Below are positions 1 to 64,000 of a stretch of 64,000 nt of DNA, piece by piece. The translations under genes were made by a program, and so were the position numbers. Every line of letters begins with the position of its first letter. Within the stretch, counting starts at the first letter, position 1. The notes under the pieces are model-generated. The model searched no databases. It worked only from the letters and a program-made list of their open reading frames with translations, and was not told the DNA's origin. The DNA comes from Spirochaetae bacterium HGW-Spirochaetae-1 (GTDB lineage Bacteria; Spirochaetota; UBA4802; UBA5550), in the NCBI GenBank assembly GCA_002839375.1, contig PGXY01000009.1, positions 1 through 64,000 of the forward strand, in the 5' to 3' direction.

Positions 1-150
1 GAGAAAACGGCTTGATTTTTCAACACCGATGGAATTGTTTTTGAAGAAAGGTGTTGCACTTAATTGTTGAATCTAAGATATTTGCATAAACTCGTCTTGA
101 CAGTATTGCATGGAAGGATATTTTATTCTTAAAACGTGAAAGAGGCAGCT

Positions 151-647
151 ATGAGCAGGGTAATAATTGATATACACAACAAATCGAAAGAGAAGGCGCT
201 GATAGAATTCCTGAAATCGATTCCTTGCTCTGGAACATCTCAATGACCAGAAAAAGCTCCAGAGAGTAGCCGTAAAAGCGTACACAGACATTATCCGGGT
301 CGAGGCACTAAAAAAAAGCAGTCAGGAAATAAAAGCTCCATTGTACGATCACAGGCCACGATGATGCTAGAGACTAGGACCTTTTAAAAAAAATTATCCT
401 GAAGGGAGACCACTGGTTCGTTGAAGAAGAGGCCATAGCATGAATCAATGATCAGAAATTCATTGCATCTATTGCCCTGGATAAAAATAAAAACTTCTCA
501 CTAAGAAACAATACCATAAAAAATCTCAGGGATGATGAAAGCGTAAAAAGAATCATATACGACCCCTCTAAAAATTACCTTCTGAAAGGCCTCGTCGGCA
601 CTCACAACAATTGCCACGCTGTGTGGCCGTTCGCTGCGCAAGTGTAA
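151..647 (+). pseudogene. Decayed, unrecognised gene remnant
   Basis: Three coding-like pieces in different frames lie end to end. The first starts at ATG 151 and stops at 246. The second is open in another frame from 227 to 364. The third is readable from about 390 in a third frame to a stop at 645-647, with an in-frame TGA at 441-443. The third piece has the amphipathic, Asp/Lys-rich look of a helical repeat protein (FIASIALDKNKNFSLRNN), but I do not recognise a family. Frame jumps plus an internal stop suggest a dead gene. From 648 to 1214 I see no gene, only the inverted repeat at 847-888. Confidence 0.45.
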
Positions 648-846
648 GAAAAGCTGAGTCAATGTAAAGCAACCATTCCCGGTGTGCGCACAATCCCGAA
701 TGGCATATTAATACCTGGTGCCGGAGACACTCAGTGATTATTTGACAGGTTTAGTCAACATCCTCCCAGCTTCCCGTTACCATGATATAATGACCTCGTT
801 TCAATACCTGTTATATATCATAACTGCATTGAAATGACCGGTCTTT

Positions 847-888
847 TCATGTCCCTGAAAAGTATTATCGGACTTTTCAGGGACATGA
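847..888. repeat. Perfect 17-bp inverted repeat (stem-loop)
   Basis: Arms at 847-863 and 872-888 are exact reverse complements, with an 8-nt loop. No T-run follows on either strand, so this is not a classic rho-independent terminator. It lies between the decayed gene and the sigma-factor gene. It could be a regulator site, an mRNA hairpin or an end of a lost mobile element. Confidence 0.7.
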
Positions 889-1214
889 TTAGTGTACAAA
901 ATTGTATTGACTTTTTAGAGCATATTTACACAATATTGTTCTAAATTGGAACCGGTTAATAAACACTATTATTAAATGCACAGATACTATCCTCTCTCAG
1001 TAGAGGACCTTTTGGCATATCAGAATAGAGTAGATCCGGACCCTGTAACTAATTATTTTCAGGTGAATTTCCTGAAATCAGTTACATACACCATCCCAAA
1101 TCCCTCTTTGCCCCTTTCTGATACCCATAATCTGAATATGCAGTCTATATATTAAAATACATGTAATGATGTATCGATTTAAAAAAATTTCGGACCTACT
1201 TAAAAGAAAAATCA

Positions 1215-1739
1215 ATGGCTGTTGACAAAAAAAAACGTGATCGATTTTCAGAAATGTATATCGAATATTTTCCGCTGGTTATGAATGCATTGTTTACGAA
1301 AGTAGGAAATAAAGAAGACGCGAATGATATATGCCAGGAAGTATTTATTCTATTGTATGAAAAATTCGATGAAGTGTTAAATGTCAGAAAGTGGTTATTT
1401 GGCACATTGAGATATGTTACTTGCAGGTACTATGAACAGAAATCTAAAAACAGGGAACAGATTGACAGACTTTTCGATGATATTGCGCTGACATTTACCA
1501 ATGGATTTCGAGACACAAGAATCATAATTAACGAAGCAATTGAGAAGGCTGACATGAGTGAGGAAGAAAAACTCATTTTTGATTATATTGCTGTTTACAA
1601 CTACAGCTATTCGAATGTTGGAGATATTTTAGGCCTCTCAAAAAGACAAATTGGATACAAATTTATTAAAATAGTAAACGGTATACTGGAATATTTAAAG
1701 GTAAATCATGGTATAGAGAGCATTGAGGAGCTGTTATGA
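1215..1739 (+). CDS. ECF-type RNA polymerase sigma factor
   Basis: A 174-residue protein of ECF sigma-70 size that should direct RNA polymerase to a small regulon. Region 2 spans about residues 10-75 with the region-2.2-like stretch DANDICQEVFILLYEKF. Region 4 spans about 115-160, where YSNVGDILGLSKRQIGYK reads as the helix-turn-helix for the -35 element. The stop overlaps the start of the next gene (ATGA), so it is translationally coupled to a one-pass membrane protein, as sigma/anti-sigma pairs usually are. The sequence is divergent (Lys/Ile rich), so I cannot assign an ECF group. Confidence 0.8.
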   Translation: MAVDKKKRDRFSEMYIEYFPLVMNALFTKVGNKEDANDICQEVFILLYEKFDEVLNVRKWLFGTLRYVTCRYYEQKSKNREQIDRLFDDIALTFTNGFRDTRIIINEAIEKADMSEEEKLIFDYIAVYNYSYSNVGDILGLSKRQIGYKFIKIVNGILEYLKVNHGIESIEELL

Positions 1740-2455
1740 CCGTAATCGTCAATAACTTCCGCGAACTTCTCGATAAATATAAATTTGTCTATCCGGTACC
1801 TGAGGATATCCAGTCTTTCGCGGTATTGAACAGCAAAAAGGGACTCACAGTCATTCTGAAAAATGCCGGCGATTATAGCTTCATTTTCGGAAAAGTGCTG
1901 TTCATTCTATATGCAGCCAGGAAATTTAATATTAAGTTAACCATCGCCCGGTCTCAATTTTTACTCATTTTATCTTCAGCCGTGATGTTGGCTCTCACCA
2001 CAGCATCCTTCTATTTTCTATTTTCAAATTTCCCGTCAGCACCACATCTACCGGAAAAGACCATTGAAAATAATTCTATTATTGAAAAATATAAATTAAT
2101 CGCCCCGGATTCACAACAGAATCCGGCAATACCCGTTAATTATTTGATTGGAGTTGATTCTTTCACGGGAAGTGCCGATGCCGTGATTATTTCCGAAAAA
2201 ATTACTTCTGAACTGGAACAGATCCTGGGTAAAAGAAAAGTGCTCATACTCGGTAAAAAGGCCATCGATATAAATCCACCTAAAATATTAATGGGATCCG
2301 TGCAAAACCTGGGAGAAACCAAATACCTGACAATCAAGCTCATAAACAGCAGCACCTCCCGGATTGAATATTTAATTTCCGTTAAACTGAAATCAGAAGA
2401 GGAAACAGCGGCAGCCTGTGCAGATATAGCAAAAAATATTTCTGAAAAATTGTAA
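1736..2455 (+). CDS. One-pass membrane protein, putative anti-sigma partner
   Basis: The start codon overlaps the sigma-factor stop, so the two are probably co-regulated. About 70 N-terminal residues precede a single membrane helix at about residues 75-97 (FLLILSSAVMLALTTASFYF), leaving a C-terminal domain of about 140 residues outside the membrane. There is no zinc-finger anti-sigma motif in the N-terminal part. The C-terminal stretch from about residue 145 (VDSFTGSADA... ILMGSVQNLGETKYLTIKL) has the strand/helix pattern of CsgG/LpoB-like domains and resembles the next gene product (VVLGSVNKLAKFTITLKF). Anti-sigma function is inferred from position and topology, not from a recognised family. 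Confidence 0.6.
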   Translation: MTVIVNNFRELLDKYKFVYPVPEDIQSFAVLNSKKGLTVILKNAGDYSFIFGKVLFILYAARKFNIKLTIARSQFLLILSSAVMLALTTASFYFLFSNFPSAPHLPEKTIENNSIIEKYKLIAPDSQQNPAIPVNYLIGVDSFTGSADAVIISEKITSELEQILGKRKVLILGKKAIDINPPKILMGSVQNLGETKYLTIKLINSSTSRIEYLISVKLKSEEETAAACADIAKNISEKL

Positions 2456-2585
2456 ATATCTTTGTCACGATTTTAAGTAAAACCGGACTATATAGCAAAT
2501 TCTGAAATAAGACAGGTAGATAAAACCAATTATCATATATCTGTTAATAATTAATTGGACAATATAAAATAAAAAGGGAACCAAA

Positions 2586-3593
2586 ATGAAAAAAAGAAAA
2601 AAATTTATTACAATTTCATTTTTAATTATACAAACAGCTTTTCTTTTTATTGTTCATAGTGCTTTTGCACTAGAAAAGAAGAAAGTGGCAATTTTAAATT
2701 TTGTACCGAATAATGTTCCTGCCTCCTATGCCAATGTTGTCCGCGATATTACAGAAGTACGTCTATATAAAACAAATGCCTTTGACATACTTGAAAGAAA
2801 CCGTATCGAAACCATATTACGGGAACAGGGGTTTGAACAGACGGGCTGCACGGATACGGGCTGCGCGGTGGAACTGGGCAAAATGCTTTCTGTTGATATG
2901 GTCGTACTGGGGAGCGTGAATAAACTGGCAAAATTCACCATTACATTAAAATTTATTGGTGTAAGAGAGGGCAGCGTGATGTATGCCGATTCCGAAATTG
3001 CCGATGTGGAAGGGGTAATAGAGAGCTCGATCAATTTACTGGCTAACAGATCCGCTGAAGGGATTCTTAATCTAACACAGGGACCGGTAAAAGTGCCAGC
3101 CAAGCCCTCACCTCCAGAAAATAAAACTATGGCTGGTTATTATTTCAGGGGCATCATCCCGGGACTGGCGCAACATTATTCTGACAGGTACGTTAAAGCC
3201 GCATTTTTCGGTATCGGATTTCTTGCAGGCGGTGCTTATTTCGGATATTCCATATACAACTGGAGTGATAAAAGAAATATTTATGAGAACGAAGATTATG
3301 CTGGATTAACTGAAGCGGAGCAACAGGTCCTGCACGATAAAAATTATGATGCAACGCAGAAGGCCTTCAGACAGGCAAATATAGCGCTGGGGATATTTGC
3401 CGGGATATACCTGCTTAACTGGATAGATGTACTGTTTCTGTCAAAACCGGATTTCAGCAGCAATACACCGGGGATCCTTCATTACAATGACGGAGTTAAT
3501 AATATCTACTTCAGTTTTAATCTTAATGATAACAGTATCAATGAATACTATAATGAGATTAACTGTAATGTTAAAATAGGAATTTCATTTTAG
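2586..3593 (+). CDS. Secreted CsgG/LpoB-like protein with DUF5683-like tail
   Basis: A 335-residue exported protein. A signal peptide ends near residue 28 (HSAFA). Residues about 33-165 form a CsgG/LpoB (TolB-N) type domain: VAILNF start, DILERNRIETILREQG, then VDMVVLGSVNKL. The C-terminal half (about 185-285) starts with RGIIPGLAQHY and has two hydrophobic helices flanking a polar loop, like DUF5683 proteins of the envelope. Members of these families sit in the periplasm or on the outer membrane, and their substrates are unknown here. It lies 130 bp downstream of the sigma/membrane-protein pair and ahead of a large lipoprotein, suggesting a surface regulon. The start has a GGGAACC upstream. 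Confidence 0.7.
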   Translation: MKKRKKFITISFLIIQTAFLFIVHSAFALEKKKVAILNFVPNNVPASYANVVRDITEVRLYKTNAFDILERNRIETILREQGFEQTGCTDTGCAVELGKMLSVDMVVLGSVNKLAKFTITLKFIGVREGSVMYADSEIADVEGVIESSINLLANRSAEGILNLTQGPVKVPAKPSPPENKTMAGYYFRGIIPGLAQHYSDRYVKAAFFGIGFLAGGAYFGYSIYNWSDKRNIYENEDYAGLTEAEQQVLHDKNYDATQKAFRQANIALGIFAGIYLLNWIDVLFLSKPDFSSNTPGILHYNDGVNNIYFSFNLNDNSINEYYNEINCNVKIGISF

Positions 3594-3652
3594 CAGTTTG
3601 GATTTCAAAACATCACCTGTTCAAAAGGAATATTATTCAAAGGAGCCGGGTT

Positions 3653-5947
3653 ATGAATAAAAAACATGTTCGCATTGCAACACTGATTATTTTTTTGTTG
3701 TCATCTCTTATTCTATCATGCGGCGTGTGGGAAAATCCAGAGAGTAATTACCCCACTGAGAATCGTGTGAGTACACCACAATTCAGTTATGCTGGCGGCA
3801 TATACAACAGTGACATTAGTGTTGAAATTGGGTGTACAACGCCAGATGCACAGATTTACTATACAAAAAATGGAGAGGCTCCAACTATTTTTTCCTCGCT
3901 ATATAATACACCAGTATTGATATCAGGTAATGGCACTGAAATAACAATAAAAGCAATTGCAGTAAAGGACGGTATGGAAAACAGTAATATTGCCGAAGCA
4001 ACATATGAGATTGATATCAGCGATATTGATGTTACGTCCCCGAACACTTCTGCAACATGGTGGTGGAATAAAGAAAATGTAGAAGTAACCTGGGAGCATG
4101 GAGACCTGGACGGAAATGTCAGGCTGGATCTCTATAAAGGAGAGACTCTTGTTGACACGATTATTTCATCCACTACTAATGATGGGAGTTATACTGGGTA
4201 TAATGTTCCATCTGGTTTGAATGTTGGAGCCGATTATCGGGTCCGTGTTTATTATGATTCTGAACATTATGCCTTCAGTGAATACTTTACAATCACAAGT
4301 TATTTAATCAAGATCACCCTGCAGTCCGGGATTATTAATGGTTACATGATAAGCCCGTCAGACCCGGAGATTACTGTTGACGCGTGTTCACAAATAACCG
4401 GCAATTTGATTGTCAGGGTCATCAACAACATGCCGGCAGCCGCTATCGCGCCACTGGCAGCAACACCTACCTGGGGAAACCCCGAAAGCAGCTACTGGGC
4501 AATCAACAGTGATGTAAGTACCGGTGAGAATGACTATACGGTTCCCATAGACGTAACCGTGCCCTGTGAAAGCGGGACATATTATATTGTCGTCGCCATG
4601 GCAGGGACGTATAATGCTGATCAACTAATGTCAGGCACACATCCCGGTTGCACAGCAGACTGGACAAACGGCAATATCGTTGCACTGTTAGATGAAAGCA
4701 ATTTTGAGACGGCCATTGAGCAGGGATACATAAACTTCAGCTGGTACGATCCAGATGGACCGATTGCGGGCACGATGGCAATGACCGCCGTCAGGATAAT
4801 TGTTGAAGAAGCGGTAGATGGCACATATTCTTTCCGATGTGTCGATAGCGAAAAAGAAATCGCCTACAAAGAGATCAACTATGGTGATTTTACACTTGAG
4901 GTCGACTTTAAAATGGAAGAGTGCACATGGTCCGGTGGTATAGCCTTTGGCTTATGGAATCCTGATATAGGTAACAGCAGTAGAGCAACTTTTGGTGTAA
5001 GCAATGATGACGGCGGCCGGGTATTTATTTTATCAATAGATGGTGGTGGTTCTCAGAAAGCTTATTACAATTATTCATTAGATACATGGTACACAGCCCT
5101 GATGAGTTACGACTGGAGCGAGCAGTCATGCACATTGGTAATTAAAAATCGTTCAAGCGGAACAACTGTAGCAACGGCATCGATAACAGATGCTCCCATT
5201 CCTGCAGGGGTTTCAGGCCTGTTGATCGGTAACCCTGGTGGAGATGGCTATGGTACAGCTTCATGCGAGATTGATAATCTCAGTATGACAGAAAACGGCC
5301 AGGTCGTATACCAGGAAGATTTTTCACAGGATCCCGCATGGACTGTCACTGATCCTTCTGATTTATACAGAATAAATTCTTCCGAAACATACCATTTAAC
5401 GTGTGTTGAAAGCGAAGGTGAATATGTCTATGAAGACATCAACTACGGAAGTTTTACACTTGAAGCGGATATTAAAATCGACGCATGTACCTGGTCAGGA
5501 GGTGTACTTCTTGGTTTATGGAATCCTGACATAACTGATTCTGGCCGTTCAATATTAATTTTCAGTAATGCTGATGGAGGGAGGAATATAATGCTATCAA
5601 CGACTGATGGTGCTGAGACACAATATTTTGATTACACATACACAAACTGGTACAGATGCATACTTTCATATAATTATCAGGAGAGAACTACAAGTCTTGT
5701 AATACAAGACCGTTCAACAAGTACAATAGTAGCAACTTTTTCAATGGAAGATATATCCGCACCATATAAAATAACACAACTGATTCTTGGCGATCCAGGT
5801 GGCGATGGGTCCGGCATGTCGTCAGGCGAAATAGATAATATAATAATTACAGAAAACGGTCAGGTCGTATATGATGAAGATTTTTCACAGGATCCAGGGT
5901 GGACGGCAACGGATGTTACGGACCTTTTCTGGATGATTGCAGAGTAA
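3653..5947 (+). CDS. Large modular surface lipoprotein with tandem lectin-like repeats
   Basis: A 764-residue lipoprotein with lipobox LILSC (Cys23). Residues about 42-120 look like the chitobiase C-terminal (CHB_HEX_C) fold: PQFSYAGGIYNSDISVEIG then IYYTKNGEAPT. Residues about 128-215 resemble the Ser/Thr-rich Kre9/Knh-like module (ITVTSP-type start, WEHGDLDGNVRLDLYKG). Two tandem repeats of about 180 residues follow (about 391-570 and 579-757), each with a TWSGG...GLWNPDI core and ending TENGQVVY-x-EDFSQDP; these look like concanavalin-fold carbohydrate-binding modules. The stop falls about 20 residues into what reads as a third repeat start, so the array may be trimmed. No catalytic motif was recognised. 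Confidence 0.7.
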   Translation: MNKKHVRIATLIIFLLSSLILSCGVWENPESNYPTENRVSTPQFSYAGGIYNSDISVEIGCTTPDAQIYYTKNGEAPTIFSSLYNTPVLISGNGTEITIKAIAVKDGMENSNIAEATYEIDISDIDVTSPNTSATWWWNKENVEVTWEHGDLDGNVRLDLYKGETLVDTIISSTTNDGSYTGYNVPSGLNVGADYRVRVYYDSEHYAFSEYFTITSYLIKITLQSGIINGYMISPSDPEITVDACSQITGNLIVRVINNMPAAAIAPLAATPTWGNPESSYWAINSDVSTGENDYTVPIDVTVPCESGTYYIVVAMAGTYNADQLMSGTHPGCTADWTNGNIVALLDESNFETAIEQGYINFSWYDPDGPIAGTMAMTAVRIIVEEAVDGTYSFRCVDSEKEIAYKEINYGDFTLEVDFKMEECTWSGGIAFGLWNPDIGNSSRATFGVSNDDGGRVFILSIDGGGSQKAYYNYSLDTWYTALMSYDWSEQSCTLVIKNRSSGTTVATASITDAPIPAGVSGLLIGNPGGDGYGTASCEIDNLSMTENGQVVYQEDFSQDPAWTVTDPSDLYRINSSETYHLTCVESEGEYVYEDINYGSFTLEADIKIDACTWSGGVLLGLWNPDITDSGRSILIFSNADGGRNIMLSTTDGAETQYFDYTYTNWYRCILSYNYQERTTSLVIQDRSTSTIVATFSMEDISAPYKITQLILGDPGGDGSGMSSGEIDNIIITENGQVVYDEDFSQDPGWTATDVTDLFWMIAE

Positions 5948-6182
5948 GTGATGAATGCCAGGAAACATTGTTGACACTTTTATTTTACAGAATTGAGGAC
6001 TCATCAGGTATTATAAATAGACTTTTCCATTTGTTCTTTTTTCTGGAAGACTTTTAAAATTTGTTCTTTGACATCAACAACAGCGATAAAATGTTCATAC
6101 CTATAGTTAGATGAAATATTGAATTTTGCGGATAATATATTAATGCATAGATTGTTTCTGATATAACAAGCAATTCAATTTT

Positions 6183-6545
6183 TTATTGCTTATTCTCTTT
6201 CGGGTAATCCTGTATGATTCGTTCCATGAGTTTCAGCACCAGTTCGCAATCCTCAATACCGGCTGTTTTGAAAAACATCTCAATGAGTTCCCGGCGATAA
6301 TGGTGCGCCTCATCAAGGGACTTATCATGTTTTTCAGGAAACATTTCTCCCCTGCCCTGAATAAGCCAGTCAGCAGAACAGTCGAATTGTTGCAGCAGCA
6401 GCATAATAAAGGCAAAGGAAGGGCTCTGGGCCCCTGATTCGACCATTGCAATCATTGATTTTGATATATTGAGTTTTTTTGCAAGTTCGGCCTGGGTGAA
6501 ATTTAATTTTTTCCTTAATTCTTTAATACGGGTGCCTATTATCAT
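6183..6545 (-). CDS. XRE-family transcriptional regulator
   Basis: A 120-residue protein with an N-terminal Cro/CI helix-turn-helix (residues about 5-60): RIKELRKKLNFTQAELAKKL, then NISKSMIAMVESG as the recognition helix. The remaining 55 residues are helical and may dimerise. It is divergent from a second XRE gene at 6741 with the same plan (WLIQGRGEMF here, WLLRGQGPMI there), so the pair are probably paralogues that share the intervening AT-rich operators. The target is unknown. Auto-regulation is likely from the layout. Confidence 0.8.
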   Translation of the reverse strand: MIIGTRIKELRKKLNFTQAELAKKLNISKSMIAMVESGAQSPSFAFIMLLLQQFDCSADWLIQGRGEMFPEKHDKSLDEAHHYRRELIEMFFKTAGIEDCELVLKLMERIIQDYPKENKQ

Positions 6546-6671
6546 TGGATTCCTTGTTCATATATTTTTTGTCGTTCTGAATAAATATCCTGTTTCTTCT
6601 ATAATATAAATAATTATCCACTAAAAAATTAAAATGATAAAAATATTTTTTATATAAGTATAGCTCTGCAA

Positions 6672-6729
6672 ATCATAATATATGATATTTTGTATCTTTA
6701 TGCATTATATTATCTTATTATATGATAAT
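6672..6729. promoter_or_regulatory. AT-rich operator region between divergent XRE genes
   Basis: Two inverted repeats lie in the very AT-rich gap: ATCATA-N3-TATGAT at 6672-6686 and ATTATC-N9-GATAAT at 6709-6729. The second is just before the GAGGGA ribosome site of the 6741 gene. Paired palindromes between divergent XRE genes are a common auto-regulatory arrangement; binding here is inferred. Confidence 0.5.
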
Positions 6730-6740
6730 TTGAGGGAATT

Positions 6741-7082
6741 ATGCCCGGAAAACGGATCAGAGAACTGAGGGAATTGTTGAATATAACTAAGCATGAGTTT
6801 TCACACAAAACCGGTTTACCCTTTACATGTTTAAAAGCGGTTGAGTCCGGAGCAGCACATCCGGACCTGGAATACATACAATTGATCCTTGAAAAATACC
6901 CAGTCTCTGCTCAATGGCTGTTGCGCGGTCAAGGACCCATGATTTTCCCTGAGGATACAACAGAGCTGTTAAAAGATCCGCGGATGGCCAGGATGCTGCT
7001 TTTTTTAGATACAGCTGATGATAGGGATATTGACTTCGTTCTTTCCGTTATGGATCGCTTTACTAAAGGAAAGGCGGGGTAA
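6741..7082 (+). CDS. XRE-family transcriptional regulator (paralogue)
   Basis: A 113-residue helix-turn-helix protein with RIRELRELLNITKHEFSHKT followed by PFTCLKAVESGAAHPDLEYI at residues about 5-50. The recognition helix departs from the usual S/R-rich XRE pattern. A helical tail follows. It has a clear GAGGGA ribosome site and is divergent from the XRE gene at 6183-6545. The downstream Cys-rich gene starts 28 bp after its stop and may be in the same transcript. Confidence 0.75.
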   Translation: MPGKRIRELRELLNITKHEFSHKTGLPFTCLKAVESGAAHPDLEYIQLILEKYPVSAQWLLRGQGPMIFPEDTTELLKDPRMARMLLFLDTADDRDIDFVLSVMDRFTKGKAG

Positions 7083-7110
7083 AAATAAAAGCGAACGGAG
7101 GTCTTGAAAA

Positions 7111-7434
7111 ATGAAAGAGCGTATATTAAGAAAAGTAATTATGAAATCGTATATTGTTAGAAAGATTGTGACATTTGTTTTTATTTTTTTCACTGCCGTC
7201 ATCTTGCCATCAGTTATCTCCGTCTCATGTGAGAATGAGGATGCCTGTGATGCTGCAAGAGAAGAATGTTATGATCAGGGCGGGACACCTCAAAATTGTG
7301 AAGAAAGTGTTGAAGGGTGTTACGACAAATGCCAGTGTGAATGTGTTAATCAGCATGCAAACATCATTAAAAAAACCACTTCCTATTATCCAGAAGAGAT
7401 TGACACAATTAAGGATGAAGAAAGTGACGAATGA
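7111..7434 (+). CDS. Small Cys-rich exported protein
   Basis: A 107-residue protein with a strong GGAGG ribosome site. A second ATG at 7141 (MKSYIVRK) is a possible start. A hydrophobic segment (VTFVFIFFTAVILPSVISVSC) is either a signal peptide or a lipoprotein signal with Cys at the SVSC position. The mature part carries eight cysteines within about 45 residues, in spaced and paired patterns (GCYDKCQCEC), and ends acidic. It could be a disulfide-stabilised secreted peptide or metal binder. No family recognised. Confidence 0.6.
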   Translation: MKERILRKVIMKSYIVRKIVTFVFIFFTAVILPSVISVSCENEDACDAAREECYDQGGTPQNCEESVEGCYDKCQCECVNQHANIIKKTTSYYPEEIDTIKDEESDE

Positions 7435-7715
7435 TTTTATTTTTTCAGGCATTTCTGCTATATAAATAATGTAAAGCCTTATTATCTCTACTCCCTGCTA
7501 ATTACAAAGTTGGGGGTATTATTATTATTTATCTATACTCCAGAGGTGAATTATTCTGGAACGAACAGTTATTTTATTAAGCTAATGATTGAAATACGGA
7601 TAGTAATATTTCTTTTATTACTGTTTCAGTTAAAAAATAAGAAGAACCATATGAAAAGTAAAGATGAAATAGCAAGTAAATATACGAACAATGGTTCTGA
7701 TGAAAAGGAGAAAAA

Positions 7716-8204
7716 ATGAAAATCAAAAATTTATTGTTTCAAATTATATCTATATCAATTTTATGTATTTTACTTTGTTGCGATGATTCTGGTTCATCAG
7801 ACGAATCTTCCATAAAAATCCCATCTAAATTAAACGGCAAGTGGCATTTTGATACTTATGCAGTTGAAACAAGCTCTCCAGGAATATATGCGTTTTATAG
7901 AACATGTGATGATAAAGGAATATGTGCAAATCTAATTCATAATTTTCAAGAAACATCCTTAACAGTAAAGAAAGTGGCCTTAAGTCTTTCAGGATATTAT
8001 TATCTTGAAACAGTATGGGTAGTCGAGTTTAAATTAATAGATTCTGGAGATAGTGAATTACTGTTTGAAGTAGTAAATAATATCGACGCAGATGATTATT
8101 ATTTTCGAATCGGCTCAAAACACCAATTCGATTACTGGTTTAGCAGTGAATATCTTTATTTAGCTATGGATGGTGAAAAAGGTCAATGCTGTACAAAGAT
8201 TTAA
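7716..8204 (+). CDS. Small lipoprotein, unknown function
   Basis: A 162-residue protein with lipobox ILLCC near residue 22 and a good AGGAG ribosome site. The mature part begins Asp/Ser rich and then has a lipocalin-like spacing (LNGKWHFDTYAVE, later strand-rich segments), but I cannot name a family. Between 7435 and 7715 a 69-codon frame (7510-7719) overlaps its start and looks spurious. The next 283 bp to the following gene hold a small GGGAA/TTCCC hairpin and no convincing gene. Confidence 0.6.
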   Translation: MKIKNLLFQIISISILCILLCCDDSGSSDESSIKIPSKLNGKWHFDTYAVETSSPGIYAFYRTCDDKGICANLIHNFQETSLTVKKVALSLSGYYYLETVWVVEFKLIDSGDSELLFEVVNNIDADDYYFRIGSKHQFDYWFSSEYLYLAMDGEKGQCCTKI

Positions 8205-8487
8205 CAAGGAAAAAGGTTTGCAGACAGGGATATATAAAATTTTATTCATCTGATGTATATGATGGAGATATTTTATTTTTCGGTTTATGTAAATGGGAAA
8301 TATAATTCCCTTTTACTTTCCCATTAGTGGAAAGTTCTACAACACTATGGAGGATTCTATCACTGGAGAATATGTGGCGAGGTGACATCGAGCGGAAGCT
8401 GGGGAATTAATTTTTAGTAAAATATCAGTTTAGAAGCGTTTTTAAAACAATCTATATACTAACAACCAATTATTACTGGAGGATGCC

Positions 8488-10059
8488 ATGAAAAAATTTA
8501 TTGTATATATTTTTTTTATAGCTGCAGCATCCATTTTCATCACATGTGAAAACACAAATACTGATGATACTGATTACCATAAGCCTGATTTAGTCGACAG
8601 CGGTAGTTATTATGAACAACTAATACCAAATCCGGTGAGTTATGGAGAAAATTTTCAGGCTCTCTGTATGGTTGGAAATAACAGCGAAGTTGATGCAGGT
8701 TCTTTTTATATCGATCTATACGCCTCAACTGATCAGAGATTTACCGGGACAAGTGATTATTTTATTGCCAGACAGAGAGTGTCTTCCATGCCGGCAGAAT
8801 CAAGCGATGTTATAATCATTATTGAGCCGGATGATTTTATTAAGTTTCCATCTATACCCTCCGGTTATTACTATATCCTTTATGTCATAGACAGTACCAA
8901 TTCTATTGAAGAAAGTAATGAAAGCAACAATGTAGGTTTATGCACAGGAAGCACTTTACATGTTGACGGTGAAGATACTACCTATTCAATAGTGGCAACA
9001 GCTGGTAATGGAGGCAGCATATCACCGATTGGTAGAGTATTTGTAGAAGAAGATGATGATCAGACATTCACAATAACACCGGATGAAGGCTATGCTATCT
9101 CAACTGTATGGGCTGATAGTATATATGTAGGCCCTGTATCAAGTTATACATTTTACAATGTTGGTTCCAATCACACCATCAGTGCGTTTTTCCGCGCTTC
9201 TCCAAGCTTACTTGTTAGGGATGGTTGTGATCCTCACCTTTCTCCTGATGGCTTAAAAATTGCATTTGTTCGACTTACCAGTACAGCAAATAATGCCACC
9301 TCGGATATTTGGACCATTAATGTAGATGGTACGAACTTGACTCATGTAACAAATACGCCCAATGATAGCGAATTTTGTCCGCAATGGACTCCCGATGGCG
9401 CTAATATTGGTTTTATTAAAGTTGCCGGATCCTACTCCGGCCACACTGGAGGAACCCTCTGGGAAATCAGTCCTAATGGAACAAACCTAACGCAGACATG
9501 GTCTTTAGATGTTGTTGATTCATTTTGTTTCTGGATTTGCGATCTCACTCCTGTACCGTCATCATCCTGGTTTACAGTTATGGAATATAGAGGTGATGGT
9601 GTTACCGATGGTCTTTACCTGGGTTTCGGCTGGCCCTTAAGTAATTCAGCTCTTAGATTAGCCTGGGGGACAGACCCAACCAGTCCTAATAATCCGACAA
9701 CTACCAACCCAAGAATTGCATTGTTTAATCCTCTTATTGGCGAAACATGCGGAGCATATACATTTATACCATCAGATAGTCAGAGCATTAATCCACCTAT
9801 AAAGGTAGAGAATACTGGAAATTTTCCTTGGCCATGCATGTCCCCTCAGGGATCAAAAATTATTGCCGGTGCAGATGGTGGCGAACCCAACGGACTTTAT
9901 GTAATGAGTCTGTCGGGTGATAATCTGACACAATTAACATTCGACGGGAGACCTGATCATCAAGCAACTTGGAGCGGTAGCACAGTTGTTTTTGTTCGTG
10001 TACCCTCTGAAGGTACCTTATATCACGGTGATTTATATAAAATGACTCTCCAAGAGTAA
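8488..10059 (+). CDS. Multidomain lipoprotein: CARDB, InlB-like repeat, beta-propeller
   Basis: A 523-residue predicted lipoprotein (lipobox FITC, Cys20) with a GGAGG ribosome site. Residues about 32-152 look like a CARDB adhesion domain (KPDLVDSGSYYEQLIPNPV ... NSIEESNESNN). Residues about 165-235 read as an InlB-type beta repeat (VATAGNGGSISPIGRV, then FTITPDEGYAISTVW). From about 240 the sequence has TolB/PD40-like propeller blades: HLSPDGLKIAFVR, DIWTINVDGTNLTHVT, PQWTPDGANIGFI, MSLSGDNLTQLTFDG. Probably a surface-exposed binding protein. No catalytic residues recognised. Confidence 0.7.
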   Translation: MKKFIVYIFFIAAASIFITCENTNTDDTDYHKPDLVDSGSYYEQLIPNPVSYGENFQALCMVGNNSEVDAGSFYIDLYASTDQRFTGTSDYFIARQRVSSMPAESSDVIIIIEPDDFIKFPSIPSGYYYILYVIDSTNSIEESNESNNVGLCTGSTLHVDGEDTTYSIVATAGNGGSISPIGRVFVEEDDDQTFTITPDEGYAISTVWADSIYVGPVSSYTFYNVGSNHTISAFFRASPSLLVRDGCDPHLSPDGLKIAFVRLTSTANNATSDIWTINVDGTNLTHVTNTPNDSEFCPQWTPDGANIGFIKVAGSYSGHTGGTLWEISPNGTNLTQTWSLDVVDSFCFWICDLTPVPSSSWFTVMEYRGDGVTDGLYLGFGWPLSNSALRLAWGTDPTSPNNPTTTNPRIALFNPLIGETCGAYTFIPSDSQSINPPIKVENTGNFPWPCMSPQGSKIIAGADGGEPNGLYVMSLSGDNLTQLTFDGRPDHQATWSGSTVVFVRVPSEGTLYHGDLYKMTLQE

Positions 10060-10101
10060 TCGACAGCTAAAAGGCATTTTGTCCCAGCACATCATATATA
10101 A

Positions 10102-10599
10102 ATATATTCACTGGGAATAATACCCGAAAATAAAGGGAATGACGATGAGTTCCCTTTTCAGGTCGGAAGTAACCGTGCCGAAATTTTTAGAGGACTTTAT
10201 GGCGTCGGTGTAGGAATCATCCAAGGCATTGTTCCCGTAGGATTCGAGTTTTTCCAAGTAAATCACCTTGACAATACAAAGGCCCGCCGCGACGCGGGCC
10301 GTTCCGGCAAAGACCTGCAGGTCATTACTTCCCAGGGGAAGAAGGCCGCGGCCTTTGTGAAAAGCCTGGTGGGGAAGGGCAGTGTGCTGGAAATTGAATT
10401 TGATGTGGAGCGCCGGGACCGTTACGGCCGGCTTCTGGCATATCTCTATTTTCCCGATGGGAGGATGCTCAACGAGGAAATCGTGAGGGCAGGGTACGCC
10501 AGTGTTATGACCATCCCGCCCAATGGGAAGTACAAGGACCGGTTCCTGAAGGCCTACCGCGAAGCCAGGGAGAGCAGGGTAGGGCTGTGGGGGGAATAA
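10102..10599 (+). pseudogene. Staphylococcal-nuclease-like gene fragment (possible toxin tip)
   Basis: The frame is open from the stop at 10099-10101 to 10599 but has no ATG, GTG or TTG until GTG 10357, which is inside the nuclease domain. The C-terminal part matches the second half of SNase (thermonuclease) domains: GKKAAAFVKSLV, then FDVERRDRYGRLLAYLYFPD, LNEEIVRAGYASVMTIPP and ESRVGLWGE. The N-terminal SNase half with the DGDT and RLxGID motifs is absent. In its place is a Gly-rich, pretoxin-like stretch (GLYGVGVGIIQGIVPVGFEF). It is followed 45 bp later by an immunity-like gene, so it may be the displaced tip of a polymorphic toxin. It could also simply be a dead nuclease gene. Confidence 0.55.
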
Positions 10600-10644
10600 T
10601 CATATCATAAAGACTTTTTTACAAATCTGATTTAGGAATTAAAC

Positions 10645-10986
10645 ATGGAATTGATTGGACGCATATTAAGACAGTTTGCCAAGCTACGGTTTAAACAGCT
10701 GAATTTGGCCACTATTAAAGATATTCCAACAAAGCAATTTAATAAAATAATTGAAGAACTAATCGATTCCGGTTGGAAAAAAATATATGTTTATAATGGT
10801 TTCGATGCCTGGATAGATTATGGAAAAGTAAAACTGAAAAGACAAGGAATTGTGCTTACCTTTGAGTGGGATAACTGGACTGAGGGCAGTATCGAAGGAC
10901 CTCATGATGTTATTGAAGCTCTGGGTAATGAAAGAGGTTATGAAGTAACTCATGAATGGCGGTGGAGTGAATATGATGATAATTAA
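10645..10986 (+). CDS. Small acidic protein, possible immunity protein
   Basis: A 113-residue cytoplasmic protein without signal or membrane segment. It has a basic helical N-terminus (IGRILRQFAKLRFKQLNL) and an acidic, Trp-rich C-terminal half (FEWDNWTEGSIEGPHDVIEA, HEWRWSEYDDN). Its size, acidity and position directly after a nuclease-domain fragment are typical of immunity genes paired with polymorphic toxin tips. The family is not identified, so immunity function is inference. Confidence 0.5.
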   Translation: MELIGRILRQFAKLRFKQLNLATIKDIPTKQFNKIIEELIDSGWKKIYVYNGFDAWIDYGKVKLKRQGIVLTFEWDNWTEGSIEGPHDVIEALGNERGYEVTHEWRWSEYDDN

Positions 10987-10995
10987 TCATAGATA

Positions 10996-11352
10996 TTAAC
11001 CCACATTAAAGCATATAAAAAGGTTAATATTCCCCAACAACATTATCATTATCCTTATAGGTGTTTTTGTATCGAAGGTTCTGAAGGCGGTCACATATCC
11101 TTCTGCGTACGTTAGGGTTACGAAAGATACGCCAGCAATATCATCCCATTCCTTGTATCTAATAGTCTGCACAATATATTTTCCAATCCCACGTTTCTGT
11201 AATTTATTCTTTGTACTCAGCCGGTACTGCTCGAGCTTTTCCTCGGCCTCGGCAACCGTATCGCTGCCCGGCTTCCCGAGGTACGCTGTTTTTACCTTTC
11301 TATCTTCCCGGTATTTGAGGTAACAATACTCGTTGCCGTTTATGGTCTTTCT
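10996..11352 (-). pseudogene. Open remnant without start codon, unknown
   Basis: On the minus strand a 119-codon frame is open from 11352 down to a TAA at 10996-10998 but has no usable start codon near its 5' end. It encodes KTINGNEYCYLKYREDRKV followed by TAYLGKPGSDTVAEAEEKLE, a motif style seen at the N-termini of several transposase- or toxin-linked proteins, then an unrelated-looking C-terminal part (WDDIAGVSFVTLTYAEG). Probably a truncated gene. The rest of the 10987-11480 gap shows nothing else. Confidence 0.4.
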
Positions 11353-11480
11353 CTAAATTTCAAAGAATGACATCTTGTATATTACAGTAAATAGTCATGT
11401 GAAAAAATACAGATCAGGACAAAGAGAGACTGTGCCATATATGGCTTGACAGTACTGATAACCGCCACATATAATGAGCT

Positions 11481-11882
11481 ATGGATAAGAAAGAACTGAT
11501 AAACTATTGGAAAGAGACCTCTGATCGCGATTATGGGACTATGAGGAATCTTTACAAGAGCGGGGATTATCACTGGAGTCTGTTCATGGGCCATCTTGTG
11601 ATTGAGAAGCTTCTTAAGGCATTATATGTGAAGAATAATGATGAGGGCGCGATTCCTCCAAGAACGCATGATCTCGCGTTTCTTGCCGAGCGCTCCGGCG
11701 TGACTACCAGTGAAGAAATGAAAGATGCCCTGGATATCGTGACTACATTTAATATCAATGCCAGGTATCCTGATTACCGGCAGGATTTTTATCGCAAGTG
11801 TTCAAAAGATTATACCGGCGCATCTATCGAAAAAATAGAGGAGATTCGTAAATGGCTGATATCGCTGTTGGAGAAAATATAA
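11481..11882 (+). CDS. HEPN-domain protein of a HEPN/MNT pair
   Basis: A 133-residue all-helical HEPN protein. DYHWSLFMGHLVIEKLLKAL is the typical second helix, RTHDLAFLAERSG the middle segment and FNINARYPDYRQDFY the C-terminal segment. In HepT toxins a R-X4-6-H RNase motif lies near this last segment; no His follows the Arg here, so RNase activity is doubtful. The gene overlaps the downstream nucleotidyltransferase gene by 31 bp, the usual coupling of HEPN/MNT toxin-antitoxin modules. Confidence 0.8.
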   Translation: MDKKELINYWKETSDRDYGTMRNLYKSGDYHWSLFMGHLVIEKLLKALYVKNNDEGAIPPRTHDLAFLAERSGVTTSEEMKDALDIVTTFNINARYPDYRQDFYRKCSKDYTGASIEKIEEIRKWLISLLEKI

Positions 11883-12172
11883 AGGACATTCTTTGCAGGT
11901 ACGCGAGCGTTCTTGAAGCACAGTATAGCCTGCGCGGCGTGTATCTCTTCGGTTCGAGGGCCCGCGGAAACGAAGACAAAGACAGCGATATTGACGTTGC
12001 TGTCGTCGCTGATGATTTTACGGGGGACCCTGTCGATGACAGGCTTGCTCTCATGAGATTGAGGCGGGGCATTGATCTTCGGATCGAGCCACTCCCGTTT
12101 CATTCTCGTGATTTCGTACTCTCCCATCCCATGGCAAAAGAGGTTATGGAGACGGGAATCAGGATACGTTGA
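11852..12172 (+). CDS. MNT-type minimal nucleotidyltransferase
   Basis: A 106-residue protein with the polymerase-beta-like nucleotidyltransferase signature GS-X10-DxD (Gly34-Ser35, Asp46, Asp48) in YLFGSRARGNEDKDSDIDVA. In MntA/HepT systems the nucleotidyltransferase neutralises the HEPN toxin by adding AMP to it. The catalytic residues are intact. The start lies inside the upstream HEPN gene. The following 276 bp to the next gene hold no clear feature; a minus-strand frame there (down from 12286) is discussed among rejected items. Confidence 0.8.
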   Translation: MADIAVGENIKDILCRYASVLEAQYSLRGVYLFGSRARGNEDKDSDIDVAVVADDFTGDPVDDRLALMRLRRGIDLRIEPLPFHSRDFVLSHPMAKEVMETGIRIR

Positions 12173-12448
12173 AACGACAGGCGTACTATTGTCATAAACC
12201 ATTGCATTCCCCATCCCGCTCCAGGGTTCGACTGAATTGTCCTGGTAAACCTGAATGGACCCCGGTTCCATCGACATTTCCCCCATGCGCTGGTGAATTC
12301 TGATCGAGTAGTTTATTGAGCACTCTTCTGATAATATTCTTTATGTCGCATAACGCCGTGTTATGCGAAAAACAAGCTTTACTTCTGTTTCTACATCTTT
12401 AAATATGTTTCCTTCTACTTTAGATTATACATACCTGTTTATCGCGTA

Positions 12449-13099
12449 TTAGATTATGCCGCAGCATTTTTTATACTTTTTACCGCTGCCGCATGGACAC
12501 GGTTCGTTTCTGCCCGTATGAGTTTTGACTGCCTTTGTCCTTTTTAAATAGTATTCTCTTAACATGGCAACGGATTCAGCGACCGCCGTGACGGATTCCT
12601 TTTTTAGCTTTTTTATCAGATCAACGGGAATTTCAGGATTTTCTTCAATAACATCATCAGTGTCGACTATTAGAAAAATCGGCGTTAAAATACCTCTTAC
12701 TTTTTCATCGGGTACAAAATCCGTTTCCCAGAGTCCCAGTCCGCCCACGAAACCACTGCACCACAACTGAGCGGTATCGGGGTCCATTTGCAACTGTCCT
12801 TTCCCCGGGGCTTTTGTGTGCGAGAAAAGAGGATAAAACTCACCGTCTGCCAGGGACTTCGCTATGTCGTTGTATAAACCCATGAGAGTCCCTACGACTT
12901 CATTGGCGATATCCATTGAAGTGAATTCTATTTCCTCACCGTCTTTTTCTAGCATGAGTGGAAGCCAGACCGATGGAGGAATTATCTCGGGCGCACACAG
13001 AGCGGCGGAAAAAACGCCGTGAATAAACTCGATTCTTCTATCGTCGCCAAGAACGGTGCTGATTTTATTCTGAATGTGTATGTAATCTTTTCTGTCCAT
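12449..13099 (-). CDS. UPF0149/YecA-like protein with C-terminal SEC-C zinc motif
   Basis: A 216-residue protein. The body (residues about 20-150) has the helical UPF0149 (YgfB/YecA) look, with LYNDIAKSL and [12 protein letters not shown]. The C-terminus has the SEC-C zinc motif: [23 protein letters not shown] tails bind zinc and often contact SecB-type or ribosomal partners. It is the 3' gene of a minus-strand run with a 118-residue protein (26 bp gap) and the KilA-N gene. Confidence 0.75.
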
Positions 13100-13125
13100 T
13101 CGATTTTCAGCCGCGTGAATGTATT

Positions 13126-13482
13126 TTACATGTCATCTTCATGAATAATCTCATAATCCAGCATATCAATTACCACTGACTGGAAAGATATGTAAAACCA
13201 TGATTGGAATTCCCGCCAGGTGATATTTTTCGGCCACCGTTCTCTGTCAGTGAACCATCCTTCGAGCTCCTCATAAAATATGTCTCTGTAGTGCCGGGCC
13301 AATCTTCCTTCCAGGTCCGGGTCGTCAAGCTCGGCTTCCGGCAGCAGGTATATCGTGGACTCGTCTTCATCCAGAGGATCCCCAGCCTGCTCATCCAGTT
13401 TACCGGAAATTTCCTTTAGCATCGTGAAAAAAGACTGCTTTGGCGCAATAATGACGGCACTTCGATTGATAGGTTGCATCAT
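13126..13482 (-). CDS. Hypothetical protein
   Basis: A 118-residue acidic protein with aromatic-rich helices ([30 protein letters not shown]) and no signal peptide. No family recognised. It sits between the SEC-C protein (26 bp away) and the KilA-N gene (14 bp away) on the same strand, so probably one transcript. Confidence 0.65.
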
Positions 13483-13496
13483 GAATAATCCTCATA

Positions 13497-14300
13497 TCAC
13501 TCAAGCTTCTTTATCCCTCTGTCAACGGTAAGCAGCCGCATCTGCTGGATAGCGATATTATTCAACCGAAGGAGCCTTTCAGGCAGCGAAATCCCCTCAT
13601 TGATAAAATGCGCGTTCAGGTTCTCAAGGTTCGACAGGCATACCAGCTGTGAAATATCAGCATAGTCTCGTATATTTCCTTTTTGACTTGGGTTCTTTTC
13701 GCGCCATTCCCTGGCGGTTATGCCGAAAAGCGCCATATTTAGCACATCCGCCTAGGAGGCGTACACAAGGTTAATCTGGTCCCTGGAAAGTTCATCCGGG
13801 ATAAGGTTCTCTTTAATGGCGTCCGTATGAATGCGGTAATTGATCCTGGCAAGGTTTCTCCGTATGTCCCACCCCAGCTGCTTGCGTTCTTCATTCTTAA
13901 GCCGCTGGAATTCCTTTATGAGATATAGTTTGAACTTTGGAGAAATCCACGATGCGAATTCAAAGGCAATGTCCTTGTGGGCGTATGTCCCGCCATAGCG
14001 ACCGGCTTTTGCGATGATACCGATGGATTTTGTTTTTTCAACCCACTGTTTGACGGATAAGACAAAACGGTTAAGACCGGCCTGATTTTTAATTCCCTCG
14101 AATTCGGGGGAATTAAAATCAGGATTGTATATTTCCTCCCATATACCCAGGAATTCGATGGTATTCTTATTTCTCAGCCACTTTTCAATAAGGGCAAGGC
14201 CGTTTTCAATATCCCGTACCATGTCGGTGAGGGGAATATAATCCTCTTCATTTTGAGAAAGAATATTTATTTCTTTTCCCTGTACCTCGATTTTACTCAT
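13497..14300 (-). pseudogene. KilA-N domain protein gene interrupted by one amber codon
   Basis: A single 267-codon frame runs from ATG 14300 to a stop at 13497, broken only by TAG at 13752-13754. The first part (182 residues) has a KilA-N type DNA-binding region: IPLTDMVRDIENGLALIEKW, then GRYGGTYAHKDIAFEFASWI and LIKEFQRLKNEE. After the TAG the frame continues without shift as ADVLNMALFGITAREWR..., which reads as the natural continuation (NLVYAS-stop-ADVLNMALFG). This is consistent with a single point change such as GAG to TAG. Either the gene is recently dead, the protein is shortened, or the amber is read through. KilA-N proteins are common in phages and genomic islands. Confidence 0.75.
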
Positions 14301-14386
14301 TATTCGTCCCTTCTAAAATTATAACTATCAATCAGTTCATGCCGAATATCACGTCGCATTTGTTCGAATTGCATAGAGAGCATCAT
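14300..14386 (-). CDS. Possible 28-codon ORF upstream of KilA-N gene
   Basis: A short frame (MMLSMQFEQMRRDIRHELID...) ends in TAA that shares one base with the KilA-N ATG, and starts overlapping (ATGA) the preceding short frame. The tight chaining suggests real translation, but the size makes this uncertain. It may instead be one frameshifted gene together with 14383-14493. Confidence 0.25.
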   Translation of the reverse strand: MMLSMQFEQMRRDIRHELIDSYNFRRDE

Positions 14387-14493
14387 CCCTTCCCGGCAAA
14401 CTTGACAATATCCTTCAAATCCCGTATCACCTCTCCGCCGGTTTTCCTTTCATTGCGCTTACCGTTAGAAAAGCTGGCTTTGTCATGCCTCAA
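14383..14493 (-). CDS. Possible 36-codon ORF
   Basis: A short frame from TTG 14493 encodes a basic peptide (SFSNGKRNERKTGGEVIRDL, ending KDIVKFAGKG). It overlaps the next short frame by ATGA. It could be a gene remnant. No family recognised. Confidence 0.25.
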   Translation of the reverse strand: MRHDKASFSNGKRNERKTGGEVIRDLKDIVKFAGKG

Positions 14494-14496
14494 ATA

Positions 14497-14760
14497 TTAT
14501 TCACTCTTTGAACTTTCCTTCAACGACTGCGCATACAGCTTTATCTGTTTCTCATATTTGAGTATTGCCTGGATAATATAATCAGAATCTTCCTTTTTGC
14601 ACTCGATAACGTATTTGCCGTTTTTCTCATCTATATTGAATTTGATATTTTCGAGTTTTTTCTCGGTGTGCTTCTTTTCTTTTTCGCTTTCCAGTATCTT
14701 CTCGATCTTTTCCTTGAAGTGCAATTTATCACCAAAGAAATGCTCTATATTGCACAACAT
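14497..14760 (-). CDS. Hypothetical charged coiled-coil-like protein
   Basis: An 87-residue Lys/Glu-rich protein (FKEKIEKILESEKEKKHTEK) with likely coiled coil and no signal. No good ribosome site is visible and no family is recognised. It leads the chain of small frames upstream of the KilA-N gene. Confidence 0.35.
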   Translation of the reverse strand: MLCNIEHFFGDKLHFKEKIEKILESEKEKKHTEKKLENIKFNIDEKNGKYVIECKKEDSDYIIQAILKYEKQIKLYAQSLKESSKSE

Positions 14761-14866
14761 GTCAACAATTATTAAACGACATGATTATGTTTTTAGTAAT
14801 TATCATAGTCCGGCCTGAGGGGTCAGACCGAAACATCTCATTGCGGATTCACGGGGTTTTGGGAAT

Positions 14867-14906
14867 AAAAAAGGGATGACCCTTTTTAAGAGACATCCCT
14901 TTTTTT
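14867..14906. terminator. Bidirectional rho-independent terminator
   Basis: Stem AAAAAAGGGATG (14867-14878) pairs with CATCCCTTTTTT (14894-14905), loop 15 nt, giving T-runs on both strands. On the minus strand it directly follows the tRNA-Arg gene. Confidence 0.85.
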
Positions 14907-14909
14907 ATG

Positions 14910-14983
14910 CGCGTCTGGAGGGATTCGAACCCCCGACTTACGGATTCGTAGTCCGGCACTCTATCCAGCTGAGCTACAGACGC
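14910..14983 (-). tRNA. tRNA-Arg (anticodon ACG)
   Basis: 74 nt on the minus strand. The acceptor stem GCGTCTG pairs with CAGACGC. The D arm is AGCTCAGCTGGATAGAG. The anticodon arm is CCGGA-CTACGAA-TCCGT with anticodon ACG, and the T arm carries GGTTCGAATC. CCA is not encoded. A strong terminator follows immediately. Confidence 0.95.
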
Positions 14984-14995
14984 ATTTTGTATATA

Positions 14996-15475
14996 TTAAA
15001 TATTAATATAGCCTGTGTATTTGTCAAGAACAGGGACCGTTATCTTTTTATTTTTAACAATAAGCACGGTTCCTGTAATGCAAAGCGAGAAATAAACCAC
15101 TTCTAAAAGATATATGAGAATCGTGAAAATCAGCCGTGCTATCCTGTCGTTCAACGAAAGCGAAACCAGGAAAAAACTCAGGACCGTGAGTACCGAGGCA
15201 AAGAAAACAGCCAGTACCAGGGCCTGCTTGCTGTGATACCGGGCATTCTCGTCATCGTTGAGATACGCCATAGTCAGTATCCATCCGATAAAGGGGAAGT
15301 AGGTTTGTTTCAGGATATTATTGCGCATGTTACTCTTGCTTATAATGTCCCATTTCTCCATTATTTTTTGTCTCAAAATCGGATTATTGAGCCTGCCAAT
15401 ATAAGTCCACATTTTGCTGCTTATCAATGCAGTCTTAATCTTTGCGACCTTTTCTTTTAAAAGCTTTTTATCCAA
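14996..15475 (-). CDS. Small membrane protein
   Basis: About 159 residues from a TTG start at 15475; a later start is possible because the ribosome site is weak. After a basic N-terminal part there are about three to four hydrophobic segments (FPFIGWILTMAYL, LVLAVFFASVLTVLSFFLV, LIFTILIYLLEVVYFSL). NDDENARYHSKQALVL is the type of linker seen in DUF4870/Tic20-like small membrane proteins. It lies between tRNA-Ser and tRNA-Arg genes on the same strand. Confidence 0.6.
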   Translation of the reverse strand: MDKKLLKEKVAKIKTALISSKMWTYIGRLNNPILRQKIMEKWDIISKSNMRNNILKQTYFPFIGWILTMAYLNDDENARYHSKQALVLAVFFASVLTVLSFFLVSLSLNDRIARLIFTILIYLLEVVYFSLCITGTVLIVKNKKITVPVLDKYTGYINI

Positions 15476-15523
15476 CTGGATTCTACCGTATCTGAACTAG
15501 AAAGTGGTTTAGGAAAATGTATT

Positions 15524-15608
15524 CGGAGAAGGGGGGATTCGAACCCCCGGTACCATACGGCACAATTGCTTAGCAGGCAACCCCCTTCGGCCACTCGGGC
15601 ACCTCTCC
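15524..15608 (-). tRNA. tRNA-Ser (anticodon GCT)
   Basis: 85 nt on the minus strand. The acceptor GGAGAGG pairs with CTTCTCC (one G-U). The anticodon arm is GTTGC-CTGCTAA-GCAAT (anticodon GCT), and the long class-II variable arm and GGTTCGAATC T arm are present. No encoded CCA. Confidence 0.95.
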
Positions 15609-15668
15609 TTGAAGCTATACATAACGAATGATCGGTGAATAATGTGATTCTTAACCCATCACTCGATT

Positions 15669-15752
15669 CGGAGAGTGAGGGATTCGAACCCCCGGGGCTT
15701 TTGACCCAACGGTTTTCAAGACCGCCTCCATCGACCACTCGGACAACTCTCC
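15669..15752 (-). tRNA. tRNA-Ser (anticodon TGA)
   Basis: 84 nt on the minus strand. The acceptor GGAGAGT pairs with ACTCTCC. The anticodon arm is CGGT-CTTGAAA-ACCG (anticodon TGA), with a long variable arm and GGTTCGAATC. It is 60 bp upstream of the tRNA-Ser(GCT) gene on the same strand, so probably co-transcribed. No encoded CCA. Confidence 0.95.
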
Positions 15753-15818
15753 GGGAGCAAAGGTATCCAAACACCATTTTATGTCAAATAAAAAAAGAAG
15801 GGGGCCGGGAAAAGGCCT

Positions 15819-16709
15819 CTAATATGAATATATGGATTTTTTAGTCATTTCAGCCGAGACGGTTACCGTGACCGGTGGAGTATCCTGATTTAATTTTCCC
15901 ACAGCATCGAGTGAAAAGGTCATATGCAGAGTATCCTTAAGGCATTTACGGTTCATATCCAACGGATAGATGCCTTCAAAGGTTAAACTGGTCAGGGAAT
16001 TGTTAACCTCGATAGTATCGGGAAAGTAGAGGTTGACGTTTTTAATATTCATCTGGCAGATGATTTTCATGCAATCTTGGTCCCCCACCTTCAATAGGTT
16101 GCTGATGGAACACGATCCATCAATGTCATTTTCCGGTATGCTGAGCTTTTTGTGGCTAAATCCTTCAACTATATTCAAGGTATTGACAGCCCATTTCTCA
16201 CCAATGGACATTTTTTTATTTGTGCCAAAAAGCAAGTCCGTGTTATCCTTCTCTGAATCGATGCTGATAACTGCGGATAGCTGCTCATTCAGTTTATCAT
16301 TTACTGCCTGCCCATTTATGAAGAACGATTCATCATCGTTTTCAATCTTCACGGTTACTGATGAGCCCCGGGGGAGAATTGGTGGATTACCCTCTATGTT
16401 CAGGTCAGTAAATTGACGGATTGTATAGACTAGTTGTATTGGCTCCCCTGTGGAAGAGACTCGGGATATCTCCACATCAGCTTCGAGGTTTAAATGTTTC
16501 GAGTAGGTGTTATTTACAATTTTCTCCTTTCTGTCTACGGTTATCGCTGACATGGCAAAATTTTCTTTCATGGTCACATTAATGCCATATTGGCTGCCTG
16601 GTAGAAAGGCCCTCTTCATTTTTATGGTGTAGAGCTGATCCGCAGCGAAAAGGGGACAGAGCAACAACAGTAAAAACATGAGCAGGGCGGAAGGTTGAAT
16701 CGTTTTCAT
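15819..16709 (-). CDS. Exported protein, unknown function
   Basis: I place the start at 16709 (MKTIQPSALLMFLLLLLCPL), which has a GAGGA ribosome site and gives a standard signal peptide cleaved after FAA. A 20-codon upstream extension to 16769 is in frame but would bury the signal. The 296-residue mature chain is strand-rich (LNLEADVEISRVSSTGEPI) with no recognised family. The length and repeated beta pattern suggest a periplasmic or surface protein. Confidence 0.6.
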   Translation of the reverse strand: MKTIQPSALLMFLLLLLCPLFAADQLYTIKMKRAFLPGSQYGINVTMKENFAMSAITVDRKEKIVNNTYSKHLNLEADVEISRVSSTGEPIQLVYTIRQFTDLNIEGNPPILPRGSSVTVKIENDDESFFINGQAVNDKLNEQLSAVISIDSEKDNTDLLFGTNKKMSIGEKWAVNTLNIVEGFSHKKLSIPENDIDGSCSISNLLKVGDQDCMKIICQMNIKNVNLYFPDTIEVNNSLTSLTFEGIYPLDMNRKCLKDTLHMTFSLDAVGKLNQDTPPVTVTVSAEMTKKSIYSY

Positions 16710-16977
16710 AACAGATCCTCGTGTGGATGATATTGAAACACTGATAAGGCGCTTGTTTTTCTCTGTCAAGATGAATATGTCATGAAGGACGAAACATGCT
16801 TTTAACGCCCCCCATATATTGGCAGCCCGCTATAATAACGCTTTACGATATATTTCTTGTAATATTCAAAATTGCATTGACAGCAACCCCGGCTAATAGT
16901 TTTTTATCCTTATAAAAAACCAACCAGACGGTTTTTTATATCTCTATCAAACATACTGTCAATAAAAGGAGGGCAGA

Positions 16978-17766
16978 ATGAAAAAAATAAAATTTAACTT
17001 TAAAAAATACCGGTTTGAAATTTACAGCAAACCCGGAGTGTGGATGAATCAAAAAGACCTCAAGCATCTGCAGGAGCGTCTGAGCGGCATTGCGGAAAAA
17101 AGACTCAAAACAAAACCCCGCTTCAGCTTTTTTAAGGATGTGAGATATCTGAACAATAAACTGGTGGTCATCTGCGCCGACAAAAAAACCAAGGATGATT
17201 GTTCATGCTGCGTATTGTCGTATCTGGGCACCTACAGGAAAAGAAGTGTCATCCATTGCGGTGCCGTTTATTCGAATGCGGAAAACCAGGGCACCATGAA
17301 GCTGCTGTACGGTTTTGCAGGATTATATATAATGATTAAAAACCTTTTTTTCCGGAAGGTCTATGTAACCAGCCTGACCCATGTTCCAAAAATATTCGGC
17401 ATGTTCAGCGAGCAGTTTTATCGTGTGTATCCCGACAGCAGAACCGGGCGTGAGGCGGGAAATTTTCATTTAAAAATCAAGGATCTGTTTTTCAATACCT
17501 ACATTAAAGAATGGGATCTCAGTGAATTACCGCAGATAGACGGGTCTTTTGTAATCCGGGGATTCCGGCTCCAGGACGATGGTACTATGCTGTATCCCGA
17601 TACGGTGGAGACCGTTCCGCGGCACCGGAAGGTGGAGTACAATACCCGTTGTTTTAATCTTCTCGATTATGAAAACGGCGATGAAGTATTTCAGGTTGGT
17701 ATTTTTCCGGGGATATTCGGCTTTATCATGAAAAACCGTCGTTCCTTCAGGCACGTTCCCGTGTGA
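16978..17766 (+). CDS. Hypothetical cytoplasmic protein, possibly acetyltransferase-like
   Basis: A 262-residue basic protein with a strong AAAGGAGGG ribosome site. The middle (about 75-150) has RSVIHCGAVYSNAENQGTMK, then a hydrophobic helix (LLYGFAGLYIMIKNLFF) and KVYVTSLTHVPKIFGMFSE. This resembles the core of GNAT-type acyltransferases, but an acetyl-CoA loop is not clear. It stands alone, divergent from the exported-protein gene. Confidence 0.55.
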   Translation: MKKIKFNFKKYRFEIYSKPGVWMNQKDLKHLQERLSGIAEKRLKTKPRFSFFKDVRYLNNKLVVICADKKTKDDCSCCVLSYLGTYRKRSVIHCGAVYSNAENQGTMKLLYGFAGLYIMIKNLFFRKVYVTSLTHVPKIFGMFSEQFYRVYPDSRTGREAGNFHLKIKDLFFNTYIKEWDLSELPQIDGSFVIRGFRLQDDGTMLYPDTVETVPRHRKVEYNTRCFNLLDYENGDEVFQVGIFPGIFGFIMKNRRSFRHVPV

Positions 17767-17809
17767 GAAGAACCATCAAAGGCGATTAACAATTTCGTAC
17801 AACGCTAAT

Positions 17810-17844
17810 ATGCCGTGTTCTTTTTCAAGGAGAGAGCACGGCAT
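17810..17844. other. Stem-loop downstream of 17766
   Basis: 12-bp stem: ATGCCGTGTTCT (17810-17821) against AGAGCACGGCAT (17833-17844), one G-T wobble, 11-nt loop. No T-run follows, so it may protect the mRNA end or act as a factor-dependent terminator. Confidence 0.5.
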
Positions 17845-18060
17845 TGGTATGTGAGCGTCTAAAATTTTTTTATGAGATACTCTTATAGTGTTTACGCTGG
17901 TCAGGTAATGCGTCATGGCCGGTCTGTATACATGTGTTTGCACTGCTTCCGGGGCATGCAGAAAATTGGCAGGAACTTTATTTGCAGAAGTTCATGTATC
18001 TTTTGTTGACAGGAGAAAAACATTCTGCGACAGTATAAAAAAAAGAGACATACAGAATTC

Positions 18061-20316
18061 ATGTTATCAGGCAAATTTAAAGAACGGCTTGGACTTATTT
18101 ATAATGATGAGTCGTACATTATTCAGCAGAAAGCCTATGTATTGTTCTGGCTGTTTATATGTACGATCCTCGTGTACATGATTGTCAATGTTATTAATCT
18201 AACTACCTCCGCATCTACTCACCCTTATCTCATTTCAATTTCGAACTTGGTGAATATGTTTCTCAATATAGCGGGACTTATTGTTCTGCTGAAGGGGAGG
18301 TATAATGGAGCGGTTTTTGTTATAGCTTTTTCTATTTTGTCGCGCGTGGTGTCGGGGATTATTATCAAGTTCGATCTCTTTGTCCAGTCGGGATTCAACA
18401 ATAATATCTATTTTACTTTTGTGATTGCAACCTTGGTGGCTCTTCTGGCGACGAGAGCCCTTATTCATATAATATTCGTGTTTCTCATACTGTTCAATAT
18501 TTCCATCGCTCTTATTGCTGTCTACGCCTTTAATTCACCCGTTGCCAGCATGACAGCCGGTTCAACGATAAATCTGGTCATCGCCCTTATTGCCGCCTAT
18601 ATAACCGCCATTCTGCTGTCGGTTATTACGGAGAGGGCGCTTGAGGGAACCGAAGAAGAACTGATCAAAAATAAAAAGCTCAGCGACAGCCTGGAGATGA
18701 AGGTCCAGGAACTTCAGGCCATGTATGAAGAAATGGAATCTATGAATGAGGCGCTTGAAGAGAATTCAAACGAGATAATGGAAGTCAATAATGAACTGAA
18801 TATCTTTAAAGATTTTGCCGAGGCCTCGACACAGGGATTTGTTATGACCGACCTGAAAGGCTTCATACTCTACACAAACGCAAGCATGAGGAAAATCGTC
18901 GGGCTTGATACTGATGTGGATGTCCGTGGAGATTCAGTCCTTGAATACTTTCCCGGTGAATACCGTGACAAATTTCTGGAGGAAATTGTCCCTCTCATAA
19001 AAGAGCATAAATCATGGTCGGGAGAGCTGCCATTGATCGCCAATTCCGGAAATTATGTTCTGACACTGCAGAACATTTTTCTTCTGAGAGATGACATGAG
19101 GAAAGCCTTTTCCTTCGCAAACGTGGTCACGGATTTGACGGAAAGAAAAACCCTTGAATCGCAGCTTATCCAGGCGCAGAAAATGGAAGCCGTGGGAAGA
19201 CTTGCCGGCGGTGTGGCCCATGATTTCAATAACTATCTCACGGCTATTGCGGGATACGGCAGTCTTCTCATAAGCCAGATGGATGATGATGATTCACGGG
19301 TGGAATACGTGGAGGAAATTCTCAAGGCCTCGGATAAATCATCGGCTCTTACACGGCAGCTGCTTACTATCAGTAAAAGGCAGATGCTCTATCCCGTTGT
19401 CATGAACATAAACATGGAGGTAATGGACCTTCAGAGAATGCTTTCACGGATCATCGGTGAAAACATTGAACTGATCACGGAGCTCGAGGAAAACCTCTGG
19501 TCGATCAGAATCGACCCGGTCCAGGTCGAGCAGATAATTTTAAACCTGGTGATAAACGCGCGTGATGCCATGCCCGACGGCGGCAGGCTCATCGTCAAAA
19601 CCGAGAACAAGCATTTTACCGAATATGACTGCGTTGCCCTTGAGAAGGCCAGGCCGGGCGACTTCGCCTGCCTGTCCGTGCAGGATACGGGTGTGGGAAT
19701 CAAAAGGGAACACATGGACCATATCTTCGAGCCCTTCTTTTCAACAAAGGAAAACGGCAAGGGTACGGGACTCGGGCTTTCAGTGATATACGCCATCACC
19801 CAGCAGCAGGAGGGATGGATTAATGTAAACAGCGGCGAGGGAAGCGGAACGATTTTTCGATTATTTTTTCCCGCGGTCCGGGAATTATCGGGAGTAAACC
19901 GGGAAAAGAGAAAACCCATTGAGGAGTTGTCGGGCTGCGGTGAACATATACTGGTTGTTGAGGACAAGGATGAGGTGAGAAAATTCACCGTGAGCGCCCT
20001 GACCAAATTCGGTTATATAACCTCCGAGGCGTCCACCGTAAAGGATGCTCTGCGAATTTTTAGGGAGAAAAGGGACAATATCGATATAATACTGAGCGAC
20101 ATCAAATTGCCTGACAGGACCGGTATTGATCTGATACAGCAGCTGCAATATGAGAAAGAAAATTTCAGGTTTCTTCTCACCAGCGGCTATATGGAAAAGG
20201 AATCGTTGTGGAATATTATTGTAGAAAACGATTATCCCTTTCTTCCAAAACCATACACTTTATATGAACTGCTGCAGTCGCTGAAAGCCGTTATTGCAAA
20301 AAATACCAGCGGATGA
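18061..20316 (+). CDS. Membrane-bound hybrid histidine kinase
   Basis: A 751-residue sensor. Six membrane helices (about residues 25-190) are followed by a coiled coil (193-250), one PAS domain (251-362), HisKA with His387 ([19 protein letters not shown]), an HATPase domain (about 483-605; [27 protein letters not shown]) and a C-terminal receiver (628-745, Asp680 in ILSDIKLPD). No HTH or enzymatic output domain is present, so a separate phosphotransfer or response partner must lie elsewhere. The membrane part has no large periplasmic loop, suggesting it senses membrane or cytoplasmic signals. A similar kinase core is at 43835-46885. Confidence 0.9.
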
Positions 20317-20343
20317 CCAGCAGGCATTTCTTCTCCAATTTGT

Positions 20344-21273
<930 letters not shown>

Positions 21274-21382
21274 TTATTTTTATAAGAAAAAACAGTAATT
21301 GACAGATTTTACCCATCATACTGCATGGTGTGTTTCGGGAAAACAGGCAATTTTACTATATATATTATAAGAGGATTTAACT

Positions 21383-21859
21383 ATGGATAGAATCAAGAAC
21401 ATCGCCCTGGTGGCCCATGACAACCGGAAAAAAGATATGGTGGAATGGGTTGAATGGAATTACAAGGGGCTCATGAAACATCGCATAGTCTGCACCGGCA
21501 CAACGGGCAAACTTGTTGAAGAAGCGATGAAAAGAAAATGTAAAGAAGACGGGATTGAATACAACCTGCATATCGTGAAACTGAAATCAGGACCCCTGGG
21601 CGGCGACCAGCAGTTGGGGGCCATGATTGCTGAAGAGGAAATAGACATAATGATATTTTTCTGGGACCCCATGCAGGCCCAGCCCCACGATGTGGATGTG
21701 AAGGCCCTGCTGAGAATCGCCACGGTGTATAATATCCCCATGGCCTCGAACCGTTCAACGGCAGACTTTCTCATATCATCGCCCCTCATGAAAGAGCCAT
21801 ACCATCCGCGACTCAAGGACTACTCTTCCTACATGGTTAGAAACATAGACTTTAACTAG
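21383..21859 (+). CDS. mgsA: Methylglyoxal synthase
   Basis: Converts dihydroxyacetone phosphate to methylglyoxal, a bypass when phosphate is short. 158 residues, typical of the family. IALVAHDNRK opens the fold, and GPLGGDQQLGA holds the catalytic Asp75. WDPMQAQPHDVDVKAL carries the conserved His102, and ASNRSTADF is the phosphate-binding end. Divergent from argB with 175 bp between. It precedes the sugar-nucleotide gene at 21956. Confidence 0.95.
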   Translation: MDRIKNIALVAHDNRKKDMVEWVEWNYKGLMKHRIVCTGTTGKLVEEAMKRKCKEDGIEYNLHIVKLKSGPLGGDQQLGAMIAEEEIDIMIFFWDPMQAQPHDVDVKALLRIATVYNIPMASNRSTADFLISSPLMKEPYHPRLKDYSSYMVRNIDFN

Positions 21860-21955
21860 GAGGGCACAAAATTCACTTGAAATATTTCAAAGTGACATGT
21901 AGTGTCGAAAATCATGGCCGGATATTCCGGCAGTCATTCTGAATGAGGAGCTCTT

Positions 21956-23332
21956 ATGATTTCGTACAAAGGGTATGATGAAGTAATACGGAACGTCCTG
22001 GACCATGGCCAGGGCCACGTCTTCGCCTACTGGGACGAACTGGGCGACGATGAAAAGGTGAACCTTCTTGAGGACCTGAAAAGTGTTGATTTAACCCTGA
22101 TGAAGTCCCTGTTTGATGGAATCAGGAGCGAAGAGCCCGGGGATTTCGGACCGGCGCCGTTTATTGCCGTTCCCTCCACGGGCGAAGAAAAAGCTCGTTA
22201 TGACGAAGCCCGCAGCGCGGGAGTCGGGCATATCAGGGAAGGAAAAGTGGCGGCCTTTGTTGTAGCCGGGGGACAGGGATCACGGCTTGGTTTTGAAGGC
22301 CCCAAGGGTAAGTTTCCCGTGGGACCCGTAAGCGACCGGACCCTCTTCCAGATTCACGGTGAGAAGATAGCCAAATATTCTGAAAAATATAACACGGTAA
22401 TACCGTGGCTGGTCATGACATCAAAGGGAAATCATGAAGAAACAGCGGTCTATTTCAGGGAGAACAGCTATTTTGGAATCAATGAGAAGGATGTCTTCAT
22501 TTTCCCCCAGAACATGATCCCCTCCCTGGACACGGGCGGGAACCTTGTCATGGAATCAAAGAGCAGTCTCTTTAAAAATCCCGACGGTCATGGCGGCAGC
22601 CTCACGGCTTTGAATTCGTCGGGCGTGCTTGACGAGATGATTAAGAGAGGGATTGAAACCATATCCTATTTCCAGGTTGACAATCCCCTGGTGAAAATAG
22701 TGGATCCGGCGTTCATCGGTTTTCATGTTCTCCGGGGAGCCGAGATTTCCAGCAAGGCGCTGAAGAAGGCCTATCCCGAAGAGAAGGTGGGTGTTTTTGT
22801 TACGTTTACGGGCGGCCGCATCGGTGTCGTGGAATATTCCGATCTATCAAGTGACAAGGCCCACGAGAAAGACGGGGCCGGGAACCTGGTATATACGGCC
22901 GGCAGTATCGCCATCCATCTTTTCGACGCGCGCTTCGTAAAGCGCATAACGGGGGGCGCCGATATTTCCCTGCCCTTTCACACGGCAAAAAAGAAACTTG
23001 CCGTTATTGAAAAAGGGAAACAGACAAGCGTTGACGGATATAAATTCGAGAAGTTTGTCTTTGACGCTCTTCCCCTGACCGATAAAAATGTAGTCTTTGA
23101 AACAATACGTGAAGAAGAGTTCGCGCCGGTGAAAAACGCCACGGGTGTCGATTCCCTGGAAACGTCGCAGTCTCTTATGATGGAACTGCATCGGCGGTGG
23201 CTCCGGGAAAGGGGGATATCCGTGCCCGACGCGGTACAAAAACTGGAGATATCACCGCTCCTGGCTGTTGAGCCCGGGGACCTGGATTCTTCCCTGGTTG
23301 TCCCCGGCGAAGAGAAGGTGTATCTGAAATGA
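21956..23332 (+). CDS. UDP-sugar pyrophosphorylase (UDPGP/UAP1-like)
   Basis: A 458-residue nucleotidyltransferase of the UDPGP family, probably making UDP-GlcNAc or UDP-glucose from UTP and the sugar 1-phosphate. The signature loop is at residues 104-122 (AGGQGSRLGFEGPKGKFPVG begins at 104). Further motifs: MTSKGNHEETAVYF, DTGGNLVMESKSSLFKNPDGHGG and FQVDNPLVKIVDP. The eukaryote-like UAP1/AGX type is less common in bacteria than GlmU. Which sugar it uses is not determined. AGGAG ribosome site. Confidence 0.85.
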   Translation: MISYKGYDEVIRNVLDHGQGHVFAYWDELGDDEKVNLLEDLKSVDLTLMKSLFDGIRSEEPGDFGPAPFIAVPSTGEEKARYDEARSAGVGHIREGKVAAFVVAGGQGSRLGFEGPKGKFPVGPVSDRTLFQIHGEKIAKYSEKYNTVIPWLVMTSKGNHEETAVYFRENSYFGINEKDVFIFPQNMIPSLDTGGNLVMESKSSLFKNPDGHGGSLTALNSSGVLDEMIKRGIETISYFQVDNPLVKIVDPAFIGFHVLRGAEISSKALKKAYPEEKVGVFVTFTGGRIGVVEYSDLSSDKAHEKDGAGNLVYTAGSIAIHLFDARFVKRITGGADISLPFHTAKKKLAVIEKGKQTSVDGYKFEKFVFDALPLTDKNVVFETIREEEFAPVKNATGVDSLETSQSLMMELHRRWLRERGISVPDAVQKLEISPLLAVEPGDLDSSLVVPGEEKVYLK

Positions 23333-23357
23333 TAACGACGGGTGCGGGGCTGATACT

Positions 23358-23876
23358 ATGAAAAAATGCAGATACCTTATTTTGATCCTCATCATGCTGT
23401 GGGGGTCGGCTTTATCCCCTGCCGGTGCCGGGGATAAAATCAGGATAATGGTGCTGGGGTTCAGATCTCCTCTCATGGATGATGTGCAGGATACCTATCT
23501 CCGCGAGGCTCTTCTGAGGCTCCTGGCGCAGAAGGGATTCAGTGTTGTGCCCGTCATGGATCTGGAAGCCATCCAAAACGGGGAAACGGCCATACCGCTC
23601 AGAAGCATGACGGTGTCGCAGATACGTGAATGCGCCGTGAAATACAACGCGGCATATGTTATATACGGTGATCTTGAGACGGACGGCAGGGGTGACGGTT
23701 CAAGCGAGATACGCGAGGGTCGTCCCTATGTGTGTACCACCTTCATTTATTGTGCGGGTGATAACACAACGGCCCGGCTCACCTATAAAATTGCCGGTCG
23801 GGAGAACTGGTATCTCTTTTTTCAGGACCTGGCGGCGGAATTGGCCTCCATGATTGAAAAATCAATCAATGGCTGA
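23358..23876 (+). CDS. Exported TolB-N/CsgG-like small protein
   Basis: A 172-residue exported protein with a signal peptide ending near AGAG. The mature part has the CsgG/TolB-N fold spacing: IRIMVLGFRSP, LLAQKGFSVVPVMDLEA, CAVKYNAAYVIYGDLE and a beta-rich end. It starts 25 bp after the UDP-sugar gene and may be in its transcript. Third protein of this fold type in the window. Confidence 0.6.
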   Translation: MKKCRYLILILIMLWGSALSPAGAGDKIRIMVLGFRSPLMDDVQDTYLREALLRLLAQKGFSVVPVMDLEAIQNGETAIPLRSMTVSQIRECAVKYNAAYVIYGDLETDGRGDGSSEIREGRPYVCTTFIYCAGDNTTARLTYKIAGRENWYLFFQDLAAELASMIEKSING

Positions 23877-23878
23877 TC

Positions 23879-24040
23879 TTATCGGCTTAAAAGAAACTTA
23901 TTGGTGACAAATTCAGTCTGAATAGGATTAAGATCGTATTTTTGCGCCGCTTCTTCCACCAGTTTGGCTTTGTCCGCATGTTCATTGCATTTCAGTATAG
24001 CACCGATATACCTGATAGCTTCTCTTACATGATCATCCAT
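23879..24040 (-). CDS. 53-residue hypothetical protein
   Basis: Starts at ATG 24040, after a G-rich ribosome site. The 53-residue peptide (DDHVREAIRYIGAILKCNEH, AKLVEEAAQKYDLNPIQTEF) is helical and reads like real coding sequence. It follows closely the radical SAM gene on the same strand (58 bp between) and ends 3 bp from the convergent 23358 gene. Unknown function. Confidence 0.55.
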   Translation of the reverse strand: MDDHVREAIRYIGAILKCNEHADKAKLVEEAAQKYDLNPIQTEFVTNKFLLSR

Positions 24041-24098
24041 GGTTCCCCCCCCCACATTTGTAATATATACCATAACGGCACAGAAAATCAAAAAAAAG

Positions 24099-24977
24099 TT
24101 ATAGTGCCCGTAAAAATTCCGGTTTCAGCATGCTTTCATCCCTGTTGGAAATGACCTTATGCAGCATTTTCAAAACGGCGTTTTTGTCCCGGGGCAGCTC
24201 GGCCCTGATGGGAAGGTAATTCGACGCGTGGTTTGATGTGAAGTAGCACTGTCTTTTTACATCCATGTTCTCAATGATGAGCTGCAGTTCCTTCAGGAGA
24301 CCGAATTTATCGGGCAGACGGAAGGTCCCTTCCTGGGCCTCCTGCCAGAGCTTTGTGTTGGGAAGGAGCATGACCGTGAGCGCCGAGGCGTAATCGGGCG
24401 ACATTTCGCCGAGAAGTTTGCCCGTATCAATGGCATGTTCCCTGGTCATGTCCTGGCCTCCCAGGCCCAGGAGAACTGTCTGGGAAAGCAGAATGCCCGA
24501 GTCGATGATCTTTTGGGCTGTTTCTATCATTTTGTGGGGGAAGGCTCCCTTGCGTATATGACGGAGAACATCCTTGTTGCCGCTTTCAATCCCCTGGTAT
24601 ATTATCCCCAGTCCGGCATCTTTCAATTCCTTCAGTTCGGCCGGCGTTTTTTTCAGAATAGCCTTGGTGTTGCCGTAGACGCCGAAGCGCTGCACCGAAG
24701 GGCTTTTTTTCTTCGTATAGGCCATGAGGTCCAGCAGGGTTTCCGTGGGGAGAATAAGCACGTCCCCGTCGGCAAAAAAGGCCTTGGTGAAATCATGTCC
24801 GTAGCTGGAGGCCTCGTCGATGTCCCGCTTGACTGTGCTGATATCTTTTAAACGGAATTTCTGGCCCTTGTAGGTGCCGCAGAAGGTACACTGGTTGTGC
24901 GAACATCCCACCGTGACCTGGATAATCATGCTGTAAGCCTCGCTGGGAGGCCGAATGACGTGACCGATATAATCCAT
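24099..24977 (-). CDS. Radical SAM protein
   Basis: A 292-residue radical SAM enzyme with cluster motif C25-x4-C30-x2-C33 (VGCSHNQCTFCGTYKGQKF). Downstream are FFADGDVLILP and GIIYQGIESGNKDVLRHI, the AdoMet-binding and Elp3/oxygen-independent-coproporphyrinogen-oxidase-type elements. The x4 spacing is characteristic of a stand-alone family without B12 domain. Substrate unknown. It is on the same strand as the 53-residue gene. Confidence 0.85.
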   Translation of the reverse strand: MDYIGHVIRPPSEAYSMIIQVTVGCSHNQCTFCGTYKGQKFRLKDISTVKRDIDEASSYGHDFTKAFFADGDVLILPTETLLDLMAYTKKKSPSVQRFGVYGNTKAILKKTPAELKELKDAGLGIIYQGIESGNKDVLRHIRKGAFPHKMIETAQKIIDSGILLSQTVLLGLGGQDMTREHAIDTGKLLGEMSPDYASALTVMLLPNTKLWQEAQEGTFRLPDKFGLLKELQLIIENMDVKRQCYFTSNHASNYLPIRAELPRDKNAVLKMLHKVISNRDESMLKPEFLRAL

Positions 24978-25116
24978 GTAAATTCTCCTTATATAAGGAC
25001 AATGGTATAAAAACCGTCAATATTGTCAAATCTATTGATATCTTTTTATTTACATGTCCCGCCCTGGGTAAGACATCGAGGTGATGCTTTCTCTGTCCGG
25101 AGAGATGCGGGCGATG

Positions 25117-25770
25117 TTACAAGAAATTCTTTTCGCCATCGGTCTCCAGTTCCGCTATCTTATGCAGCTGCAGATTCAGCCGAACCATCAGCCGGTCCCT
25201 GAGTATCCACGATGCCATGGTGTTATAGGTTATGTTCCCGTATACCGGTGAGAAATTGACCGTGCTATCGAGCTTTTCGAGATGCTTCCTTGTGAAGTCC
25301 CGGGCAAAATTATAGTCCGTCGTATCACCGATGACGAATTTAATCTCATCATGAGGATTGAGACAGGTGAGATTTTCCATGAGAAAGGAACTATCTTCGC
25401 CGCTCGAGGGTGTTTTTACATCGACAATCTTTCTCGCCCGGGCATCAATTTTTTCCAGTGGCAGGCTGCCATTTGTTTCGATCTGAACATTGTATCCCCC
25501 GTCGCAGAGATTCTTTATGAGATACCGGACATTTTCCTGGCACAGGGGTTCTCCGCCCGTTATGGTGATGTGGTGGATGCCCGTTTCATTGTGTATTTTT
25601 GCCATGATGGCCGCGATCTCCATTTCAGATCCGCCGTTCCACGCGTATTCCGAATCGCAATATCGGCACCGGAGATTGCATCCCGTGAGACGAATGAACA
25701 GGGAAGGAAAGCCCGTTGTTGTCGTTTCTCCCTGGAGGGAGAAAAATATTTCTTTGACGATCAGTTTCAT
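25117..25770 (-). CDS. queE: 7-carboxy-7-deazaguanine synthase
   Basis: Radical SAM enzyme of queuosine (preQ1) synthesis: 6-carboxy-tetrahydropterin to 7-carboxy-7-deazaguanine. 217 residues, family length. Cluster motif C31-x3-C35-x2-C38 (LTGCNLRCRYCDSEYAW), with SLQGE ahead, ITITGGEPL, and VQIETNGSLPL. No other queuosine gene is adjacent. Confidence 0.9.
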   Translation of the reverse strand: MKLIVKEIFFSLQGETTTTGFPSLFIRLTGCNLRCRYCDSEYAWNGGSEMEIAAIMAKIHNETGIHHITITGGEPLCQENVRYLIKNLCDGGYNVQIETNGSLPLEKIDARARKIVDVKTPSSGEDSSFLMENLTCLNPHDEIKFVIGDTTDYNFARDFTRKHLEKLDSTVNFSPVYGNITYNTMASWILRDRLMVRLNLQLHKIAELETDGEKNFL

Positions 25771-25969
25771 TGTAAGGGCCGCCTCTTTAATTCCTGTTTC
25801 TCATGGTTTCCGACATTACAGTATACGTGGAAATAATTCAATAATTTTGTGTTTTTTTTGCTTATACCGTCAATTTTTCATACTTTAATTATAGCAGGTA
25901 CAATGTATGTATTGGAGTTACAATCGGTTCTGCTGGAATGAATATGATTTTTAAAACAGGAGGCATGAG

Positions 25970-26263
25970 ATGAAGGCAGGTGTTCTGGTAACTGGCACAG
26001 GCGCTCTGGTGTATCTTACTTCGCATAAGAGTCATATTGATGACGCCCTTATTGCGAAATTCAAGGCAAAGGGAATAAATAAATTTATTGCCTACGAGGT
26101 TCCCGCTGACAAGGCAAAGGAACGGTATACGGGCCATTATGAAGCGGTCATACGCGATCTCAGGGAGACCGACGATCTGCGTATTCTCGACTATGACGGC
26201 TCGCGGGCCTTTAAGACTTTTTCCTTCAAAGAGCTGGGGCAGCCCTTCATGTATGAGGGATAG
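25970..26263 (+). CDS. 97-residue hypothetical protein
   Basis: Strong AGGAGG ribosome site. A small soluble protein (VLVTGTGALVYLTSHKSHID ... HYEAVIRDLRETDDLRILDY) with a repeated alpha/beta pattern. No family recognised. Alone between queE and the metallo-beta-lactamase gene. Confidence 0.65.
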   Translation: MKAGVLVTGTGALVYLTSHKSHIDDALIAKFKAKGINKFIAYEVPADKAKERYTGHYEAVIRDLRETDDLRILDYDGSRAFKTFSFKELGQPFMYEG

Positions 26264-26538
26264 GAACTTTCGGTTTTATTAAACTGATTGTACCTGCAAA
26301 ACCCTTCATTGCGTGACCAGGTGAAGCGGTAAAAACCTGTTTATATTTTTGGTTACAGATTGCATCCCTCCATTACAGAGACCGATACAGGTCTTTGAGA
26401 AAAAATATGTAACACCCTGCCGGTTTATTCCTCCAAGTATAGAAACAGTGCTGAATTGTAAAAGCATGCAATCCTTCCCGGTTTCTGAAATACAGACGAC
26501 ATATAAACAGGGGGAAAAAAAGGGGAAAATAGCAGGAT

Positions 26539-27636
26539 ATGACCGTATATAAAAAGGCCTACAGCAGAAGAAGATTTCTCTTTCTCGGAGCCATGACTTT
26601 TCTTGCTTCGGCCATTCCCCTTTTTCGGAGCCTGGCCTCACCGGACAGGAAGAAGTCCCTGTTTCTCAAAAATGAATCACTTTCTGTCATTAAGAAGGGC
26701 TATGCAGGCAATCCCTTCGTGGATGGGAAATTCGTAAATGAAGTCCCCAAGCCGAAGATACCCTTCAGCGAGGTGATGAAATGGCGCATGACTCGGAAGA
26801 AGGGCGCAGCCGAAAAGGTGAACGATCTCTTCGCTCTGCCTGTCCGTAGAAACAGGATCATGTTTGAAAGCGGGGACGATATGCTGGTATGGTTCGGTCA
26901 CGCCACATTCTTTATCCGTCTCGACGGCGTGTCCTTTCTGACCGATCCCTGTCTCAGGGATATCATGTTCGTGGAAAGATACATTGGTTCGCCCTGTGAT
27001 CTGGGGGATATAAAAAACATAGATTATCTTCTCATATCCCATTCCCATCGCGACCATCTTGATGAGGGGACCATGAAGGAACTTGATCTCCGGGGAACCA
27101 GGGCTCTGGTGCCCCTGAAGATGGGAGAACTGGTTTCCTCCATGAATAAAAACCTTACCGTTGAGGAAGCGGGATGGTATCAGCGCTACACCGTGCGGCC
27201 CGGGAGCCCTGAAGTATATCTCATGCCGGCTCAGCACTGGTCACAGCGCTTTGTCAAAGATGTGAATCAGGTGCTCTGGGGAAGTTATGTAATCCGCGGA
27301 AAGAAAAAGAGCGTTTATTTTGCCGGAGATTCGGCTTATGCCCCCCATTTCAAAACGGTAGGTTCCCTGTTTCCCGGGATTGACGTATGTCTCATGCCTA
27401 TCGGTGCTTACCGGCCCGCTTCTATCATGCAGGGAAGCCACCTGTCACCATGGGAATCCCTCGACGCTTTCCATGACCTGGGAGGCAAAACTTTTATTCC
27501 CATGCACTATGGCACTTATAATCTGGCCGACGAGCCCCGTGGAGAGCCGATACGTGTCATGTCGTCTCTTCGTCATGAAGGTAAAATAAATGGTGAGTTG
27601 AAGACGCTCGAAGTGGGCGAGATATACCCGCTGTAA
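26539..27636 (+). CDS. Metallo-beta-lactamase-fold hydrolase with Tat-like signal
   Basis: 365 residues. The N-terminus SRRRFLFLGAMTFLASAIP resembles a Tat signal or membrane anchor. The zinc-hydrolase core has FGHATFFIRLDG, LISHSHRDHLDEGTM (HxHxDH motif) and FAGDSAYAPHF, with a later PMHYGTYN His. This is the UlaG/NAPE-PLD-like arrangement. A phospholipase-D-type or phosphodiester substrate is possible but unproven. Convergent with the COG3014 lipoprotein gene, whose stop is adjacent. Confidence 0.8.
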   Translation: MTVYKKAYSRRRFLFLGAMTFLASAIPLFRSLASPDRKKSLFLKNESLSVIKKGYAGNPFVDGKFVNEVPKPKIPFSEVMKWRMTRKKGAAEKVNDLFALPVRRNRIMFESGDDMLVWFGHATFFIRLDGVSFLTDPCLRDIMFVERYIGSPCDLGDIKNIDYLLISHSHRDHLDEGTMKELDLRGTRALVPLKMGELVSSMNKNLTVEEAGWYQRYTVRPGSPEVYLMPAQHWSQRFVKDVNQVLWGSYVIRGKKKSVYFAGDSAYAPHFKTVGSLFPGIDVCLMPIGAYRPASIMQGSHLSPWESLDAFHDLGGKTFIPMHYGTYNLADEPRGEPIRVMSSLRHEGKINGELKTLEVGEIYPL

Positions 27637-29040
27637 TCAGTATAGTGTCCGGTAATTGACGAAGGTTTTTCCGCCTCCCGTCACCTCAACCTCATCGGTT
27701 TCGGTTCGCACAACAGCGCCGTTTTTGTCGATGAACTGGAGCGTCAGGGTATATTTACCCGGCTTCAGGAAAATTCTTTCCAGCTGAAGGTTTGCCGGCA
27801 GGGAATGCCAGCATCGCAGGTCCGGTTTGATCTGCGACATGAGAGCGGCGCCCGTTCCGGCCCCTGCGGCGATGCCGATGCATCCAGAAGCGGCTTTGAT
27901 GTAGGCATTATCGGCCTGTTCGGCGATCTTTTTGGCGGCGATCCCCGTCGCTATGGAGGCGGCCACCTTGGTGACTATGCCTGCGGCGACTTTTTTGTAG
28001 ATGCGGCTGTAATCGTCACGCAGCGTTTTTACCGCCGTGTTCTCGATGTCCTCCAGCATGATGGTCGATCCTTCCGTGCGGCCGTTTATGACAATATTGA
28101 GTTTCTGTATCCGGTTCGACCTCTTGACGAATTTCGGGATAGGATGTTCGGCATTACGCAGCGTGGCTGTTATGGCAGCTATGGTAACCCCGGCTTCAAA
28201 GGACATGGAGCCAATGGCGACCTGTATGGCCCCGGCCATGGCCTTGTCGGACATGAGGGGTCCCCGGGACTGTTTTATCGCGCTTCTTCCGGCCTGGTAT
28301 ATGACGATGAGTTCGCCGGCCCCTGCCGGGATAGCATCTTTTTTGCCGAATTTGCGGAGCCACTGGCGGTAATCATCGGTGTATTTCAGTTTTGCCGAGA
28401 TACGCTCCAGATCCCTGTACACCAGGGCAAGTCCCGGCTGGAGCCCGTATATCTGCTTGTATTCCACATAGGCGTATTCCCAGGCCTCCTGATCGTTGTC
28501 CATGTCGCCTATCATTTCATAGGCGATGGCCGTCAGGTACTTGGCCATTATGTTCTGGCGGTACTGTTTTCCGCTCTGCTGGTTGATACGGTTCAGTTCA
28601 TCATTGACCTTTTTGAATTCTACGCGGGCGCTCTCGGGGTTCTTTACCATGAGATAGTTGATGCCAAGGTACATGTGAATGAGAACACGCTCGAAATCTT
28701 CACCCTTGTAATTGGTGCTTTTCTCGTTGAGAAAAAGGGACGCGGCCTGCTTCGTCAGGCTGGTACTTATCGTGGCCGCCACGTGGCCGGCCTTGCTGAA
28801 AACCTCGGCGCTTTTGGTGAATTCATCGGCTGTATGAAGCATGAGCCCGGCCTCCATGAGGAAGAGGAGCTGGTCTTTGTTTTTTTTGTTTATATGAGGG
28901 ATGAACACGCGCGCCGCTTCCACGGGCTGTCCGTTGTAAAATTTTTTCTCCGGCTCTTTGATGATCTTGGTATAGTCGGGTGAGCATGACGAAATTATTA
29001 CAATGAATGCAAGCAGCAGGAGTTTGTTGATTTTCCTCAT
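27637..29040 (-). CDS. COG3014-like lipoprotein
   Basis: 467 residues with lipobox IISSC (Cys19). The N-terminal half has TPR-like helices (AARVFIPHI, MYLGINYLMVKNPESARVEF). The C-terminal half has VAIGSMSFE and two Ala/Gly-rich hydrophobic stretches (VAASIATGIAAKKIAEQA, AASGCIGIAAGAGTGAALMS), then a beta domain (LERIFLKPGKYTLTLQF). This matches the uncharacterised COG3014 type found near CsgG/LpoB-like lipoproteins. Probably an outer-membrane-associated assembly factor. The downstream outer-membrane protein gene is 58 bp upstream on the same strand. Confidence 0.75.
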   Translation of the reverse strand: MRKINKLLLLAFIVIISSCSPDYTKIIKEPEKKFYNGQPVEAARVFIPHINKKNKDQLLFLMEAGLMLHTADEFTKSAEVFSKAGHVAATISTSLTKQAASLFLNEKSTNYKGEDFERVLIHMYLGINYLMVKNPESARVEFKKVNDELNRINQQSGKQYRQNIMAKYLTAIAYEMIGDMDNDQEAWEYAYVEYKQIYGLQPGLALVYRDLERISAKLKYTDDYRQWLRKFGKKDAIPAGAGELIVIYQAGRSAIKQSRGPLMSDKAMAGAIQVAIGSMSFEAGVTIAAITATLRNAEHPIPKFVKRSNRIQKLNIVINGRTEGSTIMLEDIENTAVKTLRDDYSRIYKKVAAGIVTKVAASIATGIAAKKIAEQADNAYIKAASGCIGIAAGAGTGAALMSQIKPDLRCWHSLPANLQLERIFLKPGKYTLTLQFIDKNGAVVRTETDEVEVTGGGKTFVNYRTLY

Positions 29041-29098
29041 TTGGGGTTCCCTCGATTCTTATCTTTTAGTTATGAATTTCGTGAACTATATGTGTCCA

Positions 29099-29884
29099 TC
29101 AGAAAAAATATGCCAGTGACAAGGTTATACGGCTGTGCTCGAATGATACATCAACGGGCGAATAGGGGGCAACAGTCTGGGTGAAGCCGCCCCGGGTGAC
29201 GCTGTAGGCCAACTCGATCTGGAGTCCCATGCCCACAAGGATTCCTCCGGCTATGGAATAATGGAGACCGCCCTTTTCTTTCGAAATGTCATAGTCATTG
29301 CCGGTGTCTGTGGTATCCACGTTGTATAAGGTAGCGGCATTATAGCCGATGTTGAATGCTACATAGGGCGTGGTGCCATCCAGAAGGTAGAGCTTGAAAA
29401 TGCCGTAGATCGGAACAGCGCCCAGAAAATGCCGGTCGCCGTTAACATCATCGAAGGCATCAGCCATGAGATCGGCGCCGATGCCCAGGCCCAGGTGCTT
29501 GAAGGGATTGAAAACCAGTTCGGCTGCCATGTCGAAGCTGAAGCGGTCTTTGGAGTCGGTATATACTTTCCCCAGGTCGTCTTCCTTGATGGTAGGTTTG
29601 AAGTTATATCCTATTTTAACTCCCAGCTGGGCCGTTTTACGTTTCTGCGCCGGCGTATCCTGCTTTTTTTTCTCTTCTTTTTGTTCTTTTTTCTGCTCTT
29701 CTTTTTTCTCTTCCTGTATTTGTTCCTTTTTCTCTTCTTTTATTTCCTCGACAGGTTCATCCTTGTCGATTTCTATCTGTGTAAGGGGGATGGAAGGGTC
29801 CGTGAAAAAACGGGCCGGTGAGGTCACGGGCCAGGAAACTAGAAGTATTATTGCCGTCAGGGATATTAAACTGCGCAGATTCAT
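29099..29884 (-). CDS. Outer-membrane beta-barrel protein with Lys/Glu-rich linker
   Basis: I choose the start at 29884 (MNLRSLISLTAIILLVSW); 27 upstream in-frame codons would precede the signal peptide. After the signal comes an extreme Glu/Lys/Gln-rich stretch (about residues 48-80), then a barrel-like region (VKIGYNFKPTIKEDD ... LGLGIGADLMADAF ... SRITLSLAYFF) ending in Phe, as OmpA/OprD-like barrels do. The charged linker may span the periplasm or touch peptidoglycan. 261 residues. Confidence 0.7.
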   Translation of the reverse strand: MNLRSLISLTAIILLVSWPVTSPARFFTDPSIPLTQIEIDKDEPVEEIKEEKKEQIQEEKKEEQKKEQKEEKKKQDTPAQKRKTAQLGVKIGYNFKPTIKEDDLGKVYTDSKDRFSFDMAAELVFNPFKHLGLGIGADLMADAFDDVNGDRHFLGAVPIYGIFKLYLLDGTTPYVAFNIGYNAATLYNVDTTDTGNDYDISKEKGGLHYSIAGGILVGMGLQIELAYSVTRGGFTQTVAPYSPVDVSFEHSRITLSLAYFF

Positions 29885-30045
29885 GAAATATACCTTTCCA
29901 TTCAGATTTGTACGGTTCCGGATTTGTTTTATCCTACATTTCTCTTTCAGATGAGTCAAGTACATTTATTGGCGCATTTTCTTTACAGAAAGGCCGTGAA
30001 GGAGAGACCCCGGCGAAGATAAACAAGCCATACATAAACCAGGAG

Positions 30046-30117
30046 CCGCCACCCCTGTGAGGGGTTTAAAATTTTTATCTTCTTTTAAAGTCCCCCTCGG
30101 GGGGATTTAGGGGGCGG
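30046..30117. repeat. Dispersed palindromic repeat (copy 1 of 2)
   Basis: A 72-bp unit with CCGCC/GGCGG ends and internal GGGGTTTAAAA and GTCCCCCTC blocks. A copy in opposite orientation is at 51455-51521, inside the haem gene train. It lies between pepF and the outer-membrane protein gene. Confidence 0.75.
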
Positions 30118-30137
30118 CAAGAGACTGTATCGATGTG

Positions 30138-31943
30138 TCATCGCTGTAAGGCTTTTTTAAGCTCCTGGACCAGCGCTGCAAAATGATCGATAGCGTACTG
30201 CACGGGTTCCGGTGAGCCCATATCAACACCGGCCTGGCGCAGTTCGTCCAGGGGAAATTTGCTTCCGCCAAGGGAGAGGAAGGTCATATAGGCCTGGCGG
30301 GCCGGCGCTCCTTCCTTCAGCACTTTTTCCGCCAGGGCTATGGCTGCGGAAATGCCCGTGGCGTATTTGTATACGTAGAAGGCCGAATAGAAATGGGGGA
30401 TGCGAAGGCATTCCAGGTCCAGCACATTGTCGAGTACCATGGCGCCGCCGAAATATTCCCGCAGGAGCCTGTTGTAGATCGATGTAATCGTTTCCAGTGT
30501 CAGGGGATCATTGGCTTCGATAATGGCATGGGACTCCTTCTCGAATTCGGCAAACATGGTCTGCCGGTACAGGGTGGCCCTGATATTGTCGATCTCCCGG
30601 TTCAGGATGTAAGCTCTCATGCGTGGATCGTCACGGTATTTTTCCAGCAGGTAATGACTGAGAAGCGTTTCGTTGAAAGTGGAAGCCACCTCGGCAACGA
30701 AGATGGTATAGTCATGATAGATATAGGACTGGCCCTTCCGGGAATGGAGGGAGTGCATGGAGTGGCCCGCTTCATGAATGAGCGTGTACAGGCTGTTGAT
30801 ATTATCGTCGCGGTAATTCATGAGGATGTAAGGAGGGGAGTCGTAGCATCCCGATGAATAGGCGCCGCTTCTTTTGCCGCGGTTCTCGTACCGGTCCACC
30901 CATCCTCCCAGGAGGCCCGATCTTAGCTCAGAGCAGTATTCCTCTCCCAGGGGACGGAGGGCCTCAACGCAGGTATCCACGGCCTCTTCATAGGTCATGT
31001 GAAAATCCATGTCGGGAACAATGGGCACATAGGTGTCGTAGAAATGAAGATCATCCAGTTCCAGGGCCTCCTTCCTGAAGGCCAGGTAGTCGAAGAGGGG
31101 GCCCAGATTTTTTTTCACCGTGGCGATGAGGTTGTCGTAGACGCTCTCGGGCATATTGTCGGAAAAGAGCGATGGATGACGGCTGTTGTCGAATTTTCTC
31201 ACGCGGGAATAGAAGTGGTCTTTTTTATTGGAGAAGCCCAGGGTGGCAGCCATGGTGTTCTTATGATTCTCATAGGCCTCGTAATACTGGAAGAAGGCCT
31301 TTTTTCTGAGCTCCCGCGAGGGATCGATGAGGAAAGAGCTGAAATTGCCGTGGGACAGCTCCACCTCACGGCCCTTCCCGTCGGTGATGGTGCCGAATTT
31401 CAGATCAGCATTATCCAGCTGGCTGAAGACCTGCGATGAGGCCTGGGCCACTTCGCCCGACATGGCCAGTATTTCCTCGATCTCCTGTGAAAGGGTGTGC
31501 AGTTTGTAACGGAGAATTTTTTCAAGGAAAAAGGCGTATTCCTGCATGGATTCATGCTCCCGGTATGCCTTCATGGTTTCGTCGGGTATGGACTGGATCT
31601 CCGGTGTGAGGAAGCTGGCCGTCTCGGATATGCGCGTGTAGAGATTCATGGAACGCTGGTACAGGGCCTGATACTGCTGGTTTGTCTTGTCCTCGTCGCT
31701 TTTCAGGTGGGCATAGGTGTAGAGCCGTTCCAGTTTGCGTGAGACCGACAGGTCGAATTCCAGCGCCTCTTTAAAGGTAGCCACGGACTCGTGAAGTTTT
31801 CCCCGGTATTGATTGTATCCGCTTATGGTGTTTTCCAGTTCACTGAACAGGGCCTCCCATTCCTCATCATTCTTAAAAAGGGGTGTGAGGTCCCACTGGT
31901 GTTCTTTGGGGATATTGATCCGATCCTTTATTTTTTCCGCCAT
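30138..31943 (-). CDS. pepF: Oligoendopeptidase F (M3 metallopeptidase)
   Basis: 601 residues, the family length. The zinc motif HEAGH is at residues 390-394 (TLIHEAGHSMHSLH), with a distal Glu region in HDYTIFVAEVASTFNE. Cytoplasmic peptidase that degrades short peptides. It stands alone between the palindromic repeat and the repeat-rich region. Confidence 0.95.
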   Translation of the reverse strand: MAEKIKDRINIPKEHQWDLTPLFKNDEEWEALFSELENTISGYNQYRGKLHESVATFKEALEFDLSVSRKLERLYTYAHLKSDEDKTNQQYQALYQRSMNLYTRISETASFLTPEIQSIPDETMKAYREHESMQEYAFFLEKILRYKLHTLSQEIEEILAMSGEVAQASSQVFSQLDNADLKFGTITDGKGREVELSHGNFSSFLIDPSRELRKKAFFQYYEAYENHKNTMAATLGFSNKKDHFYSRVRKFDNSRHPSLFSDNMPESVYDNLIATVKKNLGPLFDYLAFRKEALELDDLHFYDTYVPIVPDMDFHMTYEEAVDTCVEALRPLGEEYCSELRSGLLGGWVDRYENRGKRSGAYSSGCYDSPPYILMNYRDDNINSLYTLIHEAGHSMHSLHSRKGQSYIYHDYTIFVAEVASTFNETLLSHYLLEKYRDDPRMRAYILNREIDNIRATLYRQTMFAEFEKESHAIIEANDPLTLETITSIYNRLLREYFGGAMVLDNVLDLECLRIPHFYSAFYVYKYATGISAAIALAEKVLKEGAPARQAYMTFLSLGGSKFPLDELRQAGVDMGSPEPVQYAIDHFAALVQELKKALQR

Positions 31944-32187
31944 GGGTGCGCTCCTTGTATATTATGGTATAAACTGTGTTTCAACTCAGATAAAACTGTT
32001 TCATTAATATAGAAGACCTCTTTTTGATGCAATGATTTTATGCAGCTGGATGTAAATTTAGGGTCAGAGCCCCGTATCGGCAGTGTTCAATTATTCATTC
32101 AATAAAAGCCCACTCTCTTTGTGTACTCTATGCGTACATCTGTTCAGAACATGGTGAAAAATCTCTTTATCTTCCGGGACTGGAACG

Positions 32188-32448
32188 ATGGAGCCGGGTA
32201 TTGTTGCCACAGTTCATTTGAGAAAAGGTATCATTACAAAAAGTGAACATGATTTTTTTATTACCCACTACACCATCGGTTTCCATGTCTATTTCAAACC
32301 GGTAAAGGGAGATAATAATGAAATTCTTTTCAGGGCTGCGGAATATATTGCTGCCGGCTTTTTTCATAACCGCCAGATCGTAAAGATTGATAACGCGCGA
32401 AATTTTAAAAAAGCCTTGCCTTCCCGGAATATTTTGTCAATACATTAA
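32188..32448 (+). CDS. Doubtful 86-codon ORF running into repeat copy a
   Basis: The first 70 codons could be coding (GIVATVHLRKGIITKSEHDF), but the last part (FKKALPSRNI) is the repeat sequence itself, so any gene was cut by or fused to the repeat. No family or good ribosome site. The rest of 31944-32400 shows nothing else. Confidence 0.25.
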   Translation: MEPGIVATVHLRKGIITKSEHDFFITHYTIGFHVYFKPVKGDNNEILFRAAEYIAAGFFHNRQIVKIDNARNFKKALPSRNILSIH

Positions 32449-32534
32449 CTTGGCGGTGATCAGGAACGGCCTTCCGATAAGACCTGTTGTGTCCCCTGGA
32501 CCGGGTTTTGTTGGCGGACTTTCCTATATATCAA
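32401..32534 (+). repeat. Modular dispersed repeat, copy a
   Basis: Contains module A (TTAAAAAAGCCTTGCC ... GTCAATACATTAACTT), module B (CAGGAACGGCCTTCCGATAA) and module C (CCCCTGGACCGGGTTT ... TTTCCTATATATCAA). Six related copies follow up to 47.0 kb, all in the same orientation. Confidence 0.85.
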
Positions 32535-32543
32535 TTTGCTCTT

Positions 32544-32855
32544 ATGGGCGGATTTAGCATTCCTGCTTTTATCTTTCTGGTTATTGGTGCTGCTATATGC
32601 CGGTTTCAAAATTGGAAATCTTCAATAGGTATCGTTTTACTTTTAGTTGTCGGCTTCAATTTACTTGCCATCATTACTGTTATATGTATTCTTTTGACAC
32701 CAGAATTTTTTGAATATTTCCCATCAAATCCCTTTGCCTCTTTCGACGATTATTTCTCAGGTATGTTTGTAATGATATTTTTCGTAGGCTTTGGCGGATT
32801 ATTAGTGAAAACAAATAAAAATATAACTACCAAAATGATGAAAGTAATAAAATAA
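32544..32855 (+). CDS. Small membrane protein
   Basis: I place the start at ATG 32544 (GGFSIPAFIFLVIGAAI); 19 upstream in-frame codons are pure repeat sequence. About 103 residues with three hydrophobic segments (FIFLVIGAAICRF, SIGIVLLLVVGFNLLAIITV, FVMIFFVGFGGLL). Function unknown. It is followed by a small lipoprotein gene on the same strand. Confidence 0.5.
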   Translation: MGGFSIPAFIFLVIGAAICRFQNWKSSIGIVLLLVVGFNLLAIITVICILLTPEFFEYFPSNPFASFDDYFSGMFVMIFFVGFGGLLVKTNKNITTKMMKVIK

Positions 32856-32920
32856 AATTGACATTTCGCTCTTAATAAGAACATTAGACTAAATAACTTA
32901 TTTATGTTCAGGAGATGAAA

Positions 32921-33238
32921 ATGAAAAATATTCTTAAAGTATCACTGATCTTACTTGTTGCAATGTTCGTTTTTTCTGGTTGTCAAACTGCCCTTACAAA
33001 AGAAGGCGGTGCAGTGAGAATTATAATGAAAGAGGAACCCCCGGCAGGTGCAAAAATGCTGGCAACAATTGAATCGGGTATGTTCTCTAATCATCCGAGT
33101 GTAGTAAGTGTTCAAAATGATTTAAGGAATAAAACAGCTGAGCTTGGTGGGAATTTATTGGTAGTTGATGTTATTGTTGCAAAAAGTAGCGAAGGTGGTA
33201 TAACTTACTCTGGAAACGGTAGAGCATATAAGGAATAG
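32921..33238 (+). CDS. DUF4156-like lipoprotein
   Basis: The AGGAG at 32910-32914 best serves ATG 32921 rather than the ATG at 32915. Lipobox VFSGC; the mature part (VRIIMKEEPPAGAKMLATIE ... AELGGNLLVVDVI) matches the DUF4156 (YjeI) type of small lipoproteins, about 105 residues. Envelope role unknown. Confidence 0.7.
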   Translation: MKNILKVSLILLVAMFVFSGCQTALTKEGGAVRIIMKEEPPAGAKMLATIESGMFSNHPSVVSVQNDLRNKTAELGGNLLVVDVIVAKSSEGGITYSGNGRAYKE

Positions 33239-33378
33239 TTTTTGTTACTGAATATCTTTTCAAAATATAACCCTTGAAAAAAATATTCAGTAATTTACAA
33301 CCCAGACCACCCAAGGCTGAACTCGGCCATAAAAGTTCTAGCCGTATCCAATCCTGCGAGCTTTGTTAAAACATAGAT

Positions 33379-33416
33379 AAAACTCCTGGTCATATTGGCC
33401 AGGAGTTTTGTTTTTA
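33379..33416 (+). terminator. Rho-independent terminator of an unassigned transcript
   Basis: Stem AAAACTCCTGGTC (33379-33391) pairs with GGCCAGGAGTTTT (33397-33409), followed by GTTTTTATTT. The nearest upstream gene ends 140 bp before. The intervening 33290-33378 stretch is free of genes on the plus strand and has a CGGC/GCCG pairing potential, so a small RNA is possible. Confidence 0.8.
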
Positions 33417-33430
33417 TTTCATTTGGTGTC

Positions 33431-33620
33431 AAAATTTAAAAAAGCCTTGCCTTCCCGGAATATTTTATCAATACAAAAAGAGAGTGGCAAGCTTCAAGGT
33501 GCAAGTGAAAAGTTGCCGGCCGCCCCGGCCGTCTAACTTGTTCCTTTTTACTTGATACTTGCAACTTTTATTTACTGTCCCCTGGACCGGGTTTCTGGTG
33601 GCGGAATTTCCTATGTATCA
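33431..33620 (+). repeat. Modular dispersed repeat, copy b (longest)
   Basis: Module A (33431-33475), then a GC-rich insert with AAGGTGCAAG, then module D (CTTGTTCCTTTTTACTTGAT ... TTTACTGT) and module C (CCCCTGGACCGGGTTTCTGG ... CCTATGTATCA). It replaces module B of other copies with D. Confidence 0.85.
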
Positions 33621-33765
33621 CCGTAATCAGAACTATCCGCAGTGTGGTGTGAGAGATCGGCAGGCGACTATCTCACCTGCCGATCTCTCCTGTGGCCTGC
33701 TGTTATTTTAACTTTTAAAGACAGAATGCTTGATGTTGTTATGTGGCTAAATTCATCCTGTTGTT

Positions 33766-34200
33766 TTAACGAACCACATAATATACAACTTCAAATTCCT
33801 GGGGCAGCCCACCGCCTTCGACCGGAATATTTTGCCCTTTACCGACAACAACGGCATTGCAGAGCCACTGATACCGTTCATCACTGGTTTCAAAACGAAC
33901 ATGGGAATCCTTGATTTCAGGTCCAGCCATAAATCCGGCGATAGACACGGCAATTTTCGCCCCATCATCCGTATGGATCGCTGCACGAACATTAATGTGC
34001 CCAACTCCGTCCGGACGCATTAGGAAATAATCGACCCCCTGCATTTTCCCATTAATTGTTTCTCCGCTTAACCGGCCTTCAAAACCGACATCAAAACGAA
34101 CTCCTGAAGCTGTTGGTCCATAATCCACAAGACTGGTAACCTTTGCTTTCATGTCCATTAATTTTTCAACATGATCTATGGATAATACTGTATTAAACAT
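33766..34200 (-). CDS. DUF3237 family protein
   Basis: 144 residues with the DUF3237 pattern: GPTASGVRFDVGFEGRLSGE, GVDYFLMRPDGVGHINVRAA and an acidic end VEGGGLPQEFEVVYYVV. This family often accompanies flavin- or steroid-type catabolic genes. It is 83 bp downstream of the flavoprotein on the same strand and probably in the same operon. Confidence 0.8.
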   Translation of the reverse strand: MFNTVLSIDHVEKLMDMKAKVTSLVDYGPTASGVRFDVGFEGRLSGETINGKMQGVDYFLMRPDGVGHINVRAAIHTDDGAKIAVSIAGFMAGPEIKDSHVRFETSDERYQWLCNAVVVGKGQNIPVEGGGLPQEFEVVYYVVR

Positions 34201-34283
34201 TTTTTTCTCCTTCAGTGTTTGTTGTTAAAATATTTTATGCATTATTCTTTTTAGGAAATCATCGACAACGGTCAATTCGGTTA

Positions 34284-35963
34284 CTATATATTACCTGTCA
34301 TATGGAGTATCGCATGCCTGGCGAAAGTCATTGTTTTACCGACAGCAACACCTACACACAGTTCCGGATATAAGTTGTCTCCAAAAAATCCACCGGCAAC
34401 ATCTCCTGCCGCGTACAGTCCTTCAATAGCATTTCCCTCGGTATCCACAACCTGGATATTTGTATTAATACGAAGCCCGTCCATCGTGGTGAGGAGCCAT
34501 CCCGCATTTGTAATACCATAGTAAGGCGGCTTTACCAGGGGAAGAAGTGTGTCGGGATCTTTGCCGAAGTCTTTATCCTCACCGCGCCTTGCCATCTCGT
34601 TATAGCGCTCAACCGTAGCCTTAAGTTCTTCAGGGGGCAGCTTGAGTTTCTTTGCCAGACCTTCTATCGTTCTTGATTTCTTCAACAAGCCCCTGAGCCT
34701 CATGAGAGTTATCAAGCTGTAATTCGGCAGGAACCTCATCCCCTCAAAGGTTTTGGGCTTGCTTTTGCTTTTAATAATTCGTGAACAGCCAATAGTATTA
34801 AAAGCCTTTATATGTTTCCAGTAGTTGGCATCCCAGATAATACAGGACACGCCGTTCTTCTGATCTTGCAGCGGATAAAGAAAAATATCATAGGGGACAG
34901 ATTCACTGGTAAAGCGTTTTCCATTCATATTGACCTTCATAAAGGGCTGACTCGCCATGAAGAATGAATCAAAAGTAGCGCCGGTTCTTATGGGAGCACC
35001 TGCTTTTCCGCCAGGCTTGATGGGGCCCCGGTCGAACACCATGGCTGAGGGATATTCATCCTTTTCTCCTCCTGCCCACACTCCTGCCCTGATGCCGTCA
35101 CCCAGGTTTCCCTTTTGCACGTACCTGAGTGTTGACACCGCTACAGCTTCAGGATTGCGTTGTACCACCAGTTCCTCATTGGCTGCATACCCACCGGTTG
35201 CTATTAGTACACCCTTACTTGTATTGATCCTGATATATTTCCCATTCTTCTTCCTGGCAATAACTCCAAGGACCCTGTTCCCTTCTTTAATGACTTTGAC
35301 CAGACATGTGTTAAACATGAGTTTGACGCCGTAGCTTTTAACCTTCTTCATGAAAAACTTCTCCAGCACATATACGCCGGCATGCGATATTGCAAGAGGT
35401 CCTCCTTTACGAAAGGGTACAAGTAATTTCGTATGCACAGGGAAGGCCTTGAAGGGGCCATGGTGGCCATGCCCAATGTCATATTCAGCCACATGCCTGA
35501 TGCCGTATTCTGACAGCTCTTCAGCCAGAAAATCAAAAGTTGGACCGCTTTCATCTGCCCAGAGTCGTACAAGTTTTTCATCAACTTTATTGGCTCCCCG
35601 GTATTTAGATCGCCTATAGCCTCCATATACTTTCTTCTCATCCGTATATTTGGTTGAATAATGTACCAGTTCCTGTATAATCTCTTCCTTGTCGATCCTG
35701 GCTTTATCACCGACCGCTTTTTGCGCCTTCGAATCAATTGCCCCCATATATGGCTTGATTAAGCCCATCTTTTTGTCTTTCTCTATGACAATGGTCTTTA
35801 CTCCCCTATTCCCGGCAACAATAGCAGCGGCCATACCGGCATTTCCGGCGCCACAGATGAGTATCTCAGTTTCAATTGTTTCAGTAACAGCCGATTGGGG
35901 AATATCAGGTTCAGCACCATACCACGGGTTATTAGTTGCAAAAGGCTTTTCTCTCTTTTTCAT
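34284..35963 (-). CDS. FAD-dependent oxidoreductase (fumarate reductase/ketosteroid dehydrogenase type)
   Basis: 559 residues. The N-terminal FAD-binding Rossmann motif is ILICGAGNAGMAAAIVAGNR. The C-terminal FAD motif is IEGLYAAGDVAGGFFGDNLY preceded by DGLRINTNIQVVD, as in FAD_binding_2 enzymes (succinate/fumarate and 3-oxosteroid dehydrogenases). A substrate domain fills the middle. No flavin-attachment His motif stands out, so the electron acceptor and substrate are unknown. Divergent from a TetR gene with a shared palindromic promoter. Confidence 0.85.
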   Translation of the reverse strand: MKKREKPFATNNPWYGAEPDIPQSAVTETIETEILICGAGNAGMAAAIVAGNRGVKTIVIEKDKKMGLIKPYMGAIDSKAQKAVGDKARIDKEEIIQELVHYSTKYTDEKKVYGGYRRSKYRGANKVDEKLVRLWADESGPTFDFLAEELSEYGIRHVAEYDIGHGHHGPFKAFPVHTKLLVPFRKGGPLAISHAGVYVLEKFFMKKVKSYGVKLMFNTCLVKVIKEGNRVLGVIARKKNGKYIRINTSKGVLIATGGYAANEELVVQRNPEAVAVSTLRYVQKGNLGDGIRAGVWAGGEKDEYPSAMVFDRGPIKPGGKAGAPIRTGATFDSFFMASQPFMKVNMNGKRFTSESVPYDIFLYPLQDQKNGVSCIIWDANYWKHIKAFNTIGCSRIIKSKSKPKTFEGMRFLPNYSLITLMRLRGLLKKSRTIEGLAKKLKLPPEELKATVERYNEMARRGEDKDFGKDPDTLLPLVKPPYYGITNAGWLLTTMDGLRINTNIQVVDTEGNAIEGLYAAGDVAGGFFGDNLYPELCVGVAVGKTMTFARHAILHMTGNI

Positions 35964-36096
35964 CGTTTTCTCCTTTTTTACTTTCTAACAATAGTTGGAC
36001 GTACTAATAATTATCTGAACGCACTCCTGGTTCGACTTTCCAGTTTTTTGCTCCACTATAATGGACAATAGTCAATTATGATACATGTGTAACTTA

Positions 36097-36133
36097 CTTG
36101 ACAAATGTACATATACTATTTACTGTTGTCAAG
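36097..36133. promoter_or_regulatory. Symmetric divergent promoter/operator for TetR and flavoprotein genes
   Basis: The block CTTGACAA (36097-36104) and TTGTCAAG (36126-36133) form inverted ends 21 bp apart. On each strand TTGACA is followed after 17 bp by TAC-rich -10 hexamers (TACTGT plus strand, TACATT minus strand). Two face-to-face promoters therefore overlap inside one palindrome, an ideal site for TetR repression of both directions. Confidence 0.65.
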
Positions 36134-36177
36134 CGTGATGAAAATACCGATAGATTTACGCAACAAAATCATAAAAA

Positions 36178-36777
36178 ATGGTGCATAGAATGAACCAGGA
36201 CAAACGCTCAAAACGAACAAGGGCATGGCTTCTTGAAACATTGCTGGAATTACTTGAAAAAAAGGAGTATTCCGAGATCAGCATTACCGAACTTACTGAG
36301 AATGCGGACATTGCGCGGCAGACTTTTTACCGCAATTATGACAATATGGATGACATTCTTTTATCTGAAATGGATGACATCCTTGATGAATATGTTAAAA
36401 AAGTTCAAAAAAACATGGAGACTAAGAATGATCTAACCTGGGATTTTGAGGTAAAACAGCTGGTATATGTATGGCAACGAAATGAAGCATTGTTTAAAGC
36501 TTTGCTCAAAGCCGGCCTTGGCCTTCAGGCTCTGGAAAAGCTATCGGAATTTTTTTCCCTGTTTCACATGAAAGTTCAGCATATACAGGAACTTGACGAA
36601 TACCATCAAAGCCTTGTGCATTACCTTGCCGGAGGAGTTTATATGGTCTTAAAAAAATGGTTTGAAAATGAAATGAACACGCCTATTGAGATAATAACAG
36701 ATATTTTCAAAAAGGCAGCTAACAATATTAATCAAATTGCATCGGAATATATTCAAAGTACAAAAAAAGAGAGCTGA
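36178..36777 (+). CDS. TetR-family transcriptional regulator
   Basis: 199 residues. The N-terminal HTH is at about residues 12-62 (SKRTRAWLLETLLELLEKKE, ISITELTENADIARQTFYRN), followed by a helical ligand-binding part. A second start at 36190 is possible; neither has a clear ribosome site. It is divergent from the flavoprotein/DUF3237 pair and probably controls it through the palindromic promoter. Confidence 0.85.
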   Translation: MVHRMNQDKRSKRTRAWLLETLLELLEKKEYSEISITELTENADIARQTFYRNYDNMDDILLSEMDDILDEYVKKVQKNMETKNDLTWDFEVKQLVYVWQRNEALFKALLKAGLGLQALEKLSEFFSLFHMKVQHIQELDEYHQSLVHYLAGGVYMVLKKWFENEMNTPIEIITDIFKKAANNINQIASEYIQSTKKES

Positions 36778-36906
36778 ATGACTCAGGCAGTTTTCCGGAA
36801 CTTAGGGGAATGGAGATTCACTGGAAGAAGCCTTTCGCGTTTCTGTTGCATAAAGAGGTGATATTGGGGGACTTGCATGGCAACTCACGATCCGGGCATC
36901 GTCTTC

Positions 36907-37294
36907 TCAGGCGCCGGCCTGCTTTGCCCACGTACCGTTTTCATGCATCAGCTTTAACTCGCGCTTGTCCACCTTTCCCGAGGAACTTTTGGGAAGCGTT
37001 TCCAGAAAAATAATTTCCACGGGGACCATGAAGGACTCAGACACGCTTACCCCGGGTTTTTATTATATCGTCCTTTCTGGCCACAAAATAAAGATATCCC
37101 TCCTCGTCAGTCGTGAAAAGGTCACCGGTATGGGGAACGCGCTCATGGGGATATTTGCCCGGCCGCAACACGCGTGCCGTGTCTTCAGGAGCGCGCCAGT
37201 ACCCCTGCATGACATTGGAACCTCTGACAACGAGCTCCCCCGTCTCTCCCGGCGCGGCAATATTTCCATTACCGTCAACCACGTAGATGTATGA
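36907..37294 (-). pseudogene. Truncated and frameshifted acyl-CoA ligase gene
   Basis: On the minus strand YIYVVDGNGNIAAPGETGEL, then GYWRAPEDTARVLRPGKY, HTGDLFTTDEEGYLYFVAR and KDDIIKTRGKRV match the C-terminal core of AMP-forming acyl-CoA ligases. A stop follows at 37037. The reading then continues in another frame with VEIIFLETLPKSSSGKVDKR, the conserved C-terminal Lys motif of the family. The roughly 60 residues normally between are missing. The N-terminal part of the gene is absent: the break coincides with repeat copy c. Confidence 0.85.
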
Positions 37295-37450
37295 AAGGTG
37301 CAAGGAACAAGTCTTACTTTCCGACATAGTTTACTTGTTCCTTTTAACTTGATACTTGCAACTTCTATTTACTGTCCCATGGACCGGGTTTTGTTGGAGG
37401 ACTTTCCTATGTATCAAATTCAAAAAAGTCATGCCTTTCCGGAATGTTCT
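37285..37450 (+). repeat. Modular dispersed repeat, copy c
   Basis: Begins AAGGTGCAAGGAACAAG at the broken end of the ligase gene, then module D (CTTGTTCCTTTTAACTTGAT), module C (GGACCGGGTTTTG) and a module-A-like end (AAAAAAGTCATGCCTTTCCG). The order C then A differs from copies a, b and e. Confidence 0.8.
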
Positions 37451-37568
37451 GTCATTCCATAAAAAATCAATTTAAGTTATGAGAAGATCAAGATATTGGT
37501 AGTCTGTTTTACTGAAATGCAGAAATTAAATAATACAAAGGTGCCCCCTCTAAGGGGTCTTTCTCAAG

Positions 37569-37587
37569 CTACCGGCTTTGCCGGTAG
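37569..37587. repeat. Palindromic hairpin
   Basis: CTACCGGC-TTT-GCCGGTAG, 8-bp perfect stem, preceded by a CCCCCTCTAAGGGG hairpin-like block (about 37551-37565). Lies in the gap before the 37654 gene with no clear termination T-run. Confidence 0.55.
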
Positions 37588-37653
37588 TTCAGTGACTATT
37601 ATTTATTAAATAATTGCAATCAAACTGATATGACTATATGATTATAGTCGCCC

Positions 37654-38568
37654 ATGAAAAAACCTGTTTATCTAAAAAAGAAGTGTCTGAGAATTAATAA
37701 AGATGAAATAATCTTTGATGTGATTCTTTTCATCTACACGGAATTTTTTCTTTATTCCATAGTGCTCAGGGGAAAAATGTTCTACCAGGTGATAAGTCAT
37801 GAGTGGTTTATTCCCCTGAGCATTCTCACACCATTTTTTATCAGCTGGTATGTGGGGCTCCTGTTGTTACGGTTATGCGATAAAACACGGAGCAAGCTGT
37901 ATACTTTTCTTTCCATTCTTGGATTATGGATTCCATGCTCCATGAGCGTTTTTCTTGTCAGCAGTTTCTCCGGCATTGGCGGTGAGGATAACAGTTTTGT
38001 CGATTTAAGCTATTTTGGATCACTGGTTGGAATAATTGGCGGATATATTTTTGGCAGCACAGAGTATATCGCCCTGGAGAAAAAATCGGTTCTCTCGAAA
38101 AGACTGGCAGGGATGTCGGTTGTAGGCGGCCTCTTCTTTTTTTATCTGGGTTTCTTTGGGGGAATTTTCATCGATAATATAGGCTTTACCTTTATATGCT
38201 TTATCCTTGTGTTCGTCTGCGCCCTGGGATGTATAAAATTATCAAATGTTCTTGATGAGCAGGGGGAGAAACCCCTAAGCGCATTTTATCAAAATTTCAT
38301 GAAATCAGTATTCCCTTTCATTGTGCTGGCATTTCTCTGCATCTGGGAAGAATTATACCTCTGGGGAAGAATTAATGGCGCTCTGTCACACAATAAGACA
38401 GTCTCAGTGCCGGGCATGTTTGTCTATCTTCTGGTAAGTGGAATTATTCCGGTAAGAATCATGATGGCATTACAACCGCCAAGAACACTGATGAACATGA
38501 CAGGTGGTTTCGCCACAATGGGTTACTTTATCTATTCGGTACATGTAATGGTCACCGGCATATTTTGA
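37654..38568 (+). CDS. Multi-spanning membrane protein, unknown
   Basis: 304 residues with about eight hydrophobic segments (FVILFIYTEFFLYSIV-type start, WYVGLLLLRLC, GIIGGYIFG, LGFFGGIFIDNIGFTFICFI, FIVLAFLCIWEELYLW). No transporter signature recognised. It is flanked by repeat copies c and d, so it may be a cassette-like insert. Confidence 0.6.
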   Translation: MKKPVYLKKKCLRINKDEIIFDVILFIYTEFFLYSIVLRGKMFYQVISHEWFIPLSILTPFFISWYVGLLLLRLCDKTRSKLYTFLSILGLWIPCSMSVFLVSSFSGIGGEDNSFVDLSYFGSLVGIIGGYIFGSTEYIALEKKSVLSKRLAGMSVVGGLFFFYLGFFGGIFIDNIGFTFICFILVFVCALGCIKLSNVLDEQGEKPLSAFYQNFMKSVFPFIVLAFLCIWEELYLWGRINGALSHNKTVSVPGMFVYLLVSGIIPVRIMMALQPPRTLMNMTGGFATMGYFIYSVHVMVTGIF

Positions 38569-38605
38569 CATATCCGTGGAAAAACTTTTATTGTCGATGC
38601 ATACC

Positions 38606-38700
38606 CGGCCCCGGCCCTGTTCCTTTTTACTTGATACTTGCAACTTTTATTTACTGTCCCCTGGACCGGGTTCTGGTGGCGGAGTTTCCCATGTATTAAA
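38606..38700 (+). repeat. Modular dispersed repeat, copy d
   Basis: Modules D (TTCCTTTTTACTTGATACTT ... TTTACTGT) and C (CCCCTGGACCGGGTTCTGGT ... CCCATGTATTAA) only. Confidence 0.85.
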
Positions 38701-38771
38701 AACAGCTTGACTCTTTAGTGTTGTTTGTTTTGCTGAAATTACCAAGTATTACATCACACTATGGAGACTTT

Positions 38772-39023
38772 ATGAAAAAAATTCTTATCCTTTTAATCAC
38801 TTTTTCTTTTTCATTCCTGCTACTGTCCGGGTGTTTTGAAGACGATATGGAATGCAACGTCATCGACAGCGATCCCACATGCAGTAATCTGCAAATAAAA
38901 ATCTGTGGAGATTCATCTGGTGACGGTTATTTCGAGGTAAACGGACAAAAATTTTCTTGGTCCACATCGTCACAATATATAACGGCCGTTCAGGATTTCG
39001 AGGACTACTGTGATTCATTGTAA
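38772..39023 (+). CDS. Short lipoprotein
   Basis: Start at ATG 38772 with GGAG ribosome site (the 18 upstream in-frame codons are ruled out by the signal). Lipobox LLSGC; 83 residues with an acidic, Cys-containing mature part (DDMECNVIDSDPTCSNLQIK). Unknown function. Confidence 0.6.
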   Translation: MKKILILLITFSFSFLLLSGCFEDDMECNVIDSDPTCSNLQIKICGDSSGDGYFEVNGQKFSWSTSSQYITAVQDFEDYCDSL

Positions 39024-39107
39024 ATACGGGACCCAGATGCCAAATACAGGAAGAGCTCTTCTCTGAAAATTGCTCCTCTTTTTATATACTCGGTACGAAT
39101 GTAATGA

Positions 39108-39137
39108 AAAAAGGGCCTCCTTAGGGAAGCCCTTTTT
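39108..39137. terminator. Bidirectional terminator
   Basis: AAAAAGGGC (39108-39116) pairs with GCCCTTTTT (39129-39137). It ends the transcript of the 38772 lipoprotein. On the minus strand no gene is seen in 39145-39384; that frame is weak. Confidence 0.8.
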
Positions 39138-39433
39138 GCTGTTATCAGTCAAAATTTTTTAAAAGCTTTGCCTTTATAAATGCATTATTTTTGTAGTTTT
39201 CCCCTATATTCCCGGTGTAAATCCCGTTAATGAACAAACGCTGTTTCAATAAAGTCATACCGGCACATTTTAAAAGAAGATGATTAACAGCGCGGCTATT
39301 GATCAAACATATAATTATAAAAAACATGAAACAATTTATTACTAACAAAGAAATTTCTTGAAAAAAGAACAAACCCTGATACAAGGTTATTCAAGTTTTT
39401 TGACTATAGCAGTTAACGGTTTAATTAGAACTT

Positions 39434-39516
39434 GTCATTTCGAACGCATGTGAGAAATCTTAAAATTCATTTCAAGAATCAGATTTCTCAGTCGCTATCG
39501 CTTCTTCGAAATATCA
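39434..39516. repeat. Palindromic element with TCATTTCGAA / TTCGAAAT ends
   Basis: Outer arms GTCATTTCGAA and TTCGAAATATC and inner arms GAGAAATCT and AGATTTCTC form a nested palindrome. I recognise this style of palindrome as one dispersed in many bacterial genomes. It lies in the 5' extension of the next reading frame, showing that the real start is downstream. Confidence 0.75.
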
Positions 39517-39593
39517 GATTATGTGCTATTTCATCCGTTGAGTGCTTTATGTTTCAGATCTTTTCAATAAAATATTATATCCGGAGAGTCTCT

Positions 39594-40484
39594 ATGCAAA
39601 CAGAACTTGAGTTTAATAATATACCAGGAATCCTGCCTATCTATCTAAAAATACTTTTTTCAAGAAAAAAGGGATTTAAACCAGGGGATAGCTTTCCTGA
39701 TATTAAAGCCGTTATTAATAATATTTCCATCAATCAGGAAAAACTAAAGGCATACAGGGAGATCTGCGAGCTGGAGGATGATGGAAATCTCCCGATACTT
39801 TACCCTCACGTGTTTACAGCCCCCCTTCATATGGCAATATTGAGCAATAAAGATTTTCCTATACCGCTCCTCGGGATGCTTCATTACCGGAATCACCTTA
39901 TTCAGCATCGCCCTATAAAATCTGATGAAGTACTCAATGTTGAAGTACGACTTGATGAGCATAGAATAGTAAAGCAGGGTTTTGAATTTGATTATCTTAT
40001 TACAGTAAAATCTGGTGGTGAAGCTGTATGGAACAGTATTACAACATATTTAAAACAGGGAAAATTCGGCAAGGATTTCCAGATACCTCAGAGAGGCAAT
40101 TTAATAGAACCGATATCTGACGCAGAAAAAATTTCAGATTCAGTTATTCCTAAAAAGATAGGGAAGAGATATGCAAAGATATGCAGCGATTATAACCCTA
40201 TCCATATTTCTAAATTTATGGCTAAACTTTTCGGATTCAAAAGGGATATAGCGCATGCCATGTGGGCAACCGCCTATTCTATCGGGAAACTGAAATTACA
40301 AAACTACAGGAAGCCGCTAAGGGTTGATCTTGCTTTTAAAGGACCGCTTTTTATCGAAAGAAAAAGTTATGTCATGCGTTCGGTAAAAAATGATATTACA
40401 CGATTTGATTACTGCATAGAGAAAAACGATAAGCCCTGTATTATCGGAAAGGTATCATATGTTGAAAAAGGGAGTAAACTGTAA
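39594..40484 (+). CDS. MaoC-like hot-dog fold protein
   Basis: Start at ATG 39594 after CCGGAGAG (54 upstream codons are the palindromic element). 296 residues with two hot-dog halves. The C-terminal half carries the hydratase-like stretch YAKICSDYNPIHISKFMAKL and GFKRDIAHAMWATAY, where the usual D-x4-H of (R)-specific enoyl-CoA hydratases aligns. Probably an acyl-CoA dehydratase or structural relative. Confidence 0.75.
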   Translation: MQTELEFNNIPGILPIYLKILFSRKKGFKPGDSFPDIKAVINNISINQEKLKAYREICELEDDGNLPILYPHVFTAPLHMAILSNKDFPIPLLGMLHYRNHLIQHRPIKSDEVLNVEVRLDEHRIVKQGFEFDYLITVKSGGEAVWNSITTYLKQGKFGKDFQIPQRGNLIEPISDAEKISDSVIPKKIGKRYAKICSDYNPIHISKFMAKLFGFKRDIAHAMWATAYSIGKLKLQNYRKPLRVDLAFKGPLFIERKSYVMRSVKNDITRFDYCIEKNDKPCIIGKVSYVEKGSKL

Positions 40485-40491
40485 AGATTAC

Positions 40492-40525
40492 TCATCCATG
40501 GAAAGCCTGAATTTTCCATGGATGA
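40492..40525. terminator. Perfect 13-bp hairpin after 40484
   Basis: TCATCCATGGAAA (40492-40504) pairs with TTTCCATGGATGA (40513-40525), loop 8 nt, 8 bp after the stop. No long T-run follows, so termination may be weak or RNA-stabilising. Confidence 0.6.
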
Positions 40526-40604
40526 ACCTCTCTTAAAAAAAAGAATTTATTTTTCCTCATCCTTAATATGAATGCCGGGAAACAATATTTTTGGCACAAT
40601 CGGG

Positions 40605-40742
40605 ACAAAATTTAAAAAAGCCTTGCCTTCCCGGAATATTTTGTCAATACATTAACTTAGCGTTGTTCGGGAACGGCCTTCCGATAAGACATCTTGTGTC
40701 CCCTGAACCGGTTTCTGGTGGCGGAATTATCTATGTATCAAA
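40605..40742 (+). repeat. Modular dispersed repeat, copy e
   Basis: Modules A (AAATTTAAAAAAGCCTTGCC ... GTCAATACATTAACTT), B (GGGAACGGCCTTCCGATAAG) and C (CCCCTGAACCGGTTTCTGGT ... CTATGTATCAA), same order as copy a. Confidence 0.85.
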
Positions 40743-40783
40743 CAGAGAAATAAACAGCCCGGGCAGGATTAGAATTCCCGGTT

Positions 40784-41242
40784 TTAGTAGCACCGGGTAA
40801 GCAGCACCTTGAGATTCTGTATCCTGACCTGGTAGACAATCGTGCATACCTGGTGTTCATCATAGAGCGCGGTAACGGCCTTCCCGTCTTTGACCTGATC
40901 CGCCAGTTTTCTGAAAAGTTCCCTGTTCTTTTTGAGTATGCGACGGTCTTCTTCAAGCACCTCAGGGGGAGTCCCCGCCGGACGGTAGAAGGGGACCAGC
41001 TGAATACAGTACCCCCGGAACTTTTCTAACATCCGGTACTGACAGGCAAGAAGGGCCGCCTTCAAGGCCTGCTCTTTTCGCTTTGTTATATCTTTTTCAG
41101 ATGGCACTGCGACCCCTGTAGCCACAACCCTGAATGTGTGTTCGTCAATGAAGCCTTCACGGTTTTCCTGTTTTTGAGAATTTCCCGTGCATGAAGGGAT
41201 TAGAAAGAAGCTTATGCAGAGAGCAGACAGTACTTTTTTCAT
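40784..41242 (-). CDS. LPP20-like lipoprotein
   Basis: Start at 41242 (MKKVLSALCISFFLIPSC); the upstream codons to 41269 lack support. Lipobox LIPSC near residue 18. The mature part, FRVVATGVAVPSEKDITKRK with EQALKAALLACQYRMLEKF and CTIVYQVRIQNLKVLL, resembles LPP20 (DUF400) lipoproteins. 152 residues. Confidence 0.6.
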   Translation of the reverse strand: MKKVLSALCISFFLIPSCTGNSQKQENREGFIDEHTFRVVATGVAVPSEKDITKRKEQALKAALLACQYRMLEKFRGYCIQLVPFYRPAGTPPEVLEEDRRILKKNRELFRKLADQVKDGKAVTALYDEHQVCTIVYQVRIQNLKVLLTRCY

Positions 41243-41357
41243 GGTTTTTTCTCCTGAAACATGGTACATATAGTATTATAAAAAGATTATGCTTTGCAAG
41301 GAATATTTTACAGGCTCTGAAAGATAGCGCTACATTGATAACAGTATGGAGGAAGTT

Positions 41358-41624
41358 ATGACACTCAAAACAATTGAAGACCTTGTACATCTTGATGATG
41401 CTGAATTTCAGATAATACTGCGGTCCCTGGACGCAGAAGAACTTGCCATTGCCCTGAAGGGAGTCAGCCCACAGTTCATTGAAAAAACATATAAAAACAT
41501 GAGCACTAAGGCCGTAGAATCTATCAAGGCCAGAATAGAGGCCCTCGGCCCGGTAAAGCTTGGAAGGGTCATGGTGGTTCATGAAGCTATCCTGGGAAAA
41601 GCCCGGGAAGCGGTCCCAAAGTAA
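41358..41624 (+). CDS. Orphan FliG-like domain protein
   Basis: 88 residues from ATG 41358, which has a GGAGG at 41348-41352 (the ATG at 41346 is inside that ribosome site). IEDLVHLDDAEFQIILRSLD, then AEELAIALKGVSPQFIEKTY, KNMSTKAVESIKARIEALG and GPVKLGRV match one armadillo-like FliG middle/C-terminal motif block (EHPQ region of flagellar switch proteins). A full FliG is about 330 residues, so this is a single-domain relative; it may scavenge or mimic the motor, or be a remnant. No other flagellar gene is near. Confidence 0.65.
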   Translation: MTLKTIEDLVHLDDAEFQIILRSLDAEELAIALKGVSPQFIEKTYKNMSTKAVESIKARIEALGPVKLGRVMVVHEAILGKAREAVPK

Positions 41625-41644
41625 AATTGCCATACTTGTTTTAC

Positions 41645-41881
41645 TCAGATTTCGCTGCTGTTCTGCTTCCTGACCCGGATACTTTTAATGATACTCTCCA
41701 TTTCATCAAGGTATTCCTCGAGGGCCGAATACCCAGTCTGTGTCAATCTTGCAAAAGTCAGGGGCTTGTTTTCTTTAAATTTCTTTTTAATAGTAATATA
41801 TGATTCATCACCAAGCTTTTTCAACTGGATTGAAAGATTACCGCTGCTCATTGATAATTCTTCCTGAATTATCCTGTTCAC
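41645..41881 (-). CDS. Winged-helix regulator lacking the first helices
   Basis: 78 residues from GTG 41881. SMSSGNLSIQLKKLGDES, ITIKKKFKENKP and ARLTQTGYSALEEYLDEM match the recognition helix and wing of HTH_34-type regulators. Normal members carry about 30 more residues between the NRIIQE start and ELSMSSGNL; these are missing, so DNA binding may be lost. Its start overlaps (GTGA) the upstream small membrane gene. Confidence 0.6.
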   Translation of the reverse strand: MNRIIQEELSMSSGNLSIQLKKLGDESYITIKKKFKENKPLTFARLTQTGYSALEEYLDEMESIIKSIRVRKQNSSEI

Positions 41882-42057
41882 GCTTCCTTACTCCCTGCAT
41901 TCCCGGACAGGTAACTGGAAAGAGAAAAAAGAATCAACCCGCCTCCGATGGAGACAGCCAGTGCCACCGGCCCGGGAACAGAGCCCATGAATATGATGAT
42001 AAAACCGGTTATAAGAGTCCAGCTTCCCATAATGGAATACTCACGAAGATCTGTCAT
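41878..42057 (-). CDS. Small two-helix membrane protein
   Basis: 59 residues from ATG 42057 with an AGGAAAC just before. Two hydrophobic segments (SWTLITGFIIIFMGSVPG, ALAVSIGGGLILFSLSSYL). The stop overlaps the GTG of the winged-helix gene, so they are translationally coupled. Unknown function. Confidence 0.5.
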   Translation of the reverse strand: MTDLREYSIMGSWTLITGFIIIFMGSVPGPVALAVSIGGGLILFSLSSYLSGNAGSKEA

Positions 42058-42284
42058 GTTTCCTGTTACATTGGGAGAATTGGAGATGCAAGAAGATGAA
42101 TTCTATATTATAAAAATCTCCATGTCAAGGGGATAAGCCGGGACTTCCATCTTTTCAGAATGTTAAAATATTGACAAAAATCCCCGGCCATGTAAAACTT
42201 TATATAAGTTTAAACTATTACGGCTCAAAAAGGCAATTAGAAACCTGAAAACGGACCGGCAAAAAAATCAGTACCGAGGTTGCT

Positions 42285-43496
42285 ATGAACAAAAAGTATG
42301 ACTTCATTATCGCAGGCGCCGGACCGGTCGGTCTTGCCGCAGCCATAAGCGCCGGACGGCTTGGTGCATCATGCATTGTTCTTGAAAAAGGTAAAACCCC
42401 GGGGCCTGAACCACGGGGAGAGAGTATTGCCCAGTATCCCTTCATGAATGAACTTTTAGGAAAAGACTGGCTTAAAAATAACTGTTTGACTGATCCCCCT
42501 TACCGGCGCTTCCACAGCCCCTGGGACAAAAAAAATACTCTCATTGATGTTCGTCAGCCTTACTACTTCTTTCGCTGGAATACCCTGATGAAACACATGG
42601 AAAAACTTGCCCGCGAGGCGGGAGCTGAATTTCTTTTTGAATCAGAGGTAACAGGAGTTATCGAAGAGGACAACCGCTGTGTGGGCCTGCACTATAATCA
42701 CAAAAAAAATGCTAATCTTGAAATAAGGGGAAATACAATTTTCGGATGTATGGGACACACCGATCCCCTGGGTAAAGACTTCGGCATTGAAAGAACCACT
42801 GTTGACTGTCCGACAATTAAATATCTCAGCAGCAATGCCCCCAATGTAAAACTCTCAGAATATCCCTATCTTCAAATGTATATTATACCCCCAAAGATGC
42901 TCGACTTTGCTCCAAAACTTCCCCCGGCCGTGGCCTATGTTTTTCCATTAAAAGATGGTGAAATGGAAGCCGGCCTCATGCTTCGACTGAGCCAGCTGGA
43001 TGCCATCAAGGGAATCGAGATTCCTGATGAAAAACTTATGATGCAGGTATGGGACAAACTGACTGAAAGCTATCCCGGTTTTTCACATTTCTTTAAGAAT
43101 GCGAAAACAGGCTACAAAAAGTTAACGGTTATTTCGAACAGGTTCCTTTTTGAAGATGTTATTCCTCATGAAAATGGTGGCTTAATATTTATGGGAGATA
43201 CGATCGGATTCAGTGAAGCAAACGGTTCTTCCGGTCTCTATTTCGGTATGGCCCAGGCGGATTTCTGGGTTCGTGAAGTCATGAAAAAACAGCACAGTGA
43301 TACAAATTTCTGGCAGAGTAATTTTAAAAAGGAAGTATTAAAAAATTATCGTAAGTGGGATATCTACCGGTATATTAAAAAATCCTATAAAGATATCATC
43401 ATGGCCGAGAAAATGATGTTTAAGGTTTTTGGCACTGAGAAACGGCTGAACATGTCGTGGAAGGTTCTTATGGCCTTTTTGCAGATGAAAAGTTAA
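42285..43496 (+). CDS. FAD-dependent oxidoreductase (geranylgeranyl-reductase/UbiH type)
   Basis: 403 residues. FAD-binding start FIIAGAGPVGLAAAISAGRL followed by LEKGKTPGPEPRGESI, and the DG/GD motif LIFMGDTIGFSEANGSSGLY, which binds FAD phosphate and flavin. No membrane helix. Substrate unknown; a polyprenoid or aromatic substrate is typical of the superfamily. Confidence 0.8.
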   Translation: MNKKYDFIIAGAGPVGLAAAISAGRLGASCIVLEKGKTPGPEPRGESIAQYPFMNELLGKDWLKNNCLTDPPYRRFHSPWDKKNTLIDVRQPYYFFRWNTLMKHMEKLAREAGAEFLFESEVTGVIEEDNRCVGLHYNHKKNANLEIRGNTIFGCMGHTDPLGKDFGIERTTVDCPTIKYLSSNAPNVKLSEYPYLQMYIIPPKMLDFAPKLPPAVAYVFPLKDGEMEAGLMLRLSQLDAIKGIEIPDEKLMMQVWDKLTESYPGFSHFFKNAKTGYKKLTVISNRFLFEDVIPHENGGLIFMGDTIGFSEANGSSGLYFGMAQADFWVREVMKKQHSDTNFWQSNFKKEVLKNYRKWDIYRYIKKSYKDIIMAEKMMFKVFGTEKRLNMSWKVLMAFLQMKS

Positions 43497-43582
43497 TTTA
43501 CCCGCTGTTCTCTATGCTTAATTATAATCTTTAATTAGACCGGTGCCAGTAGGCTCACCAACCCGCTCCTCATTGACTGCAG

Positions 43583-43692
43583 GGTGCTTTCTGTTAATTA
43601 TTTGACATATTGGTCATCAGGAACGGCCTTCCAATAAGACCTGTTGTGTTCCCTGAACCGGTTTCTGGTGGCGGAATTTCCTATGTATCAAA
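43583..43692 (+). repeat. Modular dispersed repeat, copy f
   Basis: TTTCTGTTAATTATTTGACA lead, then B (CAGGAACGGCCTTCCAATAA) and C (CCCTGAACCGGTTTCTGGTG ... CCTATGTATCA). The rest of the gap 43497-43834 holds no gene; a 64-codon frame starting in the repeat is an artefact. Confidence 0.85.
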
Positions 43693-43834
43693 ATATTTCG
43701 AACAGAAATTATTGTTTTCCTTTCGGAAAAGAAATATTATTAATTATTAAAACATTTATCCTGTTAATGAATGCGGGCCATATATCCATAAATAAGATAT
43801 GGTTTATTTATGAAGATATGTTAAGGAGCAGGTC

Positions 43835-46800
43835 ATGAAAAATGAAGTTACAAGAACGAATCTTCGTTTTTTGGAACTAGTAAACATAGATGAACTACGC
43901 GGATTATGTGAGAGCTTTACGGCAATCACCGGCACAGTGACAGCTATTCTTGACCTGGAAGGAAATATACTGATCGCCACCGGATGGCAGGATCTGTGCA
44001 CACAATTTCATCGTGTAAATGCCATTACTGCAAACCGTTGCAGAGAAAGCGATACCATTTTAGCCAGCCGACTTGAAAAGGGAGAATACTATAACGTATA
44101 CAAATGCAAAAACGGCCTTGTTGACGTTGCTGTACCCATTATGATCAGTGGAGAACATGTCGCTAATTTTTTTACAGGTCAGTTTTTCTTTGAACCGCCG
44201 GATAAAGAATACTTCATCCGTCAGGCAGAGGAATTCGGATTTGATAAAACGGATTATCTTGCTGCGTTGGATCGGGTTCCGGTTTTTTCCGAGGATAGGG
44301 TAAAAACGATGATGGATTTTTTTTCCCGTCTTGCCCGCCTCATCGGCGAAATGGGGCTTGCAGGGAAAAATCTTGAAGAAGCCAATATAAAACTGCATAA
44401 GCACTACGACGATCTGGAAAAAAGTGAAGCAAATTACTGCAGCGTTATAGAGAATATACAGGATGTCTTTTATCGCAGCGATGCCATGGGTAATCTCATT
44501 ATGGCAAGCCCCAGCCTTTTGACTCTCCTCGGGCATGAATCTCTTGAAGATTGCCTTGGCAAACCGATTGCAGAGACATTATATTACAATCCTGAAAAAC
44601 GCGCTGAATTTCTAGAGAAAATCAAAGAACATGGAAGAGTGACAAATTATGAAGTTGTTTTGAAGAGAAAAGACGGTACACCTGTTATTGTTGAAACGAG
44701 CAGTCATCTCTACTTTAACGATGCAGGTGATGTTGCAGGTGTTGAGGGAGTATTCCGGGATATTACCATGCGCAGACGGGCAGAAGACGCCCTTAGGGCG
44801 AGTGAGCATCAGTTTAAAGCGATTGTAGATGGTTCTCCAATTCCGCAGTTCGTTATAGACAGGAATCACTGTATCATTCACTGGAACAGGGCTCTGGAGG
44901 CGTATAGCGGGTTTAAATCGGAGGATTTTATCGGCACAAACCAGCAGTGGCGGGCGTTCTATGGCCAGGAGCGTCCGTGTATGGCCGATCTGCTGGTAGA
45001 TGGTTTAATAGACAGGGTAACTCAGTGGTATGCCGGCAAGTATCGTCATTCCAGACTGATAAAAGATGCTTTTGAAGCCATCGACTTTTTCCCGGAGATG
45101 AAGGGCGGGACATGGTTGTATTTCACCGCAGCTCCGTTTCGGAACGCGGATGGCGTCATCATTGGTGCCGTTGAAACGCTTGTTGATATTACCGGGCAAA
45201 AGCGGGCTGAAGGGGCCCTCAGGCTCAACGCTGAACGAACTGAAACCCTGCTGAAAATAAACCAGATGACTGATGCCCCTCTTAATGAAATCATAGAATA
45301 TGCTTTCGAAGAAGCTGTCAAATTAACACAGAGTGAAATGGGTTACCTGGGACTTATGAATGATGATGAGACAGAGATGGAGGTACAGGCCTGGTCCCGT
45401 GATGTAATGGCTGCATGCGAAACAGCCGACAAGTTTTTACATTTTTCGGTTAAAAACGCCGGACTGTGGGGCGAAGCGATACGGCAGCGCAGGGCTATTA
45501 TCACCAATGACTATAACGCCCCTGATCAATTAAAAAAAGGGTGCCCGGAAGGGCATGTCGCTATCAAACGGCATATGAACATTCCGTTGATAGTGAGATC
45601 AAAGATTGTTCTACTTGCGGGTGTCGGCAATAAGGCAAATGACTATGATGAAACCGATATTCAGCAGCTGACCCTGCTGATGGAAGGAATGTGGCGGATT
45701 ATTGAGCGCAGGCATGATTTGGAAGACCGTAAAAAGCTGGAAGAAAAACTGATCCAGGCGCAGAAGATGGAAACCGTGGGAAGGCTGGCTGGTGGGGTAG
45801 CCCACGACTTTAACAATATGCTTACCCCGATTCTCGGGTATGCGGAATTGGTTAAAAATAGCCTGTCACAGGAAGATCCAAGGCAAAAAAAGCTGGATGT
45901 GATTATCCGTGCATCCGAAAGATGCCGGGACCTTGTTCGCCAGCTTTTAGCCTTCGCACGCAAACAGCCGCTTGAAATGAGCAATGTTGATTTGAATAGT
46001 ATAATCACCGGATTTGAGAATATGCTTCGAAGCACCCTTCATGAAAACATTAAGTTAGTAATCAATCTTGGGATTTCACAGGGATCAATCATGGCTGATG
46101 TGGGGCAGGTCGAACAGATAGTGCTTAACCTTGCGGTCAATGCACAGGATGCCATGCCAGAAGGCGGTGATTTATTCATAACAACTTCAATGATAAAACT
46201 TGATGATGATTACGCCATGAAACATGAGGATGTAGAAGCAGGTTTATATAATGTCATGGAGATTGCTGATACAGGAGAGGGAATTGATCCGGAAATCTGT
46301 AAAAAAGTATTCGAACCATTCTTTACTACCAAAGAAGGTTTAGGTACTGGTCTCGGTCTTGCAACAGTCTACGGCATTGTTAAGCAGCACGGAGGGCACA
46401 TCTCTGTCTACAGTGAAGAGGGGATGGGAGCTACTTTCAGTGTGTATTTCCCGCTGCATAGCGACTCGGCTATGATCGCCAAACCTGTCCTGAAACAGGA
46501 TGCACCGCTGTCCGGTAATGAAACACTAATGGTTGTAGAGGATCAGAAAAATGTACGGACCCTTGCAGTTGAGATTCTCAAAGACTGCGGATACATGGTG
46601 CTGGAAGCTGACGACTTAAAAACCGCCATTAAAACCGCAGATTTGCATCGAGGTGATATTCATCTTCTGATAACGGATGTAATACTACCTGATGGAAACG
46701 GTCGGGAGCCTTATGAAAATCTCAGTGGTGGGCATACCAGCATAAAAGTTTTATACATGTCAGGCTATCCGAGTAACGTAATCATTCACCACGGCGTTCT

Positions 46801-46885
46801 TGATCCGGCCATTCAGTTCATTCAAAAACCATTCTCAATTATTGATTTTACAAAAAAAATTCGGGGAGTGCTTGACCAATATTAA
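43835..46885 (+). CDS. Hybrid histidine kinase with PocR, PAS and GAF input
   Basis: 1016 residues, no membrane helix. PocR domain at about 14-185, with Cys54, Cys69 and Cys91 as in the family ([31 protein letters not shown]). It is followed by PAS at about 203-315, a second PAS-like domain at about 328-455, and a GAF-like domain at about 480-630. HisKA has His657 ([20 protein letters not shown]), then HATPase and a C-terminal receiver with Asp948 ([10 protein letters not shown]). PocR domains are known from propanediol/cobalamin-linked regulation and hydrocarbon sensors, so the input is probably a small metabolite. GGAGC ribosome site. The cognate response regulator is not in the window. Confidence 0.9.
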
Positions 46886-46930
46886 ATTCTGAGGATACAG
46901 GAAAGTAATTAAATTAAGAATTGTTCTATC

Positions 46931-47020
46931 AAATTTTTAAAAAGTCTTGCCTGCCGGGAACTTTCTGTTAATAATTTGACATATTGGTCATCAGGAACGG
47001 CCTTCCGATAAGACCTGTTA
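46931..47020 (+). repeat. Modular dispersed repeat, copy g
   Basis: Module A (AAATTTTTAAAAAGTCTTGC), then the TTAATAATTTGACATATTGG lead and module B (CAGGAACGGCCTTCCGATAA); module C is lost. It ends about 125 bp upstream of the toxin-antitoxin genes. Confidence 0.8.
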
Positions 47021-47144
47021 TCTGATCCTTCAGTCCACCTCACATTGCTTCTGGATTGAAAAACTTGGCGCTCTTCGTCTCTCCCCACGAATAAATAGCT
47101 TGACTTGACCTGAATTTGGACTAAATTATGGTCAGAGGTGGAAA

Positions 47145-47423
47145 ATGAAACTGAGTGAAGCGATTAAACCCATCAGCTACCTGAAGGCCCATGCCTCAGA
47201 ACTGGTGCGTGAGGTTTCGGAAGACCGAAAGACATTGATCATTACGCAAAACGGAGAGGCAAAGGTCATTGTTCAGGATCTGGAGACCTATGAAGAAACG
47301 CAGGATAGTCTTGCCATGCTGAAAATGCTCGCGCAGAGTATGGTAAGCAAAAAAGAAGGAAAATTTAAAACCAGCAGGCAATCATTCAAATCGGTTCGAG
47401 ACCGTGTAAAGGATCTTTCGTGA
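47145..47423 (+). CDS. Phd/YefM-type antitoxin
   Basis: 92 residues. The N-terminal Phd/YefM fold has EAIKPISYLKAHASELVREV and TLIITQNGEAKVIVQDLETY, and the C-terminal part (about 60-92) is the toxin-binding tail. Binds operator DNA and neutralises the adjacent RelE-type toxin. A TTGACC-N16-TATGGT promoter-like block lies at 47105-47132. Overlaps the toxin start (GTGA). Confidence 0.9.
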   Translation: MKLSEAIKPISYLKAHASELVREVSEDRKTLIITQNGEAKVIVQDLETYEETQDSLAMLKMLAQSMVSKKEGKFKTSRQSFKSVRDRVKDLS

Positions 47424-47743
47424 ACTACCAGGTAAATATCGTCAGTGACGCGGAAGACGATCTTTTCGAAATTTACACATACATCCTTTCGCACGATTCC
47501 TCCCATAACGCCGAGTACGTGCTGAATGAGATAGAAAAAGTCTGCGCGAGCCTGGAACAACTGCCGCAGAGGCGGCATGTCCCGCCGGAATTGTCGAGAA
47601 TAAATGTTTCCCACTTTCTCGAAGTTCACTTCAAACCCTATCGGATAATCTACGAGATTGACGGCAGGAAAGTCTTCATTCATTGTATTCTTGACGGAAG
47701 GCGTGATCTTCAGGACCTTCTGGCAAAAAGATTACTGCGATAA
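47420..47743 (+). CDS. RelE/ParE-type toxin
   Basis: 107 residues from GTG 47420. NYQVNIVSDAEDDLFEIYTY start, SLEQLPQRRHVPPEL, then LEVHFKPYRIIYEIDGRKV and VFIHCILDGRRDLQDLLAKR, the conserved RelE/ParE C-terminal strands. Probably an mRNA interferase or gyrase poison. Located directly after repeat copy g. Confidence 0.9.
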   Translation: MNYQVNIVSDAEDDLFEIYTYILSHDSSHNAEYVLNEIEKVCASLEQLPQRRHVPPELSRINVSHFLEVHFKPYRIIYEIDGRKVFIHCILDGRRDLQDLLAKRLLR

Positions 47744-48015
47744 CAGGATAATATCCCGGCCGGTACTGGCAGAAAGTCCCTTTTCAGTTGCAATACCGGT
47801 GAAGGGCAACCGGGTCCACCGGCGTGCCAATATCCTGAAGAGCTGAAGGGCAGACTGAGTATTCTTAATGTATAGATATATATCCCCGAAGGGCATTCCG
47901 GCAATTTAATCCCATCTGTTTACTTTTTGTATACCCAGGGCTGATTTTGACGGTGGTCTGTCTGCGAAGGACAGCGGAGGAATAAAACATTTGACATAAA
48001 TTCACCATTCTTTCA

Positions 48016-48037
48016 ACTGAAGTGATATCATTTCAGT
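48016..48037. promoter_or_regulatory. 22-bp near-perfect palindrome upstream of hemC
   Basis: ACTGAAGTGAT followed by ATCATTTCAGT, 20 of 22 positions symmetric, 24 bp before the hemC start. A TTGACA at 47991-47996 could be a -35 element, but a -10 at correct spacing is not clear. This is a good candidate operator for a haem-pathway regulator. The rest of 47744-48061 shows no gene. Confidence 0.6.
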
Positions 48038-48061
48038 ATTTTAGTGGAATATCAGGAATAT

Positions 48062-48964
48062 ATGAAAATTAAAATAGGTACGCGGGGAAGCGAGTTGGCC
48101 ATGTGGCAGGCCCGCTTTGTGGCCGGTCTCATCGGTCCGGAACGCACCGAGATCATAGTAATAAAAACCCAGGGTGATGCAATCCAGAACGTCTCTTTTG
48201 ACAAGATGGAAGGCAAGGGTTTCTTCACCAAGGAAATAGAAGAGGCCCTGCTGGATAAGAGGATAGACCTGGCGGTCCATTCCCTGAAAGACCTGCCTAC
48301 GGAAAATCCCGCGGGACTGGTCATCGCGGCAATTCCGGAACGCGAGGACCCCGCGGACCGGCTGCTCATGAGTCCCGAAGCCTGGGATGACGATATGCCG
48401 CTGCATCTGAAAGAGAATGCCGTGATCGGTACCAGTTCCATGCGCAGGATGGCCCAGCTGAAATTTCTCCGCAGCGATCTCCTCATTGAACCTCTCCGGG
48501 GAAATGTGAACACGAGGATACGGAAACTGCGTGAAGGGCGCTATGACGGCATCGTGCTGGCGGCGGCGGGCATAAAGCGGATAGACCTGGCAGTGGATGA
48601 TTTTAAATCGATTGTCCTGGGCACGGATATATTCCTGCCGGCGCCGGGACAGGGGGCTCTGGGCCTTCAGATCCGCGAAGATGACGATGATACGCTTCGC
48701 GCCGTGGCTCCCCTGAATCACGGCGGAACCGAACGGCTTGTTTCGGCTGAGCGTGCCTTTCTCCGTCATTTCGGCGGCGGCTGCCATATCCCCCTGGGCG
48801 CCTTTGCCGTGGACGAGGCCGGTGCGATACGGCTTCATGGGGTTGTGGCCTCCACGGACGGCAGCAAATCCCTCAGGGAGGAGATAACCGATACGGACCC
48901 GGAAAGCGCCGGATCAAGGCTCGCCCGGCTATTAAAGGATAAAGGAGCGGACAGGCTGATATGA
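48062..48964 (+). CDS. hemC: Hydroxymethylbilane synthase
   Basis: Makes hydroxymethylbilane from four porphobilinogen. Start at ATG 48062 (AGGAAT upstream; six upstream in-frame codons disfavoured). 300 residues: KIGTRGSELAMWQA, Asp77 in HSLKDLPT and Cys241 (HFGGGCHIPLGAFA) for the dipyrromethane cofactor. Its stop overlaps the cobA-hemD start (ATGA), first gene of the haem train. Confidence 0.97.
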   Translation: MKIKIGTRGSELAMWQARFVAGLIGPERTEIIVIKTQGDAIQNVSFDKMEGKGFFTKEIEEALLDKRIDLAVHSLKDLPTENPAGLVIAAIPEREDPADRLLMSPEAWDDDMPLHLKENAVIGTSSMRRMAQLKFLRSDLLIEPLRGNVNTRIRKLREGRYDGIVLAAAGIKRIDLAVDDFKSIVLGTDIFLPAPGQGALGLQIREDDDDTLRAVAPLNHGGTERLVSAERAFLRHFGGGCHIPLGAFAVDEAGAIRLHGVVASTDGSKSLREEITDTDPESAGSRLARLLKDKGADRLI

Positions 48965-50457
48965 AAACCGGTTTTGTGTATCTCGTGGGTGCCGGTCCCG
49001 GTGATCCGGGGCTTATAACCGTGAAGGCCCTGGAGGCCCTGGAGGAAGCGGACTGCATCATCTATGACTATCTTGCCAACGCGTCGCTTCTGCGCAGCTA
49101 TACCTGTGAAAAAATTTACGTGGGCAAGCAGGGCGGCGATCATACCCTGCCCCAGGAAGAGATAAACGATCTCCTGGTACGCAAGGCCAGGGAGGGAAAG
49201 ATCATTGTGCGCCTCAAGGGCGGCGATCCCTATATATTCGGCCGTGGCGGCGAGGAGGCCGAGGACCTGGTGGATGCCGGTATTCCCTTCTGCGTTGTTC
49301 CGGGCATATCGTCTTTTTATTCAGCGCCGGCCTATGCGGGCATTCCCCTGACGCACCGCGATTACGCCAATGCCTTTGAGGTTATCACGGGACACCGGCG
49401 GAGCGACGCCTCCGACGAAGAGGACGTCAATTTCCCCGATTATGATCCATGCCGTTCCTACGCGTTCCTCATGGGCATGAAGAACCTTGCCCACATAGCG
49501 GCTTCGCTGATAAAAGAAAAAAATTTTCCGGCCGATACGCCTGTTGCGATCATATCCTGGGGAACCAGGCCGGAACAGCAGGTAGTCACGGGAACTCTGA
49601 CCACCATTGCCGGGGAAGTGACCAGGTCCGGTGTGCGGCCGCCCGCCATCATCGTCGTGGGCCGCGTGGTGCTCCTCCGGGAAAAACTCCGGTGGTTTGA
49701 CACGCTGCCCCTTTTCGGCAAAAAGATCGTGGTGACCCGTACCCGGCAGCAGGCCTCGAAACTGACGAAAAAGCTGGCGTCTCTTGGCGCCCGTGTCATC
49801 GAGCTGCCCGCCCTGGAGATACGGGAAATGGAAGACGCGGGGCCCCTTCATGGGGCCATTGAGAAGCTGGGTAACTATAACTGGATTGTTTTCACGTCCC
49901 AGAATGCCGTGAATATATTTTTCAAACATCTGTTTGCCATGGGCAGGGACACCCGTTCCCTGGCGGGCTGTTACATAGCCGTCATCGGGAAGGCCACGGG
50001 CGACGAACTGCTGCGGTACGGACTGAAGCCCGACGTGGTGCCGGAAGAATTCGTGGCCGAGAGCCTCCTGGCCTCCCTGGAAAAGACCGGTATCACCGAC
50101 GGCACTATCCTGCTGCCCTGCTCCGAAGACGCCCGGGATACCCTGTACGAGGGAATGAAAAAGCTGGGAGCCCGCGTTGACCGCATCCATATCTATCGTC
50201 CGGAAAAACCGGAACCGGTACCGGTTGAGGAAATGGAAGAAGTGAGGAATGCCCATATGATCACCTTCGCCAGCTCGTCAACGGTTCGGCATTTTTTCGA
50301 TATGGTTCCCGAAACGAAAGCTGTTGCGGCCAGCATCGGCCCTGTGACGTCGTCGACGCTGCGTGAACTGGGCCATGCGCCCGTTGTGGAAGCCGGGGAG
50401 TATACCATCGACGGCCTGGTGCAGGCCATCACCGATTATTACCGGGAAAAGAATTAA
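48961..50457 (+). CDS. cobA-hemD: Fused uroporphyrinogen-III methyltransferase / uroporphyrinogen-III synthase
   Basis: 498 residues. The N-terminal part (about 1-243) is the SAM-dependent CobA: VYLVGAGPGDPGLITVKALE, RLKGGDPYIFGRGGEEAE, PGISSFYSAPAYAGIPLTHR. It converts uroporphyrinogen III to precorrin-2. The C-terminal part (about 252-498) is HemD: VVTRTRQQASKLTKKLASLG, FTSQNAVNIFFKHL, SIGPVTSSTLRELG. The fusion channels hydroxymethylbilane to precorrin-2, the siroheme branch, consistent with the Ahb genes downstream. Confidence 0.93.
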   Translation: MKTGFVYLVGAGPGDPGLITVKALEALEEADCIIYDYLANASLLRSYTCEKIYVGKQGGDHTLPQEEINDLLVRKAREGKIIVRLKGGDPYIFGRGGEEAEDLVDAGIPFCVVPGISSFYSAPAYAGIPLTHRDYANAFEVITGHRRSDASDEEDVNFPDYDPCRSYAFLMGMKNLAHIAASLIKEKNFPADTPVAIISWGTRPEQQVVTGTLTTIAGEVTRSGVRPPAIIVVGRVVLLREKLRWFDTLPLFGKKIVVTRTRQQASKLTKKLASLGARVIELPALEIREMEDAGPLHGAIEKLGNYNWIVFTSQNAVNIFFKHLFAMGRDTRSLAGCYIAVIGKATGDELLRYGLKPDVVPEEFVAESLLASLEKTGITDGTILLPCSEDARDTLYEGMKKLGARVDRIHIYRPEKPEPVPVEEMEEVRNAHMITFASSSTVRHFFDMVPETKAVAASIGPVTSSTLRELGHAPVVEAGEYTIDGLVQAITDYYREKN

Positions 50458-50477
50458 GAAGAAGGGGAGGATAGACG

Positions 50478-51446
50478 ATGCCAACCTACAGGCCGCGACG
50501 ACTCAGAACAACGAAAACCATACGGGACCTCGTTTCCGAAACGGTTGTCATGCCTTCGAAACTCATCATGCCACATTTTGTCCGCGAGGGAAAAGATATA
50601 CGAGAGGCAATTACTTCCATGCCCGGCATCGACCGTGTTTCCCTCGACAATCTCATAAAAGACATTGAATCGGATCTTAACCTGGGAATCACTATGGTTC
50701 TTCTTTTCGGTATTCCCGATGAGAAGGATGAAAAGGGGACCGGGGCCTGGGATGAATCGGGAATCGTCCAGCAGGCGGTCCGGGAAATAAAAAAACGCTT
50801 CCCCGGAATCTGCGTTATCACCGACGTGTGTCTCTGTGAATACACCAGTCACGGCCATTGCGGTATCGTGAGCGACAGCCGGGTCCTCAATGATCCCACC
50901 CTGGAGCTTCTGGCCAGGACGGCCCTTTCCCATGCCGCTGCCGGGGCAGACATGGTGGCCCCGTCGGACATGATGGACGGTAGGGTCGGGGCCATCCGCG
51001 ATGCACTGGACGGCGGTGGTTTTGACGAAACGGCAATCATGGCCTATTCGGCCAAGTACGCCTCGGCTTTTTACGGTCCCTTCAGGGACGCCGCGGGGAG
51101 CGCCCCGCAGTTCGGCGACCGCCAGAGCTACCAGATGGACTGCCGCAACGCCCGGGAGGCCGAGCGCGAGGTAATCCTGGATCTCGACGAGGGAGCCGAT
51201 ATCGTCATGGTGAAGCCGGCGCTGTCCTATCTTGACATAATATACCGGGTAAAGGAGATTTCTCCCGTGCCGGTGTGCGCCTATAACGTGAGCGGCGAAT
51301 ACTCCATGGTCAAGGCGGCTGCGCGTCTCGGCCTGGGTGATGAGCGGCGGCTGACGTTGGAAATACTGACGTCCATATTCAGGGCCGGGGCCGACATGGT
51401 GATTTCATATCACACCAGGGATCTGCTGAAGAATAAGTGGCTGTAG
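50478..51446 (+). CDS. hemB: Delta-aminolevulinic acid dehydratase (porphobilinogen synthase)
   Basis: 322 residues. Cys118, Cys120 and Cys128 in DVCLCEYTSHGHCG form the zinc-type active site. The Schiff-base region is MAYSAKYASAFYGPFRDAAG, with VKPALSYLDIIYRVKE later. Condenses two aminolevulinates. 20 bp after cobA-hemD, ribosome site GGGGAGGA. Confidence 0.96.
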   Translation: MPTYRPRRLRTTKTIRDLVSETVVMPSKLIMPHFVREGKDIREAITSMPGIDRVSLDNLIKDIESDLNLGITMVLLFGIPDEKDEKGTGAWDESGIVQQAVREIKKRFPGICVITDVCLCEYTSHGHCGIVSDSRVLNDPTLELLARTALSHAAAGADMVAPSDMMDGRVGAIRDALDGGGFDETAIMAYSAKYASAFYGPFRDAAGSAPQFGDRQSYQMDCRNAREAEREVILDLDEGADIVMVKPALSYLDIIYRVKEISPVPVCAYNVSGEYSMVKAAARLGLGDERRLTLEILTSIFRAGADMVISYHTRDLLKNKWL

Positions 51447-51454
51447 ATGACACA

Positions 51455-51521
51455 GGCCCCCTAAATCTTCCGGAGGGGGACTTGTAAAAGGTATATTTTA
51501 AACCCCTTACAGGGGTGGCGG
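51455..51521. repeat. Dispersed palindromic repeat (copy 2) inside haem genes
   Basis: Reverse-complement match to 30046-30117: GGCCCCCTAAATCTTCC ... GAGGGGGACTT ... TTTTAAACCCC ... GGGGTGGCGG. Lies between hemB and hemL, the only wide gap within the haem gene train, and could fold in the mRNA. Confidence 0.75.
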
Positions 51522-51628
51522 GTTTCTATTTATATATCCTATGAATCACTTTGCCGGGGTCTTGCTGAATTAAGTTTATCCCTGCATCGGGGGCCGGGGA
51601 GAATGAACTTTAAACTGGAGTTGATTTT

Positions 51629-52921
51629 ATGAATACAAAAAATTCCGCTTTGCTGTATGCCGAGGCTTTGAAGCTCCTCCCCGGCGGGGTCGATTCGCCG
51701 GTGCGCGCCTTCCGCTCCGTGGGAGGCGACCCGCTCTTCATGAAGAGGGGAGTCGGGTCCCGTATATTCGATGAAGATAACAATGAATACATAGATTACT
51801 GTATGTCATGGGGTCCGCTGATCCTGGGCCATGCCGATCCCGATGTAGTCAAGGCCGTTCAGATAACGGCCGAGAGTGGAACCAGTTTCGGCACACCCCA
51901 TAAGTATGAGGTGGAGCTGGCAAAACTGGTGACCGGCTCTTTTCCGAGCATAAAAAAAATCCGTTTTGTCAACTCCGGCACCGAAGCCGTCATGAGTGCC
52001 ATACGCCTGGCCCGGGGTTTTACGGGGAGGGACAAATTCATCAAGTTCGACGGATGCTATCATGGTCATGCCGACCATCTGCTCGTGGCGGCCGGGTCAG
52101 GCCTGGCTACCCTGGGCACGCCCGATTCCGCCGGGGTGACGGCCGCCAATGCCGGGGACACCATCGTACTCCCCTTCAATGACCTGGATGCTCTCGCGGC
52201 ATGCCTGTCAGAAAATGATTCTCTTGTTGCCGCTGTCATCATGGAACCCGTTCCCTGCAATTATGGCCTCATCATGCCGTCGGAAAAATATCTCCAGGGT
52301 GTCCGGTCTCTCTGTACCCGGCACAACGTGGTACTGATTTTCGATGAGGTTATTACGGGCTACCGGCTCTCCGACGGTGGCGCTCAGAAATATTACGGCA
52401 TTGAGGCGGACCTGACCACGCTGGGCAAGATAATCGGCGGCGGCCTTCCCGTGGGGGCTTACGGCGGCAGGGAGGATATCATGAAAATGGTGGCTCCCGA
52501 TGGTCCTGTGTACCAGGCAGGCACCCTGTCAGGCAACCCCCTGGCCATGGCCGCGGGGATTGCCACCCTGAAAAAGCTGGTCAACGGTTCTCCCTATGTC
52601 ATGCTTCAGCATAAGGCCGATTATTTCCGCGATATACTGAAGCCTTCCCTGGCGAAATACGAGGGGCGTTTCCTGTTTCAGCAGATAGGATCGGTTTTTT
52701 CATTCTGCTTCACGGACAAAAAGACTATCATCTCCGTGGATGATATAAAAAAGGGCGATATGAAACTCTTTGCCAGGTTTCATCATGAGATGCTGTCAAA
52801 GGGAGTGTATCTCGCACCATCGGGATATGAGGTGGGATTCATTTCCCTGGCTCACAGCGACGAAGATCTGATACGAACGGCCGACGCCGTGAGTCATTCA
52901 CTGGCAGCGGTCCTGGGATGA
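51629..52921 (+). CDS. hemL: Glutamate-1-semialdehyde 2,1-aminomutase
   Basis: 430 residues. PLP-dependent class III aminotransferase: LPGGVDSPVRAFRSVGGDP, CYHGHADHLLVAAGSG, IFDEVITGYRLSDGG and Lys267 in TLGKIIGGGLPVGAYGG. Makes aminolevulinate from glutamate semialdehyde. GGAG ribosome site. Confidence 0.97.
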   Translation: MNTKNSALLYAEALKLLPGGVDSPVRAFRSVGGDPLFMKRGVGSRIFDEDNNEYIDYCMSWGPLILGHADPDVVKAVQITAESGTSFGTPHKYEVELAKLVTGSFPSIKKIRFVNSGTEAVMSAIRLARGFTGRDKFIKFDGCYHGHADHLLVAAGSGLATLGTPDSAGVTAANAGDTIVLPFNDLDALAACLSENDSLVAAVIMEPVPCNYGLIMPSEKYLQGVRSLCTRHNVVLIFDEVITGYRLSDGGAQKYYGIEADLTTLGKIIGGGLPVGAYGGREDIMKMVAPDGPVYQAGTLSGNPLAMAAGIATLKKLVNGSPYVMLQHKADYFRDILKPSLAKYEGRFLFQQIGSVFSFCFTDKKTIISVDDIKKGDMKLFARFHHEMLSKGVYLAPSGYEVGFISLAHSDEDLIRTADAVSHSLAAVLG

Positions 52922-53018
52922 TCGTGCCGGGGCCGGTTTCGTAAGGGCGATAGAATAGTTATTTACAACGCATCGCGTACCATGTTATTATGAAGGCAAA
53001 ACGAACAGGATAAATGAG

Positions 53019-54326
53019 ATGGGGCATAAAACAGCTGATATAGCGGTAATAGGTTTCAGTCATAAAACGGCGCCCGTGGAAAAACGGGAGTGTTTCTCGA
53101 TTCACTATGACATTCTGCCGGAACTCTACGGGAAAATGAGGGAACATGCCATTGATGAGGCCGTATATATGGCCACATGCAACCGCGTTGAGACCTACAT
53201 AGCATCTCGTTCCGTGAAGAAAGACATTGAAAAGATTACCGCGATGTATGAAGAGATATCCGGCATGCCGTATGATGAATTCAAGGATCACCTCTATGTG
53301 AAAACTTCCCGGGAGGCCGTTCATCACCTTCTTTCGGTCATATCCTCCCTGGACAGCATGGTGCTGGGCGAGAATGAGATTGTGGGCCAGGTGAAGGACG
53401 CCTTTACCCATGCCGTGTATAACAAGGCTGTGGGTCCCGTCCTGAACAAGCTCTTTCATCAGGCCTTCCGCACCGCGAAGCAGGTGAAAACCGAAACCGA
53501 TATCTCGCGCAATCCCCTGTCTGTGGCCTATATCGCTGCTGATCTGGCACGGAAACTTTTTCCCGATTTTCAGAATCGAAAAGCGCTGCTTGTGGGCGCC
53601 GGTGAAATGGGAGAGCTTATACTGAAATATTTTACCAAGTACGATATAGGCCACGTCACTATCGCCAACCGCTCGATCCATAATTCTGAGAGGATTGCCG
53701 CAGAAATCAATCGTGAAGCCGAGATTGTGCTTCTGGAGGATATTACCGAAACGGCAGCCGAAGTCGATATCGTGATTACATCGGTTACGGCGCCCCATTA
53801 CATGGTAACCGCCGAGATGGCCAGGGAAATCATGAAGATAAGGAAAAACCGCCCGTTGTTTCTTATCGATATAGCTGTCCCCAGGAATATTGATCCCGAA
53901 GTGGCCGACGTGGAGGGTGTTCATCTCTACAATATAGACAGCCTCCAGGACATCGCCGATGATAATCTGAAGAGCAGGATCAAGGAGGTCGACCTTGCCC
54001 GGGAGTTTATCGAGACTAACGTAAAAGATTTTTTTGAGTGGTTCCAGGAACTGTCCGTGGCTCCCACGATCGTCTCCATACAGAACACCTTTGATGAAAT
54101 CCGCTCGAAGGAGCTGGGTCGCTACAGGAAGAAAAAATTGAAACATCTCAGTGATGATGATTTCGCACTGATAGAGGATTTGACCAGACAGATTATGACG
54201 AAGACGCTTCATAATCCCATTATGAATCTGAAGCGCTATCACCGCGCTTCCGGTGATGATCATTCTGAAAAAGAACACCTGCGCCTTCAGACCAAGTTTA
54301 TAGAGGAGTTATTCAGCAAAAAATGA
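53019..54326 (+). CDS. hemA: Glutamyl-tRNA reductase
   Basis: 435 residues. GFSHKTAPVEKRE start and active-site Cys54 in MATCNRVETY, then LVGAGEMGELILKYF NADPH-binding motif and IDIAVPRNIDPEV. First committed step from glutamyl-tRNA. Overlaps the ahbD start by four bases. Confidence 0.96.
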   Translation: MGHKTADIAVIGFSHKTAPVEKRECFSIHYDILPELYGKMREHAIDEAVYMATCNRVETYIASRSVKKDIEKITAMYEEISGMPYDEFKDHLYVKTSREAVHHLLSVISSLDSMVLGENEIVGQVKDAFTHAVYNKAVGPVLNKLFHQAFRTAKQVKTETDISRNPLSVAYIAADLARKLFPDFQNRKALLVGAGEMGELILKYFTKYDIGHVTIANRSIHNSERIAAEINREAEIVLLEDITETAAEVDIVITSVTAPHYMVTAEMAREIMKIRKNRPLFLIDIAVPRNIDPEVADVEGVHLYNIDSLQDIADDNLKSRIKEVDLAREFIETNVKDFFEWFQELSVAPTIVSIQNTFDEIRSKELGRYRKKKLKHLSDDDFALIEDLTRQIMTKTLHNPIMNLKRYHRASGDDHSEKEHLRLQTKFIEELFSKK

Positions 54327-55417
54327 AAATGCCCGATAAACCCAGGCTCATATTCTGGGAACTGACAAAGCAATGCAATTTGGCATGTAAACACTGCCGC
54401 GCCGAGGCTGAAAACATCGATTACGGCGGAGAGCTTGAGCTGGACCAGGTAAAAAAAATAATCGATGACATAGCGGATTTTTCCAGTCCCATACTGGTCC
54501 TCACCGGTGGCGAGCCCCTGTATCGGCATGATGTTTTTGATATTGCCCGGTACGCCGGTGAAAAAAAACTCCGCGTGGCCCTGGCAACCAATGGCACGCT
54601 TATTGACACCGATTGCGCCGCTAAAATAAGGGATGCCGGTATCGCCCGCGTCAGCATTTCCATTGACGGAAGCACGGCCGCCTCACACGACGATTTTCGC
54701 GGTATCCCCGGTTCATTTGACGGCGCCGTGCGCGGAGCCCGTCTTCTCAGGGAACAGGGGGTGGAATTTCAGTTCAACACCACCGTGACAAAAAGAAATG
54801 TTCATGAGATCGAGGATATTCTGAAATTCGCCGTTGGAGAAGGTGCCGCGGCCCTGCATATATTCATGCTGGTCCCCGTGGGCTGCGGTGTTGAAATCGC
54901 CGAAACCGACATGATATCCAGCGAAAAATACGAGGAAGTTCTGAACTGGTTTTACGACCGCTCGAAAGACACGAAGATGGAACTCAAGGCAACGTGCGCT
55001 CCTCATTATTATCGTGTTATACGCCAGCGGGCCCGGGAAGAAGGCCGCACCCTGTCCTTTGAGCATGACGGCATGGCTGCCATGACCAGGGGATGTCTGG
55101 CCGGAAGCGGCGTATGCTTCATTTCACACCGCGGCGACGTTCAGCCCTGCGGATACCTGCCACTGGTGGCGGGGAATGTCCTGGCTGATGATTTTAAAAA
55201 AATATGGGAGGAGTCGGAGCTCTTCCTGTCGCTGCGCGACGCTGACCGTCTCGAAGGTAAATGCGGCGAATGCGGATACCGCATGGTATGCGGGGGCTGC
55301 CGGGCCAGGGCGCACTATGCCACGGGCCGTTACCTGGACGAAGAGCCGTACTGCCTGTATGAGCCGAAGGGGAAAGAACAATGCCGGAATTCAGCAGCAG
55401 CGAAGCAAAAATCCTGA
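54323..55417 (+). CDS. ahbD: Radical SAM haem synthase (AhbD-like)
   Basis: 364 residues. Cluster motif C18-x3-C22-x2-C25 (TKQCNLACKHC), LTGGEPLYRHDVF, then a C-terminal SPASM-like Cys set (GECGYRMVCGGCRARAHYAT). In the siroheme-dependent route AhbD converts iron-coproporphyrin III to haem b by decarboxylating two propionates. Assignment versus AhbC rests on order, size and Cys layout. Its end overlaps the ahbAB start by 37 bp. Confidence 0.8.
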   Translation: MKMPDKPRLIFWELTKQCNLACKHCRAEAENIDYGGELELDQVKKIIDDIADFSSPILVLTGGEPLYRHDVFDIARYAGEKKLRVALATNGTLIDTDCAAKIRDAGIARVSISIDGSTAASHDDFRGIPGSFDGAVRGARLLREQGVEFQFNTTVTKRNVHEIEDILKFAVGEGAAALHIFMLVPVGCGVEIAETDMISSEKYEEVLNWFYDRSKDTKMELKATCAPHYYRVIRQRAREEGRTLSFEHDGMAAMTRGCLAGSGVCFISHRGDVQPCGYLPLVAGNVLADDFKKIWEESELFLSLRDADRLEGKCGECGYRMVCGGCRARAHYATGRYLDEEPYCLYEPKGKEQCRNSAAAKQKS

Positions 55418-56418
55418 ACCTGGTCCAGAGGGACTTTCCTCTTACGGAGAAGCCTTTTGAAGAGATGGGTTCCGCAGCAGGGGTCTCCGGCGGGGAAGTT
55501 CTGCGGCTCGTGAAGGACCTGAAAGAGCGCAATATAATACGTAATATAGCCGGTATTTTCAACGGCGAGAGTCTGGGCTATCACCTGAGCCTGGTGGCTC
55601 TCAGGGTACCGAAGGAGAAGACCGACGAGGCGGCCTCGGTCATCAACAGCCATCCCGGCGTGAGTCATAATTATCTTCGCGATAATGATTTTAATTTGTG
55701 GTTCACCCTGGCCGAGGAGGATGAGGATAGCCTGCGGGAGAGCGCAGGAACCATCGCGAAAAAATGCGGTGCCGAAGATTTTCTCATGCTCCGCAATGAA
55801 AAGCTTTTCAAGATCGGATTCATGCTTGCCATCGGGGAGGATGATACGGGATCTGAGCAGACGGGTTCCGGAGTCAGAACCGAACCATTCAGGGGAACCC
55901 TGAGCCGGGAGGACCGCGAGGCGGTGTATCTGCTCCAGTCGGACCTGCCGCTCGTAGACCGGCCCTTCGATGCGCTTGCGGAAAAGAGCGATCGTTTCAG
56001 CGGGAGTTCGCTTATTGAGACGGGCAGGCGGCTTCTGGAGATGGGCGTCATGAGGCGATACGCGGCCGTACTGCGGCACAAAAAGGCCGGGTTTACCCAT
56101 AATGCCATGACGGCGTGGAAACTCGGGAACGATGTCAATGCCGATGAAAGGATACGGCCTTTCATGGAAGAGCGGTCCGTGACCCATCTGTACCTGCGTA
56201 CGGTGGTTCCCGGCCGTTGGGAATTCCCTCTCTTTGCCATGGTTCATGCAAAAAGCAGCGAAGAACTGGAGTCGGTTCTGGAAAAGCTCGCAGGGGATTC
56301 GGGGCTGACCGAAAGGCTTGTGCTCAGGTCGGTTCATGAATATAAAAAAAAGAAGGTGATATATTTTTCACCGGAATTTCAGGAATGGAAAAGGTTGTAT
56401 TATGATAGATATAGGTAA
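55381..56418 (+). CDS. ahbAB: Fused siroheme decarboxylase (AhbA-AhbB)
   Basis: 345 residues with two Lrp/AsnC-like halves, each of about 160 residues. First half: ILNLVQRDFPLTEKPFEEMG, NIIRNIAGIFNGESLGYHLS, GVSHNYLRDNDFNLWFTL. Second half: LLQSDLPLVDRPFDALAEKS, MRRYAAVLRHKKAGFTHNAM, VTHLYLRTVVPGRWEFPLFA. AhbA and AhbB are separate proteins in Desulfovibrio and form a heterodimer that removes siroheme C12/C18 acetate carboxyls. NirDL of haem d1 synthesis has a similar fusion. The HTH is not for DNA binding in this family. Confidence 0.85.
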   Translation: MPEFSSSEAKILNLVQRDFPLTEKPFEEMGSAAGVSGGEVLRLVKDLKERNIIRNIAGIFNGESLGYHLSLVALRVPKEKTDEAASVINSHPGVSHNYLRDNDFNLWFTLAEEDEDSLRESAGTIAKKCGAEDFLMLRNEKLFKIGFMLAIGEDDTGSEQTGSGVRTEPFRGTLSREDREAVYLLQSDLPLVDRPFDALAEKSDRFSGSSLIETGRRLLEMGVMRRYAAVLRHKKAGFTHNAMTAWKLGNDVNADERIRPFMEERSVTHLYLRTVVPGRWEFPLFAMVHAKSSEELESVLEKLAGDSGLTERLVLRSVHEYKKKKVIYFSPEFQEWKRLYYDRYR

Positions 56419-57673
56419 AATATACTGCGGTGGAAGTTCAACGGGAGACGGACTCAGGTACGGTACCAAGGCTACCGCCGATTCGCACGGAAACGCCCCG
56501 CACCGCGTGGCCACCCTGGCCAGTGACAGGCGTCCCATTGTCGTGTGGAGCACCACGCGTACCTGCAACCTCAGGTGCGTTCACTGCTATACCGATTCTG
56601 ATAACCAGAAATACGCCGGTGAACTGACTACCGAGGAGGGACTGCAGCTCATTGATGAACTGGCTGATTTTTCCATCCCGTCACTTCTTTTTTCCGGCGG
56701 GGAGCCCCTGATGCGGCATGACCTCTTCAAGCTTATCGAATACGCAGCCAAAAAAAATGTGCGTCCCGTCATTTCAACCAACGGGACCCTCATCGACAAG
56801 GACACGGCCAGAGACATCAAGAATGCCGGCGTTGTATACGTGGGGATAAGCCTGGACGGCATGGAAGAGGTAAACGACAGCTTCCGCGGCGTAGAAGGGG
56901 CCTATAAAAAGGCCATGAAGGGATTTGAAAACTGCCGTAACGCCGATCAGCGCGTGGGCCTGCGGCTCACCCTGACAAAGCGGAATTATCAGGACCTGCA
57001 CCGCATTTTTGATTTTATCGAGACCGAGGGGATAAACCGGGCCTGTTTCTATCACCTGGTCTATTCAGGCAGGGGCAGCAGCATGTTCAATGACGACCTG
57101 ACCTACCGGGAGTCCCGTCATGCCATGGATATCATCATTGAACGCACCGATGATTATTTTTCACGGGGCCTTGATATCAACATTCTGACCGTTGACAATC
57201 ATACCGACGGTGTATATCTTTACCTGAAGCTCCTGGAGAAAGACCCTGTCAGGGCGGAGGAAATATACCGCCTGCTGTCCTGGAACGGCGGCGGCGCCAA
57301 TTCCACGGGTGTGGGGATCGGGAATATCGATTTTTTCGGCAATGTGCATCCAGACCAGTTCTGGCAGGATTATACCCTGGGCAATATCAGGGAACGCCGT
57401 TTTGGCGAGATATGGCTCGACGAGAGTGAGCCGCTCATGAAGGGGCTGAAGAACAAAGCGCAGTATATCAAGGGGCGATGCCGTCTCTGTAAATACCGGG
57501 AGCTCTGTACCGGCGCCATGCGGGTGCGGGCTTTCCGCACCTATGATGATCCCTGGGCCCCGGACCCTCAGTGCTATCTTACCGATGAGGAGATCGGTCT
57601 TGACGCCGAGAAAAAGGAGGAGCTCCGGAGAAAAGGAGAATTCTTCCCACAGCCCGAGGAGCTGCTGAAATAA
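56402..57673 (+). CDS. ahbC: Radical SAM 12,18-didecarboxysiroheme deacetylase (AhbC/NirJ-like)
   Basis: 423 residues. The AhbC-style leader IDIGKIYCGGSS is followed by C55-x3-C59-x2-C62 (TTRTCNLRCVHC), SGGEPLMRHDLFKLIEYAAK and a SPASM end (CRLCKYRELCTGAMRVRAF ... PQC). Removes the two acetyl side chains of didecarboxysiroheme to iron-coproporphyrin III. NirJ, its haem d1 homologue, is excluded by the presence of AhbD-type partner but not by sequence alone. Overlaps neighbours by 17 bp and one base. Confidence 0.82.
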   Translation: MIDIGKIYCGGSSTGDGLRYGTKATADSHGNAPHRVATLASDRRPIVVWSTTRTCNLRCVHCYTDSDNQKYAGELTTEEGLQLIDELADFSIPSLLFSGGEPLMRHDLFKLIEYAAKKNVRPVISTNGTLIDKDTARDIKNAGVVYVGISLDGMEEVNDSFRGVEGAYKKAMKGFENCRNADQRVGLRLTLTKRNYQDLHRIFDFIETEGINRACFYHLVYSGRGSSMFNDDLTYRESRHAMDIIIERTDDYFSRGLDINILTVDNHTDGVYLYLKLLEKDPVRAEEIYRLLSWNGGGANSTGVGIGNIDFFGNVHPDQFWQDYTLGNIRERRFGEIWLDESEPLMKGLKNKAQYIKGRCRLCKYRELCTGAMRVRAFRTYDDPWAPDPQCYLTDEEIGLDAEKKEELRRKGEFFPQPEELLK

Positions 57674-58320
57674 TGGAGCTCTATCCCATCATGATAAACC
57701 TGGAGGGTCGCCGGGTATGTGTCATCGGCGCCGGAGAGGTGGCCCTGCGCAAGGTTAAAGACCTCCTTGGCTGCGGCGCCCTGGTGAGCGTGATAGCGCC
57801 GTTAATGCATGAGGGATTTGCGGGACTGGCTGAATATTACGGTGACCGGTTGGTGATGATAAAAAGGGAGTACCGGTACGGCGATGTCGGCGATTCGGTC
57901 CTGGTTTTTTCGGCCACCAATGATGAAAGGGTCAACGGGACCGTTTTCAATGAGGCCCAGGAGCGGAATATTCTCATTAATGCCGTGGATGATCCGCCCA
58001 ACTGCAGTTTTTTCATTCCCTCATCATATCGCAAAGGGGACCTGATCATGACTCTCTCCACCAGCGGGGCCTCGCCGGCCATGGCCGCCAGGATACGGCG
58101 TGAGCTCCAGAAACACATTCCCGAACATATCGATATCATGCTGGAGGCGCTGAAGGAAGCCAGGGAGATGCTGAAAAGCGACAGTCGTTTCGTGCATCTT
58201 GATTCGGTGCGGCGAGGCGAAGTGCTGAAGACCATGGTTAACGATGACGCCCGGCTGGAAGAACTCCGCCTTTCCTTTGAGCAGGGAAGCCTCGGGACGT
58301 TTTTGCTTCAAATCCTGTAA
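57673..58320 (+). CDS. sirC: Precorrin-2 dehydrogenase / sirohydrochlorin ferrochelatase
   Basis: 215 residues of the Met8/CysG N-terminal type. VCVIGAGEVALRKVKDLLG (NAD binding), INAVDDPPNCSFFIPSSYRK and LSTSGASPAMAARIRRELQK are characteristic. Makes sirohydrochlorin and, where the Met8-type site is used, inserts iron to give siroheme. Start overlaps ahbC stop (TAATG). Confidence 0.88.
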   Translation: MELYPIMINLEGRRVCVIGAGEVALRKVKDLLGCGALVSVIAPLMHEGFAGLAEYYGDRLVMIKREYRYGDVGDSVLVFSATNDERVNGTVFNEAQERNILINAVDDPPNCSFFIPSSYRKGDLIMTLSTSGASPAMAARIRRELQKHIPEHIDIMLEALKEAREMLKSDSRFVHLDSVRRGEVLKTMVNDDARLEELRLSFEQGSLGTFLLQIL

Positions 58321-58324
58321 ACCC

Positions 58325-59557
58325 ATGAAACAATGCAATCATCTATTTATCGGTGCAGGCCCGGCCGGTCTTTTCTCGGCGCTCAGTGCGGCGGAGAGAG
58401 GCAAACGCGTTGTTATGCTGGAAAAGATGGAGCGGCCGGGGATAAAGCTCCTCCTGAGCGGAAGCGGGCAGTGTAATATTACCCGCGGCGGTCCAATGGA
58501 GGACTTTTTCCGGCATTACGGCGACAATCATCGTTTTCTGAAGCATGCCCTTCTTTCTTTTACCAACAATGATCTCATGGACTATTTCGGGCAACGGGGA
58601 CTGGAAATGCTGGTCAGGGAGGACGGCAAGGTCTTTCCCGGGAGTCTCCGCTCCCGAGATGTTCTCGATGTGCTGCTCCACGAATGCGAAAGAGCAGGCG
58701 TGGAAATTCTTTACGGAAAGAAAGTCCTGTCGCTGGAAAAAGTAGAAGGATATTTCCGTGCCGGAACCGGTGATGAAACATGGCAGGCGCCCACGGTCCT
58801 TATAGCCGCGGGAGGAAAATCATATCCTTCGACGGGTTCTTCGGGAGACGGTTATACCCTGGCTTCCGGTCTGGGACACACGATTATCACCCCGCGTCCT
58901 TCTCTTGTTTCCCTTGAAATAAAAAATTTTCCCTTCGGCGATCTGGCGGGAATTTCAATTACGGGCAGTTTCATTTCCCTCCACCGGCAGGGAAAGCGGA
59001 TGAGGGAGCATCGCGGTGATATTCTTTTTACCCACACGGGGCTTTCCGGTCCCGGCATACTTGATTTTTCCAGGTATATGCAGCCCGGCGATGAAGTCTC
59101 TCTGAGTATGACCGCCATGGAAAACCGCGAAGAATTCCGCGGCCGCATCATGGAACGTATGGGCCGGGAACCGGCAGTGCGCATGCGGATGATTCTCAAC
59201 GGTGAAAACATTCCCTCACGGCTGACGGAACGACTACTGGAACTGGGCAGTATCGACCGCGATGCCCGCGTCGGTGAAGTAAGGAAGGAGCTGAAAAACA
59301 AATTTGTGGATGCCCTTACGGGAACAAGACTGCAAATCAGCGATACGGGTGGTTTTGACCGTGCCATGTGTACTGCCGGGGGCGTGACCCTGAAAGAAAT
59401 ACAGCCCCGTACCATGGAGTCACGGATTGTTCCGGGACTCTACTTTGCCGGTGAAGTCATGGATATCGACGGCGATACGGGAGGATACAACCTCCAGGCC
59501 GCTTTTTCCACGGCCTTTATTGCGGGAAATGCCATGAGAGGGAAATATTCCCGATGA
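58325..59557 (+). CDS. BaiN/HI0933-type flavoprotein
   Basis: 410 residues from ATG 58325, 4 bp after sirC (27 upstream in-frame codons would lie inside sirC). FIGAGPAGLFSALSAAERGK, GIKLLLSGSGQCNITRGGP, PTVLIAAGGKSYPSTGSSGD and LYFAGEVMDIDGDTGGYNLQ are the BaiN/YhiN signature. Reductase of unknown substrate, often with tetrapyrrole or redox genes. Its position at the end of the haem train could make it a late pathway oxidoreductase, but this is inference. Confidence 0.85.
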   Translation: MKQCNHLFIGAGPAGLFSALSAAERGKRVVMLEKMERPGIKLLLSGSGQCNITRGGPMEDFFRHYGDNHRFLKHALLSFTNNDLMDYFGQRGLEMLVREDGKVFPGSLRSRDVLDVLLHECERAGVEILYGKKVLSLEKVEGYFRAGTGDETWQAPTVLIAAGGKSYPSTGSSGDGYTLASGLGHTIITPRPSLVSLEIKNFPFGDLAGISITGSFISLHRQGKRMREHRGDILFTHTGLSGPGILDFSRYMQPGDEVSLSMTAMENREEFRGRIMERMGREPAVRMRMILNGENIPSRLTERLLELGSIDRDARVGEVRKELKNKFVDALTGTRLQISDTGGFDRAMCTAGGVTLKEIQPRTMESRIVPGLYFAGEVMDIDGDTGGYNLQAAFSTAFIAGNAMRGKYSR

Positions 59558-59575
59558 CCGCTGAGGTCTTACCGG

Positions 59576-61528
59576 TTACATATCAATTTTGAGTCTGCTC
59601 ATAGATTCCCCCGTTGGCTTTCCCGTGGCGGGGTCCCATCCGCTTTGCTTCCAGTAGTCCTTTATCATCTGCTCCACTGGGATGGTCCTTCCGCGGTTCA
59701 TTCCTTCTTTCTGCGGAGGTTCTCCCGTGGCCCTTCCATGTATCCGGAACGAATGGGGATCGATGCCGTGTTTTATATTGAAGGCCTGCTTGAGTGTCTG
59801 GACCTTTTCGCCCATCTCCATGTATTCTTCCGGCGACAGGTCCCATCCTGTTGCGGCATTGAGATAATCAAAGGTGCGTATCCGCTTTGAACCGATGAAT
59901 ACGCCGAAGAGGCAGAGCCCTGCGCCGTTGACCACGTTCATGAAGCGGCTGCAGGCAACGGACTTGACCGCCTTGTTCTTGTCGGCGACAAACCGGGTCT
60001 TCTTCAGGTGCAGGGGATGTACGGGGGGAAGTGATTTTACCGTTTTCCAGAGTTGAAACATCTCGTAATACATCTGCGCGCCGATGGTATGTCTGCCCGG
60101 TGCGGGCTCTACGCTATAATGCACCGCAAAACCGGGGTCCTGGCGTCCGTCATGCATGGCCGGTTCCTGACCCCCGGCATGGACCGCGAACTCATTGGAA
60201 TTTTTGCCGATACGCTGTGACGCGACTTTTGTACCATCGGCCAGAATATCCCCGATGCCTTCACGGGAAATCATCATCTCGATGAGCGTTTTCACCGCCT
60301 GACTGTTTCCCCAGGTGAGGTCAAGTCCGCCCGTATCTTTTTTTGTGAGGATTCCCTTCTCATAGCATTCCATGGCAAAGGAGACCGTGGCCCCGGCCGA
60401 GATGGTATCCATGCCCGCCCTGTTGAGTACTTCATTGAGATAGAATATCTCATCCATATTTTCGTTCATGCACAGGCCTCCCAGGGCAAGAACGGTCTCG
60501 TATTCGGGTTTATGCGTCTCGCTGAATTTGCCGTCAATGGAGCAAATGCCGCCGCAGCCCAGGGGACAGGAATAGCAGTGGTATTTCTGCTTTTCATGTT
60601 TTTTGATTATATCGGGATCAATTGAAGCGGTTTGCCGGTATCCGAAATCGCGATAGCTGCCCTTCCAGTTTTTAAGGGGAGAGTCACCCATGCCTACGGA
60701 CATGCGGTTCATTGAAGCGGTCCCCCATTTTTTGAGCAGCAACTTGTAGAGCATGCCGTCCATGGCCATTCCCACGGGAAGAACGCCCAGAAGCCATCCC
60801 ATAAAGGCGCTGGCTTTCCCGCTTATGGGGAGGAACTGGAAATTTACCCATTTAATCAACTTTTTGCTGAGTGCTATTATACTTTCACGGTCATGGACCT
60901 GGATGCGAATTTTACCATCGAGCACCACGGCCTTGAGCTTTTTGGAGCCCATGACCGCTCCGAGTCCCGACCGGGCCGCAATACGTCCCCTGTCGTTGCA
61001 TACGCCTGAGATCAGGGAAATCTTTTCACCGGCCTGGCCAATGCAAGCAACCTTTGCTCCGGAACCGTGTCGTTTTGTCAGAATATCCTCAGTTTCAACG
61101 GCATCCTTGCCCCACAGATCGGAAGCATTTCGTATCTCCGTTGTTCCGTTTTTTACATACAGATAGACCGGTTTTTGCGATTTACCGTTGAAAAAAATAC
61201 CGTCAAAGCCGCACCTTTTAATGGCCGGGGAGAAGGTCCCGCCGCAATTGGCGTCGCCCCATCCTCCCGTAAGGGGGGACTTGCCTACCAGGGACCACCT
61301 TCCTGCGAAGAGGGCGCCAGTTCCCGTGAGAAGTCCCGACACCATGCCGAGAATATTTTTTGGCCCCAAGGGGTCGGCGCCGGCGGGAATTCGATTATAG
61401 AGAATATACGCGCCGAGACCGGTTCCCGACAGGTAGTTCCTGTAGACATCAGGAGGAATTTCTTCCGTTGTGCAGGTTTTTTTTGTCAAATCCACCATCA
61501 ATATTTTTCCCATGTATCCCTTGTTCAT
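59576..61528 (-). CDS. Aldehyde:ferredoxin oxidoreductase
   Basis: 650 residues from ATG 61528, which has AGGAGGG (a further ATG at 61576 is upstream but unsupported). MGKILMVDLTKK start, SPLTGGWGDANCGGTFSPA, and Fe4S4 ligands in CYSCPLGCGGIC. Tungsten- or molybdenum-bis-pterin enzyme of anaerobes that oxidises aldehydes to acids, passing electrons to ferredoxin. The substrate is unclear. Divergent from the GntR gene, with a 12-bp palindrome 38 bp upstream of the start. Confidence 0.9.
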   Translation of the reverse strand: MNKGYMGKILMVDLTKKTCTTEEIPPDVYRNYLSGTGLGAYILYNRIPAGADPLGPKNILGMVSGLLTGTGALFAGRWSLVGKSPLTGGWGDANCGGTFSPAIKRCGFDGIFFNGKSQKPVYLYVKNGTTEIRNASDLWGKDAVETEDILTKRHGSGAKVACIGQAGEKISLISGVCNDRGRIAARSGLGAVMGSKKLKAVVLDGKIRIQVHDRESIIALSKKLIKWVNFQFLPISGKASAFMGWLLGVLPVGMAMDGMLYKLLLKKWGTASMNRMSVGMGDSPLKNWKGSYRDFGYRQTASIDPDIIKKHEKQKYHCYSCPLGCGGICSIDGKFSETHKPEYETVLALGGLCMNENMDEIFYLNEVLNRAGMDTISAGATVSFAMECYEKGILTKKDTGGLDLTWGNSQAVKTLIEMMISREGIGDILADGTKVASQRIGKNSNEFAVHAGGQEPAMHDGRQDPGFAVHYSVEPAPGRHTIGAQMYYEMFQLWKTVKSLPPVHPLHLKKTRFVADKNKAVKSVACSRFMNVVNGAGLCLFGVFIGSKRIRTFDYLNAATGWDLSPEEYMEMGEKVQTLKQAFNIKHGIDPHSFRIHGRATGEPPQKEGMNRGRTIPVEQMIKDYWKQSGWDPATGKPTGESMSRLKIDM

Positions 61529-61565
61529 TTGATGGCCCTCCTTCCTGCCTGAAATAGCTGTTCGG

Positions 61566-61577
61566 ATTGTCGACAAT
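61566..61577. promoter_or_regulatory. Perfect 12-bp palindrome upstream of AOR gene
   Basis: ATTGTCGACAAT at 61566-61577. It has a TTGT-N2-ACAA core, the kind of short palindrome bound by FadR-type (FCD) GntR regulators, and the divergent gene is one. A weaker relative, TTGTACTGACAA, is at 61738-61749 near the regulator start. Confidence 0.6.
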
Positions 61578-61780
61578 AATACAAAAAAGAAAAAATGTCA
61601 ACTATAAAACATGAAATATGCCTAAGAAAGAGTTTTATAACCCGATATTGCAAGACCTGAATTGCCGTTAATGGCGTTAATCAAAATATTTTAAAATAAC
61701 CGTAATGAAATTTTGTATTTACAGGTGTGCTGGTTTGTTGTACTGACAATTCTGACGAATATTTGCATCCAGGAGATTCC

Positions 61781-62452
61781 ATGGTTTTATTTCATGCGGA
61801 AAATCTTAATGAACAGATAGCCCATCATCTTCGGGAAAAGATCATTCATCTTGAACTCAGGCCCGGATCACGCCTTCTTGAGGCGAAAATTGCCGCTGAA
61901 CTGGGGGTCAGCAGGGCGCCGGTGCGTGAAGCCATCAGGATACTTCATAAACAACTGCTTGTTGAAATCCTGCCGCGGAGAGGGGCCCGCGTCACTGAAA
62001 TTACCGGGCAATATGTTCATAATCTCTTTGAGGTTGTTTATGAACTCTGCGGGATTCTGACAAAGAGGTGCATTGAGAATTGCGATGAGGATCATCGTAT
62101 AAAACTGGAAGGCGCACTGAAGGGGATTGAAAAGGCTTCGGAGAAGGGGGATGTGGATGCGTATCATCAGGCTGTTTATATTTTTTTTATCCTGGGGATA
62201 GAAGCGTCGCAAAACCCTATTCTGGAGGTTATGCTTATGGATCTGCTGCCCGGCATCAATCGTGTTCAGTACGCTTCCCTTTTGAGAAGAAAAATGGATC
62301 TGGGACAGAACGCCCGGTATTTCCAGGAAATATTTAAAGCTGTGAAAACCGGGGATGTGGAACTGGGCATGAAAAATATGAAGGAATATATCGCCAATGA
62401 GCGCAATTTTGCCCTCATGAGCATTGAGGAACCAGGGGGAGTACATGCATGA
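61781..62452 (+). CDS. GntR/FCD family regulator
   Basis: 223 residues from ATG 61781 (AGGAG). Winged HTH at about 5-70: LNEQIAHHLREKIIHLELRP, SRLLEAKIAAELGVSRAPV, REAIRILHKQLL. The FCD-like effector part follows, HNLFEVVYELCGILTKRCIE. FCD GntR regulators bind carboxylic acids. The overlapping MFS gene and the adjacent aldehyde oxidoreductase suggest a substrate-responsive module. Confidence 0.88.
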   Translation: MVLFHAENLNEQIAHHLREKIIHLELRPGSRLLEAKIAAELGVSRAPVREAIRILHKQLLVEILPRRGARVTEITGQYVHNLFEVVYELCGILTKRCIENCDEDHRIKLEGALKGIEKASEKGDVDAYHQAVYIFFILGIEASQNPILEVMLMDLLPGINRVQYASLLRRKMDLGQNARYFQEIFKAVKTGDVELGMKNMKEYIANERNFALMSIEEPGGVHA

Positions 62453-63731
62453 TATAAAGAAATACCGATGGATAATATTTTCCATTCTGGCCCTGGCCTA
62501 TCTTCTGGTATATTTTCACCGGCTCTGCGCCGCCGTGGTGGCCGTGGACATCATGCGGGATCTCCAGGCCGGGGGGACCATTATCGGGCTTCTGGCCGCG
62601 GCTTACTTCTATCCCTATGCGCTCATGCAGCTTCCTGCCGGTCTTCTCTCCGATTCGCTGGGGCCGCGGAGAACCATCACCATCTTCTTTTTGATCGCCT
62701 TTATCGGATCCATAGTTCTTTCCATGGCACCCGACGTTTTCACCGCTATTGCCGGCCGGACTCTGGTAGGTATTGGCGTATCCATGCTCTTCGTTCCTAC
62801 CATGAAGATTCTGGCGGAATGGTTTGAGGCCCGGGATTTCGCCCTCATGACGGGAATTCTCATCGCCGTGGGCGGAGTTGGTACGCTGGTGGCCACATCA
62901 CCCCTGGCATGGCTCAGCAGCGCCGTGGGATGGCGCAACAGTTTTTTAATTGTTGGATTTTTAACGCTGCTCATCACCATCCTGGTTTTTGTCATTGTGA
63001 GGGACCGGCCCGCCGATATGGGGCTTGAGGCCATTCGTCACGATAACGCTGCGGATACGGAGAAAATCCCTCTGTTGCGCGGAGTGAAAATGGTCCTGAC
63101 AAACGGTCATTTCTGGCCCCTTGCAGTATGGTTCTTTTTTACATCGGCAATATTTTTTTCCTTCGGGGGAATATGGGGCGGTCCCTATCTCATGCAGATC
63201 TACGGCGTGTCCAAGGCAGGAGCGGGTAGTATTCTCTCCATGCTGGCCCTGGGAATGATCGTGGGCAGCCCGGCACACAGTTATATTTCCGACAGGGTAA
63301 TGAAGGGACGGAAAGCCGTAATGATGGTATCATCGGTTTTTACGCTGTTGATCATCGGCATTATGACTATCTATATCGACGGGCTTTCAGTTCCTCTTCT
63401 ATATATATTGTGTTTTTTCATGGGGATGTTCAGCAATGCCATTGTGGTTATAGGTTTTACCTCGGCCAAGGAGCTTTTCCCGGTGAGTATCGCCGGCACT
63501 GCCACGGGCCTCATCAACCTTTTTCCCTTTGCCGGCGGAGCCGTGTTCCAGCCTGTGCTGGGTTATGTGCTGGAGAGTCAGGGCAAAATTAACGGCATCT
63601 TTACAGCCTCGGGATATCAGAAGGCCTTTATGATCTTAACCCTTTGCGGAATTATCGCCCTTGCGGCCAGTTTTTTTCTGAAGGAAACGCTGGAAAATAC
63701 CACGGCAGCAAAGGGGCCTGAACCGCAATAA
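62445..63731 (+). CDS. MFS transporter
   Basis: 428 residues from ATG 62445, after GGGGGAG. Overlaps the GntR gene by 8 bp. About 12 membrane helices: WIIFSILALAYLLVYFHRLC first, then LLSDSLGPRRTITIFFLIAF, the MFS loop motif. Likely imports or exports an organic acid or aldehyde-related metabolite, given the neighbours. Substrate not determined. Confidence 0.85.
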   Translation: MHDIKKYRWIIFSILALAYLLVYFHRLCAAVVAVDIMRDLQAGGTIIGLLAAAYFYPYALMQLPAGLLSDSLGPRRTITIFFLIAFIGSIVLSMAPDVFTAIAGRTLVGIGVSMLFVPTMKILAEWFEARDFALMTGILIAVGGVGTLVATSPLAWLSSAVGWRNSFLIVGFLTLLITILVFVIVRDRPADMGLEAIRHDNAADTEKIPLLRGVKMVLTNGHFWPLAVWFFFTSAIFFSFGGIWGGPYLMQIYGVSKAGAGSILSMLALGMIVGSPAHSYISDRVMKGRKAVMMVSSVFTLLIIGIMTIYIDGLSVPLLYILCFFMGMFSNAIVVIGFTSAKELFPVSIAGTATGLINLFPFAGGAVFQPVLGYVLESQGKINGIFTASGYQKAFMILTLCGIIALAASFFLKETLENTTAAKGPEPQ

Positions 63732-63783
63732 CGGGGGATCGCTGATCTCTGGCGGTAAATCATCCATGTGGGGTGCCCCGGTA

Positions 63784-64000
63784 TTATTTCAGCTTGAAAA
63801 AATCCATCTCTTTCATCAATTCTTCAGCCATGCCATGGAGCTGTTCCGTGTTCCCGGCTATTTCTTCCGCTCCCGAGGCGTTGGACTGTGTCAGTTCGTT
63901 TATATTTGATATGGAAACGACGATCTCGTTAAAGGCCGTTTTCTGTTCTTCCGTCGAAACTTTGATTTCGTTCGATTTTGTTTTTACCTCATCGGCGCTC
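63784..64000 (-). CDS. Methyl-accepting chemotaxis protein, C-terminal part (partial)
   Basis: The last 71 codons and stop of a gene that continues beyond 64000. SADEVKTKSNEIKVSTEEQK, NEIVVSISNINELTQSNASG and AEEIAGNTEQLHGMAEELMK are the repeated heptads and methylation-helix ends of chemoreceptors. Transducer of chemotaxis. Confidence 0.88.
   Translation of the reverse strand, partial: SADEVKTKSNEIKVSTEEQKTAFNEIVVSISNINELTQSNASGAEEIAGNTEQLHGMAEELMKEMDFFKLK

Follow-up and report, generated by a model that had tools for sequence, protein, structure and literature searches.

The window analyzed here is a stretch of 64,000 nucleotides from the genome of Spirochaetae bacterium HGW-Spirochaetae-1 (contig PGXY01000009.1, positions 1 to 64,000). 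Close to its start three genes follow each other on the forward strand, which encode an ECF-type sigma factor of 174 amino acids (1215–1739), a membrane protein of 239 amino acids that is a putative anti-sigma factor (1736–2455) and an exported protein of 335 amino acids (2586–3593). The sigma factor passes the TIGR02937 sigma70-ECF model (45.7 bits, cut-off 42.9) and contains the Pfam domain Sigma70_r2 (2.2e-7, 31 bits, cut-off 24); its Pfam match to Sigma70_r4 is weak (0.1). With regions 2 and 4 only and a score above the cut-off of the ECF model, the product of 1215–1739 belongs to the ECF sigma factors (group 4).

Sigma gene and regulator gene are translationally coupled. That the gene of the 239-residue protein overlaps the sigma gene had already been noted in an earlier, sequence-only reading of this DNA, and the overlap was found to consist of the four bases ATGA (1736–1739), with the regulator start lying inside the sigma stop codon. 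The codons for the C-terminal -EELL of the sigma factor (GAGGAGCTGTTATGA, 1725–1739, forward strand) are at the same time the Shine-Dalgarno sequence and the start codon of the regulator gene. An identical 4-base overlap is present in 52 of 57 sigma-regulator pairs of the family described below, and 41 of these 52 exhibit a GAGG, GGAG or AGGA core just 5′ of the regulator start. The tail L/I-E-D/E-L-L is conserved across the sigma proteins of the family, and as its DNA reads GAGGAnCTnTTATGA or similar it also holds the ribosome binding site and the start of the regulator gene. Part of its conservation at the protein level may therefore reflect translational coupling. No intrinsic terminator was seen between positions 900 and 3700. 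A search for a common ECF promoter 5′ of 54 sigma genes yielded only A/T runs and no −35/−10 pair; self-regulation of the sigma factor is thus not supported by any promoter motif common to the sigma genes.

The membrane protein itself matches no family in Pfam or NCBIfam. Family alignments and column statistics delimit a constant inner domain (residues 1–74, 1736–1957), the putative sigma-binding part, which is followed by a transmembrane helix (residues 75–97, 1958–2026; family-averaged hydropathy peak 2.05) and an outer domain of the TolB-N/PelC/CsgG fold (residues 135–239, 2138–2452), the latter assigned from an AlphaFold2 model, structure matches and hhalign. Conserved motifs of the inner domain are LL.K.rf..PVP and (K/R)(K/R).GI. 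It is modeled as three low-confidence helices (pLDDT 50–69 for residues 1–70) and gave no meaningful match to a known anti-sigma profile, such as a zinc-finger or class I anti-sigma domain, or to a solved structure (Pfam, 26 members; PDB sequences), which agrees with the previous statement that the protein lacks a known anti-sigma motif (no anti-sigma family matched in Pfam or NCBIfam). The single membrane helix of the sequence-only reading was recovered as well: averaged over 58 sequences, residues 75–97 are strongly hydrophobic with hardly any charge and form the only main helix by hydropathy, with basic residues at 62–74 on the inner side. A two-helix topology with residues 48–61 as the first helix is disfavored, as this weaker hydrophobic stretch is short and precedes an almost invariant basic pair at residues 62–63. 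The pattern speaks for a protein that crosses the membrane once, its N-terminus lying inside, although the stretch 48–61 leaves some doubt.

The third gene starts 130 bases behind the regulator gene. Its product has an N-terminal signal peptide (about 2586–2669) which ends in ...HSAFA-LEKKK and contains no lipobox (no cysteine). A CsgG-fold domain (2670–3065) follows, which is supported by model matches and by a Pfam CsgG (PF03783) match of 33.9 bits (cut-off 20.8) that covers only profile positions 42–101 of 210. For LpoB, both profiles remained below their cut-offs (PF13036, 12.2 bits vs. 22.3; TIGR02722, 11.6 vs. 110.55). The tail of the window protein is too short for a barrel and instead contains a DUF5683 membrane segment (3153–3428; 26.9 bits, cut-off 26.7), many partner relatives having C-terminal regions other than DUF5683. 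As 16 of 23 complete partners end in F, W or Y (vs. 5 of 39 other downstream genes), and as the partner at one related locus (L127; loci are given as L numbers) has an OMP_b-brl match below the cut-off, it is possible that many partners are small barrels in the outer membrane whose CsgG-fold domain lies in the periplasm.

In relatives, conservation of the sigma unit does not extend to the lipoprotein genes that begin at 3653. The first of them (3653–5947) encodes a lipoprotein of 764 amino acids with CHB_HEX_C_1, Fn3_assoc and Kre9 domains and two repeated C-terminal regions. Further along the window, two divergent and related XRE-type regulators are encoded at 6183–6545 (reverse strand) and 6741–7082 (forward strand), which have similar C-terminal tails (SADWLIQGRGEMFPE and SAQWLLRGQGPMIFPE). 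An overlapping gene pair at 11481–12172 resembles a typical toxin-antitoxin arrangement, one product apparently being a HEPN protein and the other an MNT nucleotidyltransferase. A tetrapyrrole cluster at 48044–57673, comprising hemC, a cobA/hemD fusion, hemB, hemL, hemA, two radical-SAM genes and a NirD/L-like regulator, appears to encode the alternative (Ahb) heme route.

When 46 genomes of a single uncultured Spirochaetota order were searched with a profile built on the inner 100 residues, 58 copies of the membrane protein turned up in 26 of them, whereas 347 other genomes sampled from the phylum yielded none; uncultured Spirochaetota in the set include RBG_16_49_21, HGW-Spirochaetae-5 and UBA5550. 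An ECF sigma gene lies directly 5′ of 57 of the 58 copies, the exception starting at a contig edge. Five copies, including that of the window, are present in the genome under study, all in the order sigma factor, membrane protein, CsgG-fold protein. As this arrangement recurs in four more paralogous loci and in many relatives, it is far beyond chance. The membrane proteins would constitute a sizeable and hitherto undescribed family of spirochaete sigma regulators, which is new to Pfam and NCBIfam.

Throughout the 58 copies the inner part is constant and the outer part variable. The latter is CsgG-like in 29 copies, consists of a FecR domain with an Sm-like C-terminal segment in 13 (one being cut by a contig end), is Sm-like alone in 10 and is absent or of low complexity in 6. 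FecR (PF04773) was confirmed by Pfam in the sister copies L103, L114 and L120. "Sm-like" is our own label for the motif LYNGR...GAIISRG..Y.V.T..G...IP...IK, for which no Pfam family scored above its cut-off. In three copies without an outer domain (L078, L079, L092), a low-complexity linker leads to the conserved C-terminal peptide (V/L)SD(V/I)P(T/S)L, which might serve for docking or be recognized by a protease. The position of 57 of 58 copies behind an ECF sigma gene, the mostly coupled translation and the sister copies with the FecR domain that is found in known sigma regulators strongly support, from genomics, the anti-sigma role that had been proposed for the membrane protein. Alternatively, it could act in the inner membrane as a factor that helps to assemble a CsgG/PelC-like complex of the envelope; it would then be co-transcribed with the sigma factor that switches on the operon and would not inhibit it. 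This would fit an inner domain without a known anti-sigma match and an outer domain sharing its fold with the ring components PelC, CsgG and FlgT. However, the sigma gene is still accompanied by the inner domain in 29 loci that have neither a CsgG domain nor a CsgG-fold neighbor, and some copies have a FecR ectodomain and some no outer domain at all, which makes an assembly factor improbable.

The sequence-only reading had further claimed that the outer part of the membrane protein resembles the next exported protein and is CsgG/LpoB-like, and had named a lack of structural similarity as the outcome that would speak against this. A BLASTP comparison of the two window domains gave no match, so that a similar string spotted by eye proves nothing on its own. 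Yet hhalign, run with profiles of 29 outer domains and 24 partner domains, aligned both with a probability of 98.7% (E = 2.7e-16, 119 columns), whereas six controls among outer domain, partner domain, FecR part, sigma factors and inner domain all remained below 2%. An HMM built from outer domains only finds the exported partners (window partner E = 6e-6, best 9e-14), and an HMM built from partners only finds the membrane proteins (window copy E = 4e-5, best elsewhere 6e-9). For most of the outer domain the AlphaFold2 model has a pLDDT of about 95, and the closest matches of the modeled domain among solved structures are the TolB N-terminal domain (VIA Z 12.0), PelC (11.7), FlgT (11.3), CsgG (10.3) and the periplasmic domain of CadC (10.2, 3ly7). 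The model of the partner domain independently matches LpoB, TolB, PelC, GNA1162 and CsgG; TolB-N, PelC, CsgG and LpoB are matched by the models of both domains. Structural similarity was thus found, and the CsgG/LpoB assignment proved right at the level of the fold. The outer domain is a smaller version, which lacks the segment bearing the GC.D..CA motif of the partner. Mean scores were 103 between outer domains, 59 between an outer domain and its cognate partner and 55 between an outer domain and non-cognate partners, and the own neighbor had a mean rank of 9 of 23. The outer domains form an old group of their own, and these values do not support a recent origin by copying of the cognate partner.

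Regulators and neighbors strictly share the CsgG fold. A CsgG-fold neighbor is present at 28 of the 29 CsgG-type loci and at none of the 29 others (Fisher p 1e-15), for which the sequence covered reached about 1.5 kb upstream and at most 6 kb downstream, less at contig ends. The partner lies directly downstream in 24 loci and directly upstream of the sigma gene in four (L074, L086, L104, L107); at the 29th locus (L082) the contig starts inside the upstream gene, the C-terminus of which resembles the four upstream partners by eye. As genomes of this order contain 0–21 CsgG genes each, accidental adjacency is unlikely. This co-occurrence of like domains supports the former proposal that the exported protein is a related ligand or partner of the membrane protein.

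FecR- and Sm-type loci obey this mirror rule, i.e., the same fold in regulator and neighbor, only partly. A FecR-domain lipoprotein adjoins 7 of 13 FecR-type loci and none of 45 others (p 6e-6), being encoded divergently upstream in L108–L111 and downstream in L114, L117 and L120; FecR genes about 4 kb away at L071 and L102 were left out of this count. No like neighbor was found for the FecR-type loci L103, L118, L119 and L121 or at most Sm-type loci. An Sm-like segment occurs in both the regulator and a neighbor at L108, L109, L111–L114, L117 and L120; small or exported Sm-like proteins follow L108, L111, L112, L113, L114 and L117, and by eye also L099 and L101. L118 and L121 are exceptions to the rule with a likely metallo-beta-lactamase-fold hydrolase nearby downstream, which is neither FecR- nor Sm-like.

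As the relatives share ancestry, the types were mapped on a tree of sigma factor and inner domain. The CsgG-type label changes seven times, at least four of these changes being on strongly supported branches, and the neighbor type changes together with the label in practically all pairings. An independent-pairs test comprised only four strictly supported pairs, with which significance is out of reach (p 0.125). An exchange of the outer part tends to be accompanied by a change of the neighbor, which suggests that the state of the envelope is sensed by like-with-like pairing across the membrane. That the resemblance stems from a local gene duplication or from chance and has no functional meaning appears extremely improbable: the genes are adjacent and CsgG-fold genes occur commonly in this order, but the outer domain is not closest to its own neighbor, and the pairing, with its clear-cut adjacency, persists through repeated exchanges.

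Partial correlations of pairwise distances, each corrected for the other two proteins, were calculated for 23 CsgG-type loci and amounted to 0.47 for sigma factor and inner domain, 0.44 for outer domain and partner (as high in 1 of 2000 permutations) and −0.02 for inner domain and partner. This pattern is what a relay from the sigma factor through the inner and outer domains to the partner would leave, although linked inheritance of the outer domain and its neighbor could leave a similar mark. At another site in the same genome (L205:1991–2443, about C4:453 kb) a protein of 150 amino acids is encoded, apparently exported, which comprises hardly more than the outer-domain fold (outer-domain HMM 1.4e-26) and directly precedes a CsgG-fold gene; neither a sigma factor nor an inner domain was found in the stretch examined. 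This pair is possibly a soluble version of the regulator-partner pairing.

Taken together, we infer that the membrane protein binds and inhibits the sigma factor, that both outer domains are located in the periplasm and touch each other like with like, and that a signal reaches the regulon of the sigma factor in this way. It appears probable that the three genes form a cell-surface-signaling unit of this kind. The inner domain would hold the ECF sigma factor at the inner membrane, while the outer TolB-N/PelC/CsgG-like domain would contact the domain of the same fold in the exported neighbor. The state of the partner, that is, its amount, its assembly into a ring or its attachment to the outer envelope, would be sensed and relayed by the single membrane helix, and would decide whether the sigma factor is free. 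A rather unlikely alternative accepts the membrane protein as an anti-sigma factor and regards the CsgG-fold protein as a regulated product only, the two folds being alike since both bind a common third component, such as a ring-forming protein, a lipid or a polysaccharide, and not each other. TolB-N/PelC/CsgG domains do commonly bind other parts of the envelope, and an old family of outer domains that was not copied from the respective neighbor would suit such a component. One component becomes less simple, however, with the co-occurrence reaching a second, unrelated fold (FecR) and partly the Sm-like one, and the outer-partner correlation is about as strong as that between sigma factor and inner domain. 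For the family as a whole, sensing by direct like-with-like contact leads to a more tentative generalization, which we regard as possible but somewhat short of probable: the fold of the ectodomain equals that of the envelope partner (CsgG-like, FecR or Sm-like), sensing would rely on mixed assemblies that like domains form across the membrane, and acquisition of a matching domain would place an exported protein under the control of the sigma factor. If true, like-with-like contact of the STN type, as in PupR/PupB, would not be peculiar to TonB receptors and could be reused with other folds. It would also offer a sequence-only rule for the signal of an orphan anti-sigma factor, namely the neighbor of the same fold.

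The closest parallels are FecI/FecR/FecA and PupI/PupR/PupB, in which an ECF sigma gene is likewise paired with a membrane regulator that has one helix. The periplasmic region of PupR ends in an STN subdomain that is structurally homologous to the signaling domain of PupB, to which it binds (PMC7186176); there, too, the fold of the regulator ectodomain is that of the signaling domain of the envelope partner. The window protein, encoded directly behind an ECF sigma gene and with a single helix, shows two features of FecR/PupR-type regulators. In contrast to these, its ectodomain is TolB-N/PelC/CsgG-like, its inner domain gave no match to a known family, and sister copies swap ectodomains. FecA and PupB are TonB-dependent receptors, whereas the next gene in the window encodes the small CsgG-fold/DUF5683 protein of 335 amino acids. 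As neither this receptor type nor, according to Pfam, the FecR domain (PF04773) in the regulator ectodomain is present in the window copy, the unit is not a member of the FecR/FecA systems.

Within the spirochetes, Leptospira LIC_12757/LIC_12756 is a comparable ECF sigma factor with a membrane FecR-like regulator, which acts as anti-sigma factor and positive regulator (PMC12655853). No CsgG-like ectodomain has been described for it, and the window family, in contrast, comes from an order of uncultured spirochaetes. A literature search for links of CsgG to anti-sigma factors, or for spirochaete CsgG systems, yielded nothing relevant in the journals covered. Both outer domains share the fold of CsgG, PelC, LpoB and the TolB N-terminal domain, none of which is, to our knowledge, the ectodomain of a sigma regulator; CsgG moreover has a lipobox, unlike the window partner. 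CadC differs in that its inner domain binds DNA and no sigma factor is involved, but it is likewise a one-helix membrane transcription regulator, and its outer subdomain has the same fold as that of the window protein (VIA Z 10.2, 3ly7).
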